Part shown: positions 1-64,000 of the stretch, piece by piece
How positions within the stretch are numbered: position 1 is the first letter of the stretch
How the letters are laid out: each line of letters starts with the position of its first letter
Assembly: GCF_012844225.1 (NCBI RefSeq)
Contig: NZ_JABAGQ010000007.1
Span: 124,001-188,000, forward strand
Direction of reading: 5' to 3'
Origin: Rhodococcus sp. 105337
GTDB lineage: Bacteria; Actinomycetota; Actinomycetes; Mycobacteriales; Mycobacteriaceae
DNA length: 64,000 nt
Made by a program: the position numbers and the translations under genes
Notes under the pieces: generated by a model
The model's database searches: none
Seen by the model: the letters and a program-made list of their open reading frames with translations, nothing else
Told to the model about the DNA's origin: nothing

Positions 1-208
1 CCCCCGCGAATTGCCGCAGCAAACCGAATTCGGTGCGGGTCGGGTAGTACTCGGGCAGCCGCGTGATCTCTTCGAAGAGTGTGCTGCCGCGCGCGTCGTA
101 CAGCCACGTGGGCGAGAGATATTTCGGGGTCGACGTCAACCCTCGGTAGGCATCGGCGCGGAGCTTCTCGTCGAACTGTTCGGGTTCGAGATAGACGTCG
201 ACTGTCAT
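1..208 (-). CDS. egtD: EgtD, histidine N-alpha-methyltransferase (partial, N-terminal 69 residues)
   Basis: EgtD makes hercynine by trimethylating histidine with SAM, the entry step of ergothioneine synthesis. Only the N-terminus lies in the window; the gene continues past base 1. The ATG at 208 gives [11 protein letters not shown], followed by a segment resembling the EgtD N-terminal region ([19 protein letters not shown], then [10 protein letters not shown]). The start overlaps the egtC stop codon (ATGA), so translation is probably coupled. As last gene of the minus-strand egtA-B-C-D run, it supplies the substrate that EgtB sulfoxidises. The family call rests on these conserved stretches and on gene order; the SAM-binding core cannot be checked here. 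Confidence 0.9.
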
Positions 209-954
209 GGAGCCTTGACCTCCAGTGGGGAGACGATAAGTTTTCCGGGTATCGCATGGACGAGATGCCGGTCGGGCACCGGCTGCCAGCGCAGGTCGTC
301 GTCGTACGGTTCCGAGGCGACGATGGCGACGTCTTCGTCCACAAGGGTCCACAACGAGTGGTACCACGCCGTCGCCCACATCTCGGACCCGTTGCACAAC
401 AACAGGTTCAGCCGGGATTCGGGAGCGGCACCGATGATGTCGCGCACCAGGGACATCAGAGCGATGTCGGGTGTCCCGGACCGAAGCCGGTGGCGCAACA
501 ACATCCACAGGGCCGCGGAGTCGGTCGGCGCGTCGAGTTGCAGCAAGTCTTCGACGGGCAGCGTGGACGCGAGAGAGGCGAGGGATCCGGGCCATCCTCG
601 GACCACCCCGTTGAGGCTGAACCCCCAGCGCGCTTCACCGAACGGCGCCGCCGCGGACCGTTCCACCGGCATACCCTCGGTGGCCGATCGCAGCGCGACC
701 ATCAAGGCACTGCCGCGTATGCCCGACAGCCCCTCTCCCACAAAGGGATCGGACCAGATCGGTGAGGCCGACCGGTACCGGCCGAAAGTTCCGTCGTCAC
801 GCCACCAGCCCACTCCGAAACCGTCGGCGTTGATGGTGCCGCCCCCACGCATGTCGCGGGGCGCGAACGACTGGCGAATCAAGGAGTGCGGGCCGCGATG
901 GACCAGCTCGGCAGCTCCCGTGGCCGGTCCGAGATAGCCCAGGTGCCTACACAT
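205..954 (-). CDS. egtC: EgtC, gamma-glutamyl hercynylcysteine sulfoxide amidohydrolase
   Basis: EgtC removes glutamate from gamma-glutamyl-hercynylcysteine sulfoxide in ergothioneine synthesis. The protein is 249 residues and begins MCRHLGYLG. Cys2 becomes the N-terminal nucleophile after Met removal, as in class II glutamine amidotransferase (Ntn) enzymes. The internal segment [10 protein letters not shown] is the typical Gln-amidotransferase glycine/asparagine motif. The ATG at 954 is chosen because it places Cys at position 2; longer upstream reading in this frame is antisense to nothing and overlaps egtB. The start overlaps the end of egtB by 8 bases and the stop overlaps egtD, so the four genes read as one translationally coupled operon. 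Confidence 0.93.
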
Positions 955-2257
955 CCGGCTCCCCGGCACCGGCCGGGTCGTATGCGAGGCGGAAACCCGC
1001 GAAGATCTGGCGTCGGACCGGAAGATCCCAGTTGCGGAAGGTTCCCCGGCACGCGACCGAGTCGGTTCCGAACGAACCGCCGCGCAGTACCCGGTAGTCG
1101 TTCCCGAAGAACACTTCCGAGTACTCCCGGTACGGGAACGCCCGGAAGCCCGGGTACGGCTCGAACGGTGAGGAGGTCCACTCCCACACGTCCCCGATGA
1201 GCTGGTGGACGCCGAGCGGTGACGCCCCCGCCGGATATGCCCCCACCACGGCCGGGCCGAGGTGACACTGTCCGAGGTTCGCATGCTGGGGGCCGGGCTC
1301 CTCGTCGCCCCACGGGTACGCGCGGCTGCGACCCGTGGCGGGATCCCACCGCGCTGCCTTCTCCCACTCGAACTCGGTCGGCAGGCGGCCACCCGCCCAG
1401 CGGCCGAACGCCTCGGCTTCGTAGAAGCACACGTGCACCACCGGTTCGTCCGGGTGCAGTTCCACGATCCGTCCGAACGACCGCCGTGCACGCCGGCCCG
1501 CAGGATCGTGGGTCCAGAACCGGGGCGCCTCGAGCTCGGCGTCACAGCGGTGTCTCCATCCCGGCTCGGACCAGAATTCGGGTCGCCGGTACCCGCCGTC
1601 CTCGACGAATTCGAGGTAACGCCGGTTCGACACCGGCACGGTGTCGATCGAGAACGCGGGCACGTGGACGCGCTGCGCGGGCTGTTCGTTGTCCAGCGCC
1701 CACGGATCGCTCGACGTCCCGATCTCGACCTCGCCGGCGGGCACGAGCACCCGGCTCTGCTCCGGCGGCGTTCCCCGCCGAGGCGCCTCCGGGGCGTCGA
1801 GCAGCGGTGGCCCCTCGCGCAACTGATGCGTGGCGAGCATCGTCTCGCCGTGTTGCTGCTCGTGCTGCGCGACCATGGCGAAAACGAACCCGTCACGCGT
1901 GAGTTCGGAATCGAAACTCCCCTGGTTCAGGGCATCCCAGCTGGCGGCACGGACCTCGTCGACGTAACGACGCGCCTCGTCCGGGCCGAGCAGCGGCAAC
2001 TCGGGCCGTGTCGCGCGGGGATGCAGGAACGCGTCGTACAGGTCGTCGATGCCGCTTCGTAGCGGCGGCCGGCCCCCGACCTTCCGCACGAGCCACTGCT
2101 CTTCCTGGTTGGCGATGTGCACGAGATCCCAGACCAGCGGGCTCATCAACGGCGAGTGCTGCGCGGTGAGCTCGGAGTCGGGGAGATCGGTCAGCGATCT
2201 CGTCCGAGCGCGCGCACGCTCCAGGTGCTGACGGAGCCGGGTACGCGCGGCCGTCAC
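947..2257 (-). CDS. egtB: EgtB, hercynine oxygenase (ergothioneine sulfoxide synthase)
   Basis: EgtB is a non-haem iron oxygenase that joins gamma-glutamylcysteine to hercynine with O2. The 436-residue protein has an N-terminal DinB-like helical domain carrying the iron ligands: His47 (in DLVHIAN) and the HxxxH pair His132/His136 (in AQHEQQH), positions that agree closely with the three-His site known for mycobacterial EgtB. The C-terminal half is a formylglycine-generating-enzyme/sulfatase-modifying fold (GRLPTEFEWEKAAR, GDVWEWT, RVLRGGSF, GFRLAYD). The GTG at 2257 is preferred because it overlaps the egtA stop as GTGA; a longer in-frame extension would run deep into egtA. Substrate comes from EgtA and EgtD. 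Confidence 0.94.
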   Translation of the reverse strand: MTAARTRLRQHLERARARTRSLTDLPDSELTAQHSPLMSPLVWDLVHIANQEEQWLVRKVGGRPPLRSGIDDLYDAFLHPRATRPELPLLGPDEARRYVDEVRAASWDALNQGSFDSELTRDGFVFAMVAQHEQQHGETMLATHQLREGPPLLDAPEAPRRGTPPEQSRVLVPAGEVEIGTSSDPWALDNEQPAQRVHVPAFSIDTVPVSNRRYLEFVEDGGYRRPEFWSEPGWRHRCDAELEAPRFWTHDPAGRRARRSFGRIVELHPDEPVVHVCFYEAEAFGRWAGGRLPTEFEWEKAARWDPATGRSRAYPWGDEEPGPQHANLGQCHLGPAVVGAYPAGASPLGVHQLIGDVWEWTSSPFEPYPGFRAFPYREYSEVFFGNDYRVLRGGSFGTDSVACRGTFRNWDLPVRRQIFAGFRLAYDPAGAGEPDV

Positions 2258-3477
2258 CGCCCGGTCACCTCCGGTGCACGTCCCCGCAGACATCGGGCAG
2301 CGGCGGCGTCGAGAGCACTGGTGAAACGCATGTCGCGCGAGGATTCCGCGGCGAGCGAGAGCAATCCTGCTGCGGCGGCGCGCAATTCGACCGCCCCGAG
2401 CCCGACTCGTGCCGCCTCGCTCCACATCTCCCGAACCGGAGCTGCGACCGCAGTGGCTTCCTGCGTCACCGCCGGTGTACTGAGCAGCGCCTCGATGGCG
2501 GCCACCGGTACCTGCCACAGGTCACCGGGCTGGGCATCGATGTATCGCACCTCGAGGTGTCCGCGTGGCCGCACCGGAGGGAACAGCGTCGTCATGTGGT
2601 AATCGAGATCGCCGACGGTGGGGCGGCGGCCGATCTCGGCATCGAGACTCCCGTCGAGCCAGTCGGCGAACGTGGCGCCCGGTGGAGCATGCCACTCCGG
2701 TTCGCCGGAACGCACGCACGTCAACGGCGCATCGATCACCCATGCCGGATAGCCGGCCGGGTCGGGCACATCGGTGAGTTCGGGGTCGAGCGCCAGCCAC
2801 GCGCGCATCCGTTGCGACACCCACTCACCGTCCGGAGCGCCCCGCATGCTCGGCGAGCACGCGAACGCGGCGATCATCGCCGGGCCCATGGCATGCAGCA
2901 GCTTCCAGCGGCGGTCGATCTCGTCGTCGTTCTCGCCGGCATCGACACTGACCTGCACAGCGGCGGTGTTGTTCATCATGAGCCGGCCCATCGGCCCGAT
3001 CCGGTCGTAGCGCATTTCCATCGCCCCGTACCGGGGAGTGTGGAGCAGCCGCTGAGGGGGCCGGATCGCGTCGGAGGCGCCGTCGAGCATCGTCACCGAA
3101 CGACGCGCGAGCAGCGCGCGGAGCATCCTCGCGTCGGCGCTGAGCCGATCGCATACCTGACGCGCGGAGGTGCAGGGCGCACTCGACAGTTCCACCTGAC
3201 CACCGGGCTCGAGGCTCACCACACTGCCCGACGGCAGCGGTCTCTCCGACGACGGCGGCAGGACCGTCCGGGGCGCATGTGAGCCGAGCGCATCGACGAG
3301 CGAGGACAGTTGCGGGCGCGCGGCCGTGATGTCGGCACGCGCCGTGAGCCACTCGAGTTCGACGCCGATCAGGCGTGGTGGACCGGCACGGAAGCTCACG
3401 TCCCGGACGTGCTTTTCGGCAGCTCCGCGTGTCCCGAGTCCCGCCCGAGCGTGCGATACCGGAAAATTGATCGACAT
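2254..3477 (-). CDS. egtA: EgtA, glutamate-cysteine ligase of ergothioneine synthesis
   Basis: EgtA ligates glutamate and cysteine to gamma-glutamylcysteine, the sulfur donor used by EgtB. The 407-residue protein belongs to the GCS2-type ligases: IGVELEWLT near residue 40 is the conserved ATP/Glu-site start, and YGAMEMRYD, MMNNTAAVQVSVDAG and HLEVRYIDAQP are the expected later motifs. The ATG at 3477 follows a divergent promoter region shared with egtE. First gene of the egtA-B-C-D run. It is a little shorter than the mycobacterial protein at the N-terminus; no key motif appears missing. Confidence 0.92.
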   Translation of the reverse strand: MSINFPVSHARAGLGTRGAAEKHVRDVSFRAGPPRLIGVELEWLTARADITAARPQLSSLVDALGSHAPRTVLPPSSERPLPSGSVVSLEPGGQVELSSAPCTSARQVCDRLSADARMLRALLARRSVTMLDGASDAIRPPQRLLHTPRYGAMEMRYDRIGPMGRLMMNNTAAVQVSVDAGENDDEIDRRWKLLHAMGPAMIAAFACSPSMRGAPDGEWVSQRMRAWLALDPELTDVPDPAGYPAWVIDAPLTCVRSGEPEWHAPPGATFADWLDGSLDAEIGRRPTVGDLDYHMTTLFPPVRPRGHLEVRYIDAQPGDLWQVPVAAIEALLSTPAVTQEATAVAAPVREMWSEAARVGLGAVELRAAAAGLLSLAAESSRDMRFTSALDAAAARCLRGRAPEVTGR

Positions 3478-3650
3478 CACCACTCGATTCACCCCCCACG
3501 GCTGCCTGACAAGGTCTGCGAACGAGACTAACGCGCGTGGGCACGCAACGCGGGGAGATCGCCTCCGCGCGGCAGGCAACCCGGTGGGATTCCGGTGCGG
3601 CGGGATACTGTCCGAGACGACCACGCCGACGTGCGGGAGGGGATGTGCCG
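3478..3650. promoter_or_regulatory. Divergent egtA / egtE intergenic region
   Basis: This 173-base gap separates the egtA start (minus) from the egtE start (plus) and must hold both promoters. A GGGAGGGG ribosome-binding site at 3635-3642 serves egtE. I see no convincing operator palindrome. Confidence 0.5.
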
Positions 3651-4829
3651 ATGCTGGATCTCGAGCAGGCGCGCCGGGACACACCCGGATGCTTCGAACG
3701 CGTGTTCCTCGACAGCGCCGGTTCGTCGCTTCCGCCCACCCCGGTGGTCGACACTGTGGTGTCGCACCTGCGGCGGGAAGCCGAGGTGGGCGGATACGTC
3801 GCGGCGAACGAGCGGCGCGGCGATCTCGACGCGGTGAAGACCTCGCTCGGCCGTCTGCTCGGCGCGCCGGCGGAATCCATCGCGCTGTCGGACAGCGCGT
3901 CGCGTGCGTGGACATCGTTCTTCTACGCGGTGCCGTTGCGGCCCGGCGACAGGATCCTCCTCTCCCGGGCCGAATACGCCGCGAATGCGGTTGCGGCACT
4001 GCAGCGTGCACGAACGACCGGGGCTCACGTGGAGGTGGTTCCGTCCGATCCGTCCGGACGCATCGACCTCGATGCGCTGACCGGGATGCTCGACGAGCGT
4101 GTCCGGCTGGTGTCCGTCGTACACGCTCCCACCAACGGAGGGCTGGTCAATCCCGTGCGGGAGGTGGCCGATGCCGCCCACGCGGTGGGCGCACTCGTAC
4201 TGCTCGACGCGTGCCAGTCCGTCGGCCAGTTGCGGGTCGACATTCCCGAACTCGACGTCGACGCGCTCTCCGGAACCGGCCGCAAGTGGCTACGGGGGCC
4301 TCGCGGCACGGGCTTCCTCTATGTCCGGCCGCGCCTGGTCACCCAACTCGAACCCGCGATGATCGATCTGCACAGTGCGGTGTGGACGGCGCCGGATCGC
4401 TTCGACTACGCGCCGGACGCCACCCGGTTCGAGATGTGGGAAGCCGACGTCGCCGCACGACTGGGGCTGGGCGCGGCCGTCGATTATCTGCTCGGTCTCG
4501 GGGTCGACGAGGTGGTCGACGCGCTCGGTTATCGCGCCCAGCACCTGCGCGACGGTCTCGATCGAATCCCCGGCGCGACCGTGCGAGATCTCGGTGACCG
4601 GCGCAGCGGAATCGTCTCGTTCACGCTGGACGGCTGGGAACCGGACGCGGTGCGGGACGCTCTGGCGCAACGGTCGGTGACGGTGACGGTGAGCCACCGC
4701 AGTTCGACGCTGCTCGACATGTCGGCCCGCCGTCTCGAGGCAGTCGTGCGGGCCTCCCCGCACTACTTCGTCTCTCCGGCAGACGTGGACCGGTTCCTGT
4801 CGGCCGTCCGCGACCTCGCAGCGCGCTAA
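3651..4829 (+). CDS. egtE: EgtE-like PLP-dependent class V aminotransferase-fold C-S lyase
   Basis: EgtE cleaves hercynylcysteine sulfoxide to ergothioneine with PLP. The 392-residue protein is a class-V aminotransferase/cysteine-desulfurase fold. It has DSAGSSLPP at residues 21-29, the PLP-ring aspartate Asp186 in LLDACQS, and the Schiff-base lysine Lys212 in SGTGRKWLRGPRGTGFL. The ATG at 3651 is chosen for its 8-base spacing from GGGAGGGG; an in-frame GTG at 3645 is too close to that site. Unlike the usual egtABCDE order, egtE is divergent from egtA. The position beside egtABCD makes EgtE the best call, although the fold alone would also fit a cysteine desulfurase-like enzyme. Confidence 0.82.
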   Translation: MLDLEQARRDTPGCFERVFLDSAGSSLPPTPVVDTVVSHLRREAEVGGYVAANERRGDLDAVKTSLGRLLGAPAESIALSDSASRAWTSFFYAVPLRPGDRILLSRAEYAANAVAALQRARTTGAHVEVVPSDPSGRIDLDALTGMLDERVRLVSVVHAPTNGGLVNPVREVADAAHAVGALVLLDACQSVGQLRVDIPELDVDALSGTGRKWLRGPRGTGFLYVRPRLVTQLEPAMIDLHSAVWTAPDRFDYAPDATRFEMWEADVAARLGLGAAVDYLLGLGVDEVVDALGYRAQHLRDGLDRIPGATVRDLGDRRSGIVSFTLDGWEPDAVRDALAQRSVTVTVSHRSSTLLDMSARRLEAVVRASPHYFVSPADVDRFLSAVRDLAAR

Positions 4830-5036
4830 ACGGTCTCCACCTGCGCGGGTTCGCGTCCGAGGTGCCGATCCGGTAGAGTGGATCGAGTTGTCTCGGCGAG
4901 GGTGGACCGCATCTGTCGGATCACCGTGATCGACGCGGCCGCGGCTTTGATGAGCACCTGCTCCTGTCGCGCGTGCCGGCCCACTTGCCGAGAACACCCG
5001 ACCACGAAGTGCCATCAGCGTAGGAGCCGTTACATC

Positions 5037-5657
5037 ATGTCCGACGAGAACAATCTCGTAGCCAGCGTCCGCACCGAGTTCGGCAAGGGCGCCGCGCGCC
5101 GTGCCCGCCGCGACGGTCAGGTCCCCGCCGTGCTGTACGGCCACAACACCGACCCGCAGCACCTCGCGCTCCCCTCGCGTGAGTTCGCCGCCGTCCTGCG
5201 TGCCCACGGCACCAACGCCATCCTGACCCTGGACATCGACGGCACCGAGCAGCTCGCGCTGACGAAGTCCGTCGTCGTCCACCCGATCCGCCGCTACATC
5301 GAGCACGCCGACCTCCTCGTCGTGAAGCGCGGCGAGAAGGTCACCGTCGAGGTGCCCGTCGTGCTCGAGGGCGAGCCCGCCAGCGGCACGCTGGTCGTCA
5401 ACGAGGTCAGCACCATCAAGATCGAAGCCGACGCGATGAAGCTCCCCGAGGAGATCAAGGTCTCCATCGAGGGCGTCGAGGCCGGTACCCAGATCCTCGC
5501 CGGCGGCATCGAGCTGCCGTCGGGCTCGAGCCTGCAGGACGATGCCGATCTGCTGATCGTGAACATCGTCGAGGCTCCGTCCGCCGATGAGCTCGAGGGC
5601 GAAGAGGGTGCCGACGAGGCTCCCGCCGCCGAAGAAGCAGCAGAAGAAGAGGCCTGA
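5037..5657 (+). CDS. rplY: 50S ribosomal protein L25/general stress protein Ctc
   Basis: L25/Ctc binds 5S rRNA in the large subunit. The 206-residue protein is the long two-domain form: an N-terminal 5S-binding beta-barrel (about residues 1-95; [17 protein letters not shown]) and a C-terminal TL5/Ctc domain (about 96-190; [26 protein letters not shown]), ending in an acidic Glu/Ala tail. The ATG at 5037 is preceded by TAGGAG at 5021-5026. It is followed 95 bases later by pth, as in mycobacteria (Rv1015c-Rv1014c), so the two are probably co-transcribed. The 207-base gap after egtE probably holds its promoter. Confidence 0.95.
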
Positions 5658-5752
5658 GTCTTCACCGGCTCCCTGTGAAGTCACTCGTGCGGCGCGTCAT
5701 CCTCCGGGGTGGCGCGCCGCACGTGGTTGTAGATGCACGGAAGGAACTGCAC

Positions 5753-6325
5753 GTGAGCGAGGACACCGCGCTCGTCGTCGGGCTGGGAAATCCCGGGCCG
5801 AAGTACGAAAACACCCGGCACAACATCGGTTTCATGGTGGCCGACGTGCTGGCAGGCCGGGTCGGTGGCAAGTTCGGTGCTCACAAGCGCAGCAATTCCG
5901 ACATCGTGCAGGCACGGCTCGACGGTCGTCAGGTGATCATCGCCAAGCCCCGCACGTACATGAACCTCTCCGGGGGCCCGGTCGCGAGCCTCGCCAAGTT
6001 CTTCTCGGTCGACCCGTCGAACATCGTGGTGATCCACGACGAACTCGATCTGGACTTCGAGACGATCCGTCTCAAGCAGGGCGGCGGTGAGAACGGGCAC
6101 AACGGCCTCCGGTCGACGTCCTCGGCACTGGGCACCAAGGACTACGTGCGTGTCCGGATGGGCATCGGGCGCCCTCCCGGCCGGCAGGACCCCGCCGACT
6201 ACGTGCTCAAGCCGTTCTCCACCACGGAACGCAAAGAGCTCCCGGTGTGGTGTGAAGAAGGCGCCGACGCCGTGGAACTCGTGCTGCGACTGGGGCTCGA
6301 AGGCGCCCAGAACCGCGTGCACTGA
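5753..6325 (+). CDS. pth: Peptidyl-tRNA hydrolase
   Basis: Pth releases peptides from prematurely dropped peptidyl-tRNA. The 190-residue protein has the hallmark [20 protein letters not shown], in which the catalytic His is that of RHNIG, plus [10 protein letters not shown] and VIHDELDLD. The GTG at 5753 is chosen: GGAAGGA at 5739-5745 lies 7 bases upstream and the length then matches the family. A start at 5675 would add an unconserved extension. It follows rplY in the same direction. Confidence 0.95.
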
Positions 6326-6443
6326 TACAGAACCGTCGGACGGGCGCAGTCGAATCCGCCCGAAACGACCCTACGAGTTGCCGAGTAACATGGACGAGTT
6401 GCCGGCGACAGCCGCACCAGTCCCGCTTCGAGAGGTTTCCGCG

Positions 6444-8132
6444 TTGAGCACCCCGCACGCTTCGGCCGTCAGCGAATCCACCGGAGTCCCGAAGCCCGGA
6501 TCCGGTAAGGAAGTACGGGCCGAGGCTCAGCGCCGCCGTACGTTCGCCGTCATCTCCCACCCCGACGCCGGTAAGTCCACGCTCACCGAGGCCCTCGCTC
6601 TGCACGCGAAGGTGATCTCCGAGGCGGGCGCCGTGCACGGAAAGGCCGGCCGCAAATCGACCGTCTCCGACTGGATGGAGATGGAGAAGGCGCGCGGCAT
6701 CTCCGTCAGCTCGACGGCACTGCAGTTCAACTACACCTCCTCCGAGTCGGCTCGCGGCGACGACGGAAGCGAGACGGTCAACGTCATCAACCTCGTCGAT
6801 ACGCCCGGTCACTCCGATTTCTCGGAGGACACCTATCGCGTGCTCACGGCTGTCGACGCGGCCGTGATGCTCATCGACGCCGCGAAGGGCCTCGAGCCGC
6901 AGACCCTCAAATTGTTCCAGGTGTGCCGTCACCGCGGCATCCCCGTGATCACCGTCATCAACAAGTGGGACCGGCCCGGTCGCGCACCGCTCGAACTGCT
7001 CGACGAGATCGACGAGCGCATCGGCCTGACCCCCACTCCCCTGTTCTGGCCGGTCGGGATCGCCGGTGATTTCCGCGGCCTGCTGCGTCGCGGCGAGGAC
7101 GGCACCGCAACCGAGTACATCAAGTTCACCCGCACCGCGGGTGGCGCGAAGATCGCACCCGAAGAGCACCTGTCGGTGGACCAGGCGTCCGACCGCGAGG
7201 GCGATATCTGGACCGAAGCCGCCGAGGAGTCCGAACTTCTCTCGGCAAGCGGTCAGGACCACGACCAGGAGATGTTCCTCGCCGGACAGACGTCCCCGGT
7301 GATCTTCGCGTCGGCCATGCTCAACTTCGGTGTCCGGCAGATTCTCGACACGCTGGTGTCGCTGGCACCGCCGCCGCGCGCCCGGATCGACATCGAGGGC
7401 AACCCGCGCAACGTCGACGATCCGTTCAGCGCGGTGGTGTTCAAGGTTCAGGCCGGTATGGACACCGCACACCGCGACCGGCTCGCCTTCATGCGGATCG
7501 TCTCCGGTGTCTTCGAACGCGGCATGGTGGTCACGCACGCCCAGACCGGGAAGCCGTTCGCCACGAAGTACGCGCTCACCGTCTTCGGGCGTGAACGGAC
7601 CACGGTGGAGAACGCCTACCCCGGGGACGTGGTGGGTCTGGTCAACGCAACCGCGCTCGCGCCGGGCCACACGCTGTACGTGGACAAGAAGGTGGAGTTC
7701 CCGCCGATTCCGTCGTTCGCCCCCGAGCACTTCGCGATCCTGCGCGCCGAGAGCGCGTCGAAGTACAAGCAGTTCCGCAAGGCGGTCGATCAACTCGACT
7801 CCGAAGGTGTCGTGCAGATTCTGCGCAACGACATCCGCGGTGACGCCTCGCCGGTCATGGCGGCAGTCGGTCCGATGCAGTTCGAGGTCGTCGCGGCGCG
7901 GATGAAGGCCGAATACAACGTGGACCCGAAGATCGAGCCGCTGGGATACGCGCTCGCCCGACGGACCGACACCGCGTCGGAAGACGAGCTCAACCGTCAG
8001 CGCGGGGTCGAGGTGTTCACACGGTCCGACGGTGTGCTGCTCGCACTCGTGAGCGACAAGTGGCGTCTGCAGTACATCGAGAAGGAACACCCGGACCTCA
8101 CGCTCGAACCGCTCGTCGCCGCGACCGACTGA
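6444..8132 (+). CDS. prfC: Peptide chain release factor 3 (GTPase)
   Basis: RF3 is a translational GTPase that recycles RF1/RF2 from the ribosome. The protein has the P-loop SHPDAGKST, the switch region GISVSSTALQF, G3 motif DTPGHSDF and G4 motif NKWD, followed by EF-Tu-like domain 2 and the RF3-specific C-terminal domain (MQFEVVAARMKAEYNV). The start is uncertain. TTG at 6444 has GAGAGG (6430-6435) at 8-base spacing and gives 562 residues. An ATG at 6390 would add 18 residues without a clear ribosome-binding site. Length is slightly above the ~530-residue E. coli protein because of a poorly conserved N-terminal tail. Confidence 0.94.
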   Translation: MSTPHASAVSESTGVPKPGSGKEVRAEAQRRRTFAVISHPDAGKSTLTEALALHAKVISEAGAVHGKAGRKSTVSDWMEMEKARGISVSSTALQFNYTSSESARGDDGSETVNVINLVDTPGHSDFSEDTYRVLTAVDAAVMLIDAAKGLEPQTLKLFQVCRHRGIPVITVINKWDRPGRAPLELLDEIDERIGLTPTPLFWPVGIAGDFRGLLRRGEDGTATEYIKFTRTAGGAKIAPEEHLSVDQASDREGDIWTEAAEESELLSASGQDHDQEMFLAGQTSPVIFASAMLNFGVRQILDTLVSLAPPPRARIDIEGNPRNVDDPFSAVVFKVQAGMDTAHRDRLAFMRIVSGVFERGMVVTHAQTGKPFATKYALTVFGRERTTVENAYPGDVVGLVNATALAPGHTLYVDKKVEFPPIPSFAPEHFAILRAESASKYKQFRKAVDQLDSEGVVQILRNDIRGDASPVMAAVGPMQFEVVAARMKAEYNVDPKIEPLGYALARRTDTASEDELNRQRGVEVFTRSDGVLLALVSDKWRLQYIEKEHPDLTLEPLVAATD

Positions 8133-8148
8133 CGGAATCCCGGCGGAC

Positions 8149-8163
8149 GCACCCGGTGGGTGC
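8149..8163. terminator. Short hairpin after prfC
   Basis: GCACCC-GGT-GGGTGC forms a 6-bp stem starting 16 bases after the prfC stop. There is no T-run, so it is only a weak terminator candidate. Confidence 0.35.
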
Positions 8164-8231
8164 AACCTGCGGACTTTACTGATACTTTCCCTTCCGTCGA
8201 TCCGACGTATCGGGTGGAATCAGGAGCAACG

Positions 8232-8852
8232 ATGAGCGACGACGCACCGGCCTCGGCTGGGGACGGACTGCCGTCCGGTAGGCCGGGGGACGCAACCGCA
8301 CGGTCCGGAGGACCGAAACGGTCGGGCACCTTCGTCTACCCGTTGCCGAGCACCCCTCTGCCCAGCAGCACTCCGCTCACCGGCACGGTCCGGCCGGACT
8401 CGGCCGGGAAGTCCGCTCCGGGTGTGTCCGGAGCGAACACCGAGAGCGAGCGCGCGATCGACCGCGACCCGGCCGGCGGGGTGGACGCCGGCATCTTCGA
8501 CGAAGGGACGACCCTGGTGAGCAGCACCAGCACGAACGGCACGGTCAACGGTGCGGGAACCGCAACCGACGGTGCCCGCACCACCACCGCGACGTCCTCC
8601 GTCACCGCGCCGACTCCGTCCCGGCGGAACTCGATGGGTGTGGCCTCGGTCCGGATCGCAGCCCGGCTCGCCCAGAACGAACTGGGAACCTCCGGTGGCC
8701 AGGGCGACCCGATCTCGGACAACGACGAACTGCTCACCCTGCTCGGCGAGTACCTCGTCGCCGGCGGACTCGAGAAGCCCGAACTCCACGTGACCCTCGG
8801 CGGTCAGACCATCGTGGTGGACCTGCAGACTCCGCAACGTCACGCCCGCTGA
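8232..8852 (+). CDS. Hypothetical protein, low-complexity N-terminus
   Basis: Not recognised. The 206-residue protein has a Pro/Ser/Thr/Gly-rich, probably disordered N-terminal ~135 residues and a more ordered C-terminal ~70 residues (SVRIAARLAQNEL, then DELLTLLGEYLVAGGLEKPELHVTLGGQTIVVDLQ). The C-terminal part could form a small alpha/beta unit. No signal peptide or membrane segment is visible. The ATG at 8232 has AGGAG at 8222-8226. It lies 99 bases after prfC in the same direction and ends convergently with the next gene. GC3 bias supports coding. Confidence 0.75.
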   Translation: MSDDAPASAGDGLPSGRPGDATARSGGPKRSGTFVYPLPSTPLPSSTPLTGTVRPDSAGKSAPGVSGANTESERAIDRDPAGGVDAGIFDEGTTLVSSTSTNGTVNGAGTATDGARTTTATSSVTAPTPSRRNSMGVASVRIAARLAQNELGTSGGQGDPISDNDELLTLLGEYLVAGGLEKPELHVTLGGQTIVVDLQTPQRHAR

Positions 8853-8904
8853 CCGGATCCCCGGCGGCGCGGCACGACGCGCGCGCTGCCGGAACGCCGG
8901 TCAG
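8849..8904. terminator. Bidirectional terminator-like hairpin spanning both stop codons
   Basis: CTGACCGG (8849-8856) pairs with CCGGTCAG (8897-8904), enclosing a second GC stem. The outer arms contain the stop codons of both convergent genes. There is no T-run. Confidence 0.5.
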
Positions 8905-9938
8905 TTGTCCAGCAACGCTACGATCGACGCCTGATCGACGTCCCCGAGCGTGGCAGGCGACCACTGCGGATTGCGATCCTTGTCGACGAGCACGGAGCGA
9001 ACTCCCTCCGCGAAGTCGGGTGTGAGGGCGATCCGCACCGCGACCCCGAGTTCCCGGGTGAAGCACTCCTCCAAGGTGCTTTCGGCACCTCGCCGCAACA
9101 GTTCCGCGGTGACCCAGACACTCGTCGGCGACAGCGCCGTCAGCGCGTCGCGTGTCTTCTCCGCCCAGGCGGTGTCGATATCGGGGTCGTCGGAGAGACG
9201 AGCCAGCATGTCGAGTACGGTCCCGTCACCGAAGACCGCCTCGATGTCGGTGAAACGCCGCGCCAGATCCGATTCGGGGGCCGGTTCGACGTACTCGTCG
9301 AGCGCGTCCTGCCAGTGCCCCGCCCTGATCCGGTCGGCCAGTTCGCCGATGCGTGCGCTCGGCACATAGTGCGTCGCGAGTCCGACCGCGAGTGCGTCGC
9401 CCGCGTCGATCCGCGCGCCGGTGGTGCCCAGGTACATGCCGACGGCGTCGCAACGCGCCGTGGTTCCGCGCAGCCGGGGAAGGAAGTGGCTCGAACCGAC
9501 GTCGGGAATGAAACCGATCGCCGTCTCCGGCATGGCGAAGGTCGACTTCTCGGTCGCGATGCGCACTGCTCCGTGCACCGAGATCCCCAGTCCCCCACCC
9601 ATCGTCACGCCGTCGAGCAGCGCCAGGTAGGGCTTGGGGTAGGTCGCGACGAGCCGGTCGAGCCGGTATTCGTCCGAGAAGTAGCCGCGGACGGTGTCGG
9701 CGTCGCCCTGCACCGCCGCCTCCCGCACCGGCTTGATGTCACCCCCCGCACAGAACGCGCGATCGGACAGGCTGGTGACCAGGACGGCCGTGATCTCTGG
9801 ATCGTCGCGCCATGCCTCCAGCGGGGCGTACATGTCGCGGATCATCGACCGGTCGAGCGCGTTGAGTGCAACCGCCCGATCGAGCTGCACCTCGCCGACA
9901 CCATTGGCGACGCGTGTGCGGATGAAGGAGTCGTTCAC
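8901..9938 (-). CDS. Enoyl-CoA hydratase/isomerase family protein, 3-hydroxyisobutyryl-CoA hydrolase type
   Basis: A 345-residue crotonase-fold protein of the HIBYL-CoA hydrolase type, which hydrolyses 3-hydroxyisobutyryl-CoA in valine breakdown. Oxyanion-hole and family motifs are visible: FCAGGDIK, DGVTMGGGLGIS, ATEKSTFAMPETAIGFIPDVGSS (conserved Glu and Asp) and the C-terminal region CFTRELGVAVRIALTPDFAEGVR with LVDKDRNPQW. The length fits HIBCH rather than the ~260-residue hydratases. The GTG at 9938 begins VNDSFIRTRV. No other valine-degradation gene is adjacent, although a fatty-acid-type operon lies 3 kb away. Confidence 0.82.
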   Translation of the reverse strand: MNDSFIRTRVANGVGEVQLDRAVALNALDRSMIRDMYAPLEAWRDDPEITAVLVTSLSDRAFCAGGDIKPVREAAVQGDADTVRGYFSDEYRLDRLVATYPKPYLALLDGVTMGGGLGISVHGAVRIATEKSTFAMPETAIGFIPDVGSSHFLPRLRGTTARCDAVGMYLGTTGARIDAGDALAVGLATHYVPSARIGELADRIRAGHWQDALDEYVEPAPESDLARRFTDIEAVFGDGTVLDMLARLSDDPDIDTAWAEKTRDALTALSPTSVWVTAELLRRGAESTLEECFTRELGVAVRIALTPDFAEGVRSVLVDKDRNPQWSPATLGDVDQASIVALLDN

Positions 9939-9996
9939 GGGCCGGAGCCTACCGGTCGTCCGCCCGTAGTGCGGTATGCCCGGGCCGGTTCCCGCC

Positions 9997-10671
9997 CTAC
10001 GGAAACAGCTGTTCGTGCGTCCACGTCGTACCGTCCCGGCCGTAGCGCAGCCGCCGGTGCCGGCGGCCCGGGTCGGCCTGCCAGAACTCGACGGTGGTGG
10101 CCTCGAGACACCACGCTCTCCAGTGGGGCGACACCCACGCCGGATCGGCGTCCAGCGCCTCGACCCGCTCACTCACCACACGGTCGTAGTCACGCGGGTC
10201 GTCGAGGATCTCACTCTGCAGACCGGTCGACGCGACCGCACGGGCCAGCGGCGACCGTTCGACGAAGTCGCGCCCACACACTTCGGAGCCGCCGGAACGC
10301 ACCGGCCCCCGCACCCTGATCTGACGGCCGTGCTCACGCCAGTAGAACGTCAGTGCCGCAGCGGCCGTCGCGCCCAGGTGGCGTCCCTTCGGGGACCGGT
10401 TGTCGCCCGAGAACCACCAGCCGTCCGCGGTGACATCCTTGAGAAGCAGGGTCCGGGCATCGGGCACCCCGTCCTCGTCGACGGTCGACAGCGTCGTCGC
10501 ATGCGGCTCTGCGATGCCGGCGTCCACGGCGTCCGTCAGCCACTGCAGAAACAGATCCTGGGGTCGCGGGGTCACCGGACGCTCCGGCGGTGGCTGCGTG
10601 GCGAACACCGGGATCGCCCTGACCCAGGCGCGTACGTCGGGGTACTTCTCGAGGTGCGGGATCTCGGCCAC
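9997..10671 (-). CDS. Pyridoxamine 5'-phosphate oxidase family protein (PdxH-like)
   Basis: An FMN-binding split-barrel protein of 224 residues resembling PdxH, which oxidises PNP/PMP to PLP. The visible motifs are ATTLSTVDEDGVPDARTLLLKDV (FMN-site strand), SPKGRHLGATAAAALTFYW, GRQIRVRGPV, and a C-terminal WCLEATTVEFWQ with RRHRRLRY, which matches the PdxH C-terminal dimer region (EFWQ, RLHDR-like). The GTG at 10671 is chosen to begin just before the conserved helix; upstream in-frame sequence includes a short repeat and looks non-coding. Whether it is the cell's main PdxH or a relative cannot be settled by reading. Confidence 0.75.
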   Translation of the reverse strand: MAEIPHLEKYPDVRAWVRAIPVFATQPPPERPVTPRPQDLFLQWLTDAVDAGIAEPHATTLSTVDEDGVPDARTLLLKDVTADGWWFSGDNRSPKGRHLGATAAAALTFYWREHGRQIRVRGPVRSGGSEVCGRDFVERSPLARAVASTGLQSEILDDPRDYDRVVSERVEALDADPAWVSPHWRAWCLEATTVEFWQADPGRRHRRLRYGRDGTTWTHEQLFP

Positions 10672-10681
10672 CCGGGAAGCG

Positions 10682-10711
10682 TAACGGCCCGAGGTCGGAT
10701 AACGGCCCGAG
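10682..10711. repeat. Two copies of a 12-mer upstream of the PdxH-like gene
   Basis: TAACGGCCCGAG occurs at 10682-10693 and 10700-10711, an 18-base period, in the 56-base gap between the PdxH-like start and the VOC stop. Function unknown; possibly a regulator site or chance slippage. Confidence 0.5.
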
Positions 10712-10727
10712 TCACGGGGCGACGAGG

Positions 10728-11198
10728 TCAGTCCTCTCCCGTCGCCGCGTCGCCGGTGAGCGGACCCACCAGCATCCACCGGTGACCGAACGGGTCGAGC
10801 AGGGTCGCGTTGCGATGACCGTGGCTTTCGTTGATCCAGCGTTCCACCGACCCTCCGGCGGTGCGGGCGCGGGCGAGAACGGCGTCCGCGTCGCCGACCG
10901 GAAGCATCAAGCTCACCGAGGTGGCGCCGGACTGGGGCGCGGTCAGTCCCATCTCGGGAAACTCCTCGGCGAGGTACACCATCCCCGTCGGAAGGCTCAG
11001 TTCGGCGTGACCGATCCGCCCGTCCTCCATCACCACCGGGTCGCCGACGAGCGAGGCGCCGAAAACACCGGTGTACCAGTCGATTGCGTCACGCGCTCGG
11101 GAGACGGTGAGGTACGGGAGAGCGCCGGCGGCGGGAAAGTCGTCGTCAGGGTTGGTCGGCATCTCCGGATGATCTCCCTTTTCCGATGTGTTCGTCAT
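10728..11198 (-). CDS. VOC-superfamily (glyoxalase/PhnB-like) protein
   Basis: A 156-residue vicinal-oxygen-chelate fold protein. It has two beta-alpha-beta-beta-beta units: LPYLTVSRARDAIDWYTGVFGA, then DGRIGHAELSLPTGMVYLAEEFPE, and later TSVSLMLPVGDADAVLARARTAGG ending NATLLDPFGHRWML. This is the PhnB-like subgroup, which usually lacks a known substrate. The ATG at 11198 is the longest start; an internal ATG at 11162 (MPTNPDDDF) with GGGAG 11 bases upstream is an alternative that fits the family length better. It is preceded by a SnoaL-like gene in the same direction. Confidence 0.75.
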   Translation of the reverse strand: MTNTSEKGDHPEMPTNPDDDFPAAGALPYLTVSRARDAIDWYTGVFGASLVGDPVVMEDGRIGHAELSLPTGMVYLAEEFPEMGLTAPQSGATSVSLMLPVGDADAVLARARTAGGSVERWINESHGHRNATLLDPFGHRWMLVGPLTGDAATGED

Positions 11199-11261
11199 GA
11201 CCCCAGTCTTCGCGCCGGCGGCTCACTCGTCTTGGACGATTGGGAACACTTCCCAGACCGC

Positions 11262-11747
11262 TCACGAGGCGCGGGGCTGATTTGTCAGCATCGCCCACCG
11301 GTTGGTGGTCAGCCGGAAGTTCGGGAGGTCGGACAAGAAAGTCACCGTCTCCCAGTTACGTTCGTAACCGGTGTGGCAGATGCGCCAGTTCCCGTCGTCG
11401 CCCAGGATGTAGCGATCGAAGTAGTGCGCCGACCCCCGCATCATCATTCCGTCTTCGGGCACCATGATGGTGTCGGCCAGAAGCCACACGCCCGTTGCGG
11501 TGGTCCCGTCGGGTCCGATTTCGATCTCGGGATGACTGCAGTGATGTTCGGTGACAATGCGGGTGCCGAGCGTGTTCTCGAGGAACCCCAGAAAGGCGTC
11601 ACGCGACTCGAAACTGAGATGCTCGCCGTACACCGCGGTGGCGTCGGGCATCAGGGTGGCGGACAGTTCGGTCCACGATTTGGTATCCAGCGCTCGCAGG
11701 TAGCGGTATTTCAAGCGCTCGATCGCCGCCACCGCCGCCAGATCCAT
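11262..11747 (-). CDS. SnoaL/NTF2-like domain protein
   Basis: A 161-residue NTF2-fold protein of the SnoaL-like type: an N-terminal helix AAIERLKYRYLRALDTKSWTEL, then LMPDATAVYGE, HHCSHPEIEIGPDGTTATGVWLL and HYFDRYILGDDGNWRICHTGYERNWE. This class includes steroid isomerase-like and dehydratase-like enzymes; substrate is not readable. The ATG at 11747 is chosen because GGGAGG lies 6 bases upstream; the longer reading to 11822 adds an unconserved stretch. It lies between a TetR gene and a VOC gene, all on the minus strand. Confidence 0.75.
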   Translation of the reverse strand: MDLAAVAAIERLKYRYLRALDTKSWTELSATLMPDATAVYGEHLSFESRDAFLGFLENTLGTRIVTEHHCSHPEIEIGPDGTTATGVWLLADTIMVPEDGMMMRGSAHYFDRYILGDDGNWRICHTGYERNWETVTFLSDLPNFRLTTNRWAMLTNQPRAS

Positions 11748-11877
11748 CACGGGCCTCCCGTCACCATGTACCTGCAGGTACCGCTCCAAGGTTAGTCCGG
11801 AATTGTTTCGGCGGGCGTGCAATTCGGAGACTCGGAGACCGGCTCGATTGCGGTTCGGTCACAGCGCCGGGCCCGGA

Positions 11878-12483
11878 TCACGGCGGAGGACGAAGCCCGC
11901 GAACGGTGGTCTCGACGACCAGCTCGGCGTACGCGTCGTCCTCCGCCGGCTCGGGTGTCGTCAGGGCGAACAGCGCGTGACTCAGGACGGCACCGGTCAC
12001 CAATTCGAGAAGCAATGTCGCCGACGTGTCCGCCGGCAGATCGCCGCGCTCGACGGCCCGGTGCACGATGGTGCGCGCCGCGAGCAGACGGCTCTTGTTG
12101 AGGGTGTGGGTCAGGCGCGCGAGCAACTCGGGATTGACCCGGGCGTCGAGCGCGACGCGAAGACTGACCAGCCCGGGCGTCGTGCGATACCCCTGCAGCA
12201 ATTGGCGGGCGAGCTCGACGAGATCCGAGCGGAGATCCCCGGTGTCGATGGGCACCGGGAGGGGGCTGCGTGCCTCGAGCGCCTGGACGAGCAAATCGTC
12301 CTTGCTCTCCCAGCGGCGGTACAGCGCGGCTCTGCCCACTCGTGCCCGCCTGCCCACGGCATCGAGGGTGAAGCCGCGCCAGCTCGTCTCCGAGTACACC
12401 TCGAGTACCGCGTCGAACACCCGGTCCTCGAGGTCGGCGTCGCGGGGCCGCCCGCGGCGGCGCGGGGCTGCTACATCTGTCAC
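11878..12483 (-). CDS. TetR-family transcriptional regulator
   Basis: About 201 residues with an N-terminal TetR helix-turn-helix (FTLDAVGRRARVGRAALYRRWESKDDLL, roughly residues 38-65) preceded by a basic RRRGRPRD arm, then an all-helical ligand domain. It is divergent from the TLP1-ECH-ACAD operon and probably represses it and itself through the palindrome at 12513-12535. The start is unsettled: GTG codons at 12483, 12486 and 12510 are in frame and none has a strong ribosome-binding site, so the mRNA may be leaderless. The ligand is probably an acyl-CoA or related molecule; this is inferred only from the neighbours. Confidence 0.88.
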   Translation of the reverse strand: MTDVAAPRRRGRPRDADLEDRVFDAVLEVYSETSWRGFTLDAVGRRARVGRAALYRRWESKDDLLVQALEARSPLPVPIDTGDLRSDLVELARQLLQGYRTTPGLVSLRVALDARVNPELLARLTHTLNKSRLLAARTIVHRAVERGDLPADTSATLLLELVTGAVLSHALFALTTPEPAEDDAYAELVVETTVRGLRPPP

Positions 12484-12512
12484 CACCCGAGTGTGCCAGA
12501 CCTGGTCCACAT

Positions 12513-12535
12513 ATACAGACTGAAACAGTCCGTAT
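12513..12535. promoter_or_regulatory. Palindromic TetR operator
   Basis: The 23-base inverted repeat reads ATAC-a-GACTG-aaa-CAGTC-c-GTAT. The arms are perfect except for one position. It sits between the TetR start and the divergent TLP1 start, the usual place for a TetR operator. Binding is inferred. Confidence 0.8.
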
Positions 12536-12580
12536 TAGGCTGTGGACGTCCCTCCCCGACGAAGTACTCGAAGGAACGCC

Positions 12581-14104
12581 ATGACAGACCCCACCCGGGT
12601 TCCCGTCGTGATCGGCGTCGGCGACCTGCGCTCCGGCCGCGCCGGTTCGCCCGCCGACCCACGCGAACCGCTCGACCTCATTCATGAGGCCACCGCGTCC
12701 GCGTTGACCGACACCGGTGTCGATCGCGACGCTCTCGTCTCGCGCATCGACACCATCCGGGCCATCAAGACGGCAAGCTGGTCCTACGACGATCTGCCCG
12801 GCCTTCTCGGCGAGCGACTCGGCGCGCGAGCCGTCCACACGTCGACGACCCCCATCGGTGGGCACTGGCCGGCGGCACTGCTCGACCGCATCGCGCACGA
12901 CATCGCGCACGGCACGAGCGGTGTCGCGTTGCTCGTCGGCGGCGAAGCCCAGGCCTCGGTGACCAACGCCTTCAAGCAGGGCACCGATCCGGCATCGCTC
13001 GGCTGGACGACCGCTCCCGGCGGCCCGCCCGCGTTCGATCCCGGCGACCTCGGCAGCCCCGCCATGCAGCGGGCCGGAATGATCGCTCCCACCCGGGTCT
13101 ACCCGCTCTTCGAGAACCGGCTCAGCCACGAATTGGGACACACGCGCGAGCAGTCGATCGACTGGTCCGCCGAGCTGTACGCGGCGTTCTCGGAGATCGC
13201 CGGCAACAACCCGGCTGCATGGAACCCGACCCTGCGCACCGCCGACGACATCCGCACCGCCGGACCCGGCAACCGCATGGTCACCGACCCGTACCCGCTG
13301 CTGTGCAACGCGATGCCGTTCGTCGACCAGGCAGCCGCCGTGGTCGTCACCTCGCTCGCGACGGCCCGGGAACTCGGCGTCGCCGACGACCATCTGCTCT
13401 ACGTGTGGGGTGGCGCCGGAGCCACGGAGACCCCGGACGTCCTCGCCCGGGCAGAACTCGGCCGCTCCGCCGCGCTCGCGGATGCCCTGCGCCGCACCCT
13501 CGAGGCCACCGACCTTCGGCCCGCCGACTTCGACATCGTCGACGCGTACAGCTGCTTCCCGGTGGTACCGAAACTGCTCGTCGAGCACCTGGGTCTCCCG
13601 CGCGACACGGTGCCGTCGGTGACCGGTGGCCACTCGTTCTTCGGTGGACCGCTCAACAGCTACACGCTGCACTCGGTGGTCGCGGTCGCGCAGCGGCTCC
13701 GCCGGGACGGCGAACTCGCCCTCGTGCACGGCAACGGCGGCTACCTGACGTACCAGCACGTCGTGGTGCTCGGATGCGCGCCGCACACCGAAGGCTACGT
13801 CGGAAATCCCGAGCACGTGCAGATACCGCCGTCCGCACCCGACGCCGCACAGGACTACTCCGGTGAGGTCGAGATCGTGACCGCCACCGCGGAATACGGC
13901 CGCGACGGCGCGCCGTCCGTCGGATTCCTCGTCGGCACCACGACCGACGGCCGGCGGGTATCGGGACACACCGACGCGGAAGGGGCGCGGCTTCTTTCGG
14001 CAGGCGCGGACCTCATCGGCACCGTCGTCCACGTCACCGACCAGGGCGGGCAACTCACCGTGGCCCGCATCGACACCCCTTCCTCCGAGGAGCACCCGCA
14101 GTGA
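12581..14104 (+). CDS. Thiolase-like protein type 1 (TLP1) / acetyl-CoA acetyltransferase family protein
   Basis: A 507-residue thiolase-fold protein. The N-terminal ~400 residues follow the thiolase layout (VPVVIGVGDLRSG, DFDIVDAYSCFPVV, GGHSFFGGPLNSYTLHS, GNGGYLTYQHVV). The last ~80 residues form an extra beta domain (GFLVGTTTDGRRVSGHTDAEG), matching the additional C-terminal domain known for mycobacterial TLP1. Positions where thiolases carry their catalytic cysteines (the N-terminal nucleophile and the C-terminal CxG) have other residues, so ordinary Claisen chemistry is doubtful. The ATG at 12581 has AAGGA 5 bases upstream. It overlaps the next gene by GTGA and heads a three-gene CoA operon. 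Confidence 0.82.
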   Translation: MTDPTRVPVVIGVGDLRSGRAGSPADPREPLDLIHEATASALTDTGVDRDALVSRIDTIRAIKTASWSYDDLPGLLGERLGARAVHTSTTPIGGHWPAALLDRIAHDIAHGTSGVALLVGGEAQASVTNAFKQGTDPASLGWTTAPGGPPAFDPGDLGSPAMQRAGMIAPTRVYPLFENRLSHELGHTREQSIDWSAELYAAFSEIAGNNPAAWNPTLRTADDIRTAGPGNRMVTDPYPLLCNAMPFVDQAAAVVVTSLATARELGVADDHLLYVWGGAGATETPDVLARAELGRSAALADALRRTLEATDLRPADFDIVDAYSCFPVVPKLLVEHLGLPRDTVPSVTGGHSFFGGPLNSYTLHSVVAVAQRLRRDGELALVHGNGGYLTYQHVVVLGCAPHTEGYVGNPEHVQIPPSAPDAAQDYSGEVEIVTATAEYGRDGAPSVGFLVGTTTDGRRVSGHTDAEGARLLSAGADLIGTVVHVTDQGGQLTVARIDTPSSEEHPQ

Positions 14105-14895
14105 CCGAACCGATCGTTCTCGTCGAGCAGCGCGACCACACGCTGATCGTCACCATCAACCGCCCCAAGGCCGCGAACAGCATCAACGCCGACGTGCACC
14201 GGGCGCTCGGAGAAGCATGGGAGCGGGCCGCCGACGACCGCACCGTGCGCGCCGTCGTGCTGACCGGTGCGGGTGACGCCGTGTTCTGCGGCGGCGCCGA
14301 CCTCAAGGCACTCGGCACCGCCGGGCCCGACGGGGTCACCCCGCCCGAGACCGCACACTGGGGATTCGCCGGTGTCGTCAAGCACCACATCGCGAAGCCG
14401 ATCATCGCCGCTGTCAACGGCACCGCACTCGGCGGCGGCACCGAACTCGCCCTCGCCAGCGATCTCGTGGTCGCCTCCGACACAGCCGAATTCGGTCTCC
14501 CCGAGGTGCACCGCGGGCTCATCGCCGGCGCGGGCGGCGTGTTCCGCATCGGACAGGCGATCCCGCGGGCGATCGCGATGGAACTCGTCCTCACCGGGAA
14601 GCCGATGCCGGCCGCCGACGCGCTGCGCTGGGGCCTCGTCAACCGGGTCGTGCCGCAAGCCGACGTGCTGACCACCGCGCTGGATCTCGCCGCACAGATC
14701 GCGGCGGGGGCACCGCTCGCCGTACAGGCGAGCAAGACGGTGGCACGCGGGATCGTCGACGGTCATGTCTCCGCGGAAGACCATTCGTGGGACCTGACCG
14801 AAAAGGCCCTCGCACGGCTCACCACCAGCGCCGACACCCTCGAAGGCGTCATGGCCTTCATGCAGAAGCGTGAACCCGTCTGGAAGGGCGAATGA
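14101..14895 (+). CDS. Enoyl-CoA hydratase/isomerase (crotonase) family protein
   Basis: A 264-residue crotonase. Motifs include LIVTINRPKAANSIN, VVLTGAGDAVFCGGADLKA (first oxyanion-hole strand), NGTALGGGTELALASDLVVASDTAEFGLPEVHRGLIAGAGG (second oxyanion hole; Glu in PEVHRG) and KPMPAADALRWGLVNRVV. It fits hydration or isomerisation of an enoyl-CoA made by the adjacent dehydrogenase. The GTG start at 14101 overlaps the TLP1 stop and the stop overlaps the dehydrogenase start (ATGA), so the three proteins are probably made together. Confidence 0.9.
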   Translation: MTEPIVLVEQRDHTLIVTINRPKAANSINADVHRALGEAWERAADDRTVRAVVLTGAGDAVFCGGADLKALGTAGPDGVTPPETAHWGFAGVVKHHIAKPIIAAVNGTALGGGTELALASDLVVASDTAEFGLPEVHRGLIAGAGGVFRIGQAIPRAIAMELVLTGKPMPAADALRWGLVNRVVPQADVLTTALDLAAQIAAGAPLAVQASKTVARGIVDGHVSAEDHSWDLTEKALARLTTSADTLEGVMAFMQKREPVWKGE

Positions 14896-16052
14896 CGATG
14901 ACCACCACCGAAGCGCTGCGCTGGGACACCGACGAGCAGAAGGCACTGCGGCAACTCGCCGCCGACTTCACCCGCAAGGAGATCCTCCCCCATCTCGACA
15001 CGTGGGAGCGTGAGGGTTCCATCCCGCGCGAACTCCATCGCAAAGCCGCGGACGCCGGACTTCTCGGGGCCTCCGTCGCCGAAGAGCACGGCGGTTCCGG
15101 TGGCAACGCCCTCGACATGCTCACGATTCTCGAGCAGATCATCCTCTCGGGCGGATCGTCGGGCCTGATCTCCGCGCTGTTCAGCCACGGAATCGCGACC
15201 CCGCACATCATCGCCTCCGGCAACACCGACCTCATCGACCGGTACGCGCGGCCCGCGCTCGAAGGCAGGATGATCGGGTCGCTCGCCATCACCGAGCCCA
15301 GCGGTGGTTCCGATGTCGCGAACATCCGCACCACCGCTCGCCGCGAGGGCGACGAGTACGTCATCAACGGCGCCAAGCTGTACATCACCTCGGGCACCCG
15401 CGCGGACTTCGTCACCACCGCGGTCCGCACCGGCGACGCAGGCGCCGGCGGTATCTCGTTGATCGTCGTTCCCACCGACACACCGGGTTTCACGGTCTCG
15501 CGCAAGCTCGACAAGATGGGCTGGCTGTGCTCGGACACCGCCGAACTGTTCTACGACGACGTGCGTGTCCCCGTCTCGAACCTCATCGGTGCGGAGAACT
15601 CCGCCTTCGGCCAGATCGCCCAGCAGTTCCAGGGTGAGCGGCTGTCGCTGGCCTTCCAGGCCGTCGCCACCGCGCAGCGTTGCTTCGATCTCACCGTCGA
15701 CTGGGTCAAGTCCCGCGAGACCATGGGACGGCCGCTGTCGAAGCGGCAGGTCGTGCGGCATCGCCTCGCAGAACTCGCCACCGAGATCACTGCGGCACAG
15801 ACATTCTGCCGCTCGGTCGCGGAACGCTGGGCCAACGGCGAGGGCATGCTGCTCGAAACGTCCATGGCGAAGAACAACGCCGTGAAGGTGTGCGACACCG
15901 CCGTGATGGAAGCGGTTCAGCTCGCCGGCGGCATCGGTCTGATGCGCGAGAGCGAGGTCGAGCGCCACTTCCGCGACGCGCGCGTCCTCGGAATCGGTGG
16001 CGGCACAACCGAGATCATGAACGAGATCATCAGCAAGCTGCTGGGCTTGTAA
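14892..16052 (+). CDS. Acyl-CoA dehydrogenase
   Basis: An FAD enzyme of 386 residues that oxidises acyl-CoA to enoyl-CoA. It shows the family order: N-terminal helical domain, beta domain with SLAITEPSGGSDVANI and YVINGAKLYITSGTRADF, then the C-terminal helical domain with FQGERLSLAFQAVATAQRCFD, RQVVRHRLAEL and the terminal RVLGIGGGTTEIMNEIISK. The internal QAVATAQRCF and C-terminal GGTTEIM look like the long-chain/other acyl-CoA dehydrogenase group. Third gene of the operon after TLP1 and ECH, presumably a short beta-oxidation-like or side-chain degradation route under the TetR. Confidence 0.91.
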   Translation: MTMTTTEALRWDTDEQKALRQLAADFTRKEILPHLDTWEREGSIPRELHRKAADAGLLGASVAEEHGGSGGNALDMLTILEQIILSGGSSGLISALFSHGIATPHIIASGNTDLIDRYARPALEGRMIGSLAITEPSGGSDVANIRTTARREGDEYVINGAKLYITSGTRADFVTTAVRTGDAGAGGISLIVVPTDTPGFTVSRKLDKMGWLCSDTAELFYDDVRVPVSNLIGAENSAFGQIAQQFQGERLSLAFQAVATAQRCFDLTVDWVKSRETMGRPLSKRQVVRHRLAELATEITAAQTFCRSVAERWANGEGMLLETSMAKNNAVKVCDTAVMEAVQLAGGIGLMRESEVERHFRDARVLGIGGGTTEIMNEIISKLLGL

Positions 16053-16069
16053 CCCTGCGGATGTGAACC

Positions 16070-16108
16070 GATATGCCGGCGGCCGAGGACTTCGGCCGTC
16101 GGCATATC
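16070..16108. terminator. 17-bp stem hairpin between convergent genes
   Basis: The arms 16070-16086 and 16092-16108 are complementary over 17 bases with one G-T pair and a 5-base loop (ggact). It lies between the acyl-CoA dehydrogenase stop and the convergent DUF6069-like stop, so it can end both transcripts. Confidence 0.75.
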
Positions 16109-16112
16109 GCTG

Positions 16113-16577
16113 TCAACGCAATGCCCGGCGGTGTCCCGCACGGCCACGGTGCCGCAGGACTTCGAGTCCCGCCACCGCTGCCACCGCGACGACCACGTGC
16201 ATCGTCACCAGCGCGGCAGTGCTCGCGGTGTCGAAATCGGCCACGACGGTCCCCTGGATCGTGGCGAGGGGCAGCAGTGCCCCCACGACCTGCGCGATCC
16301 GCAGGAACCCGCTCCACCACAGACTCAGCAGTGCCGCGAGGGCAAGTCCGGCCGCGAGCGGGCCCGCGGTCATGAGCACGACACCACCGGGCGCCGCCGA
16401 AGCTACGGTCCCGGCGTCGGTGTGCTCGAACGAACCGCCGGCGGCGAGCCCGACGAGCCACACGACGAGATTGACCACGAGCGCAAGCAGCACGGTCGCC
16501 ACCACGACGACGAGCCTGTCCGGAACGCGCACAGCGGCGGAGACAGAAGACGATCGAGAAGTTTCGGACGCAGTCAT
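16113..16577 (-). CDS. Small four-helix membrane protein (DUF6069-like)
   Basis: A 154-residue integral membrane protein. Four hydrophobic segments are visible: LVVVVATVLLALVVNLVVWLVGL (about 22-44), VVLMTAGPLAAGLALAALLSL (66-86), a segment near IAQVVGALLPLATIQG, and AALVTMHVVVAVAAVAGLEVL (121-141). The layout resembles actinobacterial DUF6069 proteins, whose function is unknown. The ATG at 16577 has AGGAGG 4 bases upstream. It stands alone between a convergent operon and the ABC-F gene, which reads away on the same strand. Confidence 0.7.
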   Translation of the reverse strand: MTASETSRSSSVSAAVRVPDRLVVVVATVLLALVVNLVVWLVGLAAGGSFEHTDAGTVASAAPGGVVLMTAGPLAAGLALAALLSLWWSGFLRIAQVVGALLPLATIQGTVVADFDTASTAALVTMHVVVAVAAVAGLEVLRHRGRAGHRRALR

Positions 16578-16621
16578 GAATCCTCCTGAAGGGTGCTGTC
16601 ATTCGACGACACCCATCGTCC

Positions 16622-16643
16622 GACCTCGAGTCGGCTCGAGGTC
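16622..16643 (-). terminator. Hairpin downstream of the ABC-F gene
   Basis: GACCTCGAG-TCGG-CTCGAGGTC is a perfect 9-bp stem with a tetraloop, 33 bases after the ABC-F stop on the minus strand. No T-run follows. Confidence 0.5.
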
Positions 16644-16675
16644 AAGACCTCGACCGCGCCCGGTGACGGTGGAGG

Positions 16676-18481
<1,806 letters not shown>

Positions 18482-18501
18482 TGCCTTCCGGAGTGTTCAG
18501 T

Positions 18502-19437
18502 TCAGTGATGTGCGATATCGGTGTCGAGCACGACGCGGGCGCCCGGCACCGGGCCGGTTGCGAGGCGCACCGTGCGGCACACGCCCGCCCCCGCCAGTTC
18601 GGCGCTCACGGTGACCGCGGCGTGATGGTCGGCGACGAGGAACGCGCACGTGGGGCCCGAGCCGGACACCAGCCCGGCAAGAGCACCGGCGTCGACCCCG
18701 GCCCGCAGGGTGCGACGGAGTTTGGGGTCGAGCGACAATGCCGCGGCCTGCAGGTCGTTACCGAGCAACGGTGCGAGTTCGTGCGGGTCGCCGGACGCGA
18801 GCGCCGACAGTACGTCGTCGGAGTCCCCGACGCGCGCCGGATCGCCGCCCGCGCGCAGGCTGTCGAGCTCGCGGAAGACCACCGGCGTGGACAGGCCGCC
18901 CTTGGCCAGCGCCAGGACCCAGTGGAATGTTCCCCGCGTGAGCACCGGCACGAGCTGTTCGCCGCGCCCGGTGCCGAGTGCGGTGCCGCCGTGCAGGCAG
19001 AACGGCACGTCGCTGCCGAGCTGCGCGGCGAGCCCGTCGAGATCGTCGCGTGACGCGCCGAGCCCCCACAGGGCGTCGAGTGCGACGAGGGTCGCAGCCG
19101 CGTCTGCGCTGCCGCCCGCCATCCCGCCGGCGACCGGAATGCCTTTGGCGATGGTGATCGCCACCTCGGGCGCACGCCCGGCGCGTTCGGCGATCAGCTC
19201 TGCGGCGCGCCACGCAAGGTTGGTCGAGTCGGTGGGCACCGCCCCGGCGTCGGCGCCCGAGACGTGCACGCTGAGCCGGTCCGAACCCACCACCGAGACT
19301 TCGTCGTACAGCGACAGTGCCTGGAAGACGGTGTGCAGATCGTGGTAGCCGTCCGGGCGCAGATCGCCCACCGCCAGATGCAGATTGACCTTGGACGGGG
19401 CCCGCACGGTGACGGGAGCGGGAACGACAGAAAGCAC
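18502..19437 (-). CDS. ispE: 4-diphosphocytidyl-2-C-methyl-D-erythritol kinase
   Basis: IspE phosphorylates CDP-methylerythritol in the MEP isoprenoid pathway. The 311-residue GHMP kinase has the substrate motif [21 protein letters not shown], the ATP loop [18 protein letters not shown], and the C-terminal [13 protein letters not shown]. The GTG at 19437 gives [18 protein letters not shown]. In mycobacteria ispE follows ksgA directly; here cspA, a WYL regulator and mgtE lie between them. The downstream ABC-F gene is 20 bases away and probably co-transcribed. Confidence 0.94.
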
Positions 19438-19503
19438 GAGTACACAGCTTACCCGCGCGACGGCAAGGCCCCGGACCACGCGTGCGGTACCACACTCCGA
19501 CTC

Positions 19504-20862
19504 TCAGATGCCGAGGACCACTTTCGCGATCATGAAGTACACGAGCAGACCCGTGGCGTCGACGAACGTCGTGATGAACGGGTTGGAGAACACCGCAGGA
19601 TCGGCACGGACCGCGCGCGCCAGCATGGGCATCACTCCACCCACCGACGCGGCCATGGTGCAGATACTGAGCAGGGTCAGCCCGATCACCAGACCCAGCG
19701 ACGGCTCGTAGAGCACGGTGACCAGGACGAAGCCCACCGTCCCGAGCAGCAAACCGAGCGACAAGCCCACACACAGTTCGCGAACGAACACCTTTCCCAG
19801 ATCGCGCGGAGTCACGTCGTTGAGCGCGAGCGCACGCGTCACGGTGGTCGCCGCCTGGTTCCCCGTGTTGCCGCCCGTGCCGATGAGGAGGGGGATGAAC
19901 AACGCCAGCGCGACCATCTGCCCCAGCGTGGCCTCGAAGACCTCCAGAACCTGCACGGTCAGCGACGCACCGATCGCCAGGACGAGGAGCCACACCACCC
20001 GGGAGCGCACGATGTTGAACACCGGAGTGGCCAGATACGGCTGGCGCAGCGGTTCGGTACCGCTGATGCGCGCCTGGTCTTCGCTGTCGGAGTCTTCGAG
20101 GATCCGCAGCGCGTCGTCGAACGTGAAGATTCCGACGAGCCGGGTCTCGCTGTCGACCACGGGCAGCGCGAGCCGCTTGAGGTCGGCGCAGCGCCGCGCA
20201 GCCTGTTCGCTGTCCTCGGTGGCATAGGCCCAGTCCGGCCGGCCCGCGATATCGGCGATCACGGCGTCGCGCGGCGCCTTGAGAAGGTCGCGCAAGCTCA
20301 CCACTCCGACCAGGACCCGCGCCCGGTCGGTCACGGGCAGGGTGTAGATGGTCTCCGCGTCGTCCATCCGCTGTTCGAGTTTGTCCAGCGTCTCGGCGAC
20401 GGTGAGATCGGGATGGGTGACGATGTACTCCGGGCTCATCCGCCGCCCGATGGATCCGCGCGGGTAACCGAGGATCTCGGCGGTGAGATCGCGCTGGTCG
20501 GGCGGCAGACCCTGGAGCAGCTTTCCCGCCACTGTCGCGGGCAGTTCGTCGAGCAGGCCCACCCGGTCGTCGGGCTCGAGTTCGGCGAACAGTGCCGCGA
20601 CGTCGTCGTCCTGGAGCGCACCGACGAGGCTGCCCTGCAGCGCGGGGTCCAGGCCCTCGAAAACCGTCATGGCGCGATCCTTGGAGAGCAGCCGGTACAC
20701 GATCGCGCGCTGCGTCGGGTCGAGTCGTTCCAGAATCTCCACGACCTGCCCGGTGGTCAGTTCACCGAGCACCGCGGTCAGTGCCGGCAGATCGGTGCGC
20801 GAAAGTGCCGTCTCCACCGCTCTGATCGACGACTCGCCACCTGCCACCCGGGACTCACTCAC
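19504..20862 (-). CDS. mgtE: Magnesium transporter MgtE
   Basis: MgtE is a homodimeric Mg2+ channel gated by cytosolic Mg2+. The 452-residue protein has the N domain of helical repeats (residues ~15-135; ALTAVLGELTTGQVVEILERLDPTQRAIVYRLL), two CBS domains (~137-260; SPEYIVTHPDLTVAE, LPVVDSETRLVGIFTFDDAL), the plug helix and five membrane helices. The membrane part carries PLLIGTGGNTGNQAATTVTRAL, which contains the conserved pore region, and ends FITTFVDATGLLVYFMIAK. The GTG at 20862 is the start. Divergent from the WYL regulator. No M-box riboswitch is obvious in the 81-base divergent gap. Confidence 0.93.
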   Translation of the reverse strand: MSESRVAGGESSIRAVETALSRTDLPALTAVLGELTTGQVVEILERLDPTQRAIVYRLLSKDRAMTVFEGLDPALQGSLVGALQDDDVAALFAELEPDDRVGLLDELPATVAGKLLQGLPPDQRDLTAEILGYPRGSIGRRMSPEYIVTHPDLTVAETLDKLEQRMDDAETIYTLPVTDRARVLVGVVSLRDLLKAPRDAVIADIAGRPDWAYATEDSEQAARRCADLKRLALPVVDSETRLVGIFTFDDALRILEDSDSEDQARISGTEPLRQPYLATPVFNIVRSRVVWLLVLAIGASLTVQVLEVFEATLGQMVALALFIPLLIGTGGNTGNQAATTVTRALALNDVTPRDLGKVFVRELCVGLSLGLLLGTVGFVLVTVLYEPSLGLVIGLTLLSICTMAASVGGVMPMLARAVRADPAVFSNPFITTFVDATGLLVYFMIAKVVLGI

Positions 20863-20943
20863 CGTTGCACCCTATCGAAGGAGCACGGATCCGTTTCTTC
20901 AACGAGGACAGCTTCGGTCCGCAATACGTGGGATCGTCGAGCC

Positions 20944-21945
20944 ATGCGCGAAACCTCGGCCCGGTTGCTGCGATTGCTGTCGCTCCTGCAGATGCGACGG
21001 GAGTGGTCCGGCGCCGAACTCGCCGATCGACTCCGCATCACCACACGAACCGTCCGGCGGGACGTCGAGAAACTGCGGGAACTCGGCTACCCGGTGGACG
21101 CGACGGTGGGGGTCGGAGGCGGTTACCGGCTGGGAGCGGGTGCCGAGATGCCGCCACTGCTGCTCGACGACGACGAGGTCGTCGCTGTCGCGCTCGCGTT
21201 GCGGTCGGGCGCGTCACATGCGGTCACCGGGATCGGCGACGCCGAAATCCGGGCGCTCGTGAAACTGCGCCAGGTCATGCCGTCGCGTCTGCGGTATCGC
21301 CTCGAGGCTCTGCAGGTCGACGTGGTCGACCACGGCCCTGCCGAGTCGGCGGTGGACGCGGGACTGCTGTCGAGCGTGGCGTCGGTGTGCCACACCCACG
21401 AGAGACTGCGATTCGACTACCGCACGCACGACGGAATCTCGTCGCGGCGCGAGGTCGAACCTCACCGCGTGGTGCGCTCGGGACTGCGGTGGTATCTCGT
21501 CGGATGGGATCTCTCGCGGGACGGGTGGCGTTCGTTCCGCGTGGATCGGATGGAACCGAAGACTCCCACCGGTCCCCGTTTCACGCCTCGGGATCTACCA
21601 CCCGGTGGCGCAACGGGATTCGTCTCCCGAGGGATCGTCAGCGGCACCTCGTCCGTCACAGCACGAGTGCTCATCCACGCGTCGTTCGGAACGGTCGCAC
21701 CGATGATCGACGAGCGCTGGGGCACCGTCGAACCCGTGGACGACGATCACTGCGCCGTCGGTTTCGACGGAAGCTCGCTGGACTCGATCGCGGAGTGGCT
21801 CGCGGCATTCGATCTGGACTTCACCGTGCTCGACCCGCCGGAACTGCGGGAGGCGTGCGGCCGGGTCGCCCGGCATCACGCCGCGCTCGCCGAGCGGTAT
21901 CTACGCGCGTGCGCCGATACGAGCCGAAACCCGTTGGGCCCATGA
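20944..21945 (+). CDS. HTH/WYL-domain transcriptional regulator (YafY type)
   Basis: A 333-residue DNA-binding regulator. Residues ~5-60 form a DeoR-like winged HTH (LLRLLSLLQMRREWSGAELADRLRITTRTVRRDVEKLRELGYPVDA), followed by GGGYRLGAGAEMPPLLLDDDEVVAVALAL, a WYL domain (HERLRFDYRTHDGISSRREVEPHRVV...RWYLVGWDLSRDGWRSFRVDRM), and a WCX-like C-terminal domain. WYL domains bind nucleic acid or nucleotide-like ligands in characterised members. The ATG at 20944 starts just inside the HTH. Divergent from mgtE, which it might control, although nothing shows this. Confidence 0.88.
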   Translation: MRETSARLLRLLSLLQMRREWSGAELADRLRITTRTVRRDVEKLRELGYPVDATVGVGGGYRLGAGAEMPPLLLDDDEVVAVALALRSGASHAVTGIGDAEIRALVKLRQVMPSRLRYRLEALQVDVVDHGPAESAVDAGLLSSVASVCHTHERLRFDYRTHDGISSRREVEPHRVVRSGLRWYLVGWDLSRDGWRSFRVDRMEPKTPTGPRFTPRDLPPGGATGFVSRGIVSGTSSVTARVLIHASFGTVAPMIDERWGTVEPVDDDHCAVGFDGSSLDSIAEWLAAFDLDFTVLDPPELREACGRVARHHAALAERYLRACADTSRNPLGP

Positions 21946-21991
21946 CAAAAACGGCTGGGCCGGCACCCGAGAACGGGTGCCGGCCCAGCCG
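21946..21991 (-). terminator. Intrinsic terminator of cspA
   Basis: Arms 21952-21969 and 21974-21991 form a perfect 18-bp stem with loop agaa. On the minus strand the stem is followed by five Ts (21951-21947), so it ends the cspA transcript; it may also stop the converging WYL transcript. Confidence 0.9.
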
Positions 21992-22004
21992 GAGAAAGTT
22001 GGTG

Positions 22005-22211
22005 TCAGCCGATAACGGTGACGCCGGTGGCCTGCGGGCCCTTCTGGCCCTGGCCGATCTCGAAGCTCACGCGCTGGTTCTCCTCGAGGGTGCGGAAGCC
22101 GCCGCCCTGGATCTCGGAGAAGTGCACGAAGACGTCAGCGGAGCCGTCGGCCGGGGCAATGAAGCCGAAGCCCTTTTCGCCGTTGAACCACTTCACGGTA
22201 CCTTCAGTCAT
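22005..22211 (-). CDS. cspA: Cold-shock protein (CspA family)
   Basis: A 68-residue nucleic-acid chaperone. The OB-fold carries both RNA-binding motifs, KGFGFI and VFVHF, in [20 protein letters not shown] and [11 protein letters not shown]. The ATG at 22211 has AAGGAATACAG upstream. Both sides are marked by strong regulatory structure: an intrinsic terminator immediately downstream and a long untranslated leader. It interrupts the usual ksgA-ispE adjacency. Confidence 0.96.
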
Positions 22212-22444
22212 TCTGTATTCCTTAAAGCAGGCAGGACGCGTAAACACTGTCCTGTCTCGTCGGGAGACTGTGTGCCTCCCGGGCCTGTCACTACACGATT
22301 GAAACGATTCCGTGGTGGCTAATCGCATCCGCTCGCAACCAGAAATGTGCGAGGGGCTAACCACAAACACAATATCCAACGACCGAGATCAGTAGATCAC
22401 ATACGGGCGGCGCCCCACCAGCATCAGTGAGCTGGATCACATAT
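22212..22444 (-). promoter_or_regulatory. Long cspA leader / promoter region
   Basis: This 233-base gap is more AT-rich than its surroundings and lies between the rsmA stop and the cspA start. Close to the start it contains pairing stretches (for example CAGGACAGTG and CGTCCTG). Known cspA mRNAs have long structured leaders that act as cold sensors; that this one does is inference. Confidence 0.5.
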
Positions 22445-23341
22445 TTATTCCACGGACGCGAGTCGCACGAACGCGGCGGCGTCGAGCTTCTCCCCCCGGG
22501 TGGACGGGTCGATTCCCGCCGTGACCAGGCGACGCTCCGCTTCCGCGGGAGAGCCCGCCCACGTGCTCAGTGCAGCACGTAATGTCTTGCGGCGCTGCGC
22601 AAATGCAGCATCGACCACAGAAAACACCTTCTTCCGATGCGCGGTGTCGGTCGGCCACGGCGGCTCGGCGTACCGATCGACGCGAACCAGTCCGGATTCG
22701 ACCTTCGGCACCGGCCAGAAGACCGCACGCCCCACAGCGCCCGCTCTCCGGACGTCTCCGAAGAACCGCGCCTTCACACTCGGCACCCCGTAGATCCGGC
22801 CTCCCGGCTCGGCCGCGAGGCGATCAGCCACTTCGGACTGCACCATCACCAATGCCGTACGGATGGAAGGGAACTCGGAGAACAGGTGTAGAAGAACGGG
22901 CACTGCGACGTTGTACGGCAGGTTCGCCACCAACGCGGTCGGCGCCGCCGGCAGATCTCGGGGCAGCACCTTCATCGCGTCCATGTGCACGACGTCGAGC
23001 CGGTCCACCAGTTCGGGCGCACGCTCCGCGACCGTGCCCGGGAGGCGCTCGGCGAGCCTCGGATCGAGTTCGACGGCCACCACCCGATCGACGACGTCGA
23101 GCAGAGCGAGGGTGAGAGAACCCAGGCCCGGCCCGACCTCGAGCACCACATCGTCGCGGTCGACACCCGCGACGTTCACGATGCGTCGCACCGTGTTGGC
23201 GTCATGGACGAAGTTCTGTCCGAGTTGCTTTGTCGGACGCACCCCGAACTCCTCCGCGAGCGTGCGGACCTCTGCGGGTCCGAGCAAGGCGGCGAGGCCG
23301 CGGGGAGAAGCCGGGGTGGCGTCTGAAGAATCTGCTGGCAC
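22445..23341 (-). CDS. rsmA: 16S rRNA dimethyladenosine transferase (KsgA/RsmA)
   Basis: RsmA dimethylates two adjacent adenosines in helix 45 of 16S rRNA late in 30S assembly. The 298-residue protein has QLGQNFVHD at the N-terminus, the SAM motif [12 protein letters not shown], acidic [10 protein letters not shown], the catalytic [11 protein letters not shown] motif and the C-terminal [12 protein letters not shown]. The GTG at 23341 begins [10 protein letters not shown]. It starts 59 bases after rpfB on the same strand, the conserved rpfB-ksgA order. Confidence 0.95.
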
Positions 23342-23400
23342 GAGGCGAACCTAGCGCACCTGTAGGCGCGTCATGCGCACCGCGAGGTCATCGGAAGGCC

Positions 23401-24816
<1,416 letters not shown>

Positions 24817-24847
24817 AGAGGCTGCGGGTGGTGCACCCGCAGCCTCT
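24817..24847 (-). terminator. Intrinsic terminator after the DoxX gene
   Basis: AGAGGCTGCGGGTG and CACCCGCAGCCTCT form a perfect 14-bp stem with loop gtg. On the minus strand it is followed by TTTTGC, so it ends the transcript of the DoxX gene 14 bases upstream. Confidence 0.88.
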
Positions 24848-24861
24848 CGTCGCCCTCGCGG

Positions 24862-25290
24862 TTACGCGGCGCGGAGCAGCGGAATCTTCGGCGCGAGGAA
24901 GCGGTCCACGCTGAATGCACCCGCCCCGACGACGGCGAGCAGCAGCGCCCCGAGCCCGAGTGCGGTGACGAGTTCGAATCCACCGTCCGCGGCGTACACG
25001 CCGTTGTCGACGTGCGCGATGAAGAAGGCACCGGCCATGACGAGGAACAGCAGGACCCCGAACACCGGGACGAGGACGCCGAGGATCAGCGCGAGCCCGC
25101 CGAGCACCTCCACCCACGTGGCCACGAACGCGGTGACGGCAGGGATCGGCGCACCCATACCCTCGAAGCCGGCCTTGGTGCCCTCGTATCCCCAGACGTT
25201 GAGCTTCTGGAGGCCGTGGACCAACAAGATGATGCCGATGCCGAGACGGGCGACCAGGATTCCGATGTCGCGAGCGAGCGTGCTGTTCAC
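24862..25290 (-). CDS. DoxX family membrane protein
   Basis: A 142-residue integral membrane protein of the DoxX family, with four hydrophobic helices: IGILVARLGIGIILLVHGLQKL, AVTAFVATWVEVLGGLALILGV, VFGVLLFLVMAGAFFIAH and LVTALGLGALLLAVVGAGAF. The family signature is RLGIGIILLVHGLQKL...GFEGMGAPIP. In mycobacteria a DoxX protein works with a superoxide dismutase and thiosulfate sulfurtransferase complex; no such partner is adjacent here. The GTG at 25290 gives VNSTLARDIG. Confidence 0.87.
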   Translation of the reverse strand: MNSTLARDIGILVARLGIGIILLVHGLQKLNVWGYEGTKAGFEGMGAPIPAVTAFVATWVEVLGGLALILGVLVPVFGVLLFLVMAGAFFIAHVDNGVYAADGGFELVTALGLGALLLAVVGAGAFSVDRFLAPKIPLLRAA

Positions 25291-25403
25291 AGGGGGCCTT
25301 TCGATGGGCGGAGCCGACGGCCCCAGCGCTTGACGCGACAAATAGTTGACGCGACAACCAAGCTAACAAAAGATGGTTGTAGGTTCAACTACAAGGAAAA
25401 GCC

Positions 25404-26462
25404 TCACTCCGGTCTGGTGCCCGCGAAGGCCTCTCCCAGCAGACGCCGCACACCCACACGGGTCACCTCACGCGGGTTGGGATAGGGCTTCTCCGTCGCC
25501 AGTCGCGCAGCCTCGTCGAGGTCCGCTTCGGCCATACCGAGTTCGGCCAAGGTCGTCGGGCCGCCTGCCGCGGCGATCAGGTCGTACACCCCAGCGGGTG
25601 CCGTCGGAGTGACCAGCGCGTCGGCGATCCGTTCCATCACGCGCGGGACCGACACCGCGTTGTACGCCATGACGTGCGGCAGCATCACGGTGTGCACCGC
25701 GGCGTGCGGCAGACCGAACGATCCGCCGAGGACGTGACAGATCTTGTGATGCAAGCCCATGCCCACGGAGGCGAGGCAGGTTCCGGCCAGCCACGCGGCG
25801 AGCAACAGATCCGACCGGCCCTCGCGGTCCGCGAGATCGGCCCCCAGCGCGGGCAGACCGCGACCGATCGCCGAGATCGACTCGACCGCGAGAGCGTCGA
25901 CGACAGGGTTCGCATGCTCGGAATACAGTGCCTCCACCGCGTGTGCCAGAGCGTTGATCGCGCTGGTCACGGCCAGGGGAATCGGCATAGTTGCGGTGAA
26001 GTCGACGTCGTAGATCACCGTCTCCGGCAGAATCTCCCGAGACGAACGCGTGACCTTCACACCCTCGGACGTCTCGCCCAGTACCGGCGTCACCTCCGAA
26101 CCGGCATAGGTGGTCGGCAGAATTACCTGGTCCAGCCCGCTACGAAGCGCGAGCGCTTTCGAGAGACCGGTGGTCGAGCCGCCGCCCACCGCGACGATCG
26201 CATCGACATAGTGCTCTGCCATGCTCACGATCACACGCTCGGTGACCACGACGGGCGTATGCATCTCCGCCCCGTCGAAGCGCGCAACCATCAGCGGACC
26301 GAGAATCTCTTCCACGAGGGTGGCCTGCGCATCCACATGGGCGCCTCCGAGCAGCAGCACCCGCGTGCCGCCGAGTCGCCGAACCTCGTCTGCGACACCC
26401 GCTGCGCTCCCCGCCCCGAAGATCACCCGAGAGGGGTGGGAGGTGTGGACGAATGCGCGCAT
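25404..26462 (-). CDS. Maleylacetate reductase-like iron-type alcohol dehydrogenase
   Basis: A 352-residue enzyme of the iron-containing alcohol dehydrogenase/dehydroquinate-like fold, closest by eye to maleylacetate reductases that convert maleylacetate to 3-oxoadipate in aromatic ring breakdown. It begins MRAFVHTSHPSRVIFGAGSA; the NAD(P) motif is VGGGSTTGLSKALAL, with LPTTYAGSEVTPVLG, HAVEALYSEHANPV, and MGLHHKICHVLGGSFGLPHAAVHTVMLPHV (metal-site His region). The ATG at 26462 is the start. No hydroxyquinol dioxygenase or other aromatic gene is adjacent; it sits in the tatD-rpfB interval, so its physiological substrate is uncertain. Confidence 0.82.
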   Translation of the reverse strand: MRAFVHTSHPSRVIFGAGSAAGVADEVRRLGGTRVLLLGGAHVDAQATLVEEILGPLMVARFDGAEMHTPVVVTERVIVSMAEHYVDAIVAVGGGSTTGLSKALALRSGLDQVILPTTYAGSEVTPVLGETSEGVKVTRSSREILPETVIYDVDFTATMPIPLAVTSAINALAHAVEALYSEHANPVVDALAVESISAIGRGLPALGADLADREGRSDLLLAAWLAGTCLASVGMGLHHKICHVLGGSFGLPHAAVHTVMLPHVMAYNAVSVPRVMERIADALVTPTAPAGVYDLIAAAGGPTTLAELGMAEADLDEAARLATEKPYPNPREVTRVGVRRLLGEAFAGTRPE

Positions 26463-26505
26463 GAACCCTACGGTCTCACGCGGTGGCTGCCCACGTGAGT
26501 GTCGT

Positions 26506-27336
26506 TCACGAAAGTCGGTATACCCGTTCGGCGTTCGCTGTGGTCGCGTGTGCGAGTTCCTCGGCGCTCTCGCCCCGCACCTCCGCGAGCGCCCGCACCG
26601 TGTACGGCAAGCAGTACGACTCGTTGGGCGCACCACGGAAGGGGTGCGGTGTCAGGAACGGCGCATCGGTCTCGACCAGCACGAGGTCGGCGGGCACGAG
26701 CGGTGCGGCCTCCCGCAGGGCCTTCGCGTTCTTGAAACTCACGGTGCCCGAGAAACTGAGCACGTACCCGGCGTCGACGCACTTGCGTGCCATGTCCGCG
26801 TCCGAGGAGAAGCAGTGGAAGATCACGGTCTCCGGTGCGCCCTCGGCGTGGAGCACACGCAGCAGGTCCGCGTCGGCCTCACGGTTGTGGATCATCAACG
26901 GCTTGCCCAGGCGCTTCGCAAGATCGATGTGCCAGCGGAACGCGTCTTCCTGTTCCGCGGGTTCGGCGCAGCCGTCGAGCTTGCCCGGCCAGTACAGATC
27001 CAGGCCCGTCTCCCCCACCGCGACACACCGCGGATCGGCGGCGAGCGTCTCGATGTCGGCGCGCATCGCGTCGTCGAGGCTGTTGGCACGGGTCGGATGG
27101 ATCGCCACCGCGGCGAACACGCGCTCGTCCCAATGGGCGGCCTCGACCGCGAACTTCGCGGCATCGAGATCGTCGGCGACGGTGACCACCCGCCCGACTC
27201 CCACCGCGGCGGCCCGATCCAGGATGGCGGCGGTGGTCGCGGCGTCGTGCGCTCCGCACGCATCGAGATGCGTGTGGGCGTCCACGAGAGGCGCGAGCGG
27301 CTGCGGGGGTTCGGGGGCGGGACGGGCTTTGCTCAC
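26506..27336 (-). CDS. tatD: TatD family metal-dependent hydrolase (DNase)
   Basis: A 276-residue TIM-barrel hydrolase with the metal ligands of the family: DAHTHLD, VGETGLDLYW (Glu), LMIHNREA, IFHCFSSD and LVETDAPFLTP. TatD enzymes are 3'-5' DNA exonucleases linked to repair. The GTG at 27336 follows a 21-base gap from the divergent metG. Gene order metG-tatD-rpfB matches mycobacteria. Downstream the maleylacetate-reductase-like gene starts 43 bases later. Confidence 0.92.
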   Translation of the reverse strand: MSKARPAPEPPQPLAPLVDAHTHLDACGAHDAATTAAILDRAAAVGVGRVVTVADDLDAAKFAVEAAHWDERVFAAVAIHPTRANSLDDAMRADIETLAADPRCVAVGETGLDLYWPGKLDGCAEPAEQEDAFRWHIDLAKRLGKPLMIHNREADADLLRVLHAEGAPETVIFHCFSSDADMARKCVDAGYVLSFSGTVSFKNAKALREAAPLVPADLVLVETDAPFLTPHPFRGAPNESYCLPYTVRALAEVRGESAEELAHATTANAERVYRLS

Positions 27337-27342
27337 GCCCTA

Positions 27343-27348
27343 TAAACT
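27343..27348 (+). promoter_or_regulatory. Minus-10 element of a probable leaderless metG mRNA
   Basis: TAAACT fits the actinobacterial TANNNT box and ends 9 bases before the metG ATG, with no ribosome-binding site between. Transcription should begin at or next to the start codon. Confidence 0.6.
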
Positions 27349-27357
27349 AGCGCCACC

Positions 27358-28914
27358 ATGACTGCGCCTGATTCCTCCCGCCCGCCGTTCTATGTCACCA
27401 CCGCGATCGCGTATCCGAACGGCGTCCCGCACATCGGGCACGCCTACGAGTACATCTCCACGGATGCGATCGCCCGGTTCAAGCGTCTCGACGGCTTCGA
27501 CGTCCGCTTCCTCACCGGTACCGACGAGCACGGCCTGAAGATGCAGCAGACGGCGGCGAAAGAAGGAATCTCCGTCACCGACCTCGCGTCGCGCAACTCC
27601 GACGTCTTCGAGGCGATGGACAAGGCCCTGAAGATCTCGTACGACAGGTTCATCCGTACGACGGACCAGGACCACCTGGAGGCGAGCGCGGCGATCTGGC
27701 AGCGGATGGTCGATGCGGGCGACATCTATCTCGACACCTATGCGGGCTGGTACTCCGTCCGCGACGAGGCCTTCTACACCGACGCCGAGACGACGTTGCT
27801 CGAAGACGGGTCGCGCATCTCCACCGATACCGGCACGCCCGTCGAATGGACCGAGGAGTCCACGTACTTCTTCCGCTTGTCGGCGTATCAGGACCGGCTG
27901 CAGAAGCTGTACGAGGAACAGCCCGAGTTCATCGCCCCCGCGACCCGGCGCAACGAGATCGTCAGCTTCGTCGCCGGCGGGCTCAAGGATCTGTCGATCT
28001 CGCGCACCACGTTCGACTGGGGCGTTCCCGTCCCCGGCAATCCCGAGCACGTGATGTACGTCTGGGTCGATGCCCTCACCAACTACCTCACCGGTGCCGG
28101 GTTCCCCGATACCGAATCCGAGTCCTACCGGCGCTACTGGCCCGCCGACCTGCACATCATCGGCAAGGACATCACGCGGTTCCACACCGTCTACTGGCCC
28201 GCATTCCTGATGTCCGCGGGCCTCGAACTGCCCAAGCGGGTGTTCGTGCACGGGTTCCTGTTCAACAAGGGCGAGAAGATGTCCAAGTCGGTGGGCAACG
28301 TCGTCGATCCCCTCGAGATGGTCGAGCGCTTCGGTCTCGACCAGTTGCGCTTCTTCCTGCTGCGTGAGATCTCGTACGGCCAGGACGGCAGCTACAGCCA
28401 CGACGCCATCGCGAGCCGCATCAACGCCGACCTCGCCAACGACCTCGGTAACCTCGCGCAGCGCTCGCTCACCATGGTCGCCAAGAACCTCGACGGTCAG
28501 GCTCCGACTCCGGGTGCTTTCACCGCGGAAGACGAGGCGATGCTCGCGCAGGCCGACGCACTGCTCGACGAGGTGCGCGCCGAGTTCGACGTGCAGGCAC
28601 TGCACCTCGGCCTCGAGGCGATCTGGCGAGTGCTCGGCGAAACCAACCGCTACTTCTCCGCGCAGCAGCCGTGGGTGCTCCGCAAGACCGATCCCGAGCG
28701 CATGGCGACGGTTCTCTACGTCACGCTCGAGGTCGTGCGTATCGTCGGGATCCTCGTTCAGCCGGTGATGCCCGATTCCGGTGCCAAGATCCTCGATCTG
28801 CTCGGCCAGGACCCCGGCGCCCGGCAGTTCGCGGACATCGCCACGCGGCTCGTGCCGGGCACCGCGCTCCCCGCACCGTCCCCGGTGTTCCCGCGCTACG
28901 TCGACGAGGACTGA
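27358..28914 (+). CDS. metG: Methionyl-tRNA synthetase
   Basis: MetRS charges tRNA-Met. The 518-residue class I synthetase has the HIGH motif in [25 protein letters not shown], the KMSKS motif in [17 protein letters not shown], and a C-terminal anticodon-binding helical domain ([11 protein letters not shown] onward). I see no Cys in the sequence, so the zinc knuckle is absent, as in the zinc-free MetRS group. No C-terminal EMAP/dimer domain. The ATG at 27358 follows a minus-10-like box and is probably leaderless. Confidence 0.96.
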
Positions 28915-28938
28915 GCCCTCACCAGCAGGTTCGCGACG

Positions 28939-28961
28939 CCCCACCGGTTCTGTCGGTGGGG
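28939..28961 (+). terminator. Hairpin after metG
   Basis: CCCCACCG-gttctgt-CGGTGGGG is a perfect 8-bp stem 24 bases after the metG stop. No T-run follows. Confidence 0.6.
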
Positions 28962-28978
28962 TGCGCCACACTCCGCTC

Positions 28979-30121
28979 ATGCGGAGCGATAGAACATACA
29001 TTCGAACAGACGAGCTGCACGCCGAGGTGCTCCTCGCCGAACTCGGGGATGTCTACGAGCGCGGCTGGCAACCCGCCGACATACTGCACCTGACCGCGAG
29101 GTCGGGCGACGACACCGACATCCCGCTCGCCGCGCTCACCGTGCTCTTCGATGCGCGCCGTAACCGGGCCGCCGAACGCGCTCCCGACGACTGGGTACGG
29201 CAAGTGCAGGCCATCGCCGAACGGCACCCGGTGCCCGCCCGGCTCGCCGCGCTCTCGCCCGACCTCGGGACGGGCCTGCGATACGCATGTCCCGAGATCT
29301 CCCGCTACCAGGTCGACGGGCTGGCCTTCACCTGGAAGTACCTACCGGCGTTCACCCGGCTCGATGCCCCACCCTCGCAGTGGCCACCCCTGCGCACTCC
29401 CGGCGACACCACAGAGGCCGCACCCGATCCACGCGTGCTCGACCGCATCCGCGGTCTGCTGTCGAAAGCGGAATCCACCGACTTCCCCGACGAGGCCGAG
29501 GCGCTCACTGCGAAAGCGCAGGAACTCGTGACGCGGTACGCGCTCGGCTCCGCACTGCTCACCGGTACCACTCGTCTCACCGATCCCGTGCGCGGCCGGC
29601 GTCTCCACCTCGACGGCCCGTATATCAAAGAGAAGGTGCTGCTGCTCACCGCGATCGGCGACGCCAATCGGGTCCGCACCGTGTGGTTCACCCGCGTGCA
29701 GATCGCGACCGTCGTCGGCACCGTGGCAGATCTTGCACAGGTCGAACTTCTCTTCACCTCACTCCTCGTACAGGCGACCCGCGCTCTCGGTGCCGCCGGA
29801 ACCGCCGGCCGGCGCGGCGGGTCGGCAACGGCGTTCCGCCGCGCGTTCCTCACCGGCTACGCGAAGCGGGTCGGCGAGAGGCTGCGCGAGGCCGACGCTC
29901 GGGCCACGGCGGGTGCCGCCGCCGACGCGCACGTCCCGGTGACCTCCCTCGCGCCGATCCTGGCGCGCCGCTCGGAAGCGGTGGACACCGAGTTCCGGCG
30001 TCTCTTCCCCACTACCCGGGCGTCCCGAAGCCGCGGGATCGACGCCGACGGTTTCCACGCGGGGCGCGACGCGGCCGAGTCCGCGTCCCTCGAGGCCTGG
30101 CAGCACCGCATCGGGCGGTGA
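28979..30121 (+). CDS. DUF2786 domain-containing protein
   Basis: A 380-residue protein of unknown function. The DUF2786 segment is visible at about residues 140-180 (RVLDRIRGLLSKAESTDFPDEAEALTAKAQELVTRYAL), followed by a helical C-terminal region (VAQVELLFTSLLVQATRAL, then RRAFLTGYAKRVGERLREADA). The N-terminal ~130 residues are a separate helical unit (ELHAEVLLAELGDVYERGWQPADILHL). DUF2786 is found in phage and bacterial proteins with no settled role. The ATG at 28979 is used. It lies between metG and the FAD oxidoreductase, all plus strand. Confidence 0.8.
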   Translation: MRSDRTYIRTDELHAEVLLAELGDVYERGWQPADILHLTARSGDDTDIPLAALTVLFDARRNRAAERAPDDWVRQVQAIAERHPVPARLAALSPDLGTGLRYACPEISRYQVDGLAFTWKYLPAFTRLDAPPSQWPPLRTPGDTTEAAPDPRVLDRIRGLLSKAESTDFPDEAEALTAKAQELVTRYALGSALLTGTTRLTDPVRGRRLHLDGPYIKEKVLLLTAIGDANRVRTVWFTRVQIATVVGTVADLAQVELLFTSLLVQATRALGAAGTAGRRGGSATAFRRAFLTGYAKRVGERLREADARATAGAAADAHVPVTSLAPILARRSEAVDTEFRRLFPTTRASRSRGIDADGFHAGRDAAESASLEAWQHRIGR

Positions 30122-30134
30122 CTTCGCGATCGGA

Positions 30135-30161
30135 TGTCACACTCGGCGCTCCACCGGTGTC
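30135..30161 (+). promoter_or_regulatory. ECF41-type promoter upstream of the oxidoreductase-sigma factor pair
   Basis: TGTCACA at 30135-30141 is followed after exactly 16 bases by TGTC at 30158-30161. The recalled ECF41 consensus is TGTCACA-N16-CGTC, so only one base differs. It lies 41 bases before the oxidoreductase start. Confidence 0.75.
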
Positions 30162-30201
30162 CCATCGGTGACACATCCGAACCGAGTGAAGGGCGATCGA
30201 G

Positions 30202-31356
30202 ATGACAACGCAATTCGACGTGGTGGTGGTCGGCGCGGGGTACGCGGGCGTCACGGCGGCAAATCGGCTGGCACGCCACCCCGAGGTGGCAGTGACCGTG
30301 GTGAATCCGCGGCCGGTGTTCGTCGAACGAACCCGACTGCACCAGGTGGCCGCCGGTTCGGGGTCTGCCACCCACAACCTCGCCGACCTGCTGCATCCAC
30401 GCGCCTCGCTGCGAGTGGGTACAGCGGAACGGATCGAGCCCGACGCGGTAACGCTCACCGACGGCACGGCACTGCGGTGCGACGTCGTCGTGTACGCCGT
30501 CGGAAGCGGCCCGGCAACGAGCGCCGTGCCCGGGATGGAAAGAGCGTTCTCCGTCTCCGACCTCGAATCTGCGACAGCGCTGCACACCGCGCTCGCCGAA
30601 CTTCCCGCCCACGCGCCGGTTGTGGTCGTGGGTGGGGGCTTCACCGGCATCGAAGTCGCCGCCGAACTCGCGTCCGAACATCCCGGGGCCGACTACAGCC
30701 TCGTCGGTGATCCGGGCGCGGGCTTCCCGGACGGCACCCGGCAGTACGTGAACCGCACATTGGACAGCTTCGGTATCGACGTGCGGCCGCGCGTGCACAC
30801 GACGCGCCTGACCGAGGACGCGGTACTCCTCGACGACGGCACCGCGATCCCCGCTGCGCTCGTCGTCTGGGCCGGCGGATTCTCGGTTCCCGACCTCGCC
30901 CGTCGCAGCGGGCTGCCGGTGGACGCCTCCGGCAGGCTGCGCGTCGACGCCGGCCTGCAGTCGGCGGACGGCACCGCCGTGGTGGGTGTCGGCGACGCAG
31001 TGACCGTCGCGGGCCGGGGCCATATCCGGATGAGCTGCCAGGCCGCGATGCCGCTCGGCGCGCACGGTGCCGACACCGTCTGGGAGATCCTGCAAGGCCG
31101 CTCGCCCTCGCCGCTGTCGCTGAGGTTCGTCGCCCAATGTCTCTCGCTCGGACGCGGCCGCGGCGCGGTGCAGTTCACCGCACGTGACGACAGCCCCTCC
31201 GCGTTCTCGCTGCGTGGCCGGGCCGTCGCACCGGTGAAGGAATCGATATTGCGTGGGACGATCCTGTCGATGCGACGACAGGCTCGGGGCCGCGACCTCC
31301 GATCAGGGGAAGGTCAGGGCGGCGGCCTCATTCGACCCGCGAGGAGTGCGCAGTGA
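30202..31356 (+). CDS. FAD-dependent NADH dehydrogenase-like oxidoreductase (ECF41 partner)
   Basis: A 384-residue flavoprotein of the pyridine-nucleotide-disulfide/type II NADH dehydrogenase fold. The FAD motif VVVVGAGYAGVTAANRLA is at residues ~7-24, the NAD motif VVVVGGGFTGIEVAAELA is central, and VVGVGDAVTV near the C-terminus binds FAD. A basic C-terminal end (SMRRQARGRDLR) follows. No membrane anchor is obvious. The ATG at 30202 has GAAGGG upstream. Its last codons overlap the sigma-factor start by 4 bases, so the two are coupled, and an ECF41-like promoter stands before it. The electron acceptor is not known. Confidence 0.87.
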   Translation: MTTQFDVVVVGAGYAGVTAANRLARHPEVAVTVVNPRPVFVERTRLHQVAAGSGSATHNLADLLHPRASLRVGTAERIEPDAVTLTDGTALRCDVVVYAVGSGPATSAVPGMERAFSVSDLESATALHTALAELPAHAPVVVVGGGFTGIEVAAELASEHPGADYSLVGDPGAGFPDGTRQYVNRTLDSFGIDVRPRVHTTRLTEDAVLLDDGTAIPAALVVWAGGFSVPDLARRSGLPVDASGRLRVDAGLQSADGTAVVGVGDAVTVAGRGHIRMSCQAAMPLGAHGADTVWEILQGRSPSPLSLRFVAQCLSLGRGRGAVQFTARDDSPSAFSLRGRAVAPVKESILRGTILSMRRQARGRDLRSGEGQGGGLIRPARSAQ

Positions 31357-32234
31357 CGGCCGAGGACGTCTTCACCGAACACCGGGGGTTGTTGTTCTCG
31401 ATCGCGTACGAGATCACCGGGAGCGTCGCCGACAGTGAAGACGTCCTCCAGGACAGTTTCATGCGCTGGGCCGGCACCGATCGGGCCGCGGTCGACAACC
31501 CGCGTGCATACGCGGCGCAGATCGTGACCCGGCAGGCGCTCAACAGTCTGCGCTCGGCGCGGCGTCGCCGCGAGGAATACGTGGGCCCGTGGCTTCCCGA
31601 GCCTGTGCTCACAGTGCCGGATGCCTCCGGGGCGATCGAACTCGCCGAGTCGGTGTCGCTGGCGATGCTGTTGGTCCTGGAAACGTTGAGTCCGCTCGAA
31701 CGTGCAGTGTTCGTGATGCGTGAGGTGTTCGGATTCGACCACGTCCAGATCGCCGAGACCGTCGACCGCCGCGAGGACACCGTGCGACAGATTGCCCACC
31801 GAGCGCGCGAACACGTCCGTGCGCGCCGCCGTCGGTTCACCCCCGCGGGCGAGGAGACGAACCGGGTGGTCGTCGAATTCCTGGCCGCCGCCACCACCGG
31901 CAACGTCGACACCCTGTTGCAACTGCTGGCACCCGACGTCGTGTACATCGCGGACGGAGGAGGCAAGGCCACCGCAGCCAGGGTTCCGGTGATCGGCGCG
32001 GCCCGAGTGGCGCGGCTGTTCGGCGGGCTCGTGCGGCACCCGCTGCCGGACATGAGAATCGAGGCCGTCCCGGTCGGCAGCATGCCGGGACTGCTCGTGT
32101 ACTCAGGTGAAAAACTCGATCTCGTCCTCCAGTTCGAGATCGACAACGACCTGATCACGGGCGTGTACGTGGTACGCAACCCCGACAAGCTCGCGCATCT
32201 CGGGGCTCACCCGGGGGCTGCCGGGGCGATCTGA
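31353..32234 (+). CDS. ECF41-type RNA polymerase sigma factor with SnoaL-like C-terminal domain
   Basis: An extracytoplasmic-function sigma factor of 293 residues. Sigma-2 covers ~5-70 (FSIAYEITGSVADSEDVLQDSFMRW), sigma-4 ~103-160 (LSPLERAVFVMREVFGFDHVQIAETVDRREDTVRQIAHRARE), and a SnoaL-like domain follows to ~285. All three ECF41 marks are present: WLPEP at 80-84 in the linker, DGGGK at 201-205 and NPDKL at 276-280. In ECF41 factors the C-terminal domain controls activity in place of an anti-sigma factor, and no anti-sigma gene is adjacent. Overlaps the oxidoreductase by 4 bases. Similar to mycobacterial SigJ-type factors. Confidence 0.93.
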   Translation: MTAEDVFTEHRGLLFSIAYEITGSVADSEDVLQDSFMRWAGTDRAAVDNPRAYAAQIVTRQALNSLRSARRRREEYVGPWLPEPVLTVPDASGAIELAESVSLAMLLVLETLSPLERAVFVMREVFGFDHVQIAETVDRREDTVRQIAHRAREHVRARRRRFTPAGEETNRVVVEFLAAATTGNVDTLLQLLAPDVVYIADGGGKATAARVPVIGAARVARLFGGLVRHPLPDMRIEAVPVGSMPGLLVYSGEKLDLVLQFEIDNDLITGVYVVRNPDKLAHLGAHPGAAGAI

Positions 32235-32246
32235 CAAGCTCGAGCC

Positions 32247-33533
32247 ATGCGGATGGAACGGCTCGGGCGCGGTGGCACTCCCGCTCAGGTTCTCGCCTCC
32301 CTCGCGGAACGCGCGCGGAACCTCGGGGTGCCGCCTCCCGCGGCGGTGACGGGCGACTGGTTCGGCTCGGCCGCCCTGATCGCACCGTCCCTGGCCACCG
32401 GCGCGGTCGACCCGTCCGACGCCTTCGCGTGCCCGGATATCCGGGAGGCGCGTACGCCCGGGGGCCCGGTCGTCGGCGGCGGCTGGATCGGTTATCTCGC
32501 CTACCCGGACGGGTCTGCGTCCGGTCCGTCGCCGGAACACTCCGGGCTGCCCGCCGCGGCGGGCGGCTGGACCGACACCGTGCTCAGGCTCGATGCCGAC
32601 GGGTGCTGGTGGTACGAGACCCTCGGTGCTGCTCCGTGCCCGTCCGACCTGGCTGCCGCCGTCGTGGAACCTCGGGTCCGGGAGAGGTTCTGGCACATCG
32701 ATTGGTCGCCGCCGCACCGCGAGACGCACCGACGCGGTGTGGAGCAGTGCCTCGACGCGATCCGCGCCGGCGAGGTGTACCAGGCCTGCGTCTGCACGCG
32801 CTTCACCGGTACGTGGACCGGAGACCCGTTGGCGTTCTTCACCGCCGCAGTCGCGCGGACCGCACCCGCGCGCGCCGCATATCTGCAAGGACCATGGGGC
32901 GCCGTCGCGTCGCTCTCGCCCGAACTGTTCGTCTCCCGTCACGGCGACGCCCTGCGCTCGAGCCCCATCAAGGGCACGCTCCCGCTGTCCGCCGACCCGG
33001 CACTGCTGCGGGCATCGGTCAAGGACGTGGCGGAGAACATCATGATCGTCGACCTGGTTCGCAACGACCTGGGCCGGGTCGCGGAGACCGGCAGTGTCAC
33101 CGTCGAAGAACTGCTCGCGGTCCGGCCGGCGCCCGGGGTGTGGCACCTGGTCTCGACGGTGGCGGCCCGGTCGCGGCCCGGCGTCACCACCGCGGATCTT
33201 CTCGACGCGGCGTTCCCGCCGGCGTCGGTCACCGGATGTCCCAAGATCCGCGCTCGTGACCTGCTCCGGCAGTGGGAACCGCACTCCCGCGGCGTCTACT
33301 GCGGCACCGTCGGCATGTCGAGTCCGCTCGCCGGCACCGAATTGAACGTCGCGATCCGGACCGTGGAATTCGGCGCGGGAACCTGCGTGCTCGGCGTCGG
33401 CGGCGGGATCACGATCGATTCGGACCCCGACGCCGAATGGCAGGAATGCCTCGACAAGGCGGCGAGCATCCTCGCGCTCAGCACACCTCGCGAGCGGGTG
33501 CGGGCAGATCGAACCGCGGCAGGATGTCGCTGA
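32247..33533 (+). CDS. pabB: Aminodeoxychorismate synthase component I (PabB)
   Basis: PabB converts chorismate to 4-amino-4-deoxychorismate for folate. The 428-residue protein has a divergent N-terminal half and a C-terminal chorismate-binding domain. The key PIKGT motif (SSPIKGTLPLS) has the lysine typical of ADC synthase rather than the alanine of anthranilate synthase. Other motifs are ENIMIVDLVRNDLGRV, ASVTGCPKIRA, YCGTVGMSSP and IDSDPDAEWQECLDKA. ATG at 32247, 12 bases after the sigma-factor stop. The last 56 bases overlap the 3' end of the convergent nSTAND gene. Confidence 0.92.
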   Translation: MRMERLGRGGTPAQVLASLAERARNLGVPPPAAVTGDWFGSAALIAPSLATGAVDPSDAFACPDIREARTPGGPVVGGGWIGYLAYPDGSASGPSPEHSGLPAAAGGWTDTVLRLDADGCWWYETLGAAPCPSDLAAAVVEPRVRERFWHIDWSPPHRETHRRGVEQCLDAIRAGEVYQACVCTRFTGTWTGDPLAFFTAAVARTAPARAAYLQGPWGAVASLSPELFVSRHGDALRSSPIKGTLPLSADPALLRASVKDVAENIMIVDLVRNDLGRVAETGSVTVEELLAVRPAPGVWHLVSTVAARSRPGVTTADLLDAAFPPASVTGCPKIRARDLLRQWEPHSRGVYCGTVGMSSPLAGTELNVAIRTVEFGAGTCVLGVGGGITIDSDPDAEWQECLDKAASILALSTPRERVRADRTAAGCR

Positions 33534-36500
33534 CCCGTCCGGACGTAGAGCGGCAGACCCGCTGCGCGACAGCGGCCGCGTCGAGATTCCACATCCGGAG
33601 CACCCCGTCGCCGCCCGCTGCCACAACCGTTCCGTTGGGCCGGAACACCACCTGCCAGCGTCCGACCCCGGTGTCGGTGATCGGGCCACCGACCTCCCGC
33701 ATGCCCTCCGCGTCGGACACGTCCCACAACCGGATCGTCCCGTCGTCGCTGCCGCTGATCGCTTTGGTGCCGTCACGGGTGATCGATACCGAGTACACGG
33801 TGCCGGTGTGGCCGCGAAGCGCTTGGGGTCGCGCGGTGAAGTTTCCGGCGACGTCCCGATCCCACATCAGAACTCCGTGATCGTCGCTGCCGGTGACCAG
33901 CACGTCCCCTTCACGCCCGAATGCCGCGGCGTTGACTCCGGCATCGTGCCCGCCGGACACCGTGGTGGGGATGGGAGCCCGCGGGTCGGCGATATCCCAC
34001 GCGTAGATGCTGCTGTCCGCGCTCGCTACGACGAGGCTCCGGCCGTCCGGGCTGATCACGGCGGTACGGACCAGATTCTCGGGACCGGTGAGCGGATCTC
34101 CCCACGGCACCGGCGCTGCGGGGTCGGCGATGTCCCACAACTGCACCGAGAAGTCGTCGGCACCGGTCACCAGAGTCGCGCCGTCCGGTGAGAACGCGAG
34201 AGACGAGGTGAACCGGGTGCCCAGCGGAACAGGATCGGCAAACGGTCGCGGGTCGGCGGGATCGCGGACATCCCAGAGTTGGACGCTCCCGCCGGAGGTG
34301 GGTGCCGTCGCGAGAACGGTGCCGGAGGGCGACAACGCGCACACGTAGGCACCGCCGAGCGGGCGGGGCAGGGTCACGCCTCCCGCGCGGTCCCAGTCTC
34401 CGGCATCGTCGACTCGCCACAACGACACCGTCGGGCCGTAGCTGCCGGTGGCGACGAGATCCCCGGCGCGGCTGACGGATGGCTTGGTCAATGCCGCATC
34501 GACGACGGAGATCCGTGTGTGCGGCATCGTCCAGACACGCAGATTGGCGTCCTGACCTCCGGTGATCACCGTGTCTCCGTCCGGAGTGATCGCGAGGGTG
34601 GCGACACCGCCGCCGTGACCGGTCAGCGCGGGACTGATTTCGTCGAGGTACCGCTCCTCGGGGTCGATGTCCCAGAGTTTCGCGGTGCCGTCCCAGGACG
34701 CACTGGCCAGCGTCCGGCCGTCCGGAAGGAACGCGATACTCCAGACACCGCCGGTGTGGGCGCGCACAGGAACCCCGACGGGATACGGGGCCCTCGGATC
34801 GCTGGTGTCGAACAGGCGCAACACGCCGTCGTCGCTGCTGGCCGCGAGGGTCCTGCCGTCGCCGCTGAACCCGACCGAGTGCGCGACGTCCTCGAATCCC
34901 CGCAGCGGCTCGCCCAGGGGAACCGGTGCTGCCCGGTCGGTGACGTCCCAGAGCCGCACGGTGCGATCGTCGCTGGATGTGGCCATCACGGCCCCGTCCG
35001 GCCGGAAGGCGACGGTCCGCACCGCGCCCTCGTGGCCGCGGACCGACGCCACCGGAAAACGCCCCGACGTCGGATCGGACGTGTCGAGGAGCGCGACCGT
35101 ACCGTCGTCGTAGGGCACGGCGAGCACACGGCCCGACGGTCCGTACCTCACGTTGTGGACGGCGCCCGAGGCGAAGGTCTCCTGGTCCAGCACCGGCCTC
35201 GGTGCGGCGTGATCGGAGATATCGAAGATCCACACCGCACCGTCGCCGCCGCCCGCGGCGAGGTATCGGCCGTCCGGACTGAAGGACACCGACGCCATGT
35301 ACTTCGAGGACAGCTGGAGCGGATCGCCGATCACCGCCGGCCCGGAGTCCTCCCCGAGCGACCAGAGACGGACGGTACCGTCGTCGCTCGCCGAGGCGAG
35401 CACCGAACCGTCCAGGGAGACGGCGGTGCTGTACACCGGCCCGGTATGCCCCCTGAGGGTGTTGGCGAGGGGAACCCCCTGGGTCGCGATGAGCCGCGAA
35501 TACGCCACGTCGCTGTCGGGCCGCAGGTGAGCGGCCGCCAGCGCGAGGTGTGACGACGTGGTCGGGTCCTCGTCACGCATGGAGTCGGACAACGCGATGA
35601 TCTGCTGGAACTGCGCGGTGCTGCGTTCTGCCTCCGCGCGCCCCTTCGCCACCCAGGCGACCCCGCTCATCACCAGCGCGACCAGCGCCGCGAGTGCCAG
35701 AACCGCGATGATGGCGCGTCGCCTTCTACCCAGCCAGGCGATCTGTCTCCTCGACGCATCGAGGAACTCCACGGCGTTCGGACTGAGTGCGACCACGTCG
35801 TCCGTGCGCGGCGCAGACCCCGGGTCGCCGAGACTGGGATTCTGTTCGGCCACGACGTCCATACGCCCGCGCTGATAGAGAAGCCCCTTGTTGCGACCGC
35901 TCTCGATCCAGGTCACCGCGTCGGCTTCGATCCTCTGCCGCAGCGCGGCATCGGCCCGGTCGTCCTGGATCCAGGATTTCAGGCGCGGCCACGCGTCGAT
36001 CACCGCGTCGTGGATGAGTTCGACGCTTCCGGCATCCGCGACCAGCACGCGAGCAGACACGAAATGGTCGACGACGCGCGCCGCGGCGTCGCGGTTGCCA
36101 CCCGCGACCGCAAGTAGTTCGGGCAGCGGGCGGGCGATCTTGACGTCGGTGCCCGTCGCCGTCACGTACACGAGGTGCACGAGCATGGCCCGGGCCAGCG
36201 CACGATCGGCTTCGTCGAGTTTCTCCCACGCACGTTCCGCACTCGCGGCGATGGAACCGCGTACACCGCCCGTCGCGCGATACGCCGCGACCGTCAGGGC
36301 CCCGCCGGAGCGTTTGTCCCACAGGGTGTCGAGCAGGTGCGAGAGCAACGGCAGTTCCTTGCCGCTGATCTCGCCGTCCGCCAGACCCCCGAGATCGTGC
36401 AGGATCAGGTCGACGAGGCCCGCCTCGAGTCGCACGCCCACCATCCGTGCGGGCACGGTGATGACTTCGACCAGGTCGGAGCGTTCGAGAGGCTGCACGG

Positions 36501-37449
36501 TCTTGGTGCGACGTTCGAGTGCGCGGGCAAGAACAGGGCAGGTGACGGCCTTGTCGTAGAAATCCGACCGCATCGTCGCGACGACGATGGCCGGGGCGTC
36601 ACCGACGTGTCCGGTCGCGGCGATCTCGAGCAGTCGCAGGAACTCGGTGCGCTCGGCAGGGTCGGTGCACTGGGTGAACAGCTCTTCGATCTGGTCGACG
36701 ACGATGAGCAGCGTGGACGCCGACATCCGCGCGAGTTCGGCGCGCAACGCCGCTTGCACGGCGGCGGGGTCGGTGCGGTCCTCGACCTCGGCGAGTCCCG
36801 GGAGCAGTTCCGTCAGCCGTGCGACGGGGTGGGTGCCCGGGGTCAGGACCAGTGATCGGCAGTCCGATCCTCCGCAGATCTGCGGGATCACGCCCGCACG
36901 CACGAGCGAGGACTTGCCGACGCCCGACGCGCCGGTGACGATGACCGGGCCCTGACCGTGCGCCGCGGTCACGACGTCGGCGAGTGCCCGCACGCTCTGG
37001 GTGCGGCCGAAGAACAGCCGGGCGTCCTTCTCCTGATACGACGCGAGCCCTTTGTAGGGGCGCATGCCCTGCGGCACCGACGGCGGCGTTTTCTCGGCGC
37101 GGGGTGCGCCGGACTGTCCCCGGGCGTTGGTCCACCAGGACTCCCACTGTTTCAGTGAGTACAACCCGGTGACGGGTGGCTCGGAGTTGAGGTCGCGAGC
37201 CGCGCGGATGAGGACGACCAGTACCGGGTGGACCGATTCGAAACTGGCGGGTAACCGGTTCCCGCTCCGCCAGTCGCTCACGCGCTGAACGGACACGACG
37301 CGGTCGGTGCCCATCGCTCTGGCCACCGCAGCAGCTTCCGACACGACCTTCTTCAGTGCGGGACGGCCGGCAGCGGCGAACAGCATGCGGAGTTGGTCGG
37401 CGAAGAACTGCCGCTGGGCTGCGCCAGGTTTTCGGCTGGTCTCCGACAT
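33478..37449 (-). CDS. Giant nSTAND NTPase with N-terminal HTH-like domain, one membrane segment and 14 WD40 repeats
   Basis: A 1323-residue signal-transduction NTPase. Residues ~10-90 form an HTH-like helical unit (VSVQRVSDWRSGNRLPASF). An nSTAND1 domain follows from ~131 (PYKGLASYQEKDARLFFGR), with Walker A GASGVGKS at 173-180 and Walker B LLIVVDQIEELF at 247-258. A single hydrophobic segment lies at ~579-601. From ~665 to ~1300 I count 14 WD40 repeats (for example GHTGPVYSTAVSLDG and GSDDGTIRLWDV), enough for two seven-bladed propellers. The layout predicts a sensor whose propellers and NTPase sit on opposite sides of the membrane, or a tail that only anchors. Role unknown; related STAND proteins act in regulation, cell death or phage defence. 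ATG at 37449. Confidence 0.9.
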   Translation of the reverse strand: MSETSRKPGAAQRQFFADQLRMLFAAAGRPALKKVVSEAAAVARAMGTDRVVSVQRVSDWRSGNRLPASFESVHPVLVVLIRAARDLNSEPPVTGLYSLKQWESWWTNARGQSGAPRAEKTPPSVPQGMRPYKGLASYQEKDARLFFGRTQSVRALADVVTAAHGQGPVIVTGASGVGKSSLVRAGVIPQICGGSDCRSLVLTPGTHPVARLTELLPGLAEVEDRTDPAAVQAALRAELARMSASTLLIVVDQIEELFTQCTDPAERTEFLRLLEIAATGHVGDAPAIVVATMRSDFYDKAVTCPVLARALERRTKTVQPLERSDLVEVITVPARMVGVRLEAGLVDLILHDLGGLADGEISGKELPLLSHLLDTLWDKRSGGALTVAAYRATGGVRGSIAASAERAWEKLDEADRALARAMLVHLVYVTATGTDVKIARPLPELLAVAGGNRDAAARVVDHFVSARVLVADAGSVELIHDAVIDAWPRLKSWIQDDRADAALRQRIEADAVTWIESGRNKGLLYQRGRMDVVAEQNPSLGDPGSAPRTDDVVALSPNAVEFLDASRRQIAWLGRRRRAIIAVLALAALVALVMSGVAWVAKGRAEAERSTAQFQQIIALSDSMRDEDPTTSSHLALAAAHLRPDSDVAYSRLIATQGVPLANTLRGHTGPVYSTAVSLDGSVLASASDDGTVRLWSLGEDSGPAVIGDPLQLSSKYMASVSFSPDGRYLAAGGGDGAVWIFDISDHAAPRPVLDQETFASGAVHNVRYGPSGRVLAVPYDDGTVALLDTSDPTSGRFPVASVRGHEGAVRTVAFRPDGAVMATSSDDRTVRLWDVTDRAAPVPLGEPLRGFEDVAHSVGFSGDGRTLAASSDDGVLRLFDTSDPRAPYPVGVPVRAHTGGVWSIAFLPDGRTLASASWDGTAKLWDIDPEERYLDEISPALTGHGGGVATLAITPDGDTVITGGQDANLRVWTMPHTRISVVDAALTKPSVSRAGDLVATGSYGPTVSLWRVDDAGDWDRAGGVTLPRPLGGAYVCALSPSGTVLATAPTSGGSVQLWDVRDPADPRPFADPVPLGTRFTSSLAFSPDGATLVTGADDFSVQLWDIADPAAPVPWGDPLTGPENLVRTAVISPDGRSLVVASADSSIYAWDIADPRAPIPTTVSGGHDAGVNAAAFGREGDVLVTGSDDHGVLMWDRDVAGNFTARPQALRGHTGTVYSVSITRDGTKAISGSDDGTIRLWDVSDAEGMREVGGPITDTGVGRWQVVFRPNGTVVAAGGDGVLRMWNLDAAAVAQRVCRSTSGRVSDILPRFDLPAPAREVC

Positions 37450-37711
37450 CTTTTCCGCGCCCTTTCACCTCCCGTTTCCTCGCGGATCGGGTCCCATCTG
37501 TCCGCTGCGGAATAATTCCTCACCGCAGCTGAGCTGGGATGATACCCGTTCCGCGCGGTTGGGCCTTTGTACGACCCGCCGGGAGGCGGGCAAAGTGGAT
37601 GCCACGCAAGGGGTCGCTCCCTTGCCGGGTGGGGTGGGGCCTCCGCGCTGATAGGGGCTGATGAGGGGTAGTCCCGGTCCGCGCGGAGGAAACCCCCCGA
37701 GGACACGCCGG
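37450..37711. other. Non-coding gap with two GC hairpins
   Basis: This 262-base stretch between the AGCS stop and the nSTAND start (both minus) has no convincing gene. It contains CCCGCC-GGGA-GGCGGG at 37575-37590 and GCAAGGG-gtcgct-CCCTTGC at 37606-37625. They may end the AGCS transcript or form the nSTAND mRNA leader. Confidence 0.55.
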
Positions 37712-39112
37712 TTACGCGCTGTCCGGCTTCTCGAGTGTTCGGTTCTCTCCGAGCAGATACGGATCGCGGTCGAGGTAGGCCTTCGTCTCCCGCGCGATCA
37801 TCCCGGACAGGACCAGCAGTCCGATCAGGTTCGGCAGGGCCATGAGCCCGTTCATCACGTCGGAGAAGTTCCACACCACCTCGAGTTCGGTGGTCGCGCC
37901 GATGAACACCACCACCACGAAGACGGCGCGGTACGGCAGCACGCCCCGCGAACCCACGAGACGTTCGAGGCACCGCTCCCCGTAGTACGACCAACCGAGA
38001 ATCGTCGAGAACGCGAAGAACACCACCGAGACGGCGACGATCCAGCCGCCCCACTCACCGCCGAGGCCGGTTTCGAACGCCGTGGACGTCATGGTCGAGC
38101 CGCGCTCTCCGGTGGTCCACGCGCCGGTCGTGATGATGACCATGCCGGTGAAGGTGACGACGACGATCGTGTCGATGAAGGTCTGCGTCATGGACACGAG
38201 ACCCTGGCGCACGGGATGCGTGGTCTGGGCTGCGGCGGCCGCGATCGCCGCACTGCCCATCCCCGACTCGTTCGAGAAGATGCCGCGGGCGACGCCGTAG
38301 CGCAGAGCGACCATGAACACCGAGCCGATGAACCCGCCGGTGGCGGCGGTGCCGGTGAACGCGTCGGAGAAGACGAGAGCGAACGCCGACGGAAGCTCGC
38401 CGATGTTGATCGCCAGCACGAGGATGCCGGCGCCGACGTACAGAACGATCATCGCCGGCACGAAACCGGCGGTCACCTTGCCGATCGACTTGATGCCGCC
38501 GAGCAGCACCGCACCCGCGAGCACCGCCATCACGACACCACTGGTCCACGTGGGTACGCCGAACGTGTCGTCGAGCTGGGTGGCGACGGTGTTCGCCTGC
38601 GTCATGTTGCCGATTCCGAAGCTCGCCAGGACCGCGAACACCGCGAACATCAGACTGAGGATCAGGCCGAATCGGTTCGGAATCGCTCGCGCGAGGTAGT
38701 GCTGCGGTCCGCCGTTCTGTTCACCCCTGGCGTCCACGCGGCGGTACTTCACGCCGAGGAACGCTTCGGAGTACTTGCTGGCCATACCGACAAGGCCGGT
38801 GATCCACATCCAGAACAGGGCGCCCGGCCCGCCGAAGTAGATCGCGGTGGCCACACCGGCGATGTTGCCGACGCCGACCGTGGCCGCCAGGGCGGTGGTC
38901 AAGGCCTGGTACTGCGAGATGTCGCCTTCCGTGGCACCGGGATCGTGCCGGGTGATCAGTCCCAGCCGCAATGCGGGCCACAGCTTCCGGAACTGCACAC
39001 CGCGCAGGCGGATGGTCAGCACCAGACCGGTGCCCAACAGAAGCGGAATCAGCAGGAACGGACCCCAGACCACCTCCGCTGTCTTGACGAAAAAGTCGTT
39101 CAGCGCGTTCAT
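37712..39112 (-). CDS. Sodium:alanine/glycine symporter (AGCS family)
   Basis: A 466-residue secondary transporter of the alanine/glycine:cation symporter family. It has about 11 hydrophobic helices and the family segments [47 protein letters not shown] (substrate/Na+ site helix), [18 protein letters not shown], and [34 protein letters not shown]. The ATG at 39112 has GGGGAG upstream. It follows rsmI after 63 bases on the same strand. No glycine riboswitch is visible in that gap. Confidence 0.93.
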
Positions 39113-39175
39113 CTACTCCCCTGGTCCTCGATTCGACCGGGAAAGTGTAGGCCCACCCGCCGGGGTTGCCTCGTC

Positions 39176-40042
39176 TCAGGTGCGTCGCGCGTCGAGCACG
39201 GCGTCGTACAGTTCCCGCTTCGACACCCTGGTCCCCGCCACCTCGGCGCAGGCTTCCTTCAGTCGCATTCCGTCCGCGACGAGGCGTTCCACCTCGTCGA
39301 CGAGGTCCTCGGGGTCGGTGTGCACGGGCGCGGCGCCTTCGAGCACGACCGTGATCTCACCGCGCGCACCTTCGACGGCCCAGTCGGCCAGTTCCGCCAA
39401 GGTCCCCCGCCGGACTTCCTCGTACGTCTTGGTCAGCTCACGGCAGACCGCCGCGCGCCGTTCCCCGCCCAGCACCTCGACCGCGTCGGCCAGACATGCG
39501 GCAAGCCGGTGCGGCGCCTCGAAGAAGACCACGGCACGGGCTTCGGTGGCGAGGGAGGCCAGCCAGGCACGGCGTTGTCCTGGTTTACGCGGTGGGAAGC
39601 CGTCGAAGCAGAACCGTTCGACCGGCAGCCCCGACAGTGCGAGCGCTGTCGTCACCGCGGACGGGCCCGGCAGGCACGTGACCGGCAGGCCCGCCTCGAC
39701 GCAGGCCGCCACGAGCCGGTATCCGGGGTCGCTGACCGACGGCATGCCGGCATCGGTGACCAGAAGCACCGTCAGACCGGCTTCCACATCCGCGACCAGG
39801 CCCGGCAGTCGCGACACCTCGACCTGGTCGTAGAAACTGACCACCCGGCCCGTGATGGCGACACCGAGCGCGGCGGCAAGGGAACGGGTGCGGCGTGTGT
39901 CCTCGGCCGCGATGACGTCGGCGGTACCGAGGGCGTCGCAGAGTCGTTTCGATGCGTCCCCGATCTGGCCCATCGGTGTGGCTGCCAGCACGAGTCGTCC
40001 CTGTCCGGAGCTCTCGGCCTTCGCCGGATTTACTGCCTGCAT
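39176..40042 (-). CDS. rsmI: 16S rRNA (cytidine(1402)-2'-O)-methyltransferase RsmI
   Basis: RsmI 2'-O-methylates C1402 in the ribosomal P site. The 288-residue protein is a tetrapyrrole-methylase-fold enzyme: LVLAATPMGQIGDASKRLCDAL, DVIAAEDTRRTRSLA, VLLVTDAGMPSVSDPGYRLV, CLPGPSAVTTALALSGLPVERFCFDGFPPRK, and a C-terminal RsmI HTH (KEACAEVAGTRVSKRELYDAVL). The ATG at 40042 is divergent from pmt with a 23-base gap, the same arrangement as in mycobacteria (Rv1003/Rv1002c). Confidence 0.95.
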   Translation of the reverse strand: MQAVNPAKAESSGQGRLVLAATPMGQIGDASKRLCDALGTADVIAAEDTRRTRSLAAALGVAITGRVVSFYDQVEVSRLPGLVADVEAGLTVLLVTDAGMPSVSDPGYRLVAACVEAGLPVTCLPGPSAVTTALALSGLPVERFCFDGFPPRKPGQRRAWLASLATEARAVVFFEAPHRLAACLADAVEVLGGERRAAVCRELTKTYEEVRRGTLAELADWAVEGARGEITVVLEGAAPVHTDPEDLVDEVERLVADGMRLKEACAEVAGTRVSKRELYDAVLDARRT

Positions 40043-40053
40043 GGGGTTCAGCC

Positions 40054-40059
40054 TACGAT
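40054..40059 (+). promoter_or_regulatory. Minus-10 element of a probable leaderless pmt mRNA
   Basis: TACGAT (TANNNT) ends 6 bases before the GTG at 40066 with no ribosome-binding site between, so transcription should start at the start codon. Confidence 0.55.
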
Positions 40060-40065
40060 CGGGAC

Positions 40066-41619
40066 GTGACCGTGACGGACCACCGCCCTTCCCCGGCCCC
40101 GGACCGTCGCCTCCTCAGCCCCGGGCCGCTCGTCCCGCCACCCGACCCCGGACCCACCGACCGGGCACGCGGATGGATAGTCACGGCGTTCGTCACCGCG
40201 CTCGCGGCGATCACCCGGTTCACCATGCTCCACTACCCGACCGACGCGAAGACACCCGTCTTCGACGAGAAGCATTACGCGCCGCAGGGGTGGCAGGTGC
40301 TCACCGGCGGGTGGATCGAAGACAACCCCGGTTACGGCCTGGTGGTGCATCCCCCGGTCGGAAAACAGCTGATCGCGGTGGGCGAAGCGCTGTTCGGCTA
40401 CAACGGGTGGGGCTGGCGTTTCTCGTCGGCGGTCGCCGGTGTGGTGCTCGTCCTGCTGGTGGTGCGCATCGTGCGCCGCATGACCCGCTCGACGATGCTC
40501 GGCGGTGTCGCGGGGCTGCTCCTGGTCGTCGACGGCGTCACGTTCGTGTCGTCACGACTGGGAATGCTCGACATCTTCCAGGCGGTGTTCGTCGTCGCCG
40601 CGTTCGGTTGCCTGGTCGTCGATCGCGACGACATCCGGGCCCGCATCAGACGCGTGCAGGCGGAGGGCCGGATCGGCGACAGCGCGTGGGGACCTCGGTT
40701 CGGTGTGCGGTGGTGGCGGTTCGGGGCCGGCGTGATGCTGGGGCTCGCGATCGGCACCAAATGGTCCGGCCTGTACTTCATCGCGTTCTTCGGACTGATG
40801 TCCGTGGCGTTCGACCTTGCCGCACGCCGTTCCTACGGGGTGCGCCGTCCCTGGATCGGGACGACGCTGCGCGACATCCCGCCCGCTCTGTACGCGCTGG
40901 TGGTGGTGCCCCTGCTCGTGTACCTGTCGACCTACTGGTCGTGGTTCGCGAGCGAAACCGGCGTCGACCGGCACGCGGTCGGCAACCAGATCGGCCACGA
41001 CAGCGCGTTCTGGTTCGTACCCGACGCGGTGCGGTCGCTGTGGTACTACAGCGCGAACGTTCTCCAGTTCCACTCCGGCCTCACGAATTCGGCGGGCAAC
41101 CAGCATCCGTGGGAGTCGAAGCCGTGGACGTGGCCGATGGGCCTGCGTCCGATGCTGTACTACTTCGCCGACGGTGAGAACGTCTCCGGCTGCGGTGCCG
41201 AGCAGTGCGTCAAAGCGGTGATGCTGATCGGTACCCCGGCGTTGTGGTGGGTGTCGCTGCCCGTTCTCGGCTGGGGACTGTGGCAGATGTTCATCCGCCG
41301 CGACTGGCGCTGGGCAGCCGTCCTCACCGGGTACGGCGCCGGGCTGCTGCCGTGGTTCGCCTCGCTCGACCGTCAGATGTACTACTTCTACGCGGTCCCG
41401 ATGGCGCCCTTCCTCGCGATGGCGGTGGCTCTCACCCTCGGCGACATCCTCGGGGGCCGGCACGCCTCACCGAAACGGCGCACCCTCGGCCTGCTGGCGG
41501 TGTGCCTCTACCTCGGGTTGGTGGTCGCGAACTTCGTGTGGTTGTGGCCCATCCTCACGGCGGTGCCCATCTCGATCGAGCAATGGAACTCCCAGCTGTG
41601 GTTGCCCAGCTGGCGCTGA
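40066..41619 (+). CDS. pmt: Dolichyl-phosphate-mannose-protein mannosyltransferase (Pmt)
   Basis: An actinobacterial protein O-mannosyltransferase that transfers mannose from polyprenyl-phosphate-mannose to secreted proteins during Sec export. The 517-residue membrane protein starts after a Pro-rich tail with a GT-C fold: the first loop has TDAKTPVFDEKHYAPQGWQ (the catalytic acidic residues), then VVHPPVGKQLIAVGEALFGYNGWGWR, and about ten hydrophobic helices, ending FASLDRQMYYFYAVPMAPFLA and ISIEQWNSQLWLPSW. The GTG at 40066 is probably leaderless; a second GTG at 40072 is possible. Divergent from rsmI and convergent with the next gene (6-base gap). Confidence 0.93.
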   Translation: MTVTDHRPSPAPDRRLLSPGPLVPPPDPGPTDRARGWIVTAFVTALAAITRFTMLHYPTDAKTPVFDEKHYAPQGWQVLTGGWIEDNPGYGLVVHPPVGKQLIAVGEALFGYNGWGWRFSSAVAGVVLVLLVVRIVRRMTRSTMLGGVAGLLLVVDGVTFVSSRLGMLDIFQAVFVVAAFGCLVVDRDDIRARIRRVQAEGRIGDSAWGPRFGVRWWRFGAGVMLGLAIGTKWSGLYFIAFFGLMSVAFDLAARRSYGVRRPWIGTTLRDIPPALYALVVVPLLVYLSTYWSWFASETGVDRHAVGNQIGHDSAFWFVPDAVRSLWYYSANVLQFHSGLTNSAGNQHPWESKPWTWPMGLRPMLYYFADGENVSGCGAEQCVKAVMLIGTPALWWVSLPVLGWGLWQMFIRRDWRWAAVLTGYGAGLLPWFASLDRQMYYFYAVPMAPFLAMAVALTLGDILGGRHASPKRRTLGLLAVCLYLGLVVANFVWLWPILTAVPISIEQWNSQLWLPSWR

Positions 41620-41625
41620 CCGGGA

Positions 41626-42435
41626 TCATGACGGTGGTTCGTCCAGGACCGTCTCTTCGATGTCGGGATCGATGACATCGGGCTCCATGAGGTCGGGGTC
41701 CATGAGGTCCGAGTCCACCTCGCCGATGTAACGCATCCCGTCGAATCGGCGCGCGAACCGCGCATCCACGGTGCCGAGGAAGACCTTCAGCATTTCGAGA
41801 AGGTCGTTCAGATGACGGGGAACGAACGGATCGCCGAGCATGTCGACCGTCGCGACCAGCCGATCCTCCACCAGCACCACCTTGATGTGAGGCCAGTCCC
41901 GGTTGAGATCGACGAGGGCGTCGGCCGCACCGGACCGTTCGGCGATACCGTGCAGCAGCGGCGCCCACAACTGGACGCGGTGCGCGGGACGGTCGACGAC
42001 GACGAACACGGCGTGCGAGTCGAGGACGAGCACGAAGTCACCGTCGGCGTCCACCGGCGCCGGGCGGCCCAGACGACGAGACAACGTGTCCTTCACCCGG
42101 TCGCGCAGGGCGCCGTCGGCGAGCGCGTCATCAGTGTGCAGGAAGATCGGATGCACCACGTTGCGGTGGCCTCGCAGCACGGACACGACGTGACGAGCGA
42201 GTTCGTCGGCGTGTGCCACCGAGCGAGTGACGGTATCGGCACCGGCGACAGCGACCTGCACACGACCGTCGGGCATCGGCTGGATCCGCGCGTAGGTCGC
42301 CGGTCCGTGCGCGGTGTCCATGCTGATTCCGATGGACCCGGTGCCGGCCAGAGCAACTATGCGGTCGGCCAGGTTCTCACCGAACCGGTTCCAGTCCCGG
42401 TCCAGGACCTCATCGAAACGGTCGTTCTCGGTCAC
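41626..42435 (-). CDS. YbjN/CesT-chaperone-fold-like protein, unknown function
   Basis: A 269-residue soluble protein. Two alpha/beta units are visible: residues ~1-110 (DEVLDRDWNRFGENLADRIVAL, ARIQPMPDGRVQVAVAG) and ~125-235 (FVLVLDSHAVFVVVDR...WAPLLHGIAERSGAADALVDLNRDWPHIKVVLVEDRLVATVDMLGDPFVPRHLNDLLEML), the second resembling the YbjN/type III secretion chaperone-like fold common in actinobacteria. An acidic C-terminal tail repeats MDPD/MEPD/IDPD. The GTG at 42435 has GAGGAG 5 bases upstream. Convergent with pmt. No enzymatic motif is evident. Confidence 0.72.
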   Translation of the reverse strand: MTENDRFDEVLDRDWNRFGENLADRIVALAGTGSIGISMDTAHGPATYARIQPMPDGRVQVAVAGADTVTRSVAHADELARHVVSVLRGHRNVVHPIFLHTDDALADGALRDRVKDTLSRRLGRPAPVDADGDFVLVLDSHAVFVVVDRPAHRVQLWAPLLHGIAERSGAADALVDLNRDWPHIKVVLVEDRLVATVDMLGDPFVPRHLNDLLEMLKVFLGTVDARFARRFDGMRYIGEVDSDLMDPDLMEPDVIDPDIEETVLDEPPS

Positions 42436-42531
42436 GCGCACTCCTCTCGAAGAGCAAAGGCGGGCAGCGGTCACGGTACTGCGGGTCACGGACATGCCCG
42501 TGCAGGCGCGCGGATGATCTTGCAACTCGTT

Positions 42532-42559
42532 ACTGCCGTCCGGTGCGCGGGACGGCAGT
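42532..42559 (-). terminator. Hairpin downstream of the BCCT gene
   Basis: ACTGCCGTCC and GGACGGCAGT form a perfect 10-bp stem around an 8-base loop, 20 bases after the BCCT stop on the minus strand. No T-run. Confidence 0.6.
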
Positions 42560-42579
42560 CGTTGTTCGGGGCGGAGCAG

Positions 42580-44184
42580 TCAGTCGATCTGGCGCAACGT
42601 GTGCCGTCGCGCCCGTTCACCCACGATGAGCGGATCGGTGGACAGGTCGCGATACAGGCACACGCACAAACCGATCATGACCACCACGAACGGCACCGCC
42701 GCGATGATGGTCATCGTCTGGAGGGCGTTGAGAGCATCGGCGCCTCCGGTCCACAGCAGCAGCGCCGCGACGGCACCGGTGAGTGCACCCCAGAAGGCGA
42801 CTATCCAGGGACTCGGCCGCAAGGTGCCGCGTTGGGTGAGACTTCCCATCACCATCGACGCCGCGTCCGCGCCGGAGACGAAGAAGATGGACACGAGCAC
42901 CATGACGACGACGGTGGAGACACCGACCAGCGGAAGGTTGCCGAGCATGCCGAACAACTGTCCTTCCACGTTCTCCGCTCCCGCGACGTCGAGTCCGTCC
43001 TCCTGCTGACTGATCGCCGCGCCTCCGAAGACCGCGAACCACAGCAGACTCACGACGCTCGGGACGAGCATCACCCCGACGACGAATTCGCGGATGGTCC
43101 GGCCGCGGCTGATGCGGGCGAGGAACATCCCGACGAAGGGCGCCCACGACACCCACCACGCCCAATAGAAGATCGTCCAGCTCGACAGCCACTCCCCGGC
43201 CGGGCCGTTGGATGCGGCGGTCCGGGCCGACATCTGGGCGAAGTCTGCCGCATACGCCCCGAGGGTCGTCGGGATCAGATTGAGGATGAACACGGTCGGC
43301 CCGAACACGAAGACGAACAGCGCGAGGACGACCGCGAGGACCATGTTGATGTTCGACAACCACTGGATGCCCTTGGCGACTCCGGATACCGCCGAGGCGA
43401 TGAAGGCCAGGGTCAGGATCGCGACGATCCCGACGAGCAGGGCAACGCCGGCCGTCTCGAGCCAGCCGGTGACCTCGAACCCCGACCCGATCTGCAACGC
43501 GCCGAGACCGAGCGACGCCGCGGTACCGAAAAGGGTCGCGTACAGGGCGAGGATGTCGATGAATTTCCCGAGCGGACCTTCCGCGCGATGACCCAGAAGA
43601 GGAATGAACGCAGCACTGATCAGCTGCTTGCGACCTCTCCGGAACGTTCCGTATGCGATGGCCAGCCCGACCACCGCATAGATCGCCCACGGGTGCAGGC
43701 CCCAGTGGAACATCGAGGTCGCCATTGCGGTGCCGGTGCCACCGACGGTGCCCGGTGGCTCGTCGATGTAGTGGCTCAGTGGCTCACCGACGCCGAAGAA
43801 CATCAAGCCGATGCCCATGCCCGCACTGAACATCATGGCGATCCAGCTGACGGTGCGGAACTCGGGCGTCTCCCCGTCTTTGCCGAGGGGAATCCGGCCG
43901 TACTTGCTGAGCGCGAGCCACAGGACGAAGAACACGAACCCGCTCGCCGCGAGCACGAACAGCCAGCCCAGCTCGACGACGATCCAGTCGAGGGTGTTGC
44001 CGGTGATCGTGTCGAAGCTCTCGGTGTCCAGCAACCCCCACAGCACAATGGCCACTACCAGGCCGGCGGCGACTCCGAATATGACGCGGTCGGTTCGCGG
44101 CCGATCTCGGACCTCGGCAGAGGAAGTACCGACGCCCGGGTCCGGGGATTCTTCGGACACGCGCCGGTCGTGACGCAGACTCAT
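42580..44184 (-). CDS. BCCT family betaine/carnitine/choline transporter
   Basis: A 534-residue, 12-helix secondary transporter for quaternary-ammonium osmolytes such as glycine betaine. It has family segments FSAGMGIGLMFFGVGEPLSHY (sodium/substrate helix with the Gly-rich stretch), MFHWGLHPWAIYAVVGLAIAY, and the signature SWTIFYWAWWVSWAPFVGMFLARISRGRTIREF containing the aromatic-box tryptophans. The ATG at 44184 begins with a ~30-residue cytosolic tail; the C-terminal tail is short. A GntR regulator and a mechanosensitive channel gene lie upstream on the same strand, pointing to an osmotic-stress group. Confidence 0.94.
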   Translation of the reverse strand: MSLRHDRRVSEESPDPGVGTSSAEVRDRPRTDRVIFGVAAGLVVAIVLWGLLDTESFDTITGNTLDWIVVELGWLFVLAASGFVFFVLWLALSKYGRIPLGKDGETPEFRTVSWIAMMFSAGMGIGLMFFGVGEPLSHYIDEPPGTVGGTGTAMATSMFHWGLHPWAIYAVVGLAIAYGTFRRGRKQLISAAFIPLLGHRAEGPLGKFIDILALYATLFGTAASLGLGALQIGSGFEVTGWLETAGVALLVGIVAILTLAFIASAVSGVAKGIQWLSNINMVLAVVLALFVFVFGPTVFILNLIPTTLGAYAADFAQMSARTAASNGPAGEWLSSWTIFYWAWWVSWAPFVGMFLARISRGRTIREFVVGVMLVPSVVSLLWFAVFGGAAISQQEDGLDVAGAENVEGQLFGMLGNLPLVGVSTVVVMVLVSIFFVSGADAASMVMGSLTQRGTLRPSPWIVAFWGALTGAVAALLLWTGGADALNALQTMTIIAAVPFVVVMIGLCVCLYRDLSTDPLIVGERARRHTLRQID

Positions 44185-44314
44185 TCGTCAAACCTTGCAA
44201 TGTCCGCCGGGTTACGAGGCCTCTTTCGAAGAACTGTTCGGTACCGCAACACTCGAAACACGCTGACCAGGCACTTCTGCCGGGGTTTACCAACCCGACA
44301 TCACGAAAGAAACG

Positions 44315-44677
44315 TCAGCCGGCGCGGAGCGCTGCGTGTACCAGCGCCAGGACTTCTTCGTCGGACACCCCGAGCGCACGGACGGTGGCCACGTATTCAC
44401 TCGTCGCGCGCTGGGCTCCGATACGCGTGGGGTCTCCGTTCGCCGCGACGAATGTGCCGCCCCGGCCCTTCGTCTCCAGTACGCCGGATTGCTCGAGTTC
44501 ACGGTAGGTCTTCGCCACCGTATTGGGCGCGATCCCGAGGGTCTCTGCGAAGCCGCGAACGGTGGGCAATTTCGTGCCGGAGATGAGGTCGCCGCGGTGA
44601 ACGAGCTCGACGATCTGTCGGCGCAGTTGCTCGAAGGGCGGGACCGCCGAGTCGTGGTCGATGACGATATCGAGCAT
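44315..44677 (-). CDS. GntR-family regulator (YtrA-like, short)
   Basis: A 120-residue regulator: an N-terminal GntR winged helix (VPPFEQLRRQIVELVHRGDLISGTKLPTVRGFAETLGIAPNTVAKTYRELEQSGVLETKGRGGTFVA, residues ~12-78) and a short helical C-terminus typical of the YtrA subgroup. YtrA-type regulators usually control an adjacent transporter. Here the BCCT gene starts 130 bases downstream and mscL lies 48 bases upstream, both minus strand. ATG at 44677. Confidence 0.88.
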   Translation of the reverse strand: MLDIVIDHDSAVPPFEQLRRQIVELVHRGDLISGTKLPTVRGFAETLGIAPNTVAKTYRELEQSGVLETKGRGGTFVAANGDPTRIGAQRATSEYVATVRALGVSDEEVLALVHAALRAG

Positions 44678-44725
44678 CTTGGCAGGTTAGCAGCGCTTCC
44701 CTGCCGTCACGGCCACAACGGAAAG

Positions 44726-45193
44726 CTAACCGGCGTTCACCCTCGTAGCGCCCCTCGGCGACGTGTTGCCGTCCTGCTCGAGCGAATCGTCACCACCCTG
44801 CCTGTACGTGCCCGTCTCGAGCAGGTCGCGGATCTGGATCAGCAGATCCGTCTCGCTCAGGGGTTCGTCCTCGGGTTCCTTGTCCGGCGCGAAGCGGGCC
44901 TTGGCAAGGTTGACCGGAAGAATCAGGACGAAGTACACGACCGCGGCGATGATGAAGAAGTTGATCCCCGCCGCGATCACCGCACCGATGTCGATGAAGG
45001 TGGCGTCGTTCGACGCGATGACCCGGAACCCGAAACCCATCTCGTTGTCGCCACCGACCGCTGCGATGAGCGGGTTGATGATGTTCGAGGTGAATGCGGT
45101 CACGATCGCGGTGAACGCGGCGCCCACCACCACCGCGACGGCGAGTTCGATGACGTTTCCGCGGAGCAGAAAGTCCTTGAAGCCTTTGAGCAT
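44726..45193 (-). CDS. mscL: Large-conductance mechanosensitive channel MscL (copy 1)
   Basis: MscL opens under membrane tension to release solutes on hypo-osmotic shock. The 155-residue protein starts with the amphipathic MLKGFKDFLLRGNVIELAVAVVVG, has TM1 (AVAVVVGAAFTAIVTAFTSNII), a periplasmic loop, TM2 (GAVIAAGINFFIIAAVVYFVLIL) and a cytoplasmic helix (DLLIQIRDLLE), with an extended acidic tail. Ends 48 bases before the GntR gene, so it may share a transcript with GntR and BCCT. A second copy lies at 59552. Confidence 0.95.
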   Translation of the reverse strand: MLKGFKDFLLRGNVIELAVAVVVGAAFTAIVTAFTSNIINPLIAAVGGDNEMGFGFRVIASNDATFIDIGAVIAAGINFFIIAAVVYFVLILPVNLAKARFAPDKEPEDEPLSETDLLIQIRDLLETGTYRQGGDDSLEQDGNTSPRGATRVNAG

Positions 45194-45316
45194 GTGTCCC
45201 GCACGCCTTTCCGATGATCCCGTGTGGACGGGAGTGACCGCGGAATCGTAGAGCGCCGTGGCGACGGTCCCCAAACCGGCAGCTCCCGCGGACGGCCGGC
45301 AGTGCAGAATCGAGCC

Positions 45317-45664
45317 ATGGCAACCCACGCGACGATCTATCACAATCCCCGGTGCAGCACGTCCCGGAACACCTTGAAGCTGTTGCAGGAATCGGGCATC
45401 GAGCCCACTGTGGTGAAGTACCTGGACACTCCGCCCTCACGCGAGGAACTGACGACGCTGCTCGCCGACGCCGGACTGAAGCCCAGCGAAGCGATCCGCT
45501 CCAAGGAAGCGCTGTACAAGGAACTCGGCCTCGCCGGCTCGAGCGAGGACGACCTGCTCACGGCGATGGTGGAGAATCCGATCCTCATCGAGCGGCCGCT
45601 GGTGGTCACCGACAAGGGCACCGTTCTGGCCCGCCCGGTGGACCGGGTACGCGACATCATCTGA
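45317..45664 (+). CDS. arsC: Arsenate reductase (glutaredoxin type, ArsC/YffB family)
   Basis: A 115-residue ArsC-fold protein: TIYHNPRCSTSRNTLKLL with the active-site Cys13, SKEALYKELGL, and the C-terminal IERPLVVTDKGTVLARPVDRVRDII. Arginines of the arsenate pocket lie in the IERPLVV segment. This type uses glutathione/glutaredoxin in enterics; in actinobacteria the reductant may be mycothiol, which is inference. No ars operon surrounds it. ATG at 45317; divergent from mscL, convergent with arcA (27-base gap). Confidence 0.88.
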   Translation: MATHATIYHNPRCSTSRNTLKLLQESGIEPTVVKYLDTPPSREELTTLLADAGLKPSEAIRSKEALYKELGLAGSSEDDLLTAMVENPILIERPLVVTDKGTVLARPVDRVRDII

Positions 45665-45691
45665 CGAGACGGCCGACGGCCGGCACGGGAA

Positions 45692-46906
45692 CTACGCGGG
45701 GGCTCGCGACAGCGGGCACGACATGCATCGCGGGCCGCCGCGGCCGGATCCCAGCTCCGACCCGGCGATCCGCAGCACTTCGATGCCGGAATCCTCGAGC
45801 CGGGTGTTCGTCTCGACATTGCGTTCGTAGGCGACGACCACTCCCGGCGCCACGGCGAGGGTGTTGTTCCCGTCGTCCCACTGCTCGCGCTCGGCCACCA
45901 CGGCGTCCAGACCGGTGTCGATCACCCGGATCTTCTCGATCCCCATCGCGTCGGCCGCAGCCTCGAGGAACGGCCGGGCGCCCGATATCCGGACTCCACC
46001 GTCGCCTGTGCTGCGAATCGTGAATGCCTGCAGAGATTCCCGAATCGCCGGATACATGACCACCGCGTCGACATCGACCATCGTGCACACGGTGTCGAGG
46101 TGCATCGACGCGCGCTGCTGCGCGATCGGCACCGCGAGCACAGTGTGCGCAATTCCGTCTTCGAAGGCGCTGCGCGCGAGAGCTTCCGCCCCCGCAGGGC
46201 TGGTGCGTTCCCCCACGCCCACGGCGATGACACCGGGTGCCGGTAACAGCACGTCCCCACCCTCGACCGGAGCGGTGTGCGATTCGTAGGCGCGGCGCAC
46301 ACCGAGGAATTTCGGATGGAACGCGTAGATGAGATCGGTGAGATTCGTTTCCCGTCGCCTCGCGGGCAGCGCGAGCGACGGGATTGCGACGCGCGGGCCG
46401 ATCCAGAACGACGAATCGCGCGTGAAGAGCAGGTTGGGCAGCGGCTCGATCGCGAAGTCGGCGCCGTGATGCATCATCCGCACCAGCGACGGCGCGACGT
46501 CCATGCCTTCGGCGGGAAGCTCGTCGAACGTCATGCCGGCGATGAGTATCCGGGCGAGGTCCGGGGCCGGTACCCCTCGCAGATGCCCCGCGAGTTCTTC
46601 CGCCAGTGGGTGCCCGAGACGACGCGGGTCGACGGCACTGGAAATACTCTGGACCCGCGCGGCCCCGCTCACCTCGAGGGTCTCGGTGAGGAGGTCGGCC
46701 AGCAGCAGGACCTCGACACCGCGACTACGCAACAGTTCGGCGAATGCGTCGTGTTCTTCCTGCGCACGTGCCACCCACGGGAGGGCATCGAACAACAGCT
46801 GGTCATTGTTGCGAGGTGTGAGCCGCTCGAGTTCCGCGCCGGGCCGGTGCAACATCACCGCCCGGAGCGCACCGACTTCGGAATCGACACCCCACGGAGC
46901 ATTCAT
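45692..46906 (-). CDS. arcA: Arginine deiminase
   Basis: ArcA hydrolyses arginine to citrulline and ammonia. The 404-residue guanidine-modifying-fold enzyme has [69 protein letters not shown] (catalytic His) and the C-terminal [13 protein letters not shown], where the catalytic Cys lies. The ATG at 46906 is the start. No arcB or arcC is adjacent, so it may serve acid or nitrogen metabolism alone, as in mycobacteria (Rv1001). Confidence 0.94.
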
Positions 46907-46992
46907 GCTCCGAATCTAGCGAGTGCGGGCGGGTTCGGCTCGGCCGGTGAGAGGATCACACGAACGTGTCGTCGCAAGCAGGAGGCCAGCCC

Positions 46993-47478
46993 GTGTCAGA
47001 GTCCGCGTCCCCAGACTCCCCCGATCCGCTGGGTGAACTGGCACCGTTCGCCGGTCGGTGGACCGGTGCGGGGGAAGGCCACTACCCCACCGTCGACGAC
47101 TTCGCCTACGTGGAGACGATCGAGCTGAATCCGTTGCCCGGCAAGCCTTTTCTGATGTATGTCAGCCGCACGAAACATCGCGACGACGGACGTCCGCTGC
47201 ACACCGAAAACGGCTACCTCCGGCGGTCGGGCGGCGACATCGAGTTTCTCGTCTCGCAGCCCACAGGCTTCGTCGAAATCCAGCGTTCTCAGCTGTCACA
47301 CGGGGTGCTCGACTTCACACCGGTGGTGTTCGAGCGGTCACCGGATGCGAAACCCGTCCGAGAGCTCAGGCGGAGGTTCGTACTCGACGGAGACACGCTG
47401 CGGTACGACCTCTGGATGGCACACGCCGACACTCCCCTCACCCACCATCTGCGCGCCGAGCTGCGGCGCGAGGGGTGA
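46993..47478 (+). CDS. Nitrobindin-type haem-binding beta-barrel protein (peroxynitrite isomerase family)
   Basis: A 161-residue ten-stranded beta-barrel of the nitrobindin family, which binds ferric haem and isomerises peroxynitrite to nitrate. The diagnostic GxWxGxGxGxYP motif is GRWTGAGEGHYP at residues 21-32. Near the C-terminus LTHHLRAELRRE supplies the likely haem-ligand histidine. The GTG at 46993 has GCAGGAGG 7 bases upstream. Its 3' part (from 47153) is duplicated at 51277, on the far side of the TcmP island; this is the intact copy. Confidence 0.9.
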   Translation: MSESASPDSPDPLGELAPFAGRWTGAGEGHYPTVDDFAYVETIELNPLPGKPFLMYVSRTKHRDDGRPLHTENGYLRRSGGDIEFLVSQPTGFVEIQRSQLSHGVLDFTPVVFERSPDAKPVRELRRRFVLDGDTLRYDLWMAHADTPLTHHLRAELRREG

Positions 47479-47509
47479 CGACCCGCCGGAAGTAGTCGTC
47501 GGACACCTG
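47153..47509. repeat. Left copy of the duplication flanking the island
   Basis: Bases 47153-47238 and 47392-47509 match 51277-51362 and 51360-51477 almost exactly, in direct orientation. It covers the 3' half of nitrobindin and the tail of a truncated SDR gene, whose antisense reads QVSDDYFRRV against the intact QAANDYFRRV. Confidence 0.85.
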
Positions 47510-47623
47510 TGATTCTCAGCGTGACGCCGCGCCGGCGTTCGAGCGACCAGAAACAGTTCAGCAATCGCGTCGTGGCCGACAACCTCGGTTTAGAAGAGAG
47601 TTGTGATTGGATTTGTCCTTTCA

Positions 47624-48820
47624 CTACACGGGCTCGATCAACAGGTTTAAGAGATCGTTCTTTCCTTTCGGATCTGTCGATGTTTTCCCAGCGGCCAGCA
47701 CTTTCTTGATCGCTGCTCGCAGATGGAGTGTTCGCACTACGCCGACTAGGTCTTCACCCAGTATTTCTTGCGGTCTGTCAATGATGCGGAACGCCTTGCC
47801 CCTTCCGAGCTCATTTATCAACCGATCCGCGATCGTGTCAACCCACTGAGCCTTGAGGCGCGCCTCTTCGGCCTTCCAATTGGCTTCCCAATCGCCGCCA
47901 AACAGAGTGCCGTCGGCAGCGATCTTCGCGTGATACTTTCGCCACTCCTGAAGTCCAAGCGATGCGGACTCACCGAATGCCAGCAGACCGTCAATATGAC
48001 GCGTAGCGAACACCAGGTAGTACACGGGCTTCAAATCGGCACGCGGACGCACATCAATGACCCAGGTGCCTGCGCCGCCGATTCTCTCTGCAAGCCGTTG
48101 GGCATACCCCTCAACGACGGCCTGCTCAGCCGCCGCCTTGTCGTCTTCTGAAGCTACCTTGTTGGGGCACTTGTCGAGCCACGCGTACCGCCACCAGTCG
48201 CCTCCACAAACGTCGTCAATCCGTTTCAGCGAGTTCTCGACAGGTTTGTCGCTGGTCAACATGCCCGCAAAACGACGCAGGTGCGCTGTGAGGTTAATCA
48301 GGACCTCGGTCGGTGCGTTGCTACCAGGGCGGTTGAAGATACTGACAACCTCATCCATCGGGATGATTAGGCCGCACGGGTCCAGGTAGGCGAACAGTGG
48401 GATGCCGTCGACCGCATCCAAAAGGGCAGGGAGGTGTGTTGAGACATCGCCGTCAGACACTGTGACGGTCAATCCTGAGCCCTCGTCGGCTACCACGCTC
48501 CGCAGCCTGGCAACGGTATCGGGGTCCTGCTCCACAAAGTGAAGCTCGGCCCTTCGGGCAGACCTCATCGCAGCCAAGTCATGCGCGGTCTTTAGAAGCA
48601 TGGCGCCGGAACCCTCGGCTCCATCATCGTATCGACCGGGCCCTGCGTACCCGTCGATGAAGGCAACCCGGTTGCCCGTAGAAGTACTGCCAGTTTTGCT
48701 CGCGAAGGGCATGGCGTACTGCTTGATGATGGCGTGCTTCAATACTGCCGCCGACTTCTTGCTCTTGTGAAACTGTTGACTCAATGCATGCCCCTGCCGA
48801 ATTTGGATCGAGGAGGCCAT
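47624..48820 (-). CDS. tcmP: Three-Cys-motif partner protein TcmP
   Basis: TcmP proteins are named for regularly occurring beside the three-Cys-motif (Gp37/Gp68) protein; no activity is established. This one is ~398 residues. The N-terminal half looks Rossmann/methyltransferase-like: KSAAVLKHAIIKQY, RVAFIDGYAGPGRYDDG (the family FIDxxAGPG motif), AELHFVEQDPDTVARL, IPLFAYLDPCGL and APTEVLINLTAHLRRFAG. The C-terminal half is helical and ends VRTLHLRAAIKKVLAAGKTST. The ATG at 48820 is used; TTG 48841 and GTG 48838 are in-frame alternatives and none has a strong ribosome-binding site. GC and codon use are unlike its neighbours. The partner gene lies 1.5 kb upstream beyond an IS remnant. Confidence 0.85.
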   Translation of the reverse strand: MASSIQIRQGHALSQQFHKSKKSAAVLKHAIIKQYAMPFASKTGSTSTGNRVAFIDGYAGPGRYDDGAEGSGAMLLKTAHDLAAMRSARRAELHFVEQDPDTVARLRSVVADEGSGLTVTVSDGDVSTHLPALLDAVDGIPLFAYLDPCGLIIPMDEVVSIFNRPGSNAPTEVLINLTAHLRRFAGMLTSDKPVENSLKRIDDVCGGDWWRYAWLDKCPNKVASEDDKAAAEQAVVEGYAQRLAERIGGAGTWVIDVRPRADLKPVYYLVFATRHIDGLLAFGESASLGLQEWRKYHAKIAADGTLFGGDWEANWKAEEARLKAQWVDTIADRLINELGRGKAFRIIDRPQEILGEDLVGVVRTLHLRAAIKKVLAAGKTSTDPKGKNDLLNLLIEPV

Positions 48821-48841
48821 GCTAATCGATTGAGTCACCAA

Positions 48842-49097
48842 CGTCTTGCAACTTCCGCCTTGGCTACCAATCGGGGTCGGGACGCTTGGTTCGATGTGAT
48901 GTGTATTTTAATTCCGGCCGCTGGAGCCTCGCGCTAGCGCTTCAATTCGTCGACGATGCTCGTAGTTCATCCGCGATCCCGATCTCGCGTTCCAACGGAG
49001 AGATACTAGGGCGCGGCAACAGCTGCCATCAAGGAGCAGGAGGGGTCAAGCCCGTGACGTGGTGTGCGAGGTCGTCGCGTGATTCCTCGTCGTCGGG
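48842..49097. other. Non-coding gap between tcmP and the IS remnant
   Basis: This 256-base stretch has no gene. It must hold any present-day tcmP promoter, and near 49030-49060 the GGGGTCAAGCCCGTGACGTGG-like segment may be a degraded IS terminus; this last point is a guess. Confidence 0.4.
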
Positions 49098-50211
49098 CTA
49101 TGCAGTTAACGCCGGTGTCACCTCCTCCGTCGGTTCGGTGACGGTCTCAGCAGGCTGGTTGTTGCTGCGGGAACGGGCGAGGACATCGAGTGCGAGATAG
49201 CGAGGTTTCGATCCGCTCGTCGCGCTGCTCGGCGAGCACCGCTCCGACCAGCCGGATCAATGCGGTCCGATCGGGAAAGTTCCCGACGCCGTCGGTGCGG
49301 CGCCGGATCTCCTTGTTCAGCCGCTCCTGCGGATTGTTGGACCAGATCTGTCGCCAGATCTGATTCGGAAACGCGTTGAATGCAGCAGATCTGCTCGCGC
49401 TGCGTCAAGATGTTCTGCGACTTTGGGCAGTTCGTCTCCAGGACGTCGATCACCCGTCGTATTGCGTGAACGGGGTCGGCGTCGGTTGGTCCTCGACCGA
49501 ATGCAGCAGCGTCTTCACCCAAGGCAACGATGATTTCAGGGTCAGTGCCATCAGCCGGTCGAATAGTGCGTCCGGCATCGCTGACACGATGCGCCGGGCA
49601 GGGTCACGCCGACCGCGGGCACCAGGCGGGCATGCGCGTCGGAGGTCACCAACTGCACCCCCGGACAGGCCTCGGGCGACCAGTCCACGGAAGAAACCCA
49701 GCCAGCCGGTGCTGTCCTCGGCGGAGGTGAACTCGACATCCAGGATCTCACGGTTACCCTCGGCGTTGACGCCGACCTGCTCATCCAACTCTTTCGCCAT
49801 GACGCGGACCTCCGACGTCGACAGCGAAGCCATCCCGGGAGTGTCGACGAGTTACTCCCTTCGCGGGTGGACACCCCGCGCAGATAGCATGTGGCGACCA
49901 CCGAGGCCAGGGCCCTTCGGCCCGTCTGCGCCGTTGTAGCAACCAGTCGGAGAATACGATTCTTGCCGCAGTTTGGGGATCGCGACATCGAGGGTGCCAA
50001 CTCTCGTATCGGAGCCCCGGTGCCGGTAATCGATGCTGACGTGACGCGTTCGTCACGACGCCGACCGAAGTCGGCGCCGCACAGGGTCGGCTTCGGCGCT
50101 CATCAGGGCGTCGATAAACGTCGACAGCAGGTCGCGCATAGGTCGGGGCTGGCGCCGGTCAGTGAGGTCTTCGACAAGGGGGCGCAGGTCGATATCGTGA
50201 GTAGTGGTCAT
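49098..50211 (-). pseudogene. Decayed IS256-family (mutator) transposase
   Basis: An IS256 transposase broken by several frameshifts and deletions. Readable pieces in order: MTTTHDIDLRPLVEDLTDR and LLSTFIDALMSAEADPV (start ATG at 50211), DVAIPKLRQESY, LSTSEVRVMAKELDEQV, GVNAEGNREILDVEFTSAEDS, FFRGLVARGLSG, VQLVTSDAHARLVPAVG, SSLPWVKTLLHSV, then [31 protein letters not shown] and [12 protein letters not shown], ending at the TAG at 49098. The catalytic DDE set cannot be complete because a segment after KELDEQV is missing. It lies between the two island genes in the same orientation and is certainly inactive. Confidence 0.9.
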
Positions 50212-50318
50212 CGCGTGGCCCTGTCCCGAGTGACTTTGGGCGGTCTCTTCGAGAATCACGCTGAACCGCCCCAGATCGAGTGGGGACCTCGTTCAGACCA
50301 CCTCAATGCCAAGTTTTT

Positions 50319-51065
50319 CTAGGCGCTCATTTGATTGGGCATCTCGTTCCAGAGTTGCCCATCAAGCTGTCGTCCTAACGCCTTGGGTGTGCGGCCACCC
50401 CACTGCTTGAAGAAGAACGGGACGTCGGCCGATGTGCAAATGTCTCTGATACCACGAGCCCACGACAACTCCATCGGTCTGTAGTTCGGACCCGACTCGC
50501 CGCCGGCAATGACCCATCCAATGCCGTTGAGGTTGATGCCATCTAGCGGACCGAGCAATGGCTCGCAGGATAGGAAGCGGACCGTGGCAGGGACTTCGCG
50601 GAGGTGGTCAACTCGATTGAGCACGCTGTTGTCCTCGACCGAGACCCCCATCCACACGTTGTTGGGCCAGTCGAGCTTGTCCGCGATGCGCGCCAGTCGG
50701 AGCGACCTCTTTGTTAGCACCTGATACGTGTGCTGAGGAGTGTCAATCATGACGTCAAATACGTCACGAATGAACCCGATCGGGACTTGCGCGTGGAAGA
50801 GGTCGCTCATTGAGTTAACGAACACCACGCGCGGATTTCTCCATCGATACGGCTGGTCAAGCGACTGCGGATGGACCGTGACACCGAAGCCCGGACCGGA
50901 CGTAATCGGATTGCCGTCGTTCTGGTACTTGTCGGCACCCATAGCCTTCAAACGCTTCGCGAGAGTCAGTGCGTAACAGTGGTCACACCCCGCGGAGACT
51001 CGATCGCATCCCGTGACAGGGTTCCACGTCGCTTCGGTCCACTCGATCGCCGAGTTGTCAGCCAT
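50319..51065 (-). CDS. Three-Cys-motif phage Gp37/Gp68 family protein (DUF5131/PF07505)
   Basis: A 248-residue protein of the phage Gp37/Gp68 family. The defining N-terminal motif is IEWTEATWNPVTGC followed by C-x7-C-x2-C (TGCDRVSAGCDHCYA), suggesting a metal or iron-sulfur site reminiscent of radical-SAM proteins, though not the canonical CxxxCxxC. Later conserved segments are RVVFVNSMSDLFH, TYQVLTKRSLRL, VWMGVSVEDN, FLSCEPLLGPL, WVIAGGESGPNYRPM and VPFFFKQWGG. The ATG at 51065 is used, with GTG at 51074 as an alternative. It is the usual partner of TcmP. An SOS-like site lies 17-32 bases before the ATG. Function is unknown; a nucleic-acid role is possible. Confidence 0.9.
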   Translation of the reverse strand: MADNSAIEWTEATWNPVTGCDRVSAGCDHCYALTLAKRLKAMGADKYQNDGNPITSGPGFGVTVHPQSLDQPYRWRNPRVVFVNSMSDLFHAQVPIGFIRDVFDVMIDTPQHTYQVLTKRSLRLARIADKLDWPNNVWMGVSVEDNSVLNRVDHLREVPATVRFLSCEPLLGPLDGINLNGIGWVIAGGESGPNYRPMELSWARGIRDICTSADVPFFFKQWGGRTPKALGRQLDGQLWNEMPNQMSA

Positions 51066-51081
51066 AACTCCCACTAATCAA

Positions 51082-51110
51082 CCGAATATTTGTTCGAACG
51101 ATGGTCGTTC
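51082..51110 (-). promoter_or_regulatory. LexA/SOS-box-like site with overlapping palindrome
   Basis: CCGAAT-attt-GTTCGA at 51082-51097 matches the actinobacterial LexA box TCGAAC-N4-GTTCGA at 10 of 12 positions. Overlapping it, GAACGA-tgg-TCGTTC (51096-51110) is a perfect inverted repeat. Both lie just upstream of the three-Cys gene start, where a repressor would block transcription. Confidence 0.65.
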
Positions 51111-51275
51111 TATCGCACACTACTAGGTCATCCTTCGTCAAGTGCCCTCGGTCAAGAACGCCGGAGACCTCTGTGTCAACAGCAACTGAATTTTGGTTTC
51201 GCCCAAGACCCTTTGGGCGGGCCTTATGTGGGATAAGTGCACCGCTCCACGCACTTGTCTAACCTTCAACCGCGA

Positions 51276-51446
51276 ATGATGTACGTCAGCCGCACGAAAC
51301 ATCGCGACGACGGACGTCCGCTGCACACCGAAAACGGCTACCTCCGGCGGTCGTGCGGCGACACCCTTCGGTACGACCTCTGGATGGCTCACGCCGACAC
51401 TCCCCTCACCCACCATCTGCGCGCCGAGCTGCGGCGCGAGGGGTGA
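51276..51446 (+). pseudogene. Nitrobindin 3' fragment
   Basis: An ATG-started remnant reading MMYVSRTKHRDDGRPLHTENG, then RYDLWMAHADTPLTHH and the same C-terminus as the gene at 46993. It lacks the GxWxGxGxGxYP haem motif and 52 internal codons, so it cannot fold as nitrobindin. It overlaps the SDR 3' end by 41 bases, probably the ancestral convergent overlap. Confidence 0.85.
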
Positions 51447-51477
51447 CGACCCGCCGGAAGTAGTCGTTGGCCGCCTG
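51277..51477. repeat. Right copy of the duplication flanking the island
   Basis: Direct repeat of 47153-47509 with a 156-base internal deletion (bases equivalent to 47238-47392) and a handful of substitutions. Its SDR part belongs to the intact SDR gene. Confidence 0.85.
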
Positions 51478-52281
51478 CATGACCAGGTTGTAGGGGGCCG
51501 CGAACTTACGGGCCCACCAGTATCCGAATCGCGTGTCGAACGAGGTGTAGACGAGGAACCGGTTCTTCTTGATACCGGTGACGATGCACGCGGCCACCTT
51601 CTCGGGCGAGGCCGCGTGCTTGACGAAGCGTTGCGTGATCTTCCGGACCTCGGGACGGTCGCGATCGACACCCACGATCTGGACGCTGTCGACCAGAGGT
51701 GTGCGCACCGCGCCCGGGACCACGAGAGACACACCGATCCCGTTGCGCTTGAGGTCGAACCGCAGCACCTCCGACACCCCGCGCAGCCCGAATTTGCTCG
51801 CGCTGTACGCGGAATGCCACGGCAGCGCGAGCAGTCCGGCGGCGGAGGAGACGTTGACGAGATGCCCGCCCCGTCCAGCTTCCATCATCGGCGGCACGAA
51901 GCTCTCGATCACGTGGATGGGACCCATGAGATTGACGTCCACCATCAATTTCCAGTGCTTGTGCTCGAGCCGGTCGACGGTCCCCCACACGGACACCCCC
52001 GCCACGTTGGCGACGATGTCGAGCGCTCCGCACCGCGAGTGGACGTCGTCCGCGAAAGCGGCCACCGCGTCGTAATCCGCGATGTCGAGCGCAGCCGAAT
52101 GAAGTACGACGCCTCCGTCGTCCCTGACCTGCCGGACCACTGCTTCGAGGCCGTCCGCGGCCACGTCGGTGAGGACGAGTTCGGCTCCCTCACCGGCGGC
52201 GTGGAGTGCCAGGGCGCGCCCGATTCCGCTCGCTGCGCCGGTTACCAGAAACTTGGTGCCGCGCAGGTCCTTGATCGCCAT
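51406..52281 (-). CDS. Short-chain dehydrogenase/reductase (SDR)
   Basis: A 291-residue classical SDR. The cofactor motif TGAASGIG is at residues ~14-21, the NNAG-like motif is VANVAGVS, and the catalytic set is S (NVSSAAGL) with YSASK (HSAYSASKFGLRG), followed by PGAVRTPL. The C-terminus (KFAAPYNLVMQAANDYFRRVV) is longer than minimal SDRs. Substrate unknown. The ATG at 52281 is the start. Its 3' end marks the right edge of the island, and its truncated duplicate lies at the left edge. Confidence 0.9.
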   Translation of the reverse strand: MAIKDLRGTKFLVTGAASGIGRALALHAAGEGAELVLTDVAADGLEAVVRQVRDDGGVVLHSAALDIADYDAVAAFADDVHSRCGALDIVANVAGVSVWGTVDRLEHKHWKLMVDVNLMGPIHVIESFVPPMMEAGRGGHLVNVSSAAGLLALPWHSAYSASKFGLRGVSEVLRFDLKRNGIGVSLVVPGAVRTPLVDSVQIVGVDRDRPEVRKITQRFVKHAASPEKVAACIVTGIKKNRFLVYTSFDTRFGYWWARKFAAPYNLVMQAANDYFRRVVTPRAAARRADGG

Positions 52282-52327
52282 GGCGACACCCTAACGGCCA
52301 TGGCGGCATTCGGTGCCGAGTCGATGA

Positions 52328-52483
52328 TCAGAGGCGCTGTGCCATTTCCTCCTGGTACTGCTGGATGGTCCGTTCGATAGTCGTGCAGTCGTCGGTGCGA
52401 CCTTCGCTGCGCGCGAGGTCTGCGCGTTCGCGCAGCACGCGGATGGCGCGGCGAAGCTCGTCATCACTCATCCTCTGGTCCAT
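52328..52483 (-). CDS. Small helical protein, 51 residues
   Basis: Not recognised. The reading frame gives MDQRMSDDELRRAIRVLRE and continues as one charged, largely helical chain ending EEMAQRL. Third codon positions are strongly G/C, typical of real genes here, and no other frame is open as well. The ATG at 52483 or the ATG at 52471 (MSDDELRRAI) could start it; neither has an ideal ribosome-binding site. It lies 46 bases upstream of the SDR on the same strand and may share its transcript. It has the length and charge pattern of small coiled-coil proteins. Confidence 0.6.
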   Translation of the reverse strand: MDQRMSDDELRRAIRVLRERADLARSEGRTDDCTTIERTIQQYQEEMAQRL

Positions 52484-52629
52484 GGATCCAGTCTGAACGT
52501 TGGGGCACCACCACGCCAGCGGTCTGGCGCGCCGATTCGCCGGGTGTTCGGACGAGCCGGAGTGAATTCGTACGAGAAGGCGGCTCGCGACACACTAGAT
52601 TCGGGGGCACCCCAGCAGAGGAGAGTCCT

Positions 52630-53211
52630 GTGGGAACGGTGGTCATGTACGGCTCGGTGTCGGTGGACGGTTTCGTCGCGGACGAGCACGACCAGCCCGG
52701 ACCGCTGTTCACCTGGTTCTCCGGCGGCGACGTCCCTCTGGACGAGAGCGACGTCATCACCGTGTCGCAGACGTCCTACGACTACATCCGCCCGTACTGG
52801 GACGCGATAGGGGTGACGATCGTCGGCCGGCACGTCTTCGACATGACGGACGGCTGGGACGGGGTGCCTCCGAGCGGTGTCGACCACGTGGTCGTCGTGA
52901 CCCATCGGGCGGCGCCCGAGGGTTGGGACCCCGCGGCGCCGTTTCGCTTCGTCGACAGCATCGAGGCCGCTGTGGCCGAGGCGCAGGAACTTGCGGGTGA
53001 CCGCGTGGTCGAGGTTGCCGCCGGCGAGGTCGGTGGCCAGGTGTTTGCCGCGGGCCTGGTCGACGAGGTGCGCATGGACGTCGTCCCCGTCGTGTTCGGG
53101 ACCGGCAAGCGTTACTTCGGGTCGGTCGACGCGCAGCGCCTTCTGGAAGATCCTGACGTGGTGATCCGGGGCAACGGGGTGCTCCACGTGCGCTATCGGG
53201 TGCGCCGCTGA
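52630..53211 (+). CDS. Dihydrofolate reductase family / RibD C-terminal domain protein
   Basis: A 193-residue protein with a DHFR-like reductase fold (RibD C-terminal type): VVMYGSVSVDGFVADEHDQPG at the N-terminus, GVTIVGRHVFDMTDGWDG, VVVVTHRA, EVAAGEVGGQVFAAGLVDEVRMDVVPVVFGTGKRYFG. Family members reduce pterin- or pyrimidine-like substrates with NADPH; the specific substrate is unknown. The GTG at 52630 has GAGGAGAG upstream. Transcribed alone. Confidence 0.85.
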   Translation: MGTVVMYGSVSVDGFVADEHDQPGPLFTWFSGGDVPLDESDVITVSQTSYDYIRPYWDAIGVTIVGRHVFDMTDGWDGVPPSGVDHVVVVTHRAAPEGWDPAAPFRFVDSIEAAVAEAQELAGDRVVEVAAGEVGGQVFAAGLVDEVRMDVVPVVFGTGKRYFGSVDAQRLLEDPDVVIRGNGVLHVRYRVRR

Positions 53212-53263
53212 TCGATCCGAGCGAATGTGGGACGAGTCCCCTGCGGACCTGGGCACGGGGATA

Positions 53264-53300
53264 CGAAAAAACCCTGCCCACCGATCACGGGAGCAGGGTT
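53264..53300 (-). terminator. Intrinsic terminator of the tRNA-Ala gene
   Basis: AACCCTGC and GCAGGGTT (53270-53277 and 53293-53300) pair as an 8-bp stem. On the minus strand a T6 run follows, directly downstream of the tRNA. Confidence 0.88.
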
Positions 53301-53315
53301 GGAACTTCGACCAAA

Positions 53316-53391
53316 TGGTGGAGCTGAGGGGAATCGAACCCCTGACCTCTTCGATGCGAACGAAGCGCGCTACCAACTGCGCCACAGCCCC
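53316..53391 (-). tRNA. tRNA-Ala (anticodon CGC)
   Basis: The minus strand folds into a full cloverleaf: acceptor GGGGCTG/CAGCTCC, D arm GCGC-AGTTGGTA-GCGC, anticodon stem CTTCG/CGAAG with loop TTCGCAT (anticodon CGC, reading GCG Ala), T arm AGGGG-TTCGAAT-CCCCT, discriminator A73 and an encoded CCA. 76 bases including CCA. It has its own terminator. Confidence 0.96.
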
Positions 53392-53546
53392 GTAGGTTCC
53401 TGACGGAACCGACTCGGAAACCTTAGCAAACCTCCCCACCCAAAACGAAATCGCGCCATCGGCACAGGTAGGGCACCTTTTCTTGCGCAACAGGCACACA
53501 GCGGAAGGCCCGCACCGACGCGGTGCGGGCCTTCTGTGCGTTCGGG

Positions 53547-54419
53547 TTACTGCCCCGCTGCGCGCGGGACGAAGTAGTCGCGGGGACGTTCGTCGTAACC
53601 GTGCTCGTCATAACCGTGCTCGGCGTAACGGGGCTCCTCGTAGCCCGGGTCGATGTGACCCGAGTCGTCCACGTAGTAGCCGAGGTGGTCGAAATCCGGG
53701 TCTTCGTCGTCGATTTCGAGGACCACGGCCCCCCGCCGGCGCAGACGCTCGGGGACCAGCCGGAGTTCTTCGTCGGTGCGCGACTCGACGCCGAGCCGTG
53801 ACCGGTGCAGACGCGCCAGCCGGCGACGGCGGATCTCCTGCTCGAGCTGTACTTGGCGGCGGAGGTAGAAGAGGTAGCCGACGAGCGCCGCGGTCCCAGC
53901 GCCGCAGATCCACCACATCACCGACGACACGGTGAGCGCCAGCGCTGCGCTGAGGATCGCGGCGATCAGCAAGGCAAGGACCGTGCGCTGACGCGCGTCG
54001 TAGCGTTGCGCACTGGCCACGGCATCGGCGTGCGGGTCGAATCCGCCCCGGCCGCGGCGCTGCGGCACGAAGTCGCGTGCGGGCGCCCGTCCGGGACGGC
54101 GGGTACGTGCGAAATCGTCGTCCGAAGAGAAGTCTTCGTCGGTGTCTGTTCCGGGCCTGTCCTCGAGGTCTGTGTCCATGCGGTCCTCCGCTGGGTGTCC
54201 GTGCGCGTGATCACGACTCGGACGCCAGTTCGGGTCGCTGCGATGCCCGGCAGCCGGCCCACGGGGGGCGATCGGCTCGTCGTCACCGCGATGCAGAACC
54301 CTTGTCGCGAGCGCGGCGTCGGTCGTCTGCCGGATCCGTGGACGCTTGGTGACCAGCATGGGCACCAGAACGAACAACCACACGGCAACAAGCCCTATCC
54401 ACAGGAGTGAATTCGGCAT
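53547..54419 (-). CDS. glpR: GlpR/SepX-type membrane protein (receptor of gephyrin-like Glp)
   Basis: A 290-residue membrane protein. TM1 is at residues ~3-23 (NSLLWIGLVAVWLFVLVPMLV), followed by a basic, disordered cytosolic loop (~25-140). Two further hydrophobic segments (LALLIAAILSAALALTVSSVMWW and ICGAGTAALVGYLFYL, ~148-187) are followed by a charged helix (QVQLEQEIRRRRLARLHRSRL) and an acidic C-terminus with repeated EHGYDE. In corynebacteria this protein binds the MoeA-like Glp at the divisome, and in Streptomyces SepX acts in septation. Position in the galU-moeA-rimJ cluster fits. The ATG at 54419 has GGGAGGAGGG 7 bases upstream. Confidence 0.85.
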   Translation of the reverse strand: MPNSLLWIGLVAVWLFVLVPMLVTKRPRIRQTTDAALATRVLHRGDDEPIAPRGPAAGHRSDPNWRPSRDHAHGHPAEDRMDTDLEDRPGTDTDEDFSSDDDFARTRRPGRAPARDFVPQRRGRGGFDPHADAVASAQRYDARQRTVLALLIAAILSAALALTVSSVMWWICGAGTAALVGYLFYLRRQVQLEQEIRRRRLARLHRSRLGVESRTDEELRLVPERLRRRGAVVLEIDDEDPDFDHLGYYVDDSGHIDPGYEEPRYAEHGYDEHGYDERPRDYFVPRAAGQ

Positions 54420-54600
54420 CCGGCGGCCCTCCTCCCAGTCGTCACCTGCTAGTCCGTCGGCGCCACCGACCTAACTCAGGCTAGCGGCATGTACACGATT
54501 ACCCGTAGAGAAACGCCGACTCAGGCGACTACTGCTGCCACTCGAGTCACGCACTCCCACAGGACACATTGTTCACTCTAGTCACAGAATTCACCGGAAG

Positions 54601-54620
54601 CCTGAGGATTATCACTCAGG
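54601..54620. terminator. Small hairpin between rimJ and glpR
   Basis: CCTGAG-gattatca-CTCAGG lies 35 bases after the rimJ stop within a 235-base AT-richer gap that must also hold the glpR promoter. Weak terminator candidate. Confidence 0.4.
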
Positions 54621-54654
54621 TTCGGAGTTACATTTGTTACACCGGTCGGAGGTT

Positions 54655-55290
54655 TCAAGACCACGTCGCGCGGCCACCCCGAACCAGGCGGTCGGACACC
54701 GAACCGGGAACCTCTTCGACGGTCATCGCCACCAGCATGTGGTCACGGAATCGGCCGTGCACGTCGAGATACCGCTGGAGCAGGCCTTCTTCGCGAAATC
54801 CGACGTTCTGGAGTACGGCGCGACTGGCAAGGTTCTCCGGACGGACGGTCGCCTCGACCCTGTGCAGACCCACGGGTCCGAAGCAGTGATCCAGCCCCAG
54901 CGCAACGGCCGCGGTGGCGACACCGAGACCGTTGACGTCCTTCTCCACCCAGTAGCCGATCCACGCAGAGCGCAGCGCCCCGCGCACGATGTTGCCGACC
55001 GTGATCTGTCCGCAGAAGCGCCCGTCGAGTTCGATGGCCATCGGGATCATGTGTCCCCGGTGCGCTTCGGCTCGCAGACTCCGGTACAGGCCGGGCCACA
55101 CCGAGATGTGGTGCCGCATGTCCCACGGGGACTCTCCGGTGGGCTCCCACGGTTCGAGGTGCTCGCGGTCTCGCATCCTCAACCGACTCCACGCTGCCGC
55201 ATCGCGCAGTTTGAGCGAGCGCACGGTGACGAGACCGCCCGCCACCCGCAACGGCCCCAGCCGGGCCGGCCACCCGGGATGTCGCGACAT
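54655..55290 (-). CDS. rimJ: GNAT acetyltransferase, RimJ/RimL type
   Basis: A 211-residue GNAT protein of the ribosomal-protein/N-terminal acetyltransferase type: VTVRSLKLRDAAAWSRLRMRDREHLEPWEPT, PMAIELDGRFCGQITVGNI, AWIGYWVEKDVNGLGVATAAVALGLDHCF (acetyl-CoA loop) and HRVEATVRPENLASRAVLQNVGFREEG. The ATG at 55290 overlaps the moeA stop by one base (TGATG), indicating coupled translation. In mycobacteria rimJ holds the same position (Rv0995). Its target here is unknown. Confidence 0.88.
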   Translation of the reverse strand: MSRHPGWPARLGPLRVAGGLVTVRSLKLRDAAAWSRLRMRDREHLEPWEPTGESPWDMRHHISVWPGLYRSLRAEAHRGHMIPMAIELDGRFCGQITVGNIVRGALRSAWIGYWVEKDVNGLGVATAAVALGLDHCFGPVGLHRVEATVRPENLASRAVLQNVGFREEGLLQRYLDVHGRFRDHMLVAMTVEEVPGSVSDRLVRGGRATWS

Positions 55291-56555
55291 CAACCGCGCT
55301 GCCCGAGGAACGCCACGTCCACCCGGTCGCCGGCGCGCACCTCGGAGGTTTCGGGTTCCACGATCACCAGGCAGTTCGCCTCGGCGAGCGTCGCGAGGAG
55401 ATGCGACGACGCGCCCGCAGCACCCCCGAGTGCCTGAACGAGATACTCCCCGGTCGCCTCGTCGCGCAGCAGTTGCCCGCGGAGGTACCCCTTCCTGCCG
55501 GGGATGGAGGTGATGGGGGCGACGGTGCGAGCCGCCACGATGCGGCGCATCGGCTGTCGCCGTCCGAGCGCGATACGAATGAGCGGCCGGACCATCACCT
55601 CGAAGACGACGAGCGCACTGACGGGGTTCGCCGGCAACAGGAACGTCGGGACCTCGTCGCGGCCGAGTCTGCCGAAGCCCTGGACCGACCCGGGGTGCAT
55701 CGCAACCCGTTCCACTTCGAGGTCACCGAGATCGGACAGGGCCTCCCTGACGTCTTCGAGGGCACCGCCGCCCACCGCTCCGGCGATCACCACGATCTCG
55801 GCACGGATCAGCTGACCTTCGACCACTTCGCGGAGTCGCTTGGGGTCGGTACTCGCGATGCCGACCCGGTTCACGTCCGCCCCGGCGTCGCGTGCCGCGG
55901 CCGCCAGCGCATACGAGTTCACGTCGTATACCTGCCCGGGGCCGGGGGTGCGCTCGACGTCGACGAGTTCTCCGCCGACGGAGATCACCGAGAGCCGGGG
56001 CCGGGGATGGACGAGCACTTTGTCGCGGCCGACCGCGGCGAGCAATCCCACCTGCGCGGCACCGATGATCGTGCCGGCGCGCACCGCGACGTCACCGGGC
56101 TGCACGTCGTCGCCGGTGCGGCGGACGTAGTCGCCCGAGCGCACCGTTTTGAGCACCTTGATGCGGGCGGTCCCCTGGTCGGTGTAGTCGAGCGGCAGGA
56201 CCGCGTCGGCCAGTGTCGGCAGCGGAGCACCGGTGTCCACGCGGACGGCCTGGCGGGGCTGCAACCGGATGGGCTGCCGCGACCCTGCGCGAACTTCGCC
56301 GACGACGGGCAACACCACGTCGTCGGGTCCGTCGTCGTCTCCCGACTCCGGGGACCGGCCCTCCGCGAGCCGCACATCGACACTCCGCACGGCGTAACCG
56401 TCGATCGCGGCCTGGTCGAAGCCGGGTAGCGGCCGCTCTGTGACCACTTCTTCTGCGCACAGCAAACCCTGCGCTTCCGAAATGGCCACTCGGACCGGCC
56501 GGGGTGCGACTGCTGCCGCCGTCACCCTGGCCTGTTGATCCTCAACCGACCGCAT
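55290..56555 (-). CDS. glp: Gephyrin-like molybdotransferase Glp (MoeA family)
   Basis: A 421-residue MoeA/gephyrin fold: N-terminal domain (RPLPGFDQAAIDGYAVRS), beta domain (VDTGAPLPTLADAVLPLDYT, GTIIGAAQVGLLAAVGRDKV), the MPT-binding domain (ISVGGELVDV, GQVYDVNSYALAAAARDAGADV, IVVIAGAVGGGALEDV, ...PANPVSALVVFEVMV) and the C-terminal domain IV. MoeA joins molybdate to molybdopterin-AMP, but in corynebacteria this gene neighbourhood encodes Glp, which binds FtsZ with GlpR. The MoeA catalytic TSGG-like motif reads IAGAVGGGALEDV, and the family GVSVG region is altered, which favours the cell-division role. ATG at 56555; overlaps rimJ. Confidence 0.87.
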   Translation of the reverse strand: MRSVEDQQARVTAAAVAPRPVRVAISEAQGLLCAEEVVTERPLPGFDQAAIDGYAVRSVDVRLAEGRSPESGDDDGPDDVVLPVVGEVRAGSRQPIRLQPRQAVRVDTGAPLPTLADAVLPLDYTDQGTARIKVLKTVRSGDYVRRTGDDVQPGDVAVRAGTIIGAAQVGLLAAVGRDKVLVHPRPRLSVISVGGELVDVERTPGPGQVYDVNSYALAAAARDAGADVNRVGIASTDPKRLREVVEGQLIRAEIVVIAGAVGGGALEDVREALSDLGDLEVERVAMHPGSVQGFGRLGRDEVPTFLLPANPVSALVVFEVMVRPLIRIALGRRQPMRRIVAARTVAPITSIPGRKGYLRGQLLRDEATGEYLVQALGGAAGASSHLLATLAEANCLVIVEPETSEVRAGDRVDVAFLGQRG

Positions 56556-56588
56556 ACCGCTTCTCGACCTCCAGCCAGGTGCCGCCTG

Positions 56589-57500
56589 TCACTGTTCCAG
56601 GCGCTCGATCAGCCACTCGCGGAGCGAGGGACCGTACTCGTCCGTGTTCAACGCAGAGTCAACCGCAGCGCGAAGGTACCCGCCGGGATTTCCGAGGTCG
56701 TGTCGGGTGCCGCGATGCACGACCACATGGACGGGGTGACCCTCGGCGATCAGCAGGGCAATGGCGTCCGTGAGCTGGAGTTCTCCGCCTGCGCCGGGCT
56801 CGATGCGACGCAGTGCGTCGAAGATCGCCCGGTCGAGCAGATAACGGCCGGCAGCGGCGAAGGTGGAGGGGGCGTCTGCGACATCCGGCTTCTCGACCAT
56901 GCCGAGGACCTTGAGCACGTCGGGGTTGACGGCATCGGGAACGATCTCGACGTCGAAGACGCCGTACGCGCTCACCTGCTCCTTCGGCACGTCGATCGCG
57001 CACAGCACCGAACCGCCGCGCTTGGCACGCACACGCTGCATGATCTCGAGGACACCGACGGGCAGCACGAGATCGTCGGGCAGCAGCACGGCGATGGCTT
57101 CTTCGTCGTCGTCGAGCGCTGCTTCCGCGCACGCCACCGCGTGGCCCAGACCGAGCGGCTTCTCCTGGATCACCGACTCGACTTCGAGCAGGCCCTGCGC
57201 CTTGCGCACCTTCGCGAGCAGTTCGTACTTGCCCTTTTCTTCGAGCTTCGACTCGAGAACGAGGTCTTCGACGAAATGCGCGACGACACCGTCCTTACCG
57301 GGCGCGGTCACGATCAGCAGGCGCTCCGCGCCGGATTCGGCCGCTTCGCCCGCCACGAGCTCGATGCCCGGGGTGTCGACCACAGGAAGTAGCTCCTTGG
57401 GGACCGTCTTCGTTGCGGGGAGGAACCGCGTACCCATGCCCGCCGCCGGGACAACCGCGGTCTTGAAGCGCCACGCCGCGCCGTCCGTTTTGTTCGTCAT
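56589..57500 (-). CDS. galU: UTP-glucose-1-phosphate uridylyltransferase
   Basis: GalU makes UDP-glucose. The 303-residue enzyme shows the nucleotidyltransferase start KTAVVPAAGMGTRFLPATKTVPKELLPVVDTP, then LGLGHAVACAEAAL, LLPDDLVL, VLGMVEKPDVADAPS, GRYLLDRAIFDALR and GGELQLTDAI. ATG at 57500 with the gene starting 60 bases from the divergent 5-FTHF cyclo-ligase. Upstream member of the galU-glp-rimJ cluster (33-base gap to glp). Confidence 0.95.
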   Translation of the reverse strand: MTNKTDGAAWRFKTAVVPAAGMGTRFLPATKTVPKELLPVVDTPGIELVAGEAAESGAERLLIVTAPGKDGVVAHFVEDLVLESKLEEKGKYELLAKVRKAQGLLEVESVIQEKPLGLGHAVACAEAALDDDEEAIAVLLPDDLVLPVGVLEIMQRVRAKRGGSVLCAIDVPKEQVSAYGVFDVEIVPDAVNPDVLKVLGMVEKPDVADAPSTFAAAGRYLLDRAIFDALRRIEPGAGGELQLTDAIALLIAEGHPVHVVVHRGTRHDLGNPGGYLRAAVDSALNTDEYGPSLREWLIERLEQ

Positions 57501-57560
57501 AGACTCCCACCCTAACTTCGGCCAACCGATCGGTGGCCCCGTGATCTTAAGGCGACCCGC

Positions 57561-58163
57561 ATGGCCCGCACTTCCAAAGCACTCTGGCGTACCCGGATTA
57601 TCTCCGCGCGACACCGCGTAGAAAGCGATCTTCGCCACGTCGAAGACGAAGCACTCGCGCGCACGGCCGCATCCCTGGCCCCCGCAGGCTCGACGGTCTG
57701 CGCGTACGTTCCCGTGGGTTCGGAGCCCGGTTCGACAGCGCTTCTCGACGCGCTGGTCGCCGCCGGTGTCACCGTCCTCGTGCCGGTGACCCGTGAGGGG
57801 TCGGCGCTCTCGTGGGCGGAGTATCGCGGCGAGTCTTCGCTGGTCGCAGCGAGTTTCGGGCTACGGGAACCCGCCGGCGACGTGCTTCCGCCGGAGACGG
57901 TCGGCGACGCGCACACGGTGCTCGTACCCGCACTCGCTGTCGACGTCCGGGGCGTGCGACTGGGCCGGGGCGCGGGCTTCTACGACCGGACTCTCCACTT
58001 GGCGTCGCCCGATGCGAGGATCGTCGCCGTCGTACGCGACGACGAACTTGTCACAGAGTTGCCCGAGGATCCTCACGACATCCGCATGGGCTGGGCACTC
58101 ACCCCGGAGAAAGGGCTGGTACGCCTCGGTGCGGGCAACCGTGCGGAACAACACACCCGCTAG
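57561..58163 (+). CDS. 5-formyltetrahydrofolate cyclo-ligase
   Basis: Converts 5-formyl-THF to 5,10-methenyl-THF with ATP. The 200-residue protein has WRTRIISARHRV at the N-terminus, CAYVPVGSEPGSTALLDALVAAGVTVLVPVT (the substrate loop), HTVLVPALAVDVRGVRLGRGAGFYDRTL (the conserved GxGxGYYDR-type motif) and AVVRDDELV. ATG at 57561. Divergent from galU, as in mycobacteria (Rv0992c/Rv0993), and upstream of the CIRCE-preceded ruc gene. Confidence 0.93.
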   Translation: MARTSKALWRTRIISARHRVESDLRHVEDEALARTAASLAPAGSTVCAYVPVGSEPGSTALLDALVAAGVTVLVPVTREGSALSWAEYRGESSLVAASFGLREPAGDVLPPETVGDAHTVLVPALAVDVRGVRLGRGAGFYDRTLHLASPDARIVAVVRDDELVTELPEDPHDIRMGWALTPEKGLVRLGAGNRAEQHTR

Positions 58164-58168
58164 CGTTG

Positions 58169-58195
58169 TTGGCACTGTCGGCGATAGAGTGCCAA
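58169..58195 (+). promoter_or_regulatory. CIRCE-like HrcA operator
   Basis: TTGGCACTG-N9-GAGTGCCAA matches the CIRCE consensus TTAGCACTC-N9-GAGTGCTAA at 15 of 18 arm positions, with exactly nine bases between arms. It ends 52 bases before the FmdB/Ruc-type gene. HrcA represses through CIRCE during normal growth and releases it on heat shock. Confidence 0.8.
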
Positions 58196-58247
58196 AGCTG
58201 CGGTCTGACGAATACCGCGGTACGACGAACTGGCGGAGGATCAAGCG

Positions 58248-58568
58248 GTGCCCACCTACTCATATGCCTGCACGGCGTGCGACAACAAGTTCGACATTGT
58301 GCAGTCGTTCAGCGACGCTTCCCTGACCGAGTGCCCGGAGTGCAGCGGCAAGCTGCGCAAGCTGTTCAACTCGGTCGGGATCGTGTTCAAGGGCAGCGGC
58401 TTCTACCGCACCGACTCCCGCAGCGGCAGCACTGCAAGCGAGAGCGCGAAGAGCGACTCGAAGTCGAGCACCTCCGAGTCGGCACCGGCTGCCTCCTCGT
58501 CGAGCTCTTCCTCGACGAGCACGTCGTCGGCGAGCACGTCCTCGACCCCGGCCGCCGCAGCGAGCTGA
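58248..58568 (+). CDS. FmdB-type zinc-ribbon protein, probable Ruc redox-regulated chaperone
   Basis: A 106-residue protein. The N-terminal zinc ribbon has four cysteines, C8/C11 and C29/C32 (SYACTACDNKF, TECPECSGKL). The C-terminal half is a disordered Ser/Ala/Thr tail. This matches Rv0991c of M. tuberculosis, reported as a redox-regulated chaperone (Ruc) within the HrcA regulon; the same synteny (between the 5-FTHF cyclo-ligase and a SAF/hypothetical gene) is seen here. The GTG at 58248 starts MPTYSYACTAC. The CIRCE-like site upstream supports heat-shock control. Confidence 0.87.
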   Translation: MPTYSYACTACDNKFDIVQSFSDASLTECPECSGKLRKLFNSVGIVFKGSGFYRTDSRSGSTASESAKSDSKSSTSESAPAASSSSSSSTSTSSASTSSTPAAAAS

Positions 58569-58663
58569 TCGGGGTTCTCCCCAGGCGCCCTGCACATCCC
58601 CAGGACGCCGGGCACACCTCTTCGCGAGACCGGCGGGCAGATCCGAACGCATAGCGTCGGCAC

Positions 58664-59386
58664 ATGCCCGTCGGTCCGTTGTCGTTTCCGCCCCGGTTCA
58701 CTCCACCCGGGCGCGGCCGTCCGTCCGGCCCTTCCTCGCTCCAGCCGACCCTTCCCGACCGGATTGCCGAACGATTCCGGCCGGGCTGGGCACGTGCGGG
58801 TACCGCCCGGAAGGTGGGCGCAGGAGTTCTCGCCGTTCTCGCGACAGTCCTTGCGCTGCGCGGTGATCCGGATACCGAACGCGTGCCCGTGGTCGTGGCC
58901 GCACGGGACCTGAGCCCGGGGCGAGCACTCACCGCCGACGACCTCACCCTCTCCGAGCGCGACGCCTCCGGTCTCGCCGCAGGTTCACTCACCGACCTCG
59001 CGAATGCCGTGGGCCACACGCTCGCCGGCCCCGTGCCCGCCGGGGAAACCCTCGTCGACGCCCGTCTGGTGGGCCCACGCCTCGCGTCCGCGGCCACCGG
59101 CGTCCAGGACGCGCGCGTGGTCCCGATCCGCCTCGCGGACGCCGGAGTGGGCGAACTGCTCCGCGAAGGCGACCTCGTCGACGTCGTGACCGTCGCGGGT
59201 GCGACGGACGCCGCCGTGCCCGACGCGCACGTCCTCGCGAGGGGTGCGATCGTCGTGCTGGCCCAGCGCGCCGACTCGGCGGGCGACCGGAACGAGCGCG
59301 TGATTCTGGTTGCGCTCGAACCGGATCAGGCCACGGCCGTCGCCGCCGCGTCGCTGGTCAGTGCCTTGACGGTGACGCTGCACTGA
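58664..59386 (+). CDS. SAF-domain protein (CpaB/RcpC-like) with one membrane anchor
   Basis: A 240-residue protein: a basic Pro-rich cytosolic N-terminus, a hydrophobic segment (KVGAGVLAVLATVLAL, ~50-66), then an SAF domain (VPVVVAARDLSPGRALTADDLTLSERDASG... GHTLAGPVPAGETLVDARLVGP, ~74-140) and a RcpC-like C-terminal domain (VVPIRLADAGVGELLREGDLVDVVTV). CpaB/RcpC proteins assemble Flp pili, but no pilus gene lies nearby, so the role is open. It is 95 bases after ruc on the same strand and may share the CIRCE-controlled transcript. ATG at 58664. Confidence 0.82.
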   Translation: MPVGPLSFPPRFTPPGRGRPSGPSSLQPTLPDRIAERFRPGWARAGTARKVGAGVLAVLATVLALRGDPDTERVPVVVAARDLSPGRALTADDLTLSERDASGLAAGSLTDLANAVGHTLAGPVPAGETLVDARLVGPRLASAATGVQDARVVPIRLADAGVGELLREGDLVDVVTVAGATDAAVPDAHVLARGAIVVLAQRADSAGDRNERVILVALEPDQATAVAAASLVSALTVTLH

Positions 59387-59551
59387 GCCCGCGGGCCGGT
59401 CCCGGACTGTCGGCGCACCCGAGTGCGGTCGGCACCGAACTGCCTGAGACGGCCATACCGAACGCCCGGCCGGTTTATCGTCAGCCTGTGGATGTGATCC
59501 ACCGCACGTGCCCGCGCTCGTCGCCGGAACCCTTGCACGAAGGAGAGCACC

Positions 59552-59986
59552 ATGCTTAAAGGCTTCAAGGACTTCCTCCTCCGGGGTAACGTCCTCGACC
59601 TCGCCGTCGCGGTGGTGGTCGGAACAGCGTTCACCGCGATCGTCACCGCCTTCACGACATACGTCATCGAGCCGCTGATCGCCGCGCTGGGCGGCGACAA
59701 CGAATTGGGTTGGGGCTTCCAGATCCTCGCCGACAATCCGACCACGTTCATCAACGTGGGTGCGGTGATCACGGCCGCGATCAACTTCATCATCATCGCC
59801 GCGGTCGTGTACTTCGTGCTCATCCTTCCCGCCAACGCGGCGAAGAAGAAGTTCGTCACCGAGGAGGCGGACAAAGAGGCGAGTGCCGAAGATTTGCTCA
59901 TCCAGATCCGCGACATCCTCGAAGCGCAGGCCGGCACGCCGGGCCAGGGCGGCGGGCACACCCGGTCCACGCCGGATCTGTCGTAG
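59552..59986 (+). CDS. mscL: Large-conductance mechanosensitive channel MscL (copy 2)
   Basis: A second, 144-residue MscL. It has MLKGFKDFLLRGNVLDLAVAVVVG, TM1 (AVAVVVGTAFTAIVTAFTTYVI), TM2 (GAVITAAINFIIIAAVVYFVLIL) and the cytoplasmic helix (DLLIQIRDILE). It closely resembles the 44726 copy but has a shorter tail (GTPGQGGGHTRSTPDLS). It occupies the position of mycobacterial mscL (next to moaB2/pepD), so this is probably the ancestral copy. ATG at 59552 with AAGGAGAG upstream. Confidence 0.95.
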   Translation: MLKGFKDFLLRGNVLDLAVAVVVGTAFTAIVTAFTTYVIEPLIAALGGDNELGWGFQILADNPTTFINVGAVITAAINFIIIAAVVYFVLILPANAAKKKFVTEEADKEASAEDLLIQIRDILEAQAGTPGQGGGHTRSTPDLS

Positions 59987-59997
59987 ACCTTCCGCAC

Positions 59998-60040
59998 GAA
60001 AAAGGCTGGGCCCACTCGGATTTCCGAGTGGGCCCAGCCT
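59998..60040 (-). terminator. Strong terminator between mscL copy 2 and the mspA genes
   Basis: Arms 60003-60020 and 60023-60040 form a perfect 18-bp stem. On the minus strand it is followed by TTTTTCG, so it ends the mspA transcript; the convergent mscL transcript may stop here too. Confidence 0.9.
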
Positions 60041-60072
60041 GTGGTGCGGTTCGGCAGCTGCCGGACGTCTAC

Positions 60073-60711
60073 TTAGACGGTCCAGACCTGACCGTAGGTG
60101 GTGACGTTGTCGCCGTTCGCGGTGATCGCGCGGACGAACGGACGCACCTGGACAGCGCCGAGGACGCCGGAAGCGGTGCCGTGGACGTTGGCGAACTGAA
60201 CGGTCTTGAAGTCACCGTCGAACTCGCCCTCGGCGACGACGAGCTCCTCGATGCCCGGAGCCGGGGTCAGCTCGAGCTCGGCGTATGCCTGCGGGAGGAT
60301 GTCGGTGACCGTAGCGTCGACCACAGTGGTCGGATCGAGGCCGAGCTCGAGGCCGGGAGTGGAGTAGGTGACGCCGATGGCGCCGTCGATGCTGCCGGCC
60401 CATGCGAACTGGTAACCGAACTGGAAGGTGGTGCCCTCCGCGTCGGCTGCACCCTCACCGAGGATGTTGGCGGTGCCGCGGCCGTTGTGGAAGAACTCGC
60501 GGTTGAACGGGCTTCCGCCGAGGGCCGGAACGCCCTGGATGAAGGTGTCTTCCTGCGTCACGACGACCTCGAGGCCGTCGGAGACGATGCGGTTCTGATC
60601 GTTGACCTCGGCCGAAGCGGCACCGGAGGCACCGAGGACCAGACCGAGAACGGCGGCACCGGCCACAGTGGCGTTACGGGCGGCCTTGAAGCCACGCGAC
60701 TTGATTCCCAT
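60073..60711 (-). CDS. MspA family porin (copy 1)
   Basis: An outer-membrane porin of the mycolic-acid envelope. The 212-residue precursor has a signal peptide (ARNATVAGAAVLGLVLGASGAASA, cleaved near residue 34) and the mature start EVNDQNRIVSDGLEVVVTQEDTFIQGVPALGGSPFNREFFHNGRG, as in MspA/RspA. The rim and stem loops follow; the C-terminus is RPFVRAITANGDNVTTYGQVW. Acidic Asp/Glu residues line the predicted constriction. ATG at 60711 with GGAG upstream. It is the second gene of a tandem pair (53-base gap) and ends before a strong terminator. Confidence 0.93.
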   Translation of the reverse strand: MGIKSRGFKAARNATVAGAAVLGLVLGASGAASAEVNDQNRIVSDGLEVVVTQEDTFIQGVPALGGSPFNREFFHNGRGTANILGEGAADAEGTTFQFGYQFAWAGSIDGAIGVTYSTPGLELGLDPTTVVDATVTDILPQAYAELELTPAPGIEELVVAEGEFDGDFKTVQFANVHGTASGVLGAVQVRPFVRAITANGDNVTTYGQVWTV

Positions 60712-60764
60712 GATTACTCCGTTTTTGGTGGTGGGTACTACTGGTGGGATGGGCAGTGCAGGAC

Positions 60765-61478
60765 TCAGAGGGTCCAGACCTGGCCGTAGGTCGTGACGTT
60801 GTCGCCGTTCGCGGTGATGGCGCGCACGAACGGACGCAGCGAGACCGGGCCGATGACGCCGGTGGCGGCACCGTGAACGTTGGCGATCTGAACTTCCTTG
60901 AAGTCGCCGTCGAATTCGCCTTCGGCGACCACGACTTCTTCGATCCCGGGTGCCGGGGTGAGCTCCACGGCCGCGGTGGCCTGCGGGAGGATGTCGCTGA
61001 CCGTGGTGTCGATCGGGCCGACCTCGGGCGCGTAGACCTGAACGCCGTCGACCTCGACCGGGTTGCCTTCGTCATCCAGGACCGGCACGAACGTCGTGGT
61101 GGCCGAGGCCTCCAGCTGCGGGCTGCTCCAGCTGAAGCCGATCGAGCCGTCGATCGACGCCGACCATGCGACCTGGTAGCCGAACTGGAAGGTCGTGCCC
61201 TCGAAATCGGCGGCGTCGGGGCCGACGATGTTTGCGAGACCACGCCCGTTGTGGAACCACTCACGGCTCAGGGGGCTGCCACCGATCGGGGGCACACCCT
61301 GAATGAAGGTGTCCTCCTGAGTGACGATGACTTCGTTGCCGTCGGAGACGATCCGGTTCTGGTCGTTGACCTCTGCGCTCGCGGCGCCGGTCGATCCGAG
61401 AACCAGACCGGCCACGGCGGCCGCCGCCACCGTGGCGTTGCGGGCGGCTCTGAAACCGCGTCGCGTCTGAATCTTCAT
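60765..61478 (-). CDS. MspA family porin (copy 2)
   Basis: A 237-residue MspA-type precursor with signal peptide (ARNATVAAAAVAGLVLGSTGAASA) and mature start EVNDQNRIVSDGNEVIVTQEDTFIQG. It shares most of its N- and C-terminal sequence with the downstream copy. It carries ~25 extra residues in the middle (VPVLDDEGNPVEVDGVQVYAPEVG), which probably enlarge a loop. ATG at 61478 with GAGG 5 bases upstream. First gene of the tandem pair; both probably share a promoter further upstream. Confidence 0.93.
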   Translation of the reverse strand: MKIQTRRGFRAARNATVAAAAVAGLVLGSTGAASAEVNDQNRIVSDGNEVIVTQEDTFIQGVPPIGGSPLSREWFHNGRGLANIVGPDAADFEGTTFQFGYQVAWSASIDGSIGFSWSSPQLEASATTTFVPVLDDEGNPVEVDGVQVYAPEVGPIDTTVSDILPQATAAVELTPAPGIEEVVVAEGEFDGDFKEVQIANVHGAATGVIGPVSLRPFVRAITANGDNVTTYGQVWTL

Positions 61479-62027
61479 GAATGCCTCATCCGTTCTCTGA
61501 GTGCCGGGTGGCGCACCCGCGTCCGGCACTGCTGGTCGCCCTCGTCGCCCGCGAAGGCGTTCTCCACAGCGAACGCACCGCCGGAGTGCCCGCCGGTGCG
61601 TTCGGTGCGTCAATCGTCCACACGGTTTTGCGTTACCGATTCGAGATCGAAGAGCCGGTGTGTGAGACCTCTCCGCGACCTGATCGAACCTGAGAGGGAG
61701 ATTAGACCGTGACCTTTCGCGGGGCAACGGCTAGAGATTCATGCGAGCCGGACATTCGGGGCTGTGAGCCCGTCGCTCCACGAGGCTGTCTGTACTCGCG
61801 CCCACAACGGGCGAATGTGACGGCGTTCTCGTGCCTCCCGGACAGACGAGTCCGGGCGAGAATGCGTTTCAGCAGGTGAGAGTGGGGATTCCCCGGGCAG
61901 GCGACGTAGAAACCTCTCGGGATTGTGTCGGGGGGCACAGGATCTGCCTGGTGGTGAACGAGGACGCGAACCGAACGGAATGTTTCGGGAACGTTTCGTT
62001 GCCGCCTATAACGGGTTCATCTCAGAG
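61479..62027. promoter_or_regulatory. Long non-coding region upstream of the mspA pair
   Basis: No supportable gene lies between the mspA start and moaB. The mspA leader contains GAACGCACCG/CGGTGCGTTC (61571-61580 and 61594-61603), a perfect 10-bp stem about 95-125 bases before the ATG. The rest holds several short runs without coding bias. Confidence 0.5.
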
Positions 62028-62046
62028 TAAGGTGAGCCTCACCAAC
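62028..62046. promoter_or_regulatory. IdeR/DtxR iron-box-like site
   Basis: TAAGGTGAGCCTCACCAAC matches the 19-bp IdeR consensus TWAGGTWAGSCTWACCTWA at 15 positions and is a near-perfect palindrome (GGTGAG/CTCACC). No gene starts close by on either strand except a doubtful 56-codon frame at 62063. Confidence 0.5.
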
Positions 62047-62190
62047 GTGAGGTAGATCACACATGTCCGTGGTGTGGAGGCACTTGCTGACGCAGCCATT
62101 CGTCGGAATCGCGCCCACCTTCTCGCCTCTCCTCCCCTCCGCCCCGTTCGTCACGGGTGGTCTCGGGAAGCACGTCGCCGAAGATGCGCG

Positions 62191-62223
62191 CGAGCCGCGC
62201 CCGGTCGATCCGGGCGCGGCTCG
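62191..62223 (-). terminator. Hairpin downstream of moaB
   Basis: CGAGCCGCGCCCGG and CCGGGCGCGGCTCG form a perfect 14-bp stem with loop tcgat, 72 bases after the moaB stop on the minus strand. No T-run. Confidence 0.7.
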
Positions 62224-62294
62224 GGGACGGTGACGCAGGCCGATCGGCTGCGTTGTCGGCGGGGGTCCCGCACGACTCGTCGTTCGAAATGGTC

Positions 62295-62792
62295 CTACTC
62301 CTCCACTCGCGAGAATTCCTGAATCACATGTGCCGCCAGCGGCAGCAACGTCGCCATGCCGTCCCTGATCGCGGCGCGCGACGACGGCAGGTTGGCGACC
62401 AGCGTCGAGCCGGACACCCCCACGAGCCCGCGCGACAATCCGGCATGCACATTGCCGGACGCCAGACCGGACGCACGTAGCGCCTCGGTGATGCCGCGGA
62501 TCTCGTGATCGAGGACGTCGGCCGTGGCGTCGGGAGTCACATCACGGGGCATGACACCGGTGCCACCCACCGAGATCACCAGATCGACACCGCCGATCAC
62601 GGCGGTATTGAGTGCATTGCGGATCTCGACCTCGTCTGCCGCGACCGTAACCACACCGTCCACCGCGTATCCGGCTTCCACCAGCAGCTCGGTGACGAGC
62701 GGACCGGCCGCGTCGGGGCTGTCCCCGTGGGAGACCCGGTCGTCGACGATGACGACCAGGGCGCGGCCGATTCTCAGGTCTTCGAGTTCCAT
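62295..62792 (-). CDS. moaB: MogA/MoaB family molybdenum cofactor protein
   Basis: A 165-residue MPT-binding-fold protein: RALVVIVDDRVSHGDSPDAAGPLVTELLVEAGY, LVISVGGTGVMPRDVTPDATADVL (the TGG-type loop with Asp), and SGSTLVANLPSSRAAIRDGM (PGxP-like loop). Family members adenylate molybdopterin or belong to the MoaB2 group found beside pepD and mscL in mycobacteria (Rv0984). The ATG at 62792 is used; a GTG just upstream (VGVMELED) is possible. It is 85 bases after pepD on the same strand. Confidence 0.9.
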   Translation of the reverse strand: MELEDLRIGRALVVIVDDRVSHGDSPDAAGPLVTELLVEAGYAVDGVVTVAADEVEIRNALNTAVIGGVDLVISVGGTGVMPRDVTPDATADVLDHEIRGITEALRASGLASGNVHAGLSRGLVGVSGSTLVANLPSSRAAIRDGMATLLPLAAHVIQEFSRVEE

Positions 62793-62877
62793 GACACCCA
62801 CGGTAGTTCGCGGCTGCGGCGGACGCGCTGCATGCGCAGAATTGTGAGCTATGTCCATTTTTCGGCTCCTCGCCGCT

Positions 62878-64000
62878 CTACCCCGACGTCGTTTCGACAT
62901 CGACGGTGTTCTGGTTCCCGTTCGCATCCTGGTAGGTGATCTTCACCGTCTCGCCAGGAGCATGCGAACGGATCGCCGCGATCAGCGCATCACCGTCGGT
63001 GATGACCCGATCGTCGACCTTGACGATGAGAGAGCCGGCGGGAATTCCCGCACGCTCGGCAGGCCCGCCCGCGACCACTTCGGCGACACGCGCGCCGTTG
63101 TCCTGGCTCTGGGACGGCACCTGGACGCCGATGACGGCGTGCTGCGCCGTCCCGGTATCGATCAGTTGATCGGCGATACGACGAGCCTGGTTGACGGGGA
63201 TGGCGAAGCCCAGCCCGATCGATCCGGACTGCGACCCGGCCGTGGCGATCGCGGTGTTGATCCCGACGAGACGCCCCTCCATGTCGACGAGCGCGCCGCC
63301 CGAGTTCCCCGGGTTGATCGCGGCGTCGGTCTGGATCGCGTCGATGACCGAACTCTGGTTACCCGTCTGCCCACTGGTGGACACCGGCCGTTCGAGTGCG
63401 GAGACGATGCCCGCGGTGACCGTGCTCTCCAGCCCGAGCGGTGAACCGACGGCGACGACTTCCTGTCCCACCTGGATGTTGTCGGAGTTGCCCAGTTCGA
63501 TCGGGGTGAGATCGTTGCGGCCCTCGGTCCGGATCACGGCGATATCGGAGACGGCATCGGCCCCTTCGATCGTCGCGGGAGCCGAGGTGCCGTCGGAGAA
63601 GTACACCGTGAGCTGTCCTCCGCCGCCCGCACCCTCGACGACGTGGTTGTTCGTGAGGATCAACCCATCCGAGGAGAGAACGACGCCCGAGCCTTCACCG
63701 CTGCTGTTGCGACCCATCACCTCGATCCGCACCACACTCGGCACCACTTTCTGGGCGACCGCCTGGACGCTGCCCTCGGGTGCCTCGACGACCGTGACGT
63801 TCTCCTCCGCGGGCGTATCGAGCGAGTTGACCACCGCGGTACCGCCACCGGAATCCTTGACCGCCCACGCGCCTACTGCCCCACCGATGCCGCCACTGAC
63901 GATCGCGAGTGCGATCGCGCCGACCGCCAGCGCCGAACGGCCGGGCATACGCCCCGTGCCCCGGGTCTGCTGTGGGTACGGCCCCTGTGGATACGGGCCG
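62878..64000 (-). CDS. pepD: HtrA-type serine protease PepD (partial at its N-terminus)
   Basis: A membrane-anchored trypsin-like protease with one PDZ domain. A Gly/Pro/Gln-rich cytosolic tail (continuing past the window) precedes the membrane segment SALAVGAIALAIVSGGIGGAVGAW. The catalytic triad is His in LTNNHVVEG, Asp in SDIAVIRTE and Ser in NPGNSGGALVDMEG. The PDZ domain follows (GVQVPSQ... GGPAERAGIPAGSLIVKVDDRVI). It degrades or refolds envelope proteins under stress in the known family. The start codon is outside the window. Downstream is moaB, then mscL beyond the mspA pair, as in the Rv0983-Rv0985c block. Confidence 0.93.
   Translation of the reverse strand, partial: GPYPQGPYPQQTRGTGRMPGRSALAVGAIALAIVSGGIGGAVGAWAVKDSGGGTAVVNSLDTPAEENVTVVEAPEGSVQAVAQKVVPSVVRIEVMGRNSSGEGSGVVLSSDGLILTNNHVVEGAGGGGQLTVYFSDGTSAPATIEGADAVSDIAVIRTEGRNDLTPIELGNSDNIQVGQEVVAVGSPLGLESTVTAGIVSALERPVSTSGQTGNQSSVIDAIQTDAAINPGNSGGALVDMEGRLVGINTAIATAGSQSGSIGLGFAIPVNQARRIADQLIDTGTAQHAVIGVQVPSQSQDNGARVAEVVAGGPAERAGIPAGSLIVKVDDRVITDGDALIAAIRSHAPGETVKITYQDANGNQNTVDVETTSG

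Follow-up and report, generated by a model that had tools for sequence, protein, structure and literature searches.

We found that a lower-GC insert in the genome of Rhodococcus sp. 105337 carries a representative of a recurrent gene pair, TcmP and DUF5131 (Gp37/Gp68). Our leading, though tentative, reading of its sequence is that the insert is a mobile two-enzyme conflict module acting on nucleic acid, with TcmP as the exchangeable target-recognition part. Such a module would probably be anti-phage and, on our best reading, partly damage-linked. The pair itself is not new, as NCBIfam already gives it the name 'three-Cys-motif' and PADLOC lists it among its candidates. The papers searched on DUF5131, TIGR04474, PF07505, related families and conflict systems yielded nothing on function or mechanism, and TcmP was named there in tables only.

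In the mechanism that we propose, the C-terminal part of TcmP would bind DNA or RNA and choose the target. TcmP would bind a base of the foreign DNA or RNA and methylate, or at least present, it; DUF5131 would then alter the same site by radical chemistry, and the phage or other element would thereby be blocked. TcmP, as the part that recognises the target, would evolve and be swapped, the radical enzyme being retained, and in Rhodococcus sp. 105337 IS256 debris would later have come to lie at the possible former site of a second TcmP. We regard as possible, if doubtful, a nuclease-free, restriction-like immunity in which an exchangeable RlmJ-type methyltransferase would select the foreign nucleic acid, which an SPL-type radical-SAM enzyme common to all such systems would disable by radical chemistry, the enzyme slot being filled by DUF5131 or a PA0069-type radical-SAM protein and the specificity partner being swapped, cassette-like, at the 3' end of DUF5131. 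A preliminary description of this DNA had suggested a role in defence, DNA repair or nucleic-acid modification, which finds partial support in the co-occurrence, mobility and defence neighbours of the pair and in its likeness to methyltransferases and radical-SAM enzymes. The RlmJ link tells which TcmP residues to mutate, the occupants of the partner slot suggest radical-SAM chemistry as the activity to assay, and cassette exchange points to TcmP as the recognition part; together these make the family directly testable.

Insertion of the gene pair at a conserved gene junction

The insert lies between direct repeats in the window, by which we mean the whole 64,000-nt stretch that was analysed (Table 1). 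Its GC content is about 0.55-0.60 over both genes and 0.59-0.65 between them, below the 0.62-0.72 or so of the flanks (42-58 kb), as the preliminary description had it when it called the block a lower-GC island, and the limits given there (47510-51276) are exactly the space between the repeats. One repeat pair measures 122 nt (47388-47509 / 51356-51477, 94%) and another 87 nt (47153-47239 / 51277-51363, 98%). What is repeated, in two partial copies, is the junction at which a peroxynitrite-isomerase-like gene meets an SDR gene; the isomerase-like gene (46966-47478) is intact and matches the NCBIfam PeroxynitIsom model at 165.9 bits, under the cut-off of 225.

Table 1. Coordinates of features in and around the insert, numbered from the first letter of the window.
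Feature	Position	Strand	Remarks
Left isomerase/SDR junction copy	47153..47509	+	Direct repeats; isomerase-like 3' end and ~31 nt of SDR 3' end
TcmP, 405 aa, TTG start	47624-48841	-	TIGR04474
Region without DNA similarity to nearest relative	48856..50337	.	blastn/tblastn, window vs L005
Broken IS256/IS1164-like insertion sequence	49036-50261	-	Transposase pieces in different frames
DUF5131, 251 aa	50319-51074	-	PF07505
LexA-box-like TCGAACAAATATTCGG	51082..51097	-	2 mismatches to TCGAAC-N4-GTTCGA; ~32 nt upstream of likely DUF5131 ATG
Right partial isomerase/SDR junction copy	51277..51477	+	148 nt missing inside; continues into SDR gene
SDR gene	51406-52281	-	Entered by right junction copy

Of 15 same-genus loci (L092-L106), 13 have the isomerase-like and SDR genes adjacent, convergent and free of an insert, bearing out the claim that a conserved neighbourhood had been entered; the stretches examined for L101 and L102 showed no isomerase. 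Neither TcmP nor DUF5131 was found in same-genus relatives (0/17). Among 41 genomes (this one and 40 relatives), TcmP occurred in this genome and one same-order genome, and DUF5131 in this genome, a single same-order genome adding a match of 29 residues. Because flanking repeats of roughly 0.2-0.36 kb far exceed the length of a transposase target duplication, plain transposon insertion was rejected, and the module probably entered at the isomerase/SDR junction by homologous recombination. A search of the insert for sigma-70 promoters and terminators returned one promoter-like and one terminator-like site, at or below the level of shuffles.

Both genes are open and complete, as described for a two-gene cargo, but that description overlooked the IS256 debris between them. 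This debris matches Transposase_mut in two frames and transpos_IS256, and the genome contains one full-length copy of the IS256/IS1164-like element. A stretch of a Rhodococcus plasmid matches 83% of the gap at 84% DNA identity, and 48842-49060 had no match in plasmids. Of the relatives found, the nearest is a Rhodococcus plasmid (L005) with TcmP 81% and DUF5131 84% identical to those of the window, and it bears a second, convergent TcmP at the position of the gap; blastn and tblastn against L005 found no trace of a second TcmP within the region of the window that lacks similarity to it. The window pair matches the NCBIfam TcmP/DUF5131 pair and, less surely, the PADLOC PDC-M30/PDC-M41 candidates in both proteins and in gene linkage; it differs in that its genes lie on the same strand about 1.5 kb apart (1,477 nt) with IS debris between them, while the nearest relative differs in having one DUF5131 and two TcmPs. 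The window pair may be what is left of a three-gene form.

The Rhodococcus sp. 105337 copy may be impaired. A full relic, whose true partner TcmP was lost to the IS256 element and whose remaining genes no longer cooperate, is in our estimate fairly unlikely: the debris sits where the nearest relative has its convergent TcmP, and a flanking repeat is partly deleted, but the two frames that remain are complete and have every family-invariant residue, their identity to the nearest relative looks as if selected, and the second TcmP of the ancestor is itself a reconstruction.

Linkage of the pair and exchange of TcmP

A survey of 396 genomes found both genes in 29, DUF5131 in 43 and TcmP in 41 (odds ratio 59, p=4.6e-24), in agreement with the co-occurrence that the preliminary description had set down for checking. 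The pair occurs across many phyla, plasmids and phages, and this carriage, with the empty site in relatives, supports the mobility also claimed for it. TcmP lay within 2.5 kb of DUF5131 at 69 of the 80 genome loci and at 32 of the 80 viral ones; 3 genome and 7 viral 'edge' loci, whose sequence stopped close to DUF5131, had been dropped before the counts; L264 had no DUF5131 call and so fell outside the pair set. Linkage was kept throughout three layouts of the pair, which changed about 20 times on a quick tree with 62 of 154 inner branches weak and no layout shuffle made, one of these changes being added by the window's separate layout label.

TcmP diverges far more than its partner. Between loci L011 and L012, DUF5131 is 93% identical and TcmP 20%, and the median TcmP identity was 22-30% across 61 locus pairs with DUF5131 identity of at least 80%. 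Of 10 locus pairs chosen by hand, mostly because their DUF5131 identity was high and their TcmP identity low, 9 lost DNA similarity at the 3' end of DUF5131. Two TcmPs beside a single DUF5131 were also seen. These alignments indicate cassette exchange of TcmP, with the 3' end of DUF5131 as the boundary and DUF5131 itself kept.

Relationship of TcmP to RlmJ

TcmP passed the TIGR04474 model (121.7 bits against a curated cut-off of 53) and contains motif I (FIDGYAGPGRY) and motif IV (DPCG). A TcmP profile searched against the PDB found RlmJ, the 23S rRNA m6A2030 methyltransferase, at 4e-5, and hhalign gave 97% (E 1e-10), in keeping with the methyltransferase-like character reported earlier. TcmP K35 and D154 align with the catalytic K18 and D164 of RlmJ and are present in 102/104 and 104/104 aligned TcmPs, respectively; both RlmJ residues are reported to be essential (PMC3814359). 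The Rossmann methyltransferase core, motif X Lys and motif IV Asp that mark RlmJ are all found in TcmP, and the two also share an N-terminal VLKH helix, the AGxGRY motif I, the GSP, E and DP of motif IV, and the Lys/Asp pair.

TcmP departs from RlmJ in lacking its helical insert and in having a C-terminal extension, a partner gene and mobility. It also has DP(F/Y/C)G as motif IV where RlmJ has DPPY: in place of DPP(Y/F) the window TcmP has DPCG, and across the alignment position 156 is F or Y in 64/104 and C in 14/104, with G at position 157 in 84/104. Because the PP(Y/F) of RlmJ motif IV is absent, methylation may have been lost. From sequence comparison we read TcmP as a diverged RlmJ-type class I SAM methyltransferase in which the catalytic Lys and Asp are retained, and we infer methyltransferase activity from this. 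On visual inspection only, its C-terminal part looks like a winged helix, and GMT-wHTH was found in 20 of 64 TcmPs and was absent from that of the window. An E. coli control protein, which may be RlmJ, also matched TIGR04474, under the cut-off.

DUF5131 and the radical-SAM slot beside TcmP

DUF5131 passed PF07505 with 340.7 bits (gathering score 28.9, E 5.9e-102). Its cysteines C23, C30 and C33 form C-x6-C-x2-C, correcting the C-x7-C-x2-C first reported, and all three are kept in 69/69 and 104/104 aligned members and, by pattern, in 161/167. It matched rSAM_mob_pairA (TIGR04471) at E 2.7e-17, but with 63 bits against a cut-off of 355, and all 69 of 69 members matched this model. The radical-SAM model PF04055 was found in 0/69 members at E up to 1, hhalign of DUF5131 with Rv2578c gave 12% from shallow alignments, and among solved structures single-sequence queries turned up no meaningful relative and the DUF5131 profile none. 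DUF5131 resembles the SPL/PA0069/Rv2578c-type radical-SAM proteins and rSAM_mob_pairA/B (TIGR04471/TIGR04470) in its mob_pairA match and in being replaced by such proteins beside TcmP, and differs in scoring under curated cut-offs and in having C-x6-C-x2-C instead of their canonical C-x3-C-x2-C. Variant Cys spacings do occur within the radical SAM superfamily.

The replacement was seen at TcmP loci without a clear DUF5131, where the adjoining frame was weakly DUF5131-like in 7 of 7 examined; these came from 6 of 12 TcmP-only survey genomes plus G145, leaving out five with weak or cut-off matches and G083. Of the seven partner proteins, five were scanned: all five matched PA0069/mob_pairB radical-SAM models, four also matched Rv2578c, and two weakly matched the spore photoproduct lyase model. 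Because a related radical-SAM protein fills the slot beside TcmP where DUF5131 is absent, DUF5131 is probably an SPL-type radical-SAM enzyme. The gp68 of mycobacteriophage LeBron, considered as a family member, was rejected as a WhiB protein.

Defence genes near the pair

The neighbours of the pair include restriction systems, Wadjet and Hna, in support of the defence link that the preliminary description had proposed to check. Wadjet genes, an EcoRI-type methylase and DUF262 were seen near the pair, and restriction/helicase genes occurred in 5 of 13 survey stretches, in which the 10 proteins scanned were picked as large neighbours. Counted as models, many of them redundant type I R-M, 294 PADLOC models were matched by 117 neighbours compared to 14 by 142 control proteins (142 of 150 were used, eight of L283 being left out, and pair stretches L271-L275, which had no controls, were omitted). 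The PDC-M30 and PDC-M41 models, for which no cut-offs are given, hit the window pair at E 1.8e-105 and 2.7e-110 for the B component and 9.2e-9 and 2.3e-6 for the A component. The source describes both as phage-defence candidates by 'guilt-by-embedding' (PMC10855318).

One pair sits in a lysogeny cassette, next to a repressor, a usual place of exclusion genes. This position, the pairs in chromosomal islands beside restriction genes and the fast exchange of TcmP, less expected of such a role, make it fairly improbable that the pair instead protects its carrier, hypermodifying plasmid or phage DNA against host restriction. Plasmids and phages do carry the pair, as that explanation would have it, and phage DUF5131 is more often near a DNA methyltransferase-like gene without TcmP than with it (14/41 versus 3/32, p=0.024, enzyme names being read from sequence with no model match).

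The conflict module we favour would resemble type I restriction-modification with embedded genes in its swapped recognition subunit and its islands; the hsdS of type I systems is a non-enzyme. Its proposed radical-SAM chemistry in immunity would be shared with viperin-type defence. Viperins produce nucleotide analogues and are not known to work with a methyltransferase partner. If radical chemistry does act on nucleic acid in immunity, it would be a kind of effector whose sole relative, to our knowledge, is viperin.

LexA-type boxes before DUF5131

LexA-type boxes preceded DUF5131 in 10 of 47 actinobacterial loci compared to 0/462, and at up to 2 mismatches in 5/24 versus 1/161 in the class set. 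In the nearest relatives the box has 0-1 mismatches and lies at -24 to -42 of DUF5131; the window box is weak and would arise by chance in about 3.5% of 160-nt stretches, since 14 such sites occur in the 64 kb. Replication was uneven, with 0/28 in the phylum set at up to 1 mismatch. A box before TcmP was rejected as not enriched (1/47 at up to 2 mismatches), and upstream of the pSymA genes no SOS box of the alphaproteobacterial type was present. These sites suggest LexA-type control of DUF5131 in some actinobacteria, at a minority of promoters, and also allow the damage-response role implied by the earlier mention of DNA repair.

A pure damage response, in which DUF5131 would reverse or process a lesion like spore photoproduct lyase and TcmP would recognise the lesion or strand, is nonetheless distinctly unlikely. 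It draws on these boxes, on the weak lyase matches of alternative TcmP partners and on the possibly related Streptomyces venezuelae radical SAM protein gene vnz_31145, for which 20-fold induction by mitomycin C is reported (PMC9380542); against it stand the uneven replication of the boxes and a sporadic presence, partner exchange and defence neighbours unlike house-keeping repair.

DUF5131 is frequently solitary in viruses, which counts against the module that we favour: 48 of 80 viral loci had no nearby TcmP or were cut off. It stood alone in 41 of 80 and was then often longer, 24 of 26 long forms being without TcmP. Such genes could be phage-borne antidotes if the variable TcmP were a nucleic-acid-modifying toxin whose modification the conserved DUF5131 undoes, and none of the seven loci examined had a TcmP that lacked a radical-SAM partner, but two TcmPs beside one DUF5131 argue against this scheme, which we consider very improbable.

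The insert and its layout

The TcmP/DUF5131 pair is of an already known kind, and the window holds a new instance of it with a layout altered by an insertion sequence. Both genes lie within a lower-GC stretch bordered by two partial copies of a peroxynitrite-isomerase-like/SDR gene junction. Of 15 same-genus loci, 13 carry this junction without the insert and two showed no isomerase in the stretch examined; neither gene occurs in any same-genus relative (0/17), bearing out the preliminary description of a foreign block in a conserved neighbourhood. Because the flanking repeats are 0.2-0.36 kb of chromosomal sequence, they point to entry by homologous recombination rather than transposition, and recombination between the right and left copies could remove the insert. 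The nearby tRNA-Ala showed no sign of being the insertion site. The preliminary description of the pair as the only complete cargo had missed the broken IS256-type element between the two genes. The window TcmP had no match in a Pfam scan.

Features of the window and insert (window positions; first row, contig positions)
Feature	Position	Strand	Remark
Window	G000:C32:124001-188000		own genome, 4.46 Mb
TcmP	47624-48841	-	121.7 bits to TIGR04474 (cut-off 53)
Broken IS256/IS1164-like element	49036-50261		transposase pieces in two frames (Pfam)
DUF5131	50319-51074	-	340.7 bits to PF07505 (cut-off 28.9)
LexA-like box	51082-51097	-	before DUF5131
Right partial junction copy (isomerase 3' end)	51277-51477		inner deletion, 148 nt missing
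tRNA-Ala (anticodon cgc)	53316-53391		sole tRNA in window; 2 kb from insert

The gap between the two genes shares 84% DNA identity over 83% of its length with a Rhodococcus plasmid stretch, other plasmid stretches matching it carry IS1164-family annotation, and the genome holds one full-length copy of the element. The closest relative found lies on a Rhodococcus sp. USK13 plasmid (DUF5131 84%, TcmP 81% identical) and has the order DUF5131, convergent TcmP (4 nt overlap), then the TcmP matching the window's. DNA similarity to this locus ends at 50338 and starts again at 48855, and the comparison revealed no trace of the convergent TcmP in the window. Two TcmPs were present in 2 of 104 loci with a TcmP >200 aa (USK13, L005, and a further locus, L020). 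Sinorhizobium meliloti pSymA (L334, 14221-19882), in a record that carries no annotation, has a similar set: a single DUF5131, two TcmPs of opposite orientation and a frame of 845 aa, all in a row. This frame is probably the phage-defence gene Hna, because a table in PMC12445080 places the TcmP SMa2243 after SMa2245 Hna in one putative operon. Salinispora vitiensis carries two DUF5131 genes 5 kb apart (L026, 1954-2736 and 7842-8759).

Linkage of TcmP and DUF5131

The proposed co-occurrence of the two genes was confirmed across 396 genomes of the phylum, with DUF5131 in 43, TcmP in 41 and both, counted as the overlap of the two lists, in 29 (Fisher p 4.6e-24). When species genomes were scanned with DUF5131 alignment A1, TcmP lay within 2.5 kb in 69 of the best 80 genome loci (none in 8; 3 end too near DUF5131), with TcmP before DUF5131 in 29, convergent in 24, after it in 15 and divergent in 1. 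DUF5131 was present in 30 of 394 genomes of the class; TcmP lay within ~1.5 kb in 16 of the 24 loci read, and 1.7 kb off in one of the remaining 8 when a longer stretch was read (genome G211, locus L268). Among the matches listed, 80 viral loci included 32 with TcmP, 41 without and 7 ending too near DUF5131. In a quickly built tree with 157 rows, TcmP presence required 21 changes (42 when shuffled) and layout some 20.

Across the best 80 genome and 80 viral loci listed, long DUF5131 proteins (at least 270 aa) mostly lacked TcmP (24/26), while short ones mostly had it (106/131, p 1e-12). DNA methyltransferase-like genes, named by eye, were near 14/41 listed viral loci without TcmP versus 3/32 with it (p 0.024). 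An actinophage-like clade of longer DUF5131 without TcmP, often near such genes, includes viral loci L120, L126, L133, L152, L176, L185, L187, L193, L195, L196 and others.

Predicted enzymes and probable exchange of partner

TcmP is RlmJ-like by sequence, upholding the methyltransferase likeness first proposed: a profile of 64 TcmPs retrieved RlmJ from the PDB (E 4e-5), and hhalign against three RlmJ relatives gave 97% (E 1e-10, 123 columns). The alignment set TcmP K35 (Lys in 102/104 TcmPs) on the RlmJ VLKH lysine and D154 (Asp in 104/104) on the aspartate of motif IV; in E. coli RlmJ, K18 and D164 are reported as essential (PMC3814359). Motif IV reads DP(F/Y/C)G in TcmPs versus DPPY in RlmJ. 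A winged helix domain, GMT-wHTH, occurred in 20/64 TcmPs and was not found in the window's.

DUF5131 is probably a radical-SAM enzyme, a prediction made because its three cysteines are invariant (69/69 and 104/104), rSAM_mob_pairA and mob_pairB models match 69/69 and 15 of 69 members (the window's at 63 bits to mob_pairA, cut-off 355), and radical-SAM proteins fill the slot beside TcmP. At TcmP loci without a clear DUF5131, the neighbouring frame was weakly DUF5131-like (E 2.5e-4 to 0.07, filters off) and had a GC-x3-C motif in 7/7 examined; the adjoining frames scanned matched PA0069 and mob_pairB models in 5/5, Rv2578c in 4/5 and spore photoproduct lyase in 2/5. PF04055 matched 0/69 DUF5131 members, hhalign against Rv2578c gave only 12%, and single-sequence and profile searches of solved structures found no relative. 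PA0069/SPL-type radical-SAM proteins stand beside TcmP in place of DUF5131 at L241, L242, L243, L247, L248, L250 and L256, a pairing not found in the literature searched on TcmP, DUF5131 and radical-SAM pairs.

TcmP looks like a specificity part swapped as a cassette, since closely similar DUF5131 proteins accompany diverged TcmPs and DNA similarity ends at the DUF5131 3' end (9/10 chosen locus pairs; in the exception, L012/L014, it continues through TcmP). Median TcmP identity was 22% (16-81) at 80-85% DUF5131 identity (n=45 locus pairs) and 30% (18-81) at 85% or above (n=16); Mycobacterium sp. E740 and Mycolicibacterium agri share 93% in DUF5131 and 20% in TcmP. A deep split of TcmP types would give a like pattern in distant pairs, not in pairs at 85-93%. 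Our best reading, held tentatively, is a putative conflict module that would modify nucleic acid and whose recognition enzyme can be exchanged.

Defence setting and LexA-type boxes

The counts agree with the suggested enrichment in defence islands: at 1e-10, 117 neighbours in 13 survey stretches matched 294 PADLOC models versus 14 for 142 proteins in 13 control stretches on the same contigs, counts of models, many redundant, not of proteins. Pfam naming, confined to 10 large pair neighbours, gave HsdR in two survey stretches (L257, L270) and restriction- or SNF2-type helicases in two (L260, L265); L267 has an Eco57I-type methylase, and 5/10 gave no restriction match. PDC-M30, a PADLOC phage-defence candidate for this kind of pair, was reported in 32 of 100 P. 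aeruginosa strains, 68.8% of those 32 being phage resistant (PMC10855318). Wadjet-type genes lie 2 kb from the USK13 set, and next to the Rhodococcus ruber set are a gene for an EcoRI-type methylase and one of the DUF262 family. In Gordonia phage Fairfaxidum the set lies between integrase and immunity repressor. That the pair protects the mobile DNA carrying it is a less likely alternative to a conflict module.

Boxes (TCGAAC-N4-GTTCGA) that stand before a minority of DUF5131 genes leave room for a role in the damage response, which we consider unlikely. With at most one mismatch, these preceded 10/47 Actinomycetota DUF5131 loci versus 0/462 other frames (p 1.8e-11). Allowing a second mismatch gave 15/47 versus 5/462. 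Later sets gave 0/28 versus 0/136 and 4/28 versus 4/136 (phylum; p 0.03 at two), and 1/24 versus 1/161 and 5/24 versus 1/161 (class; p 1.4e-4 at two), and viral loci and other phyla had no excess. The motif agrees with that of Streptomyces venezuelae LexA, given as tCGAAC-N4-GNNCGa (PMC9380542). The window box stands where USK13 carries a perfect one; with two mismatches, and 14 such sites in 64 kb, it may be a chance match. A toxin-antidote function is improbable. In four genomes (L320, L322, L323, L324), a palindrome, TCGCACATATGTGCGA/G, lies ~54 nt before DUF5131 and is perhaps another operator.
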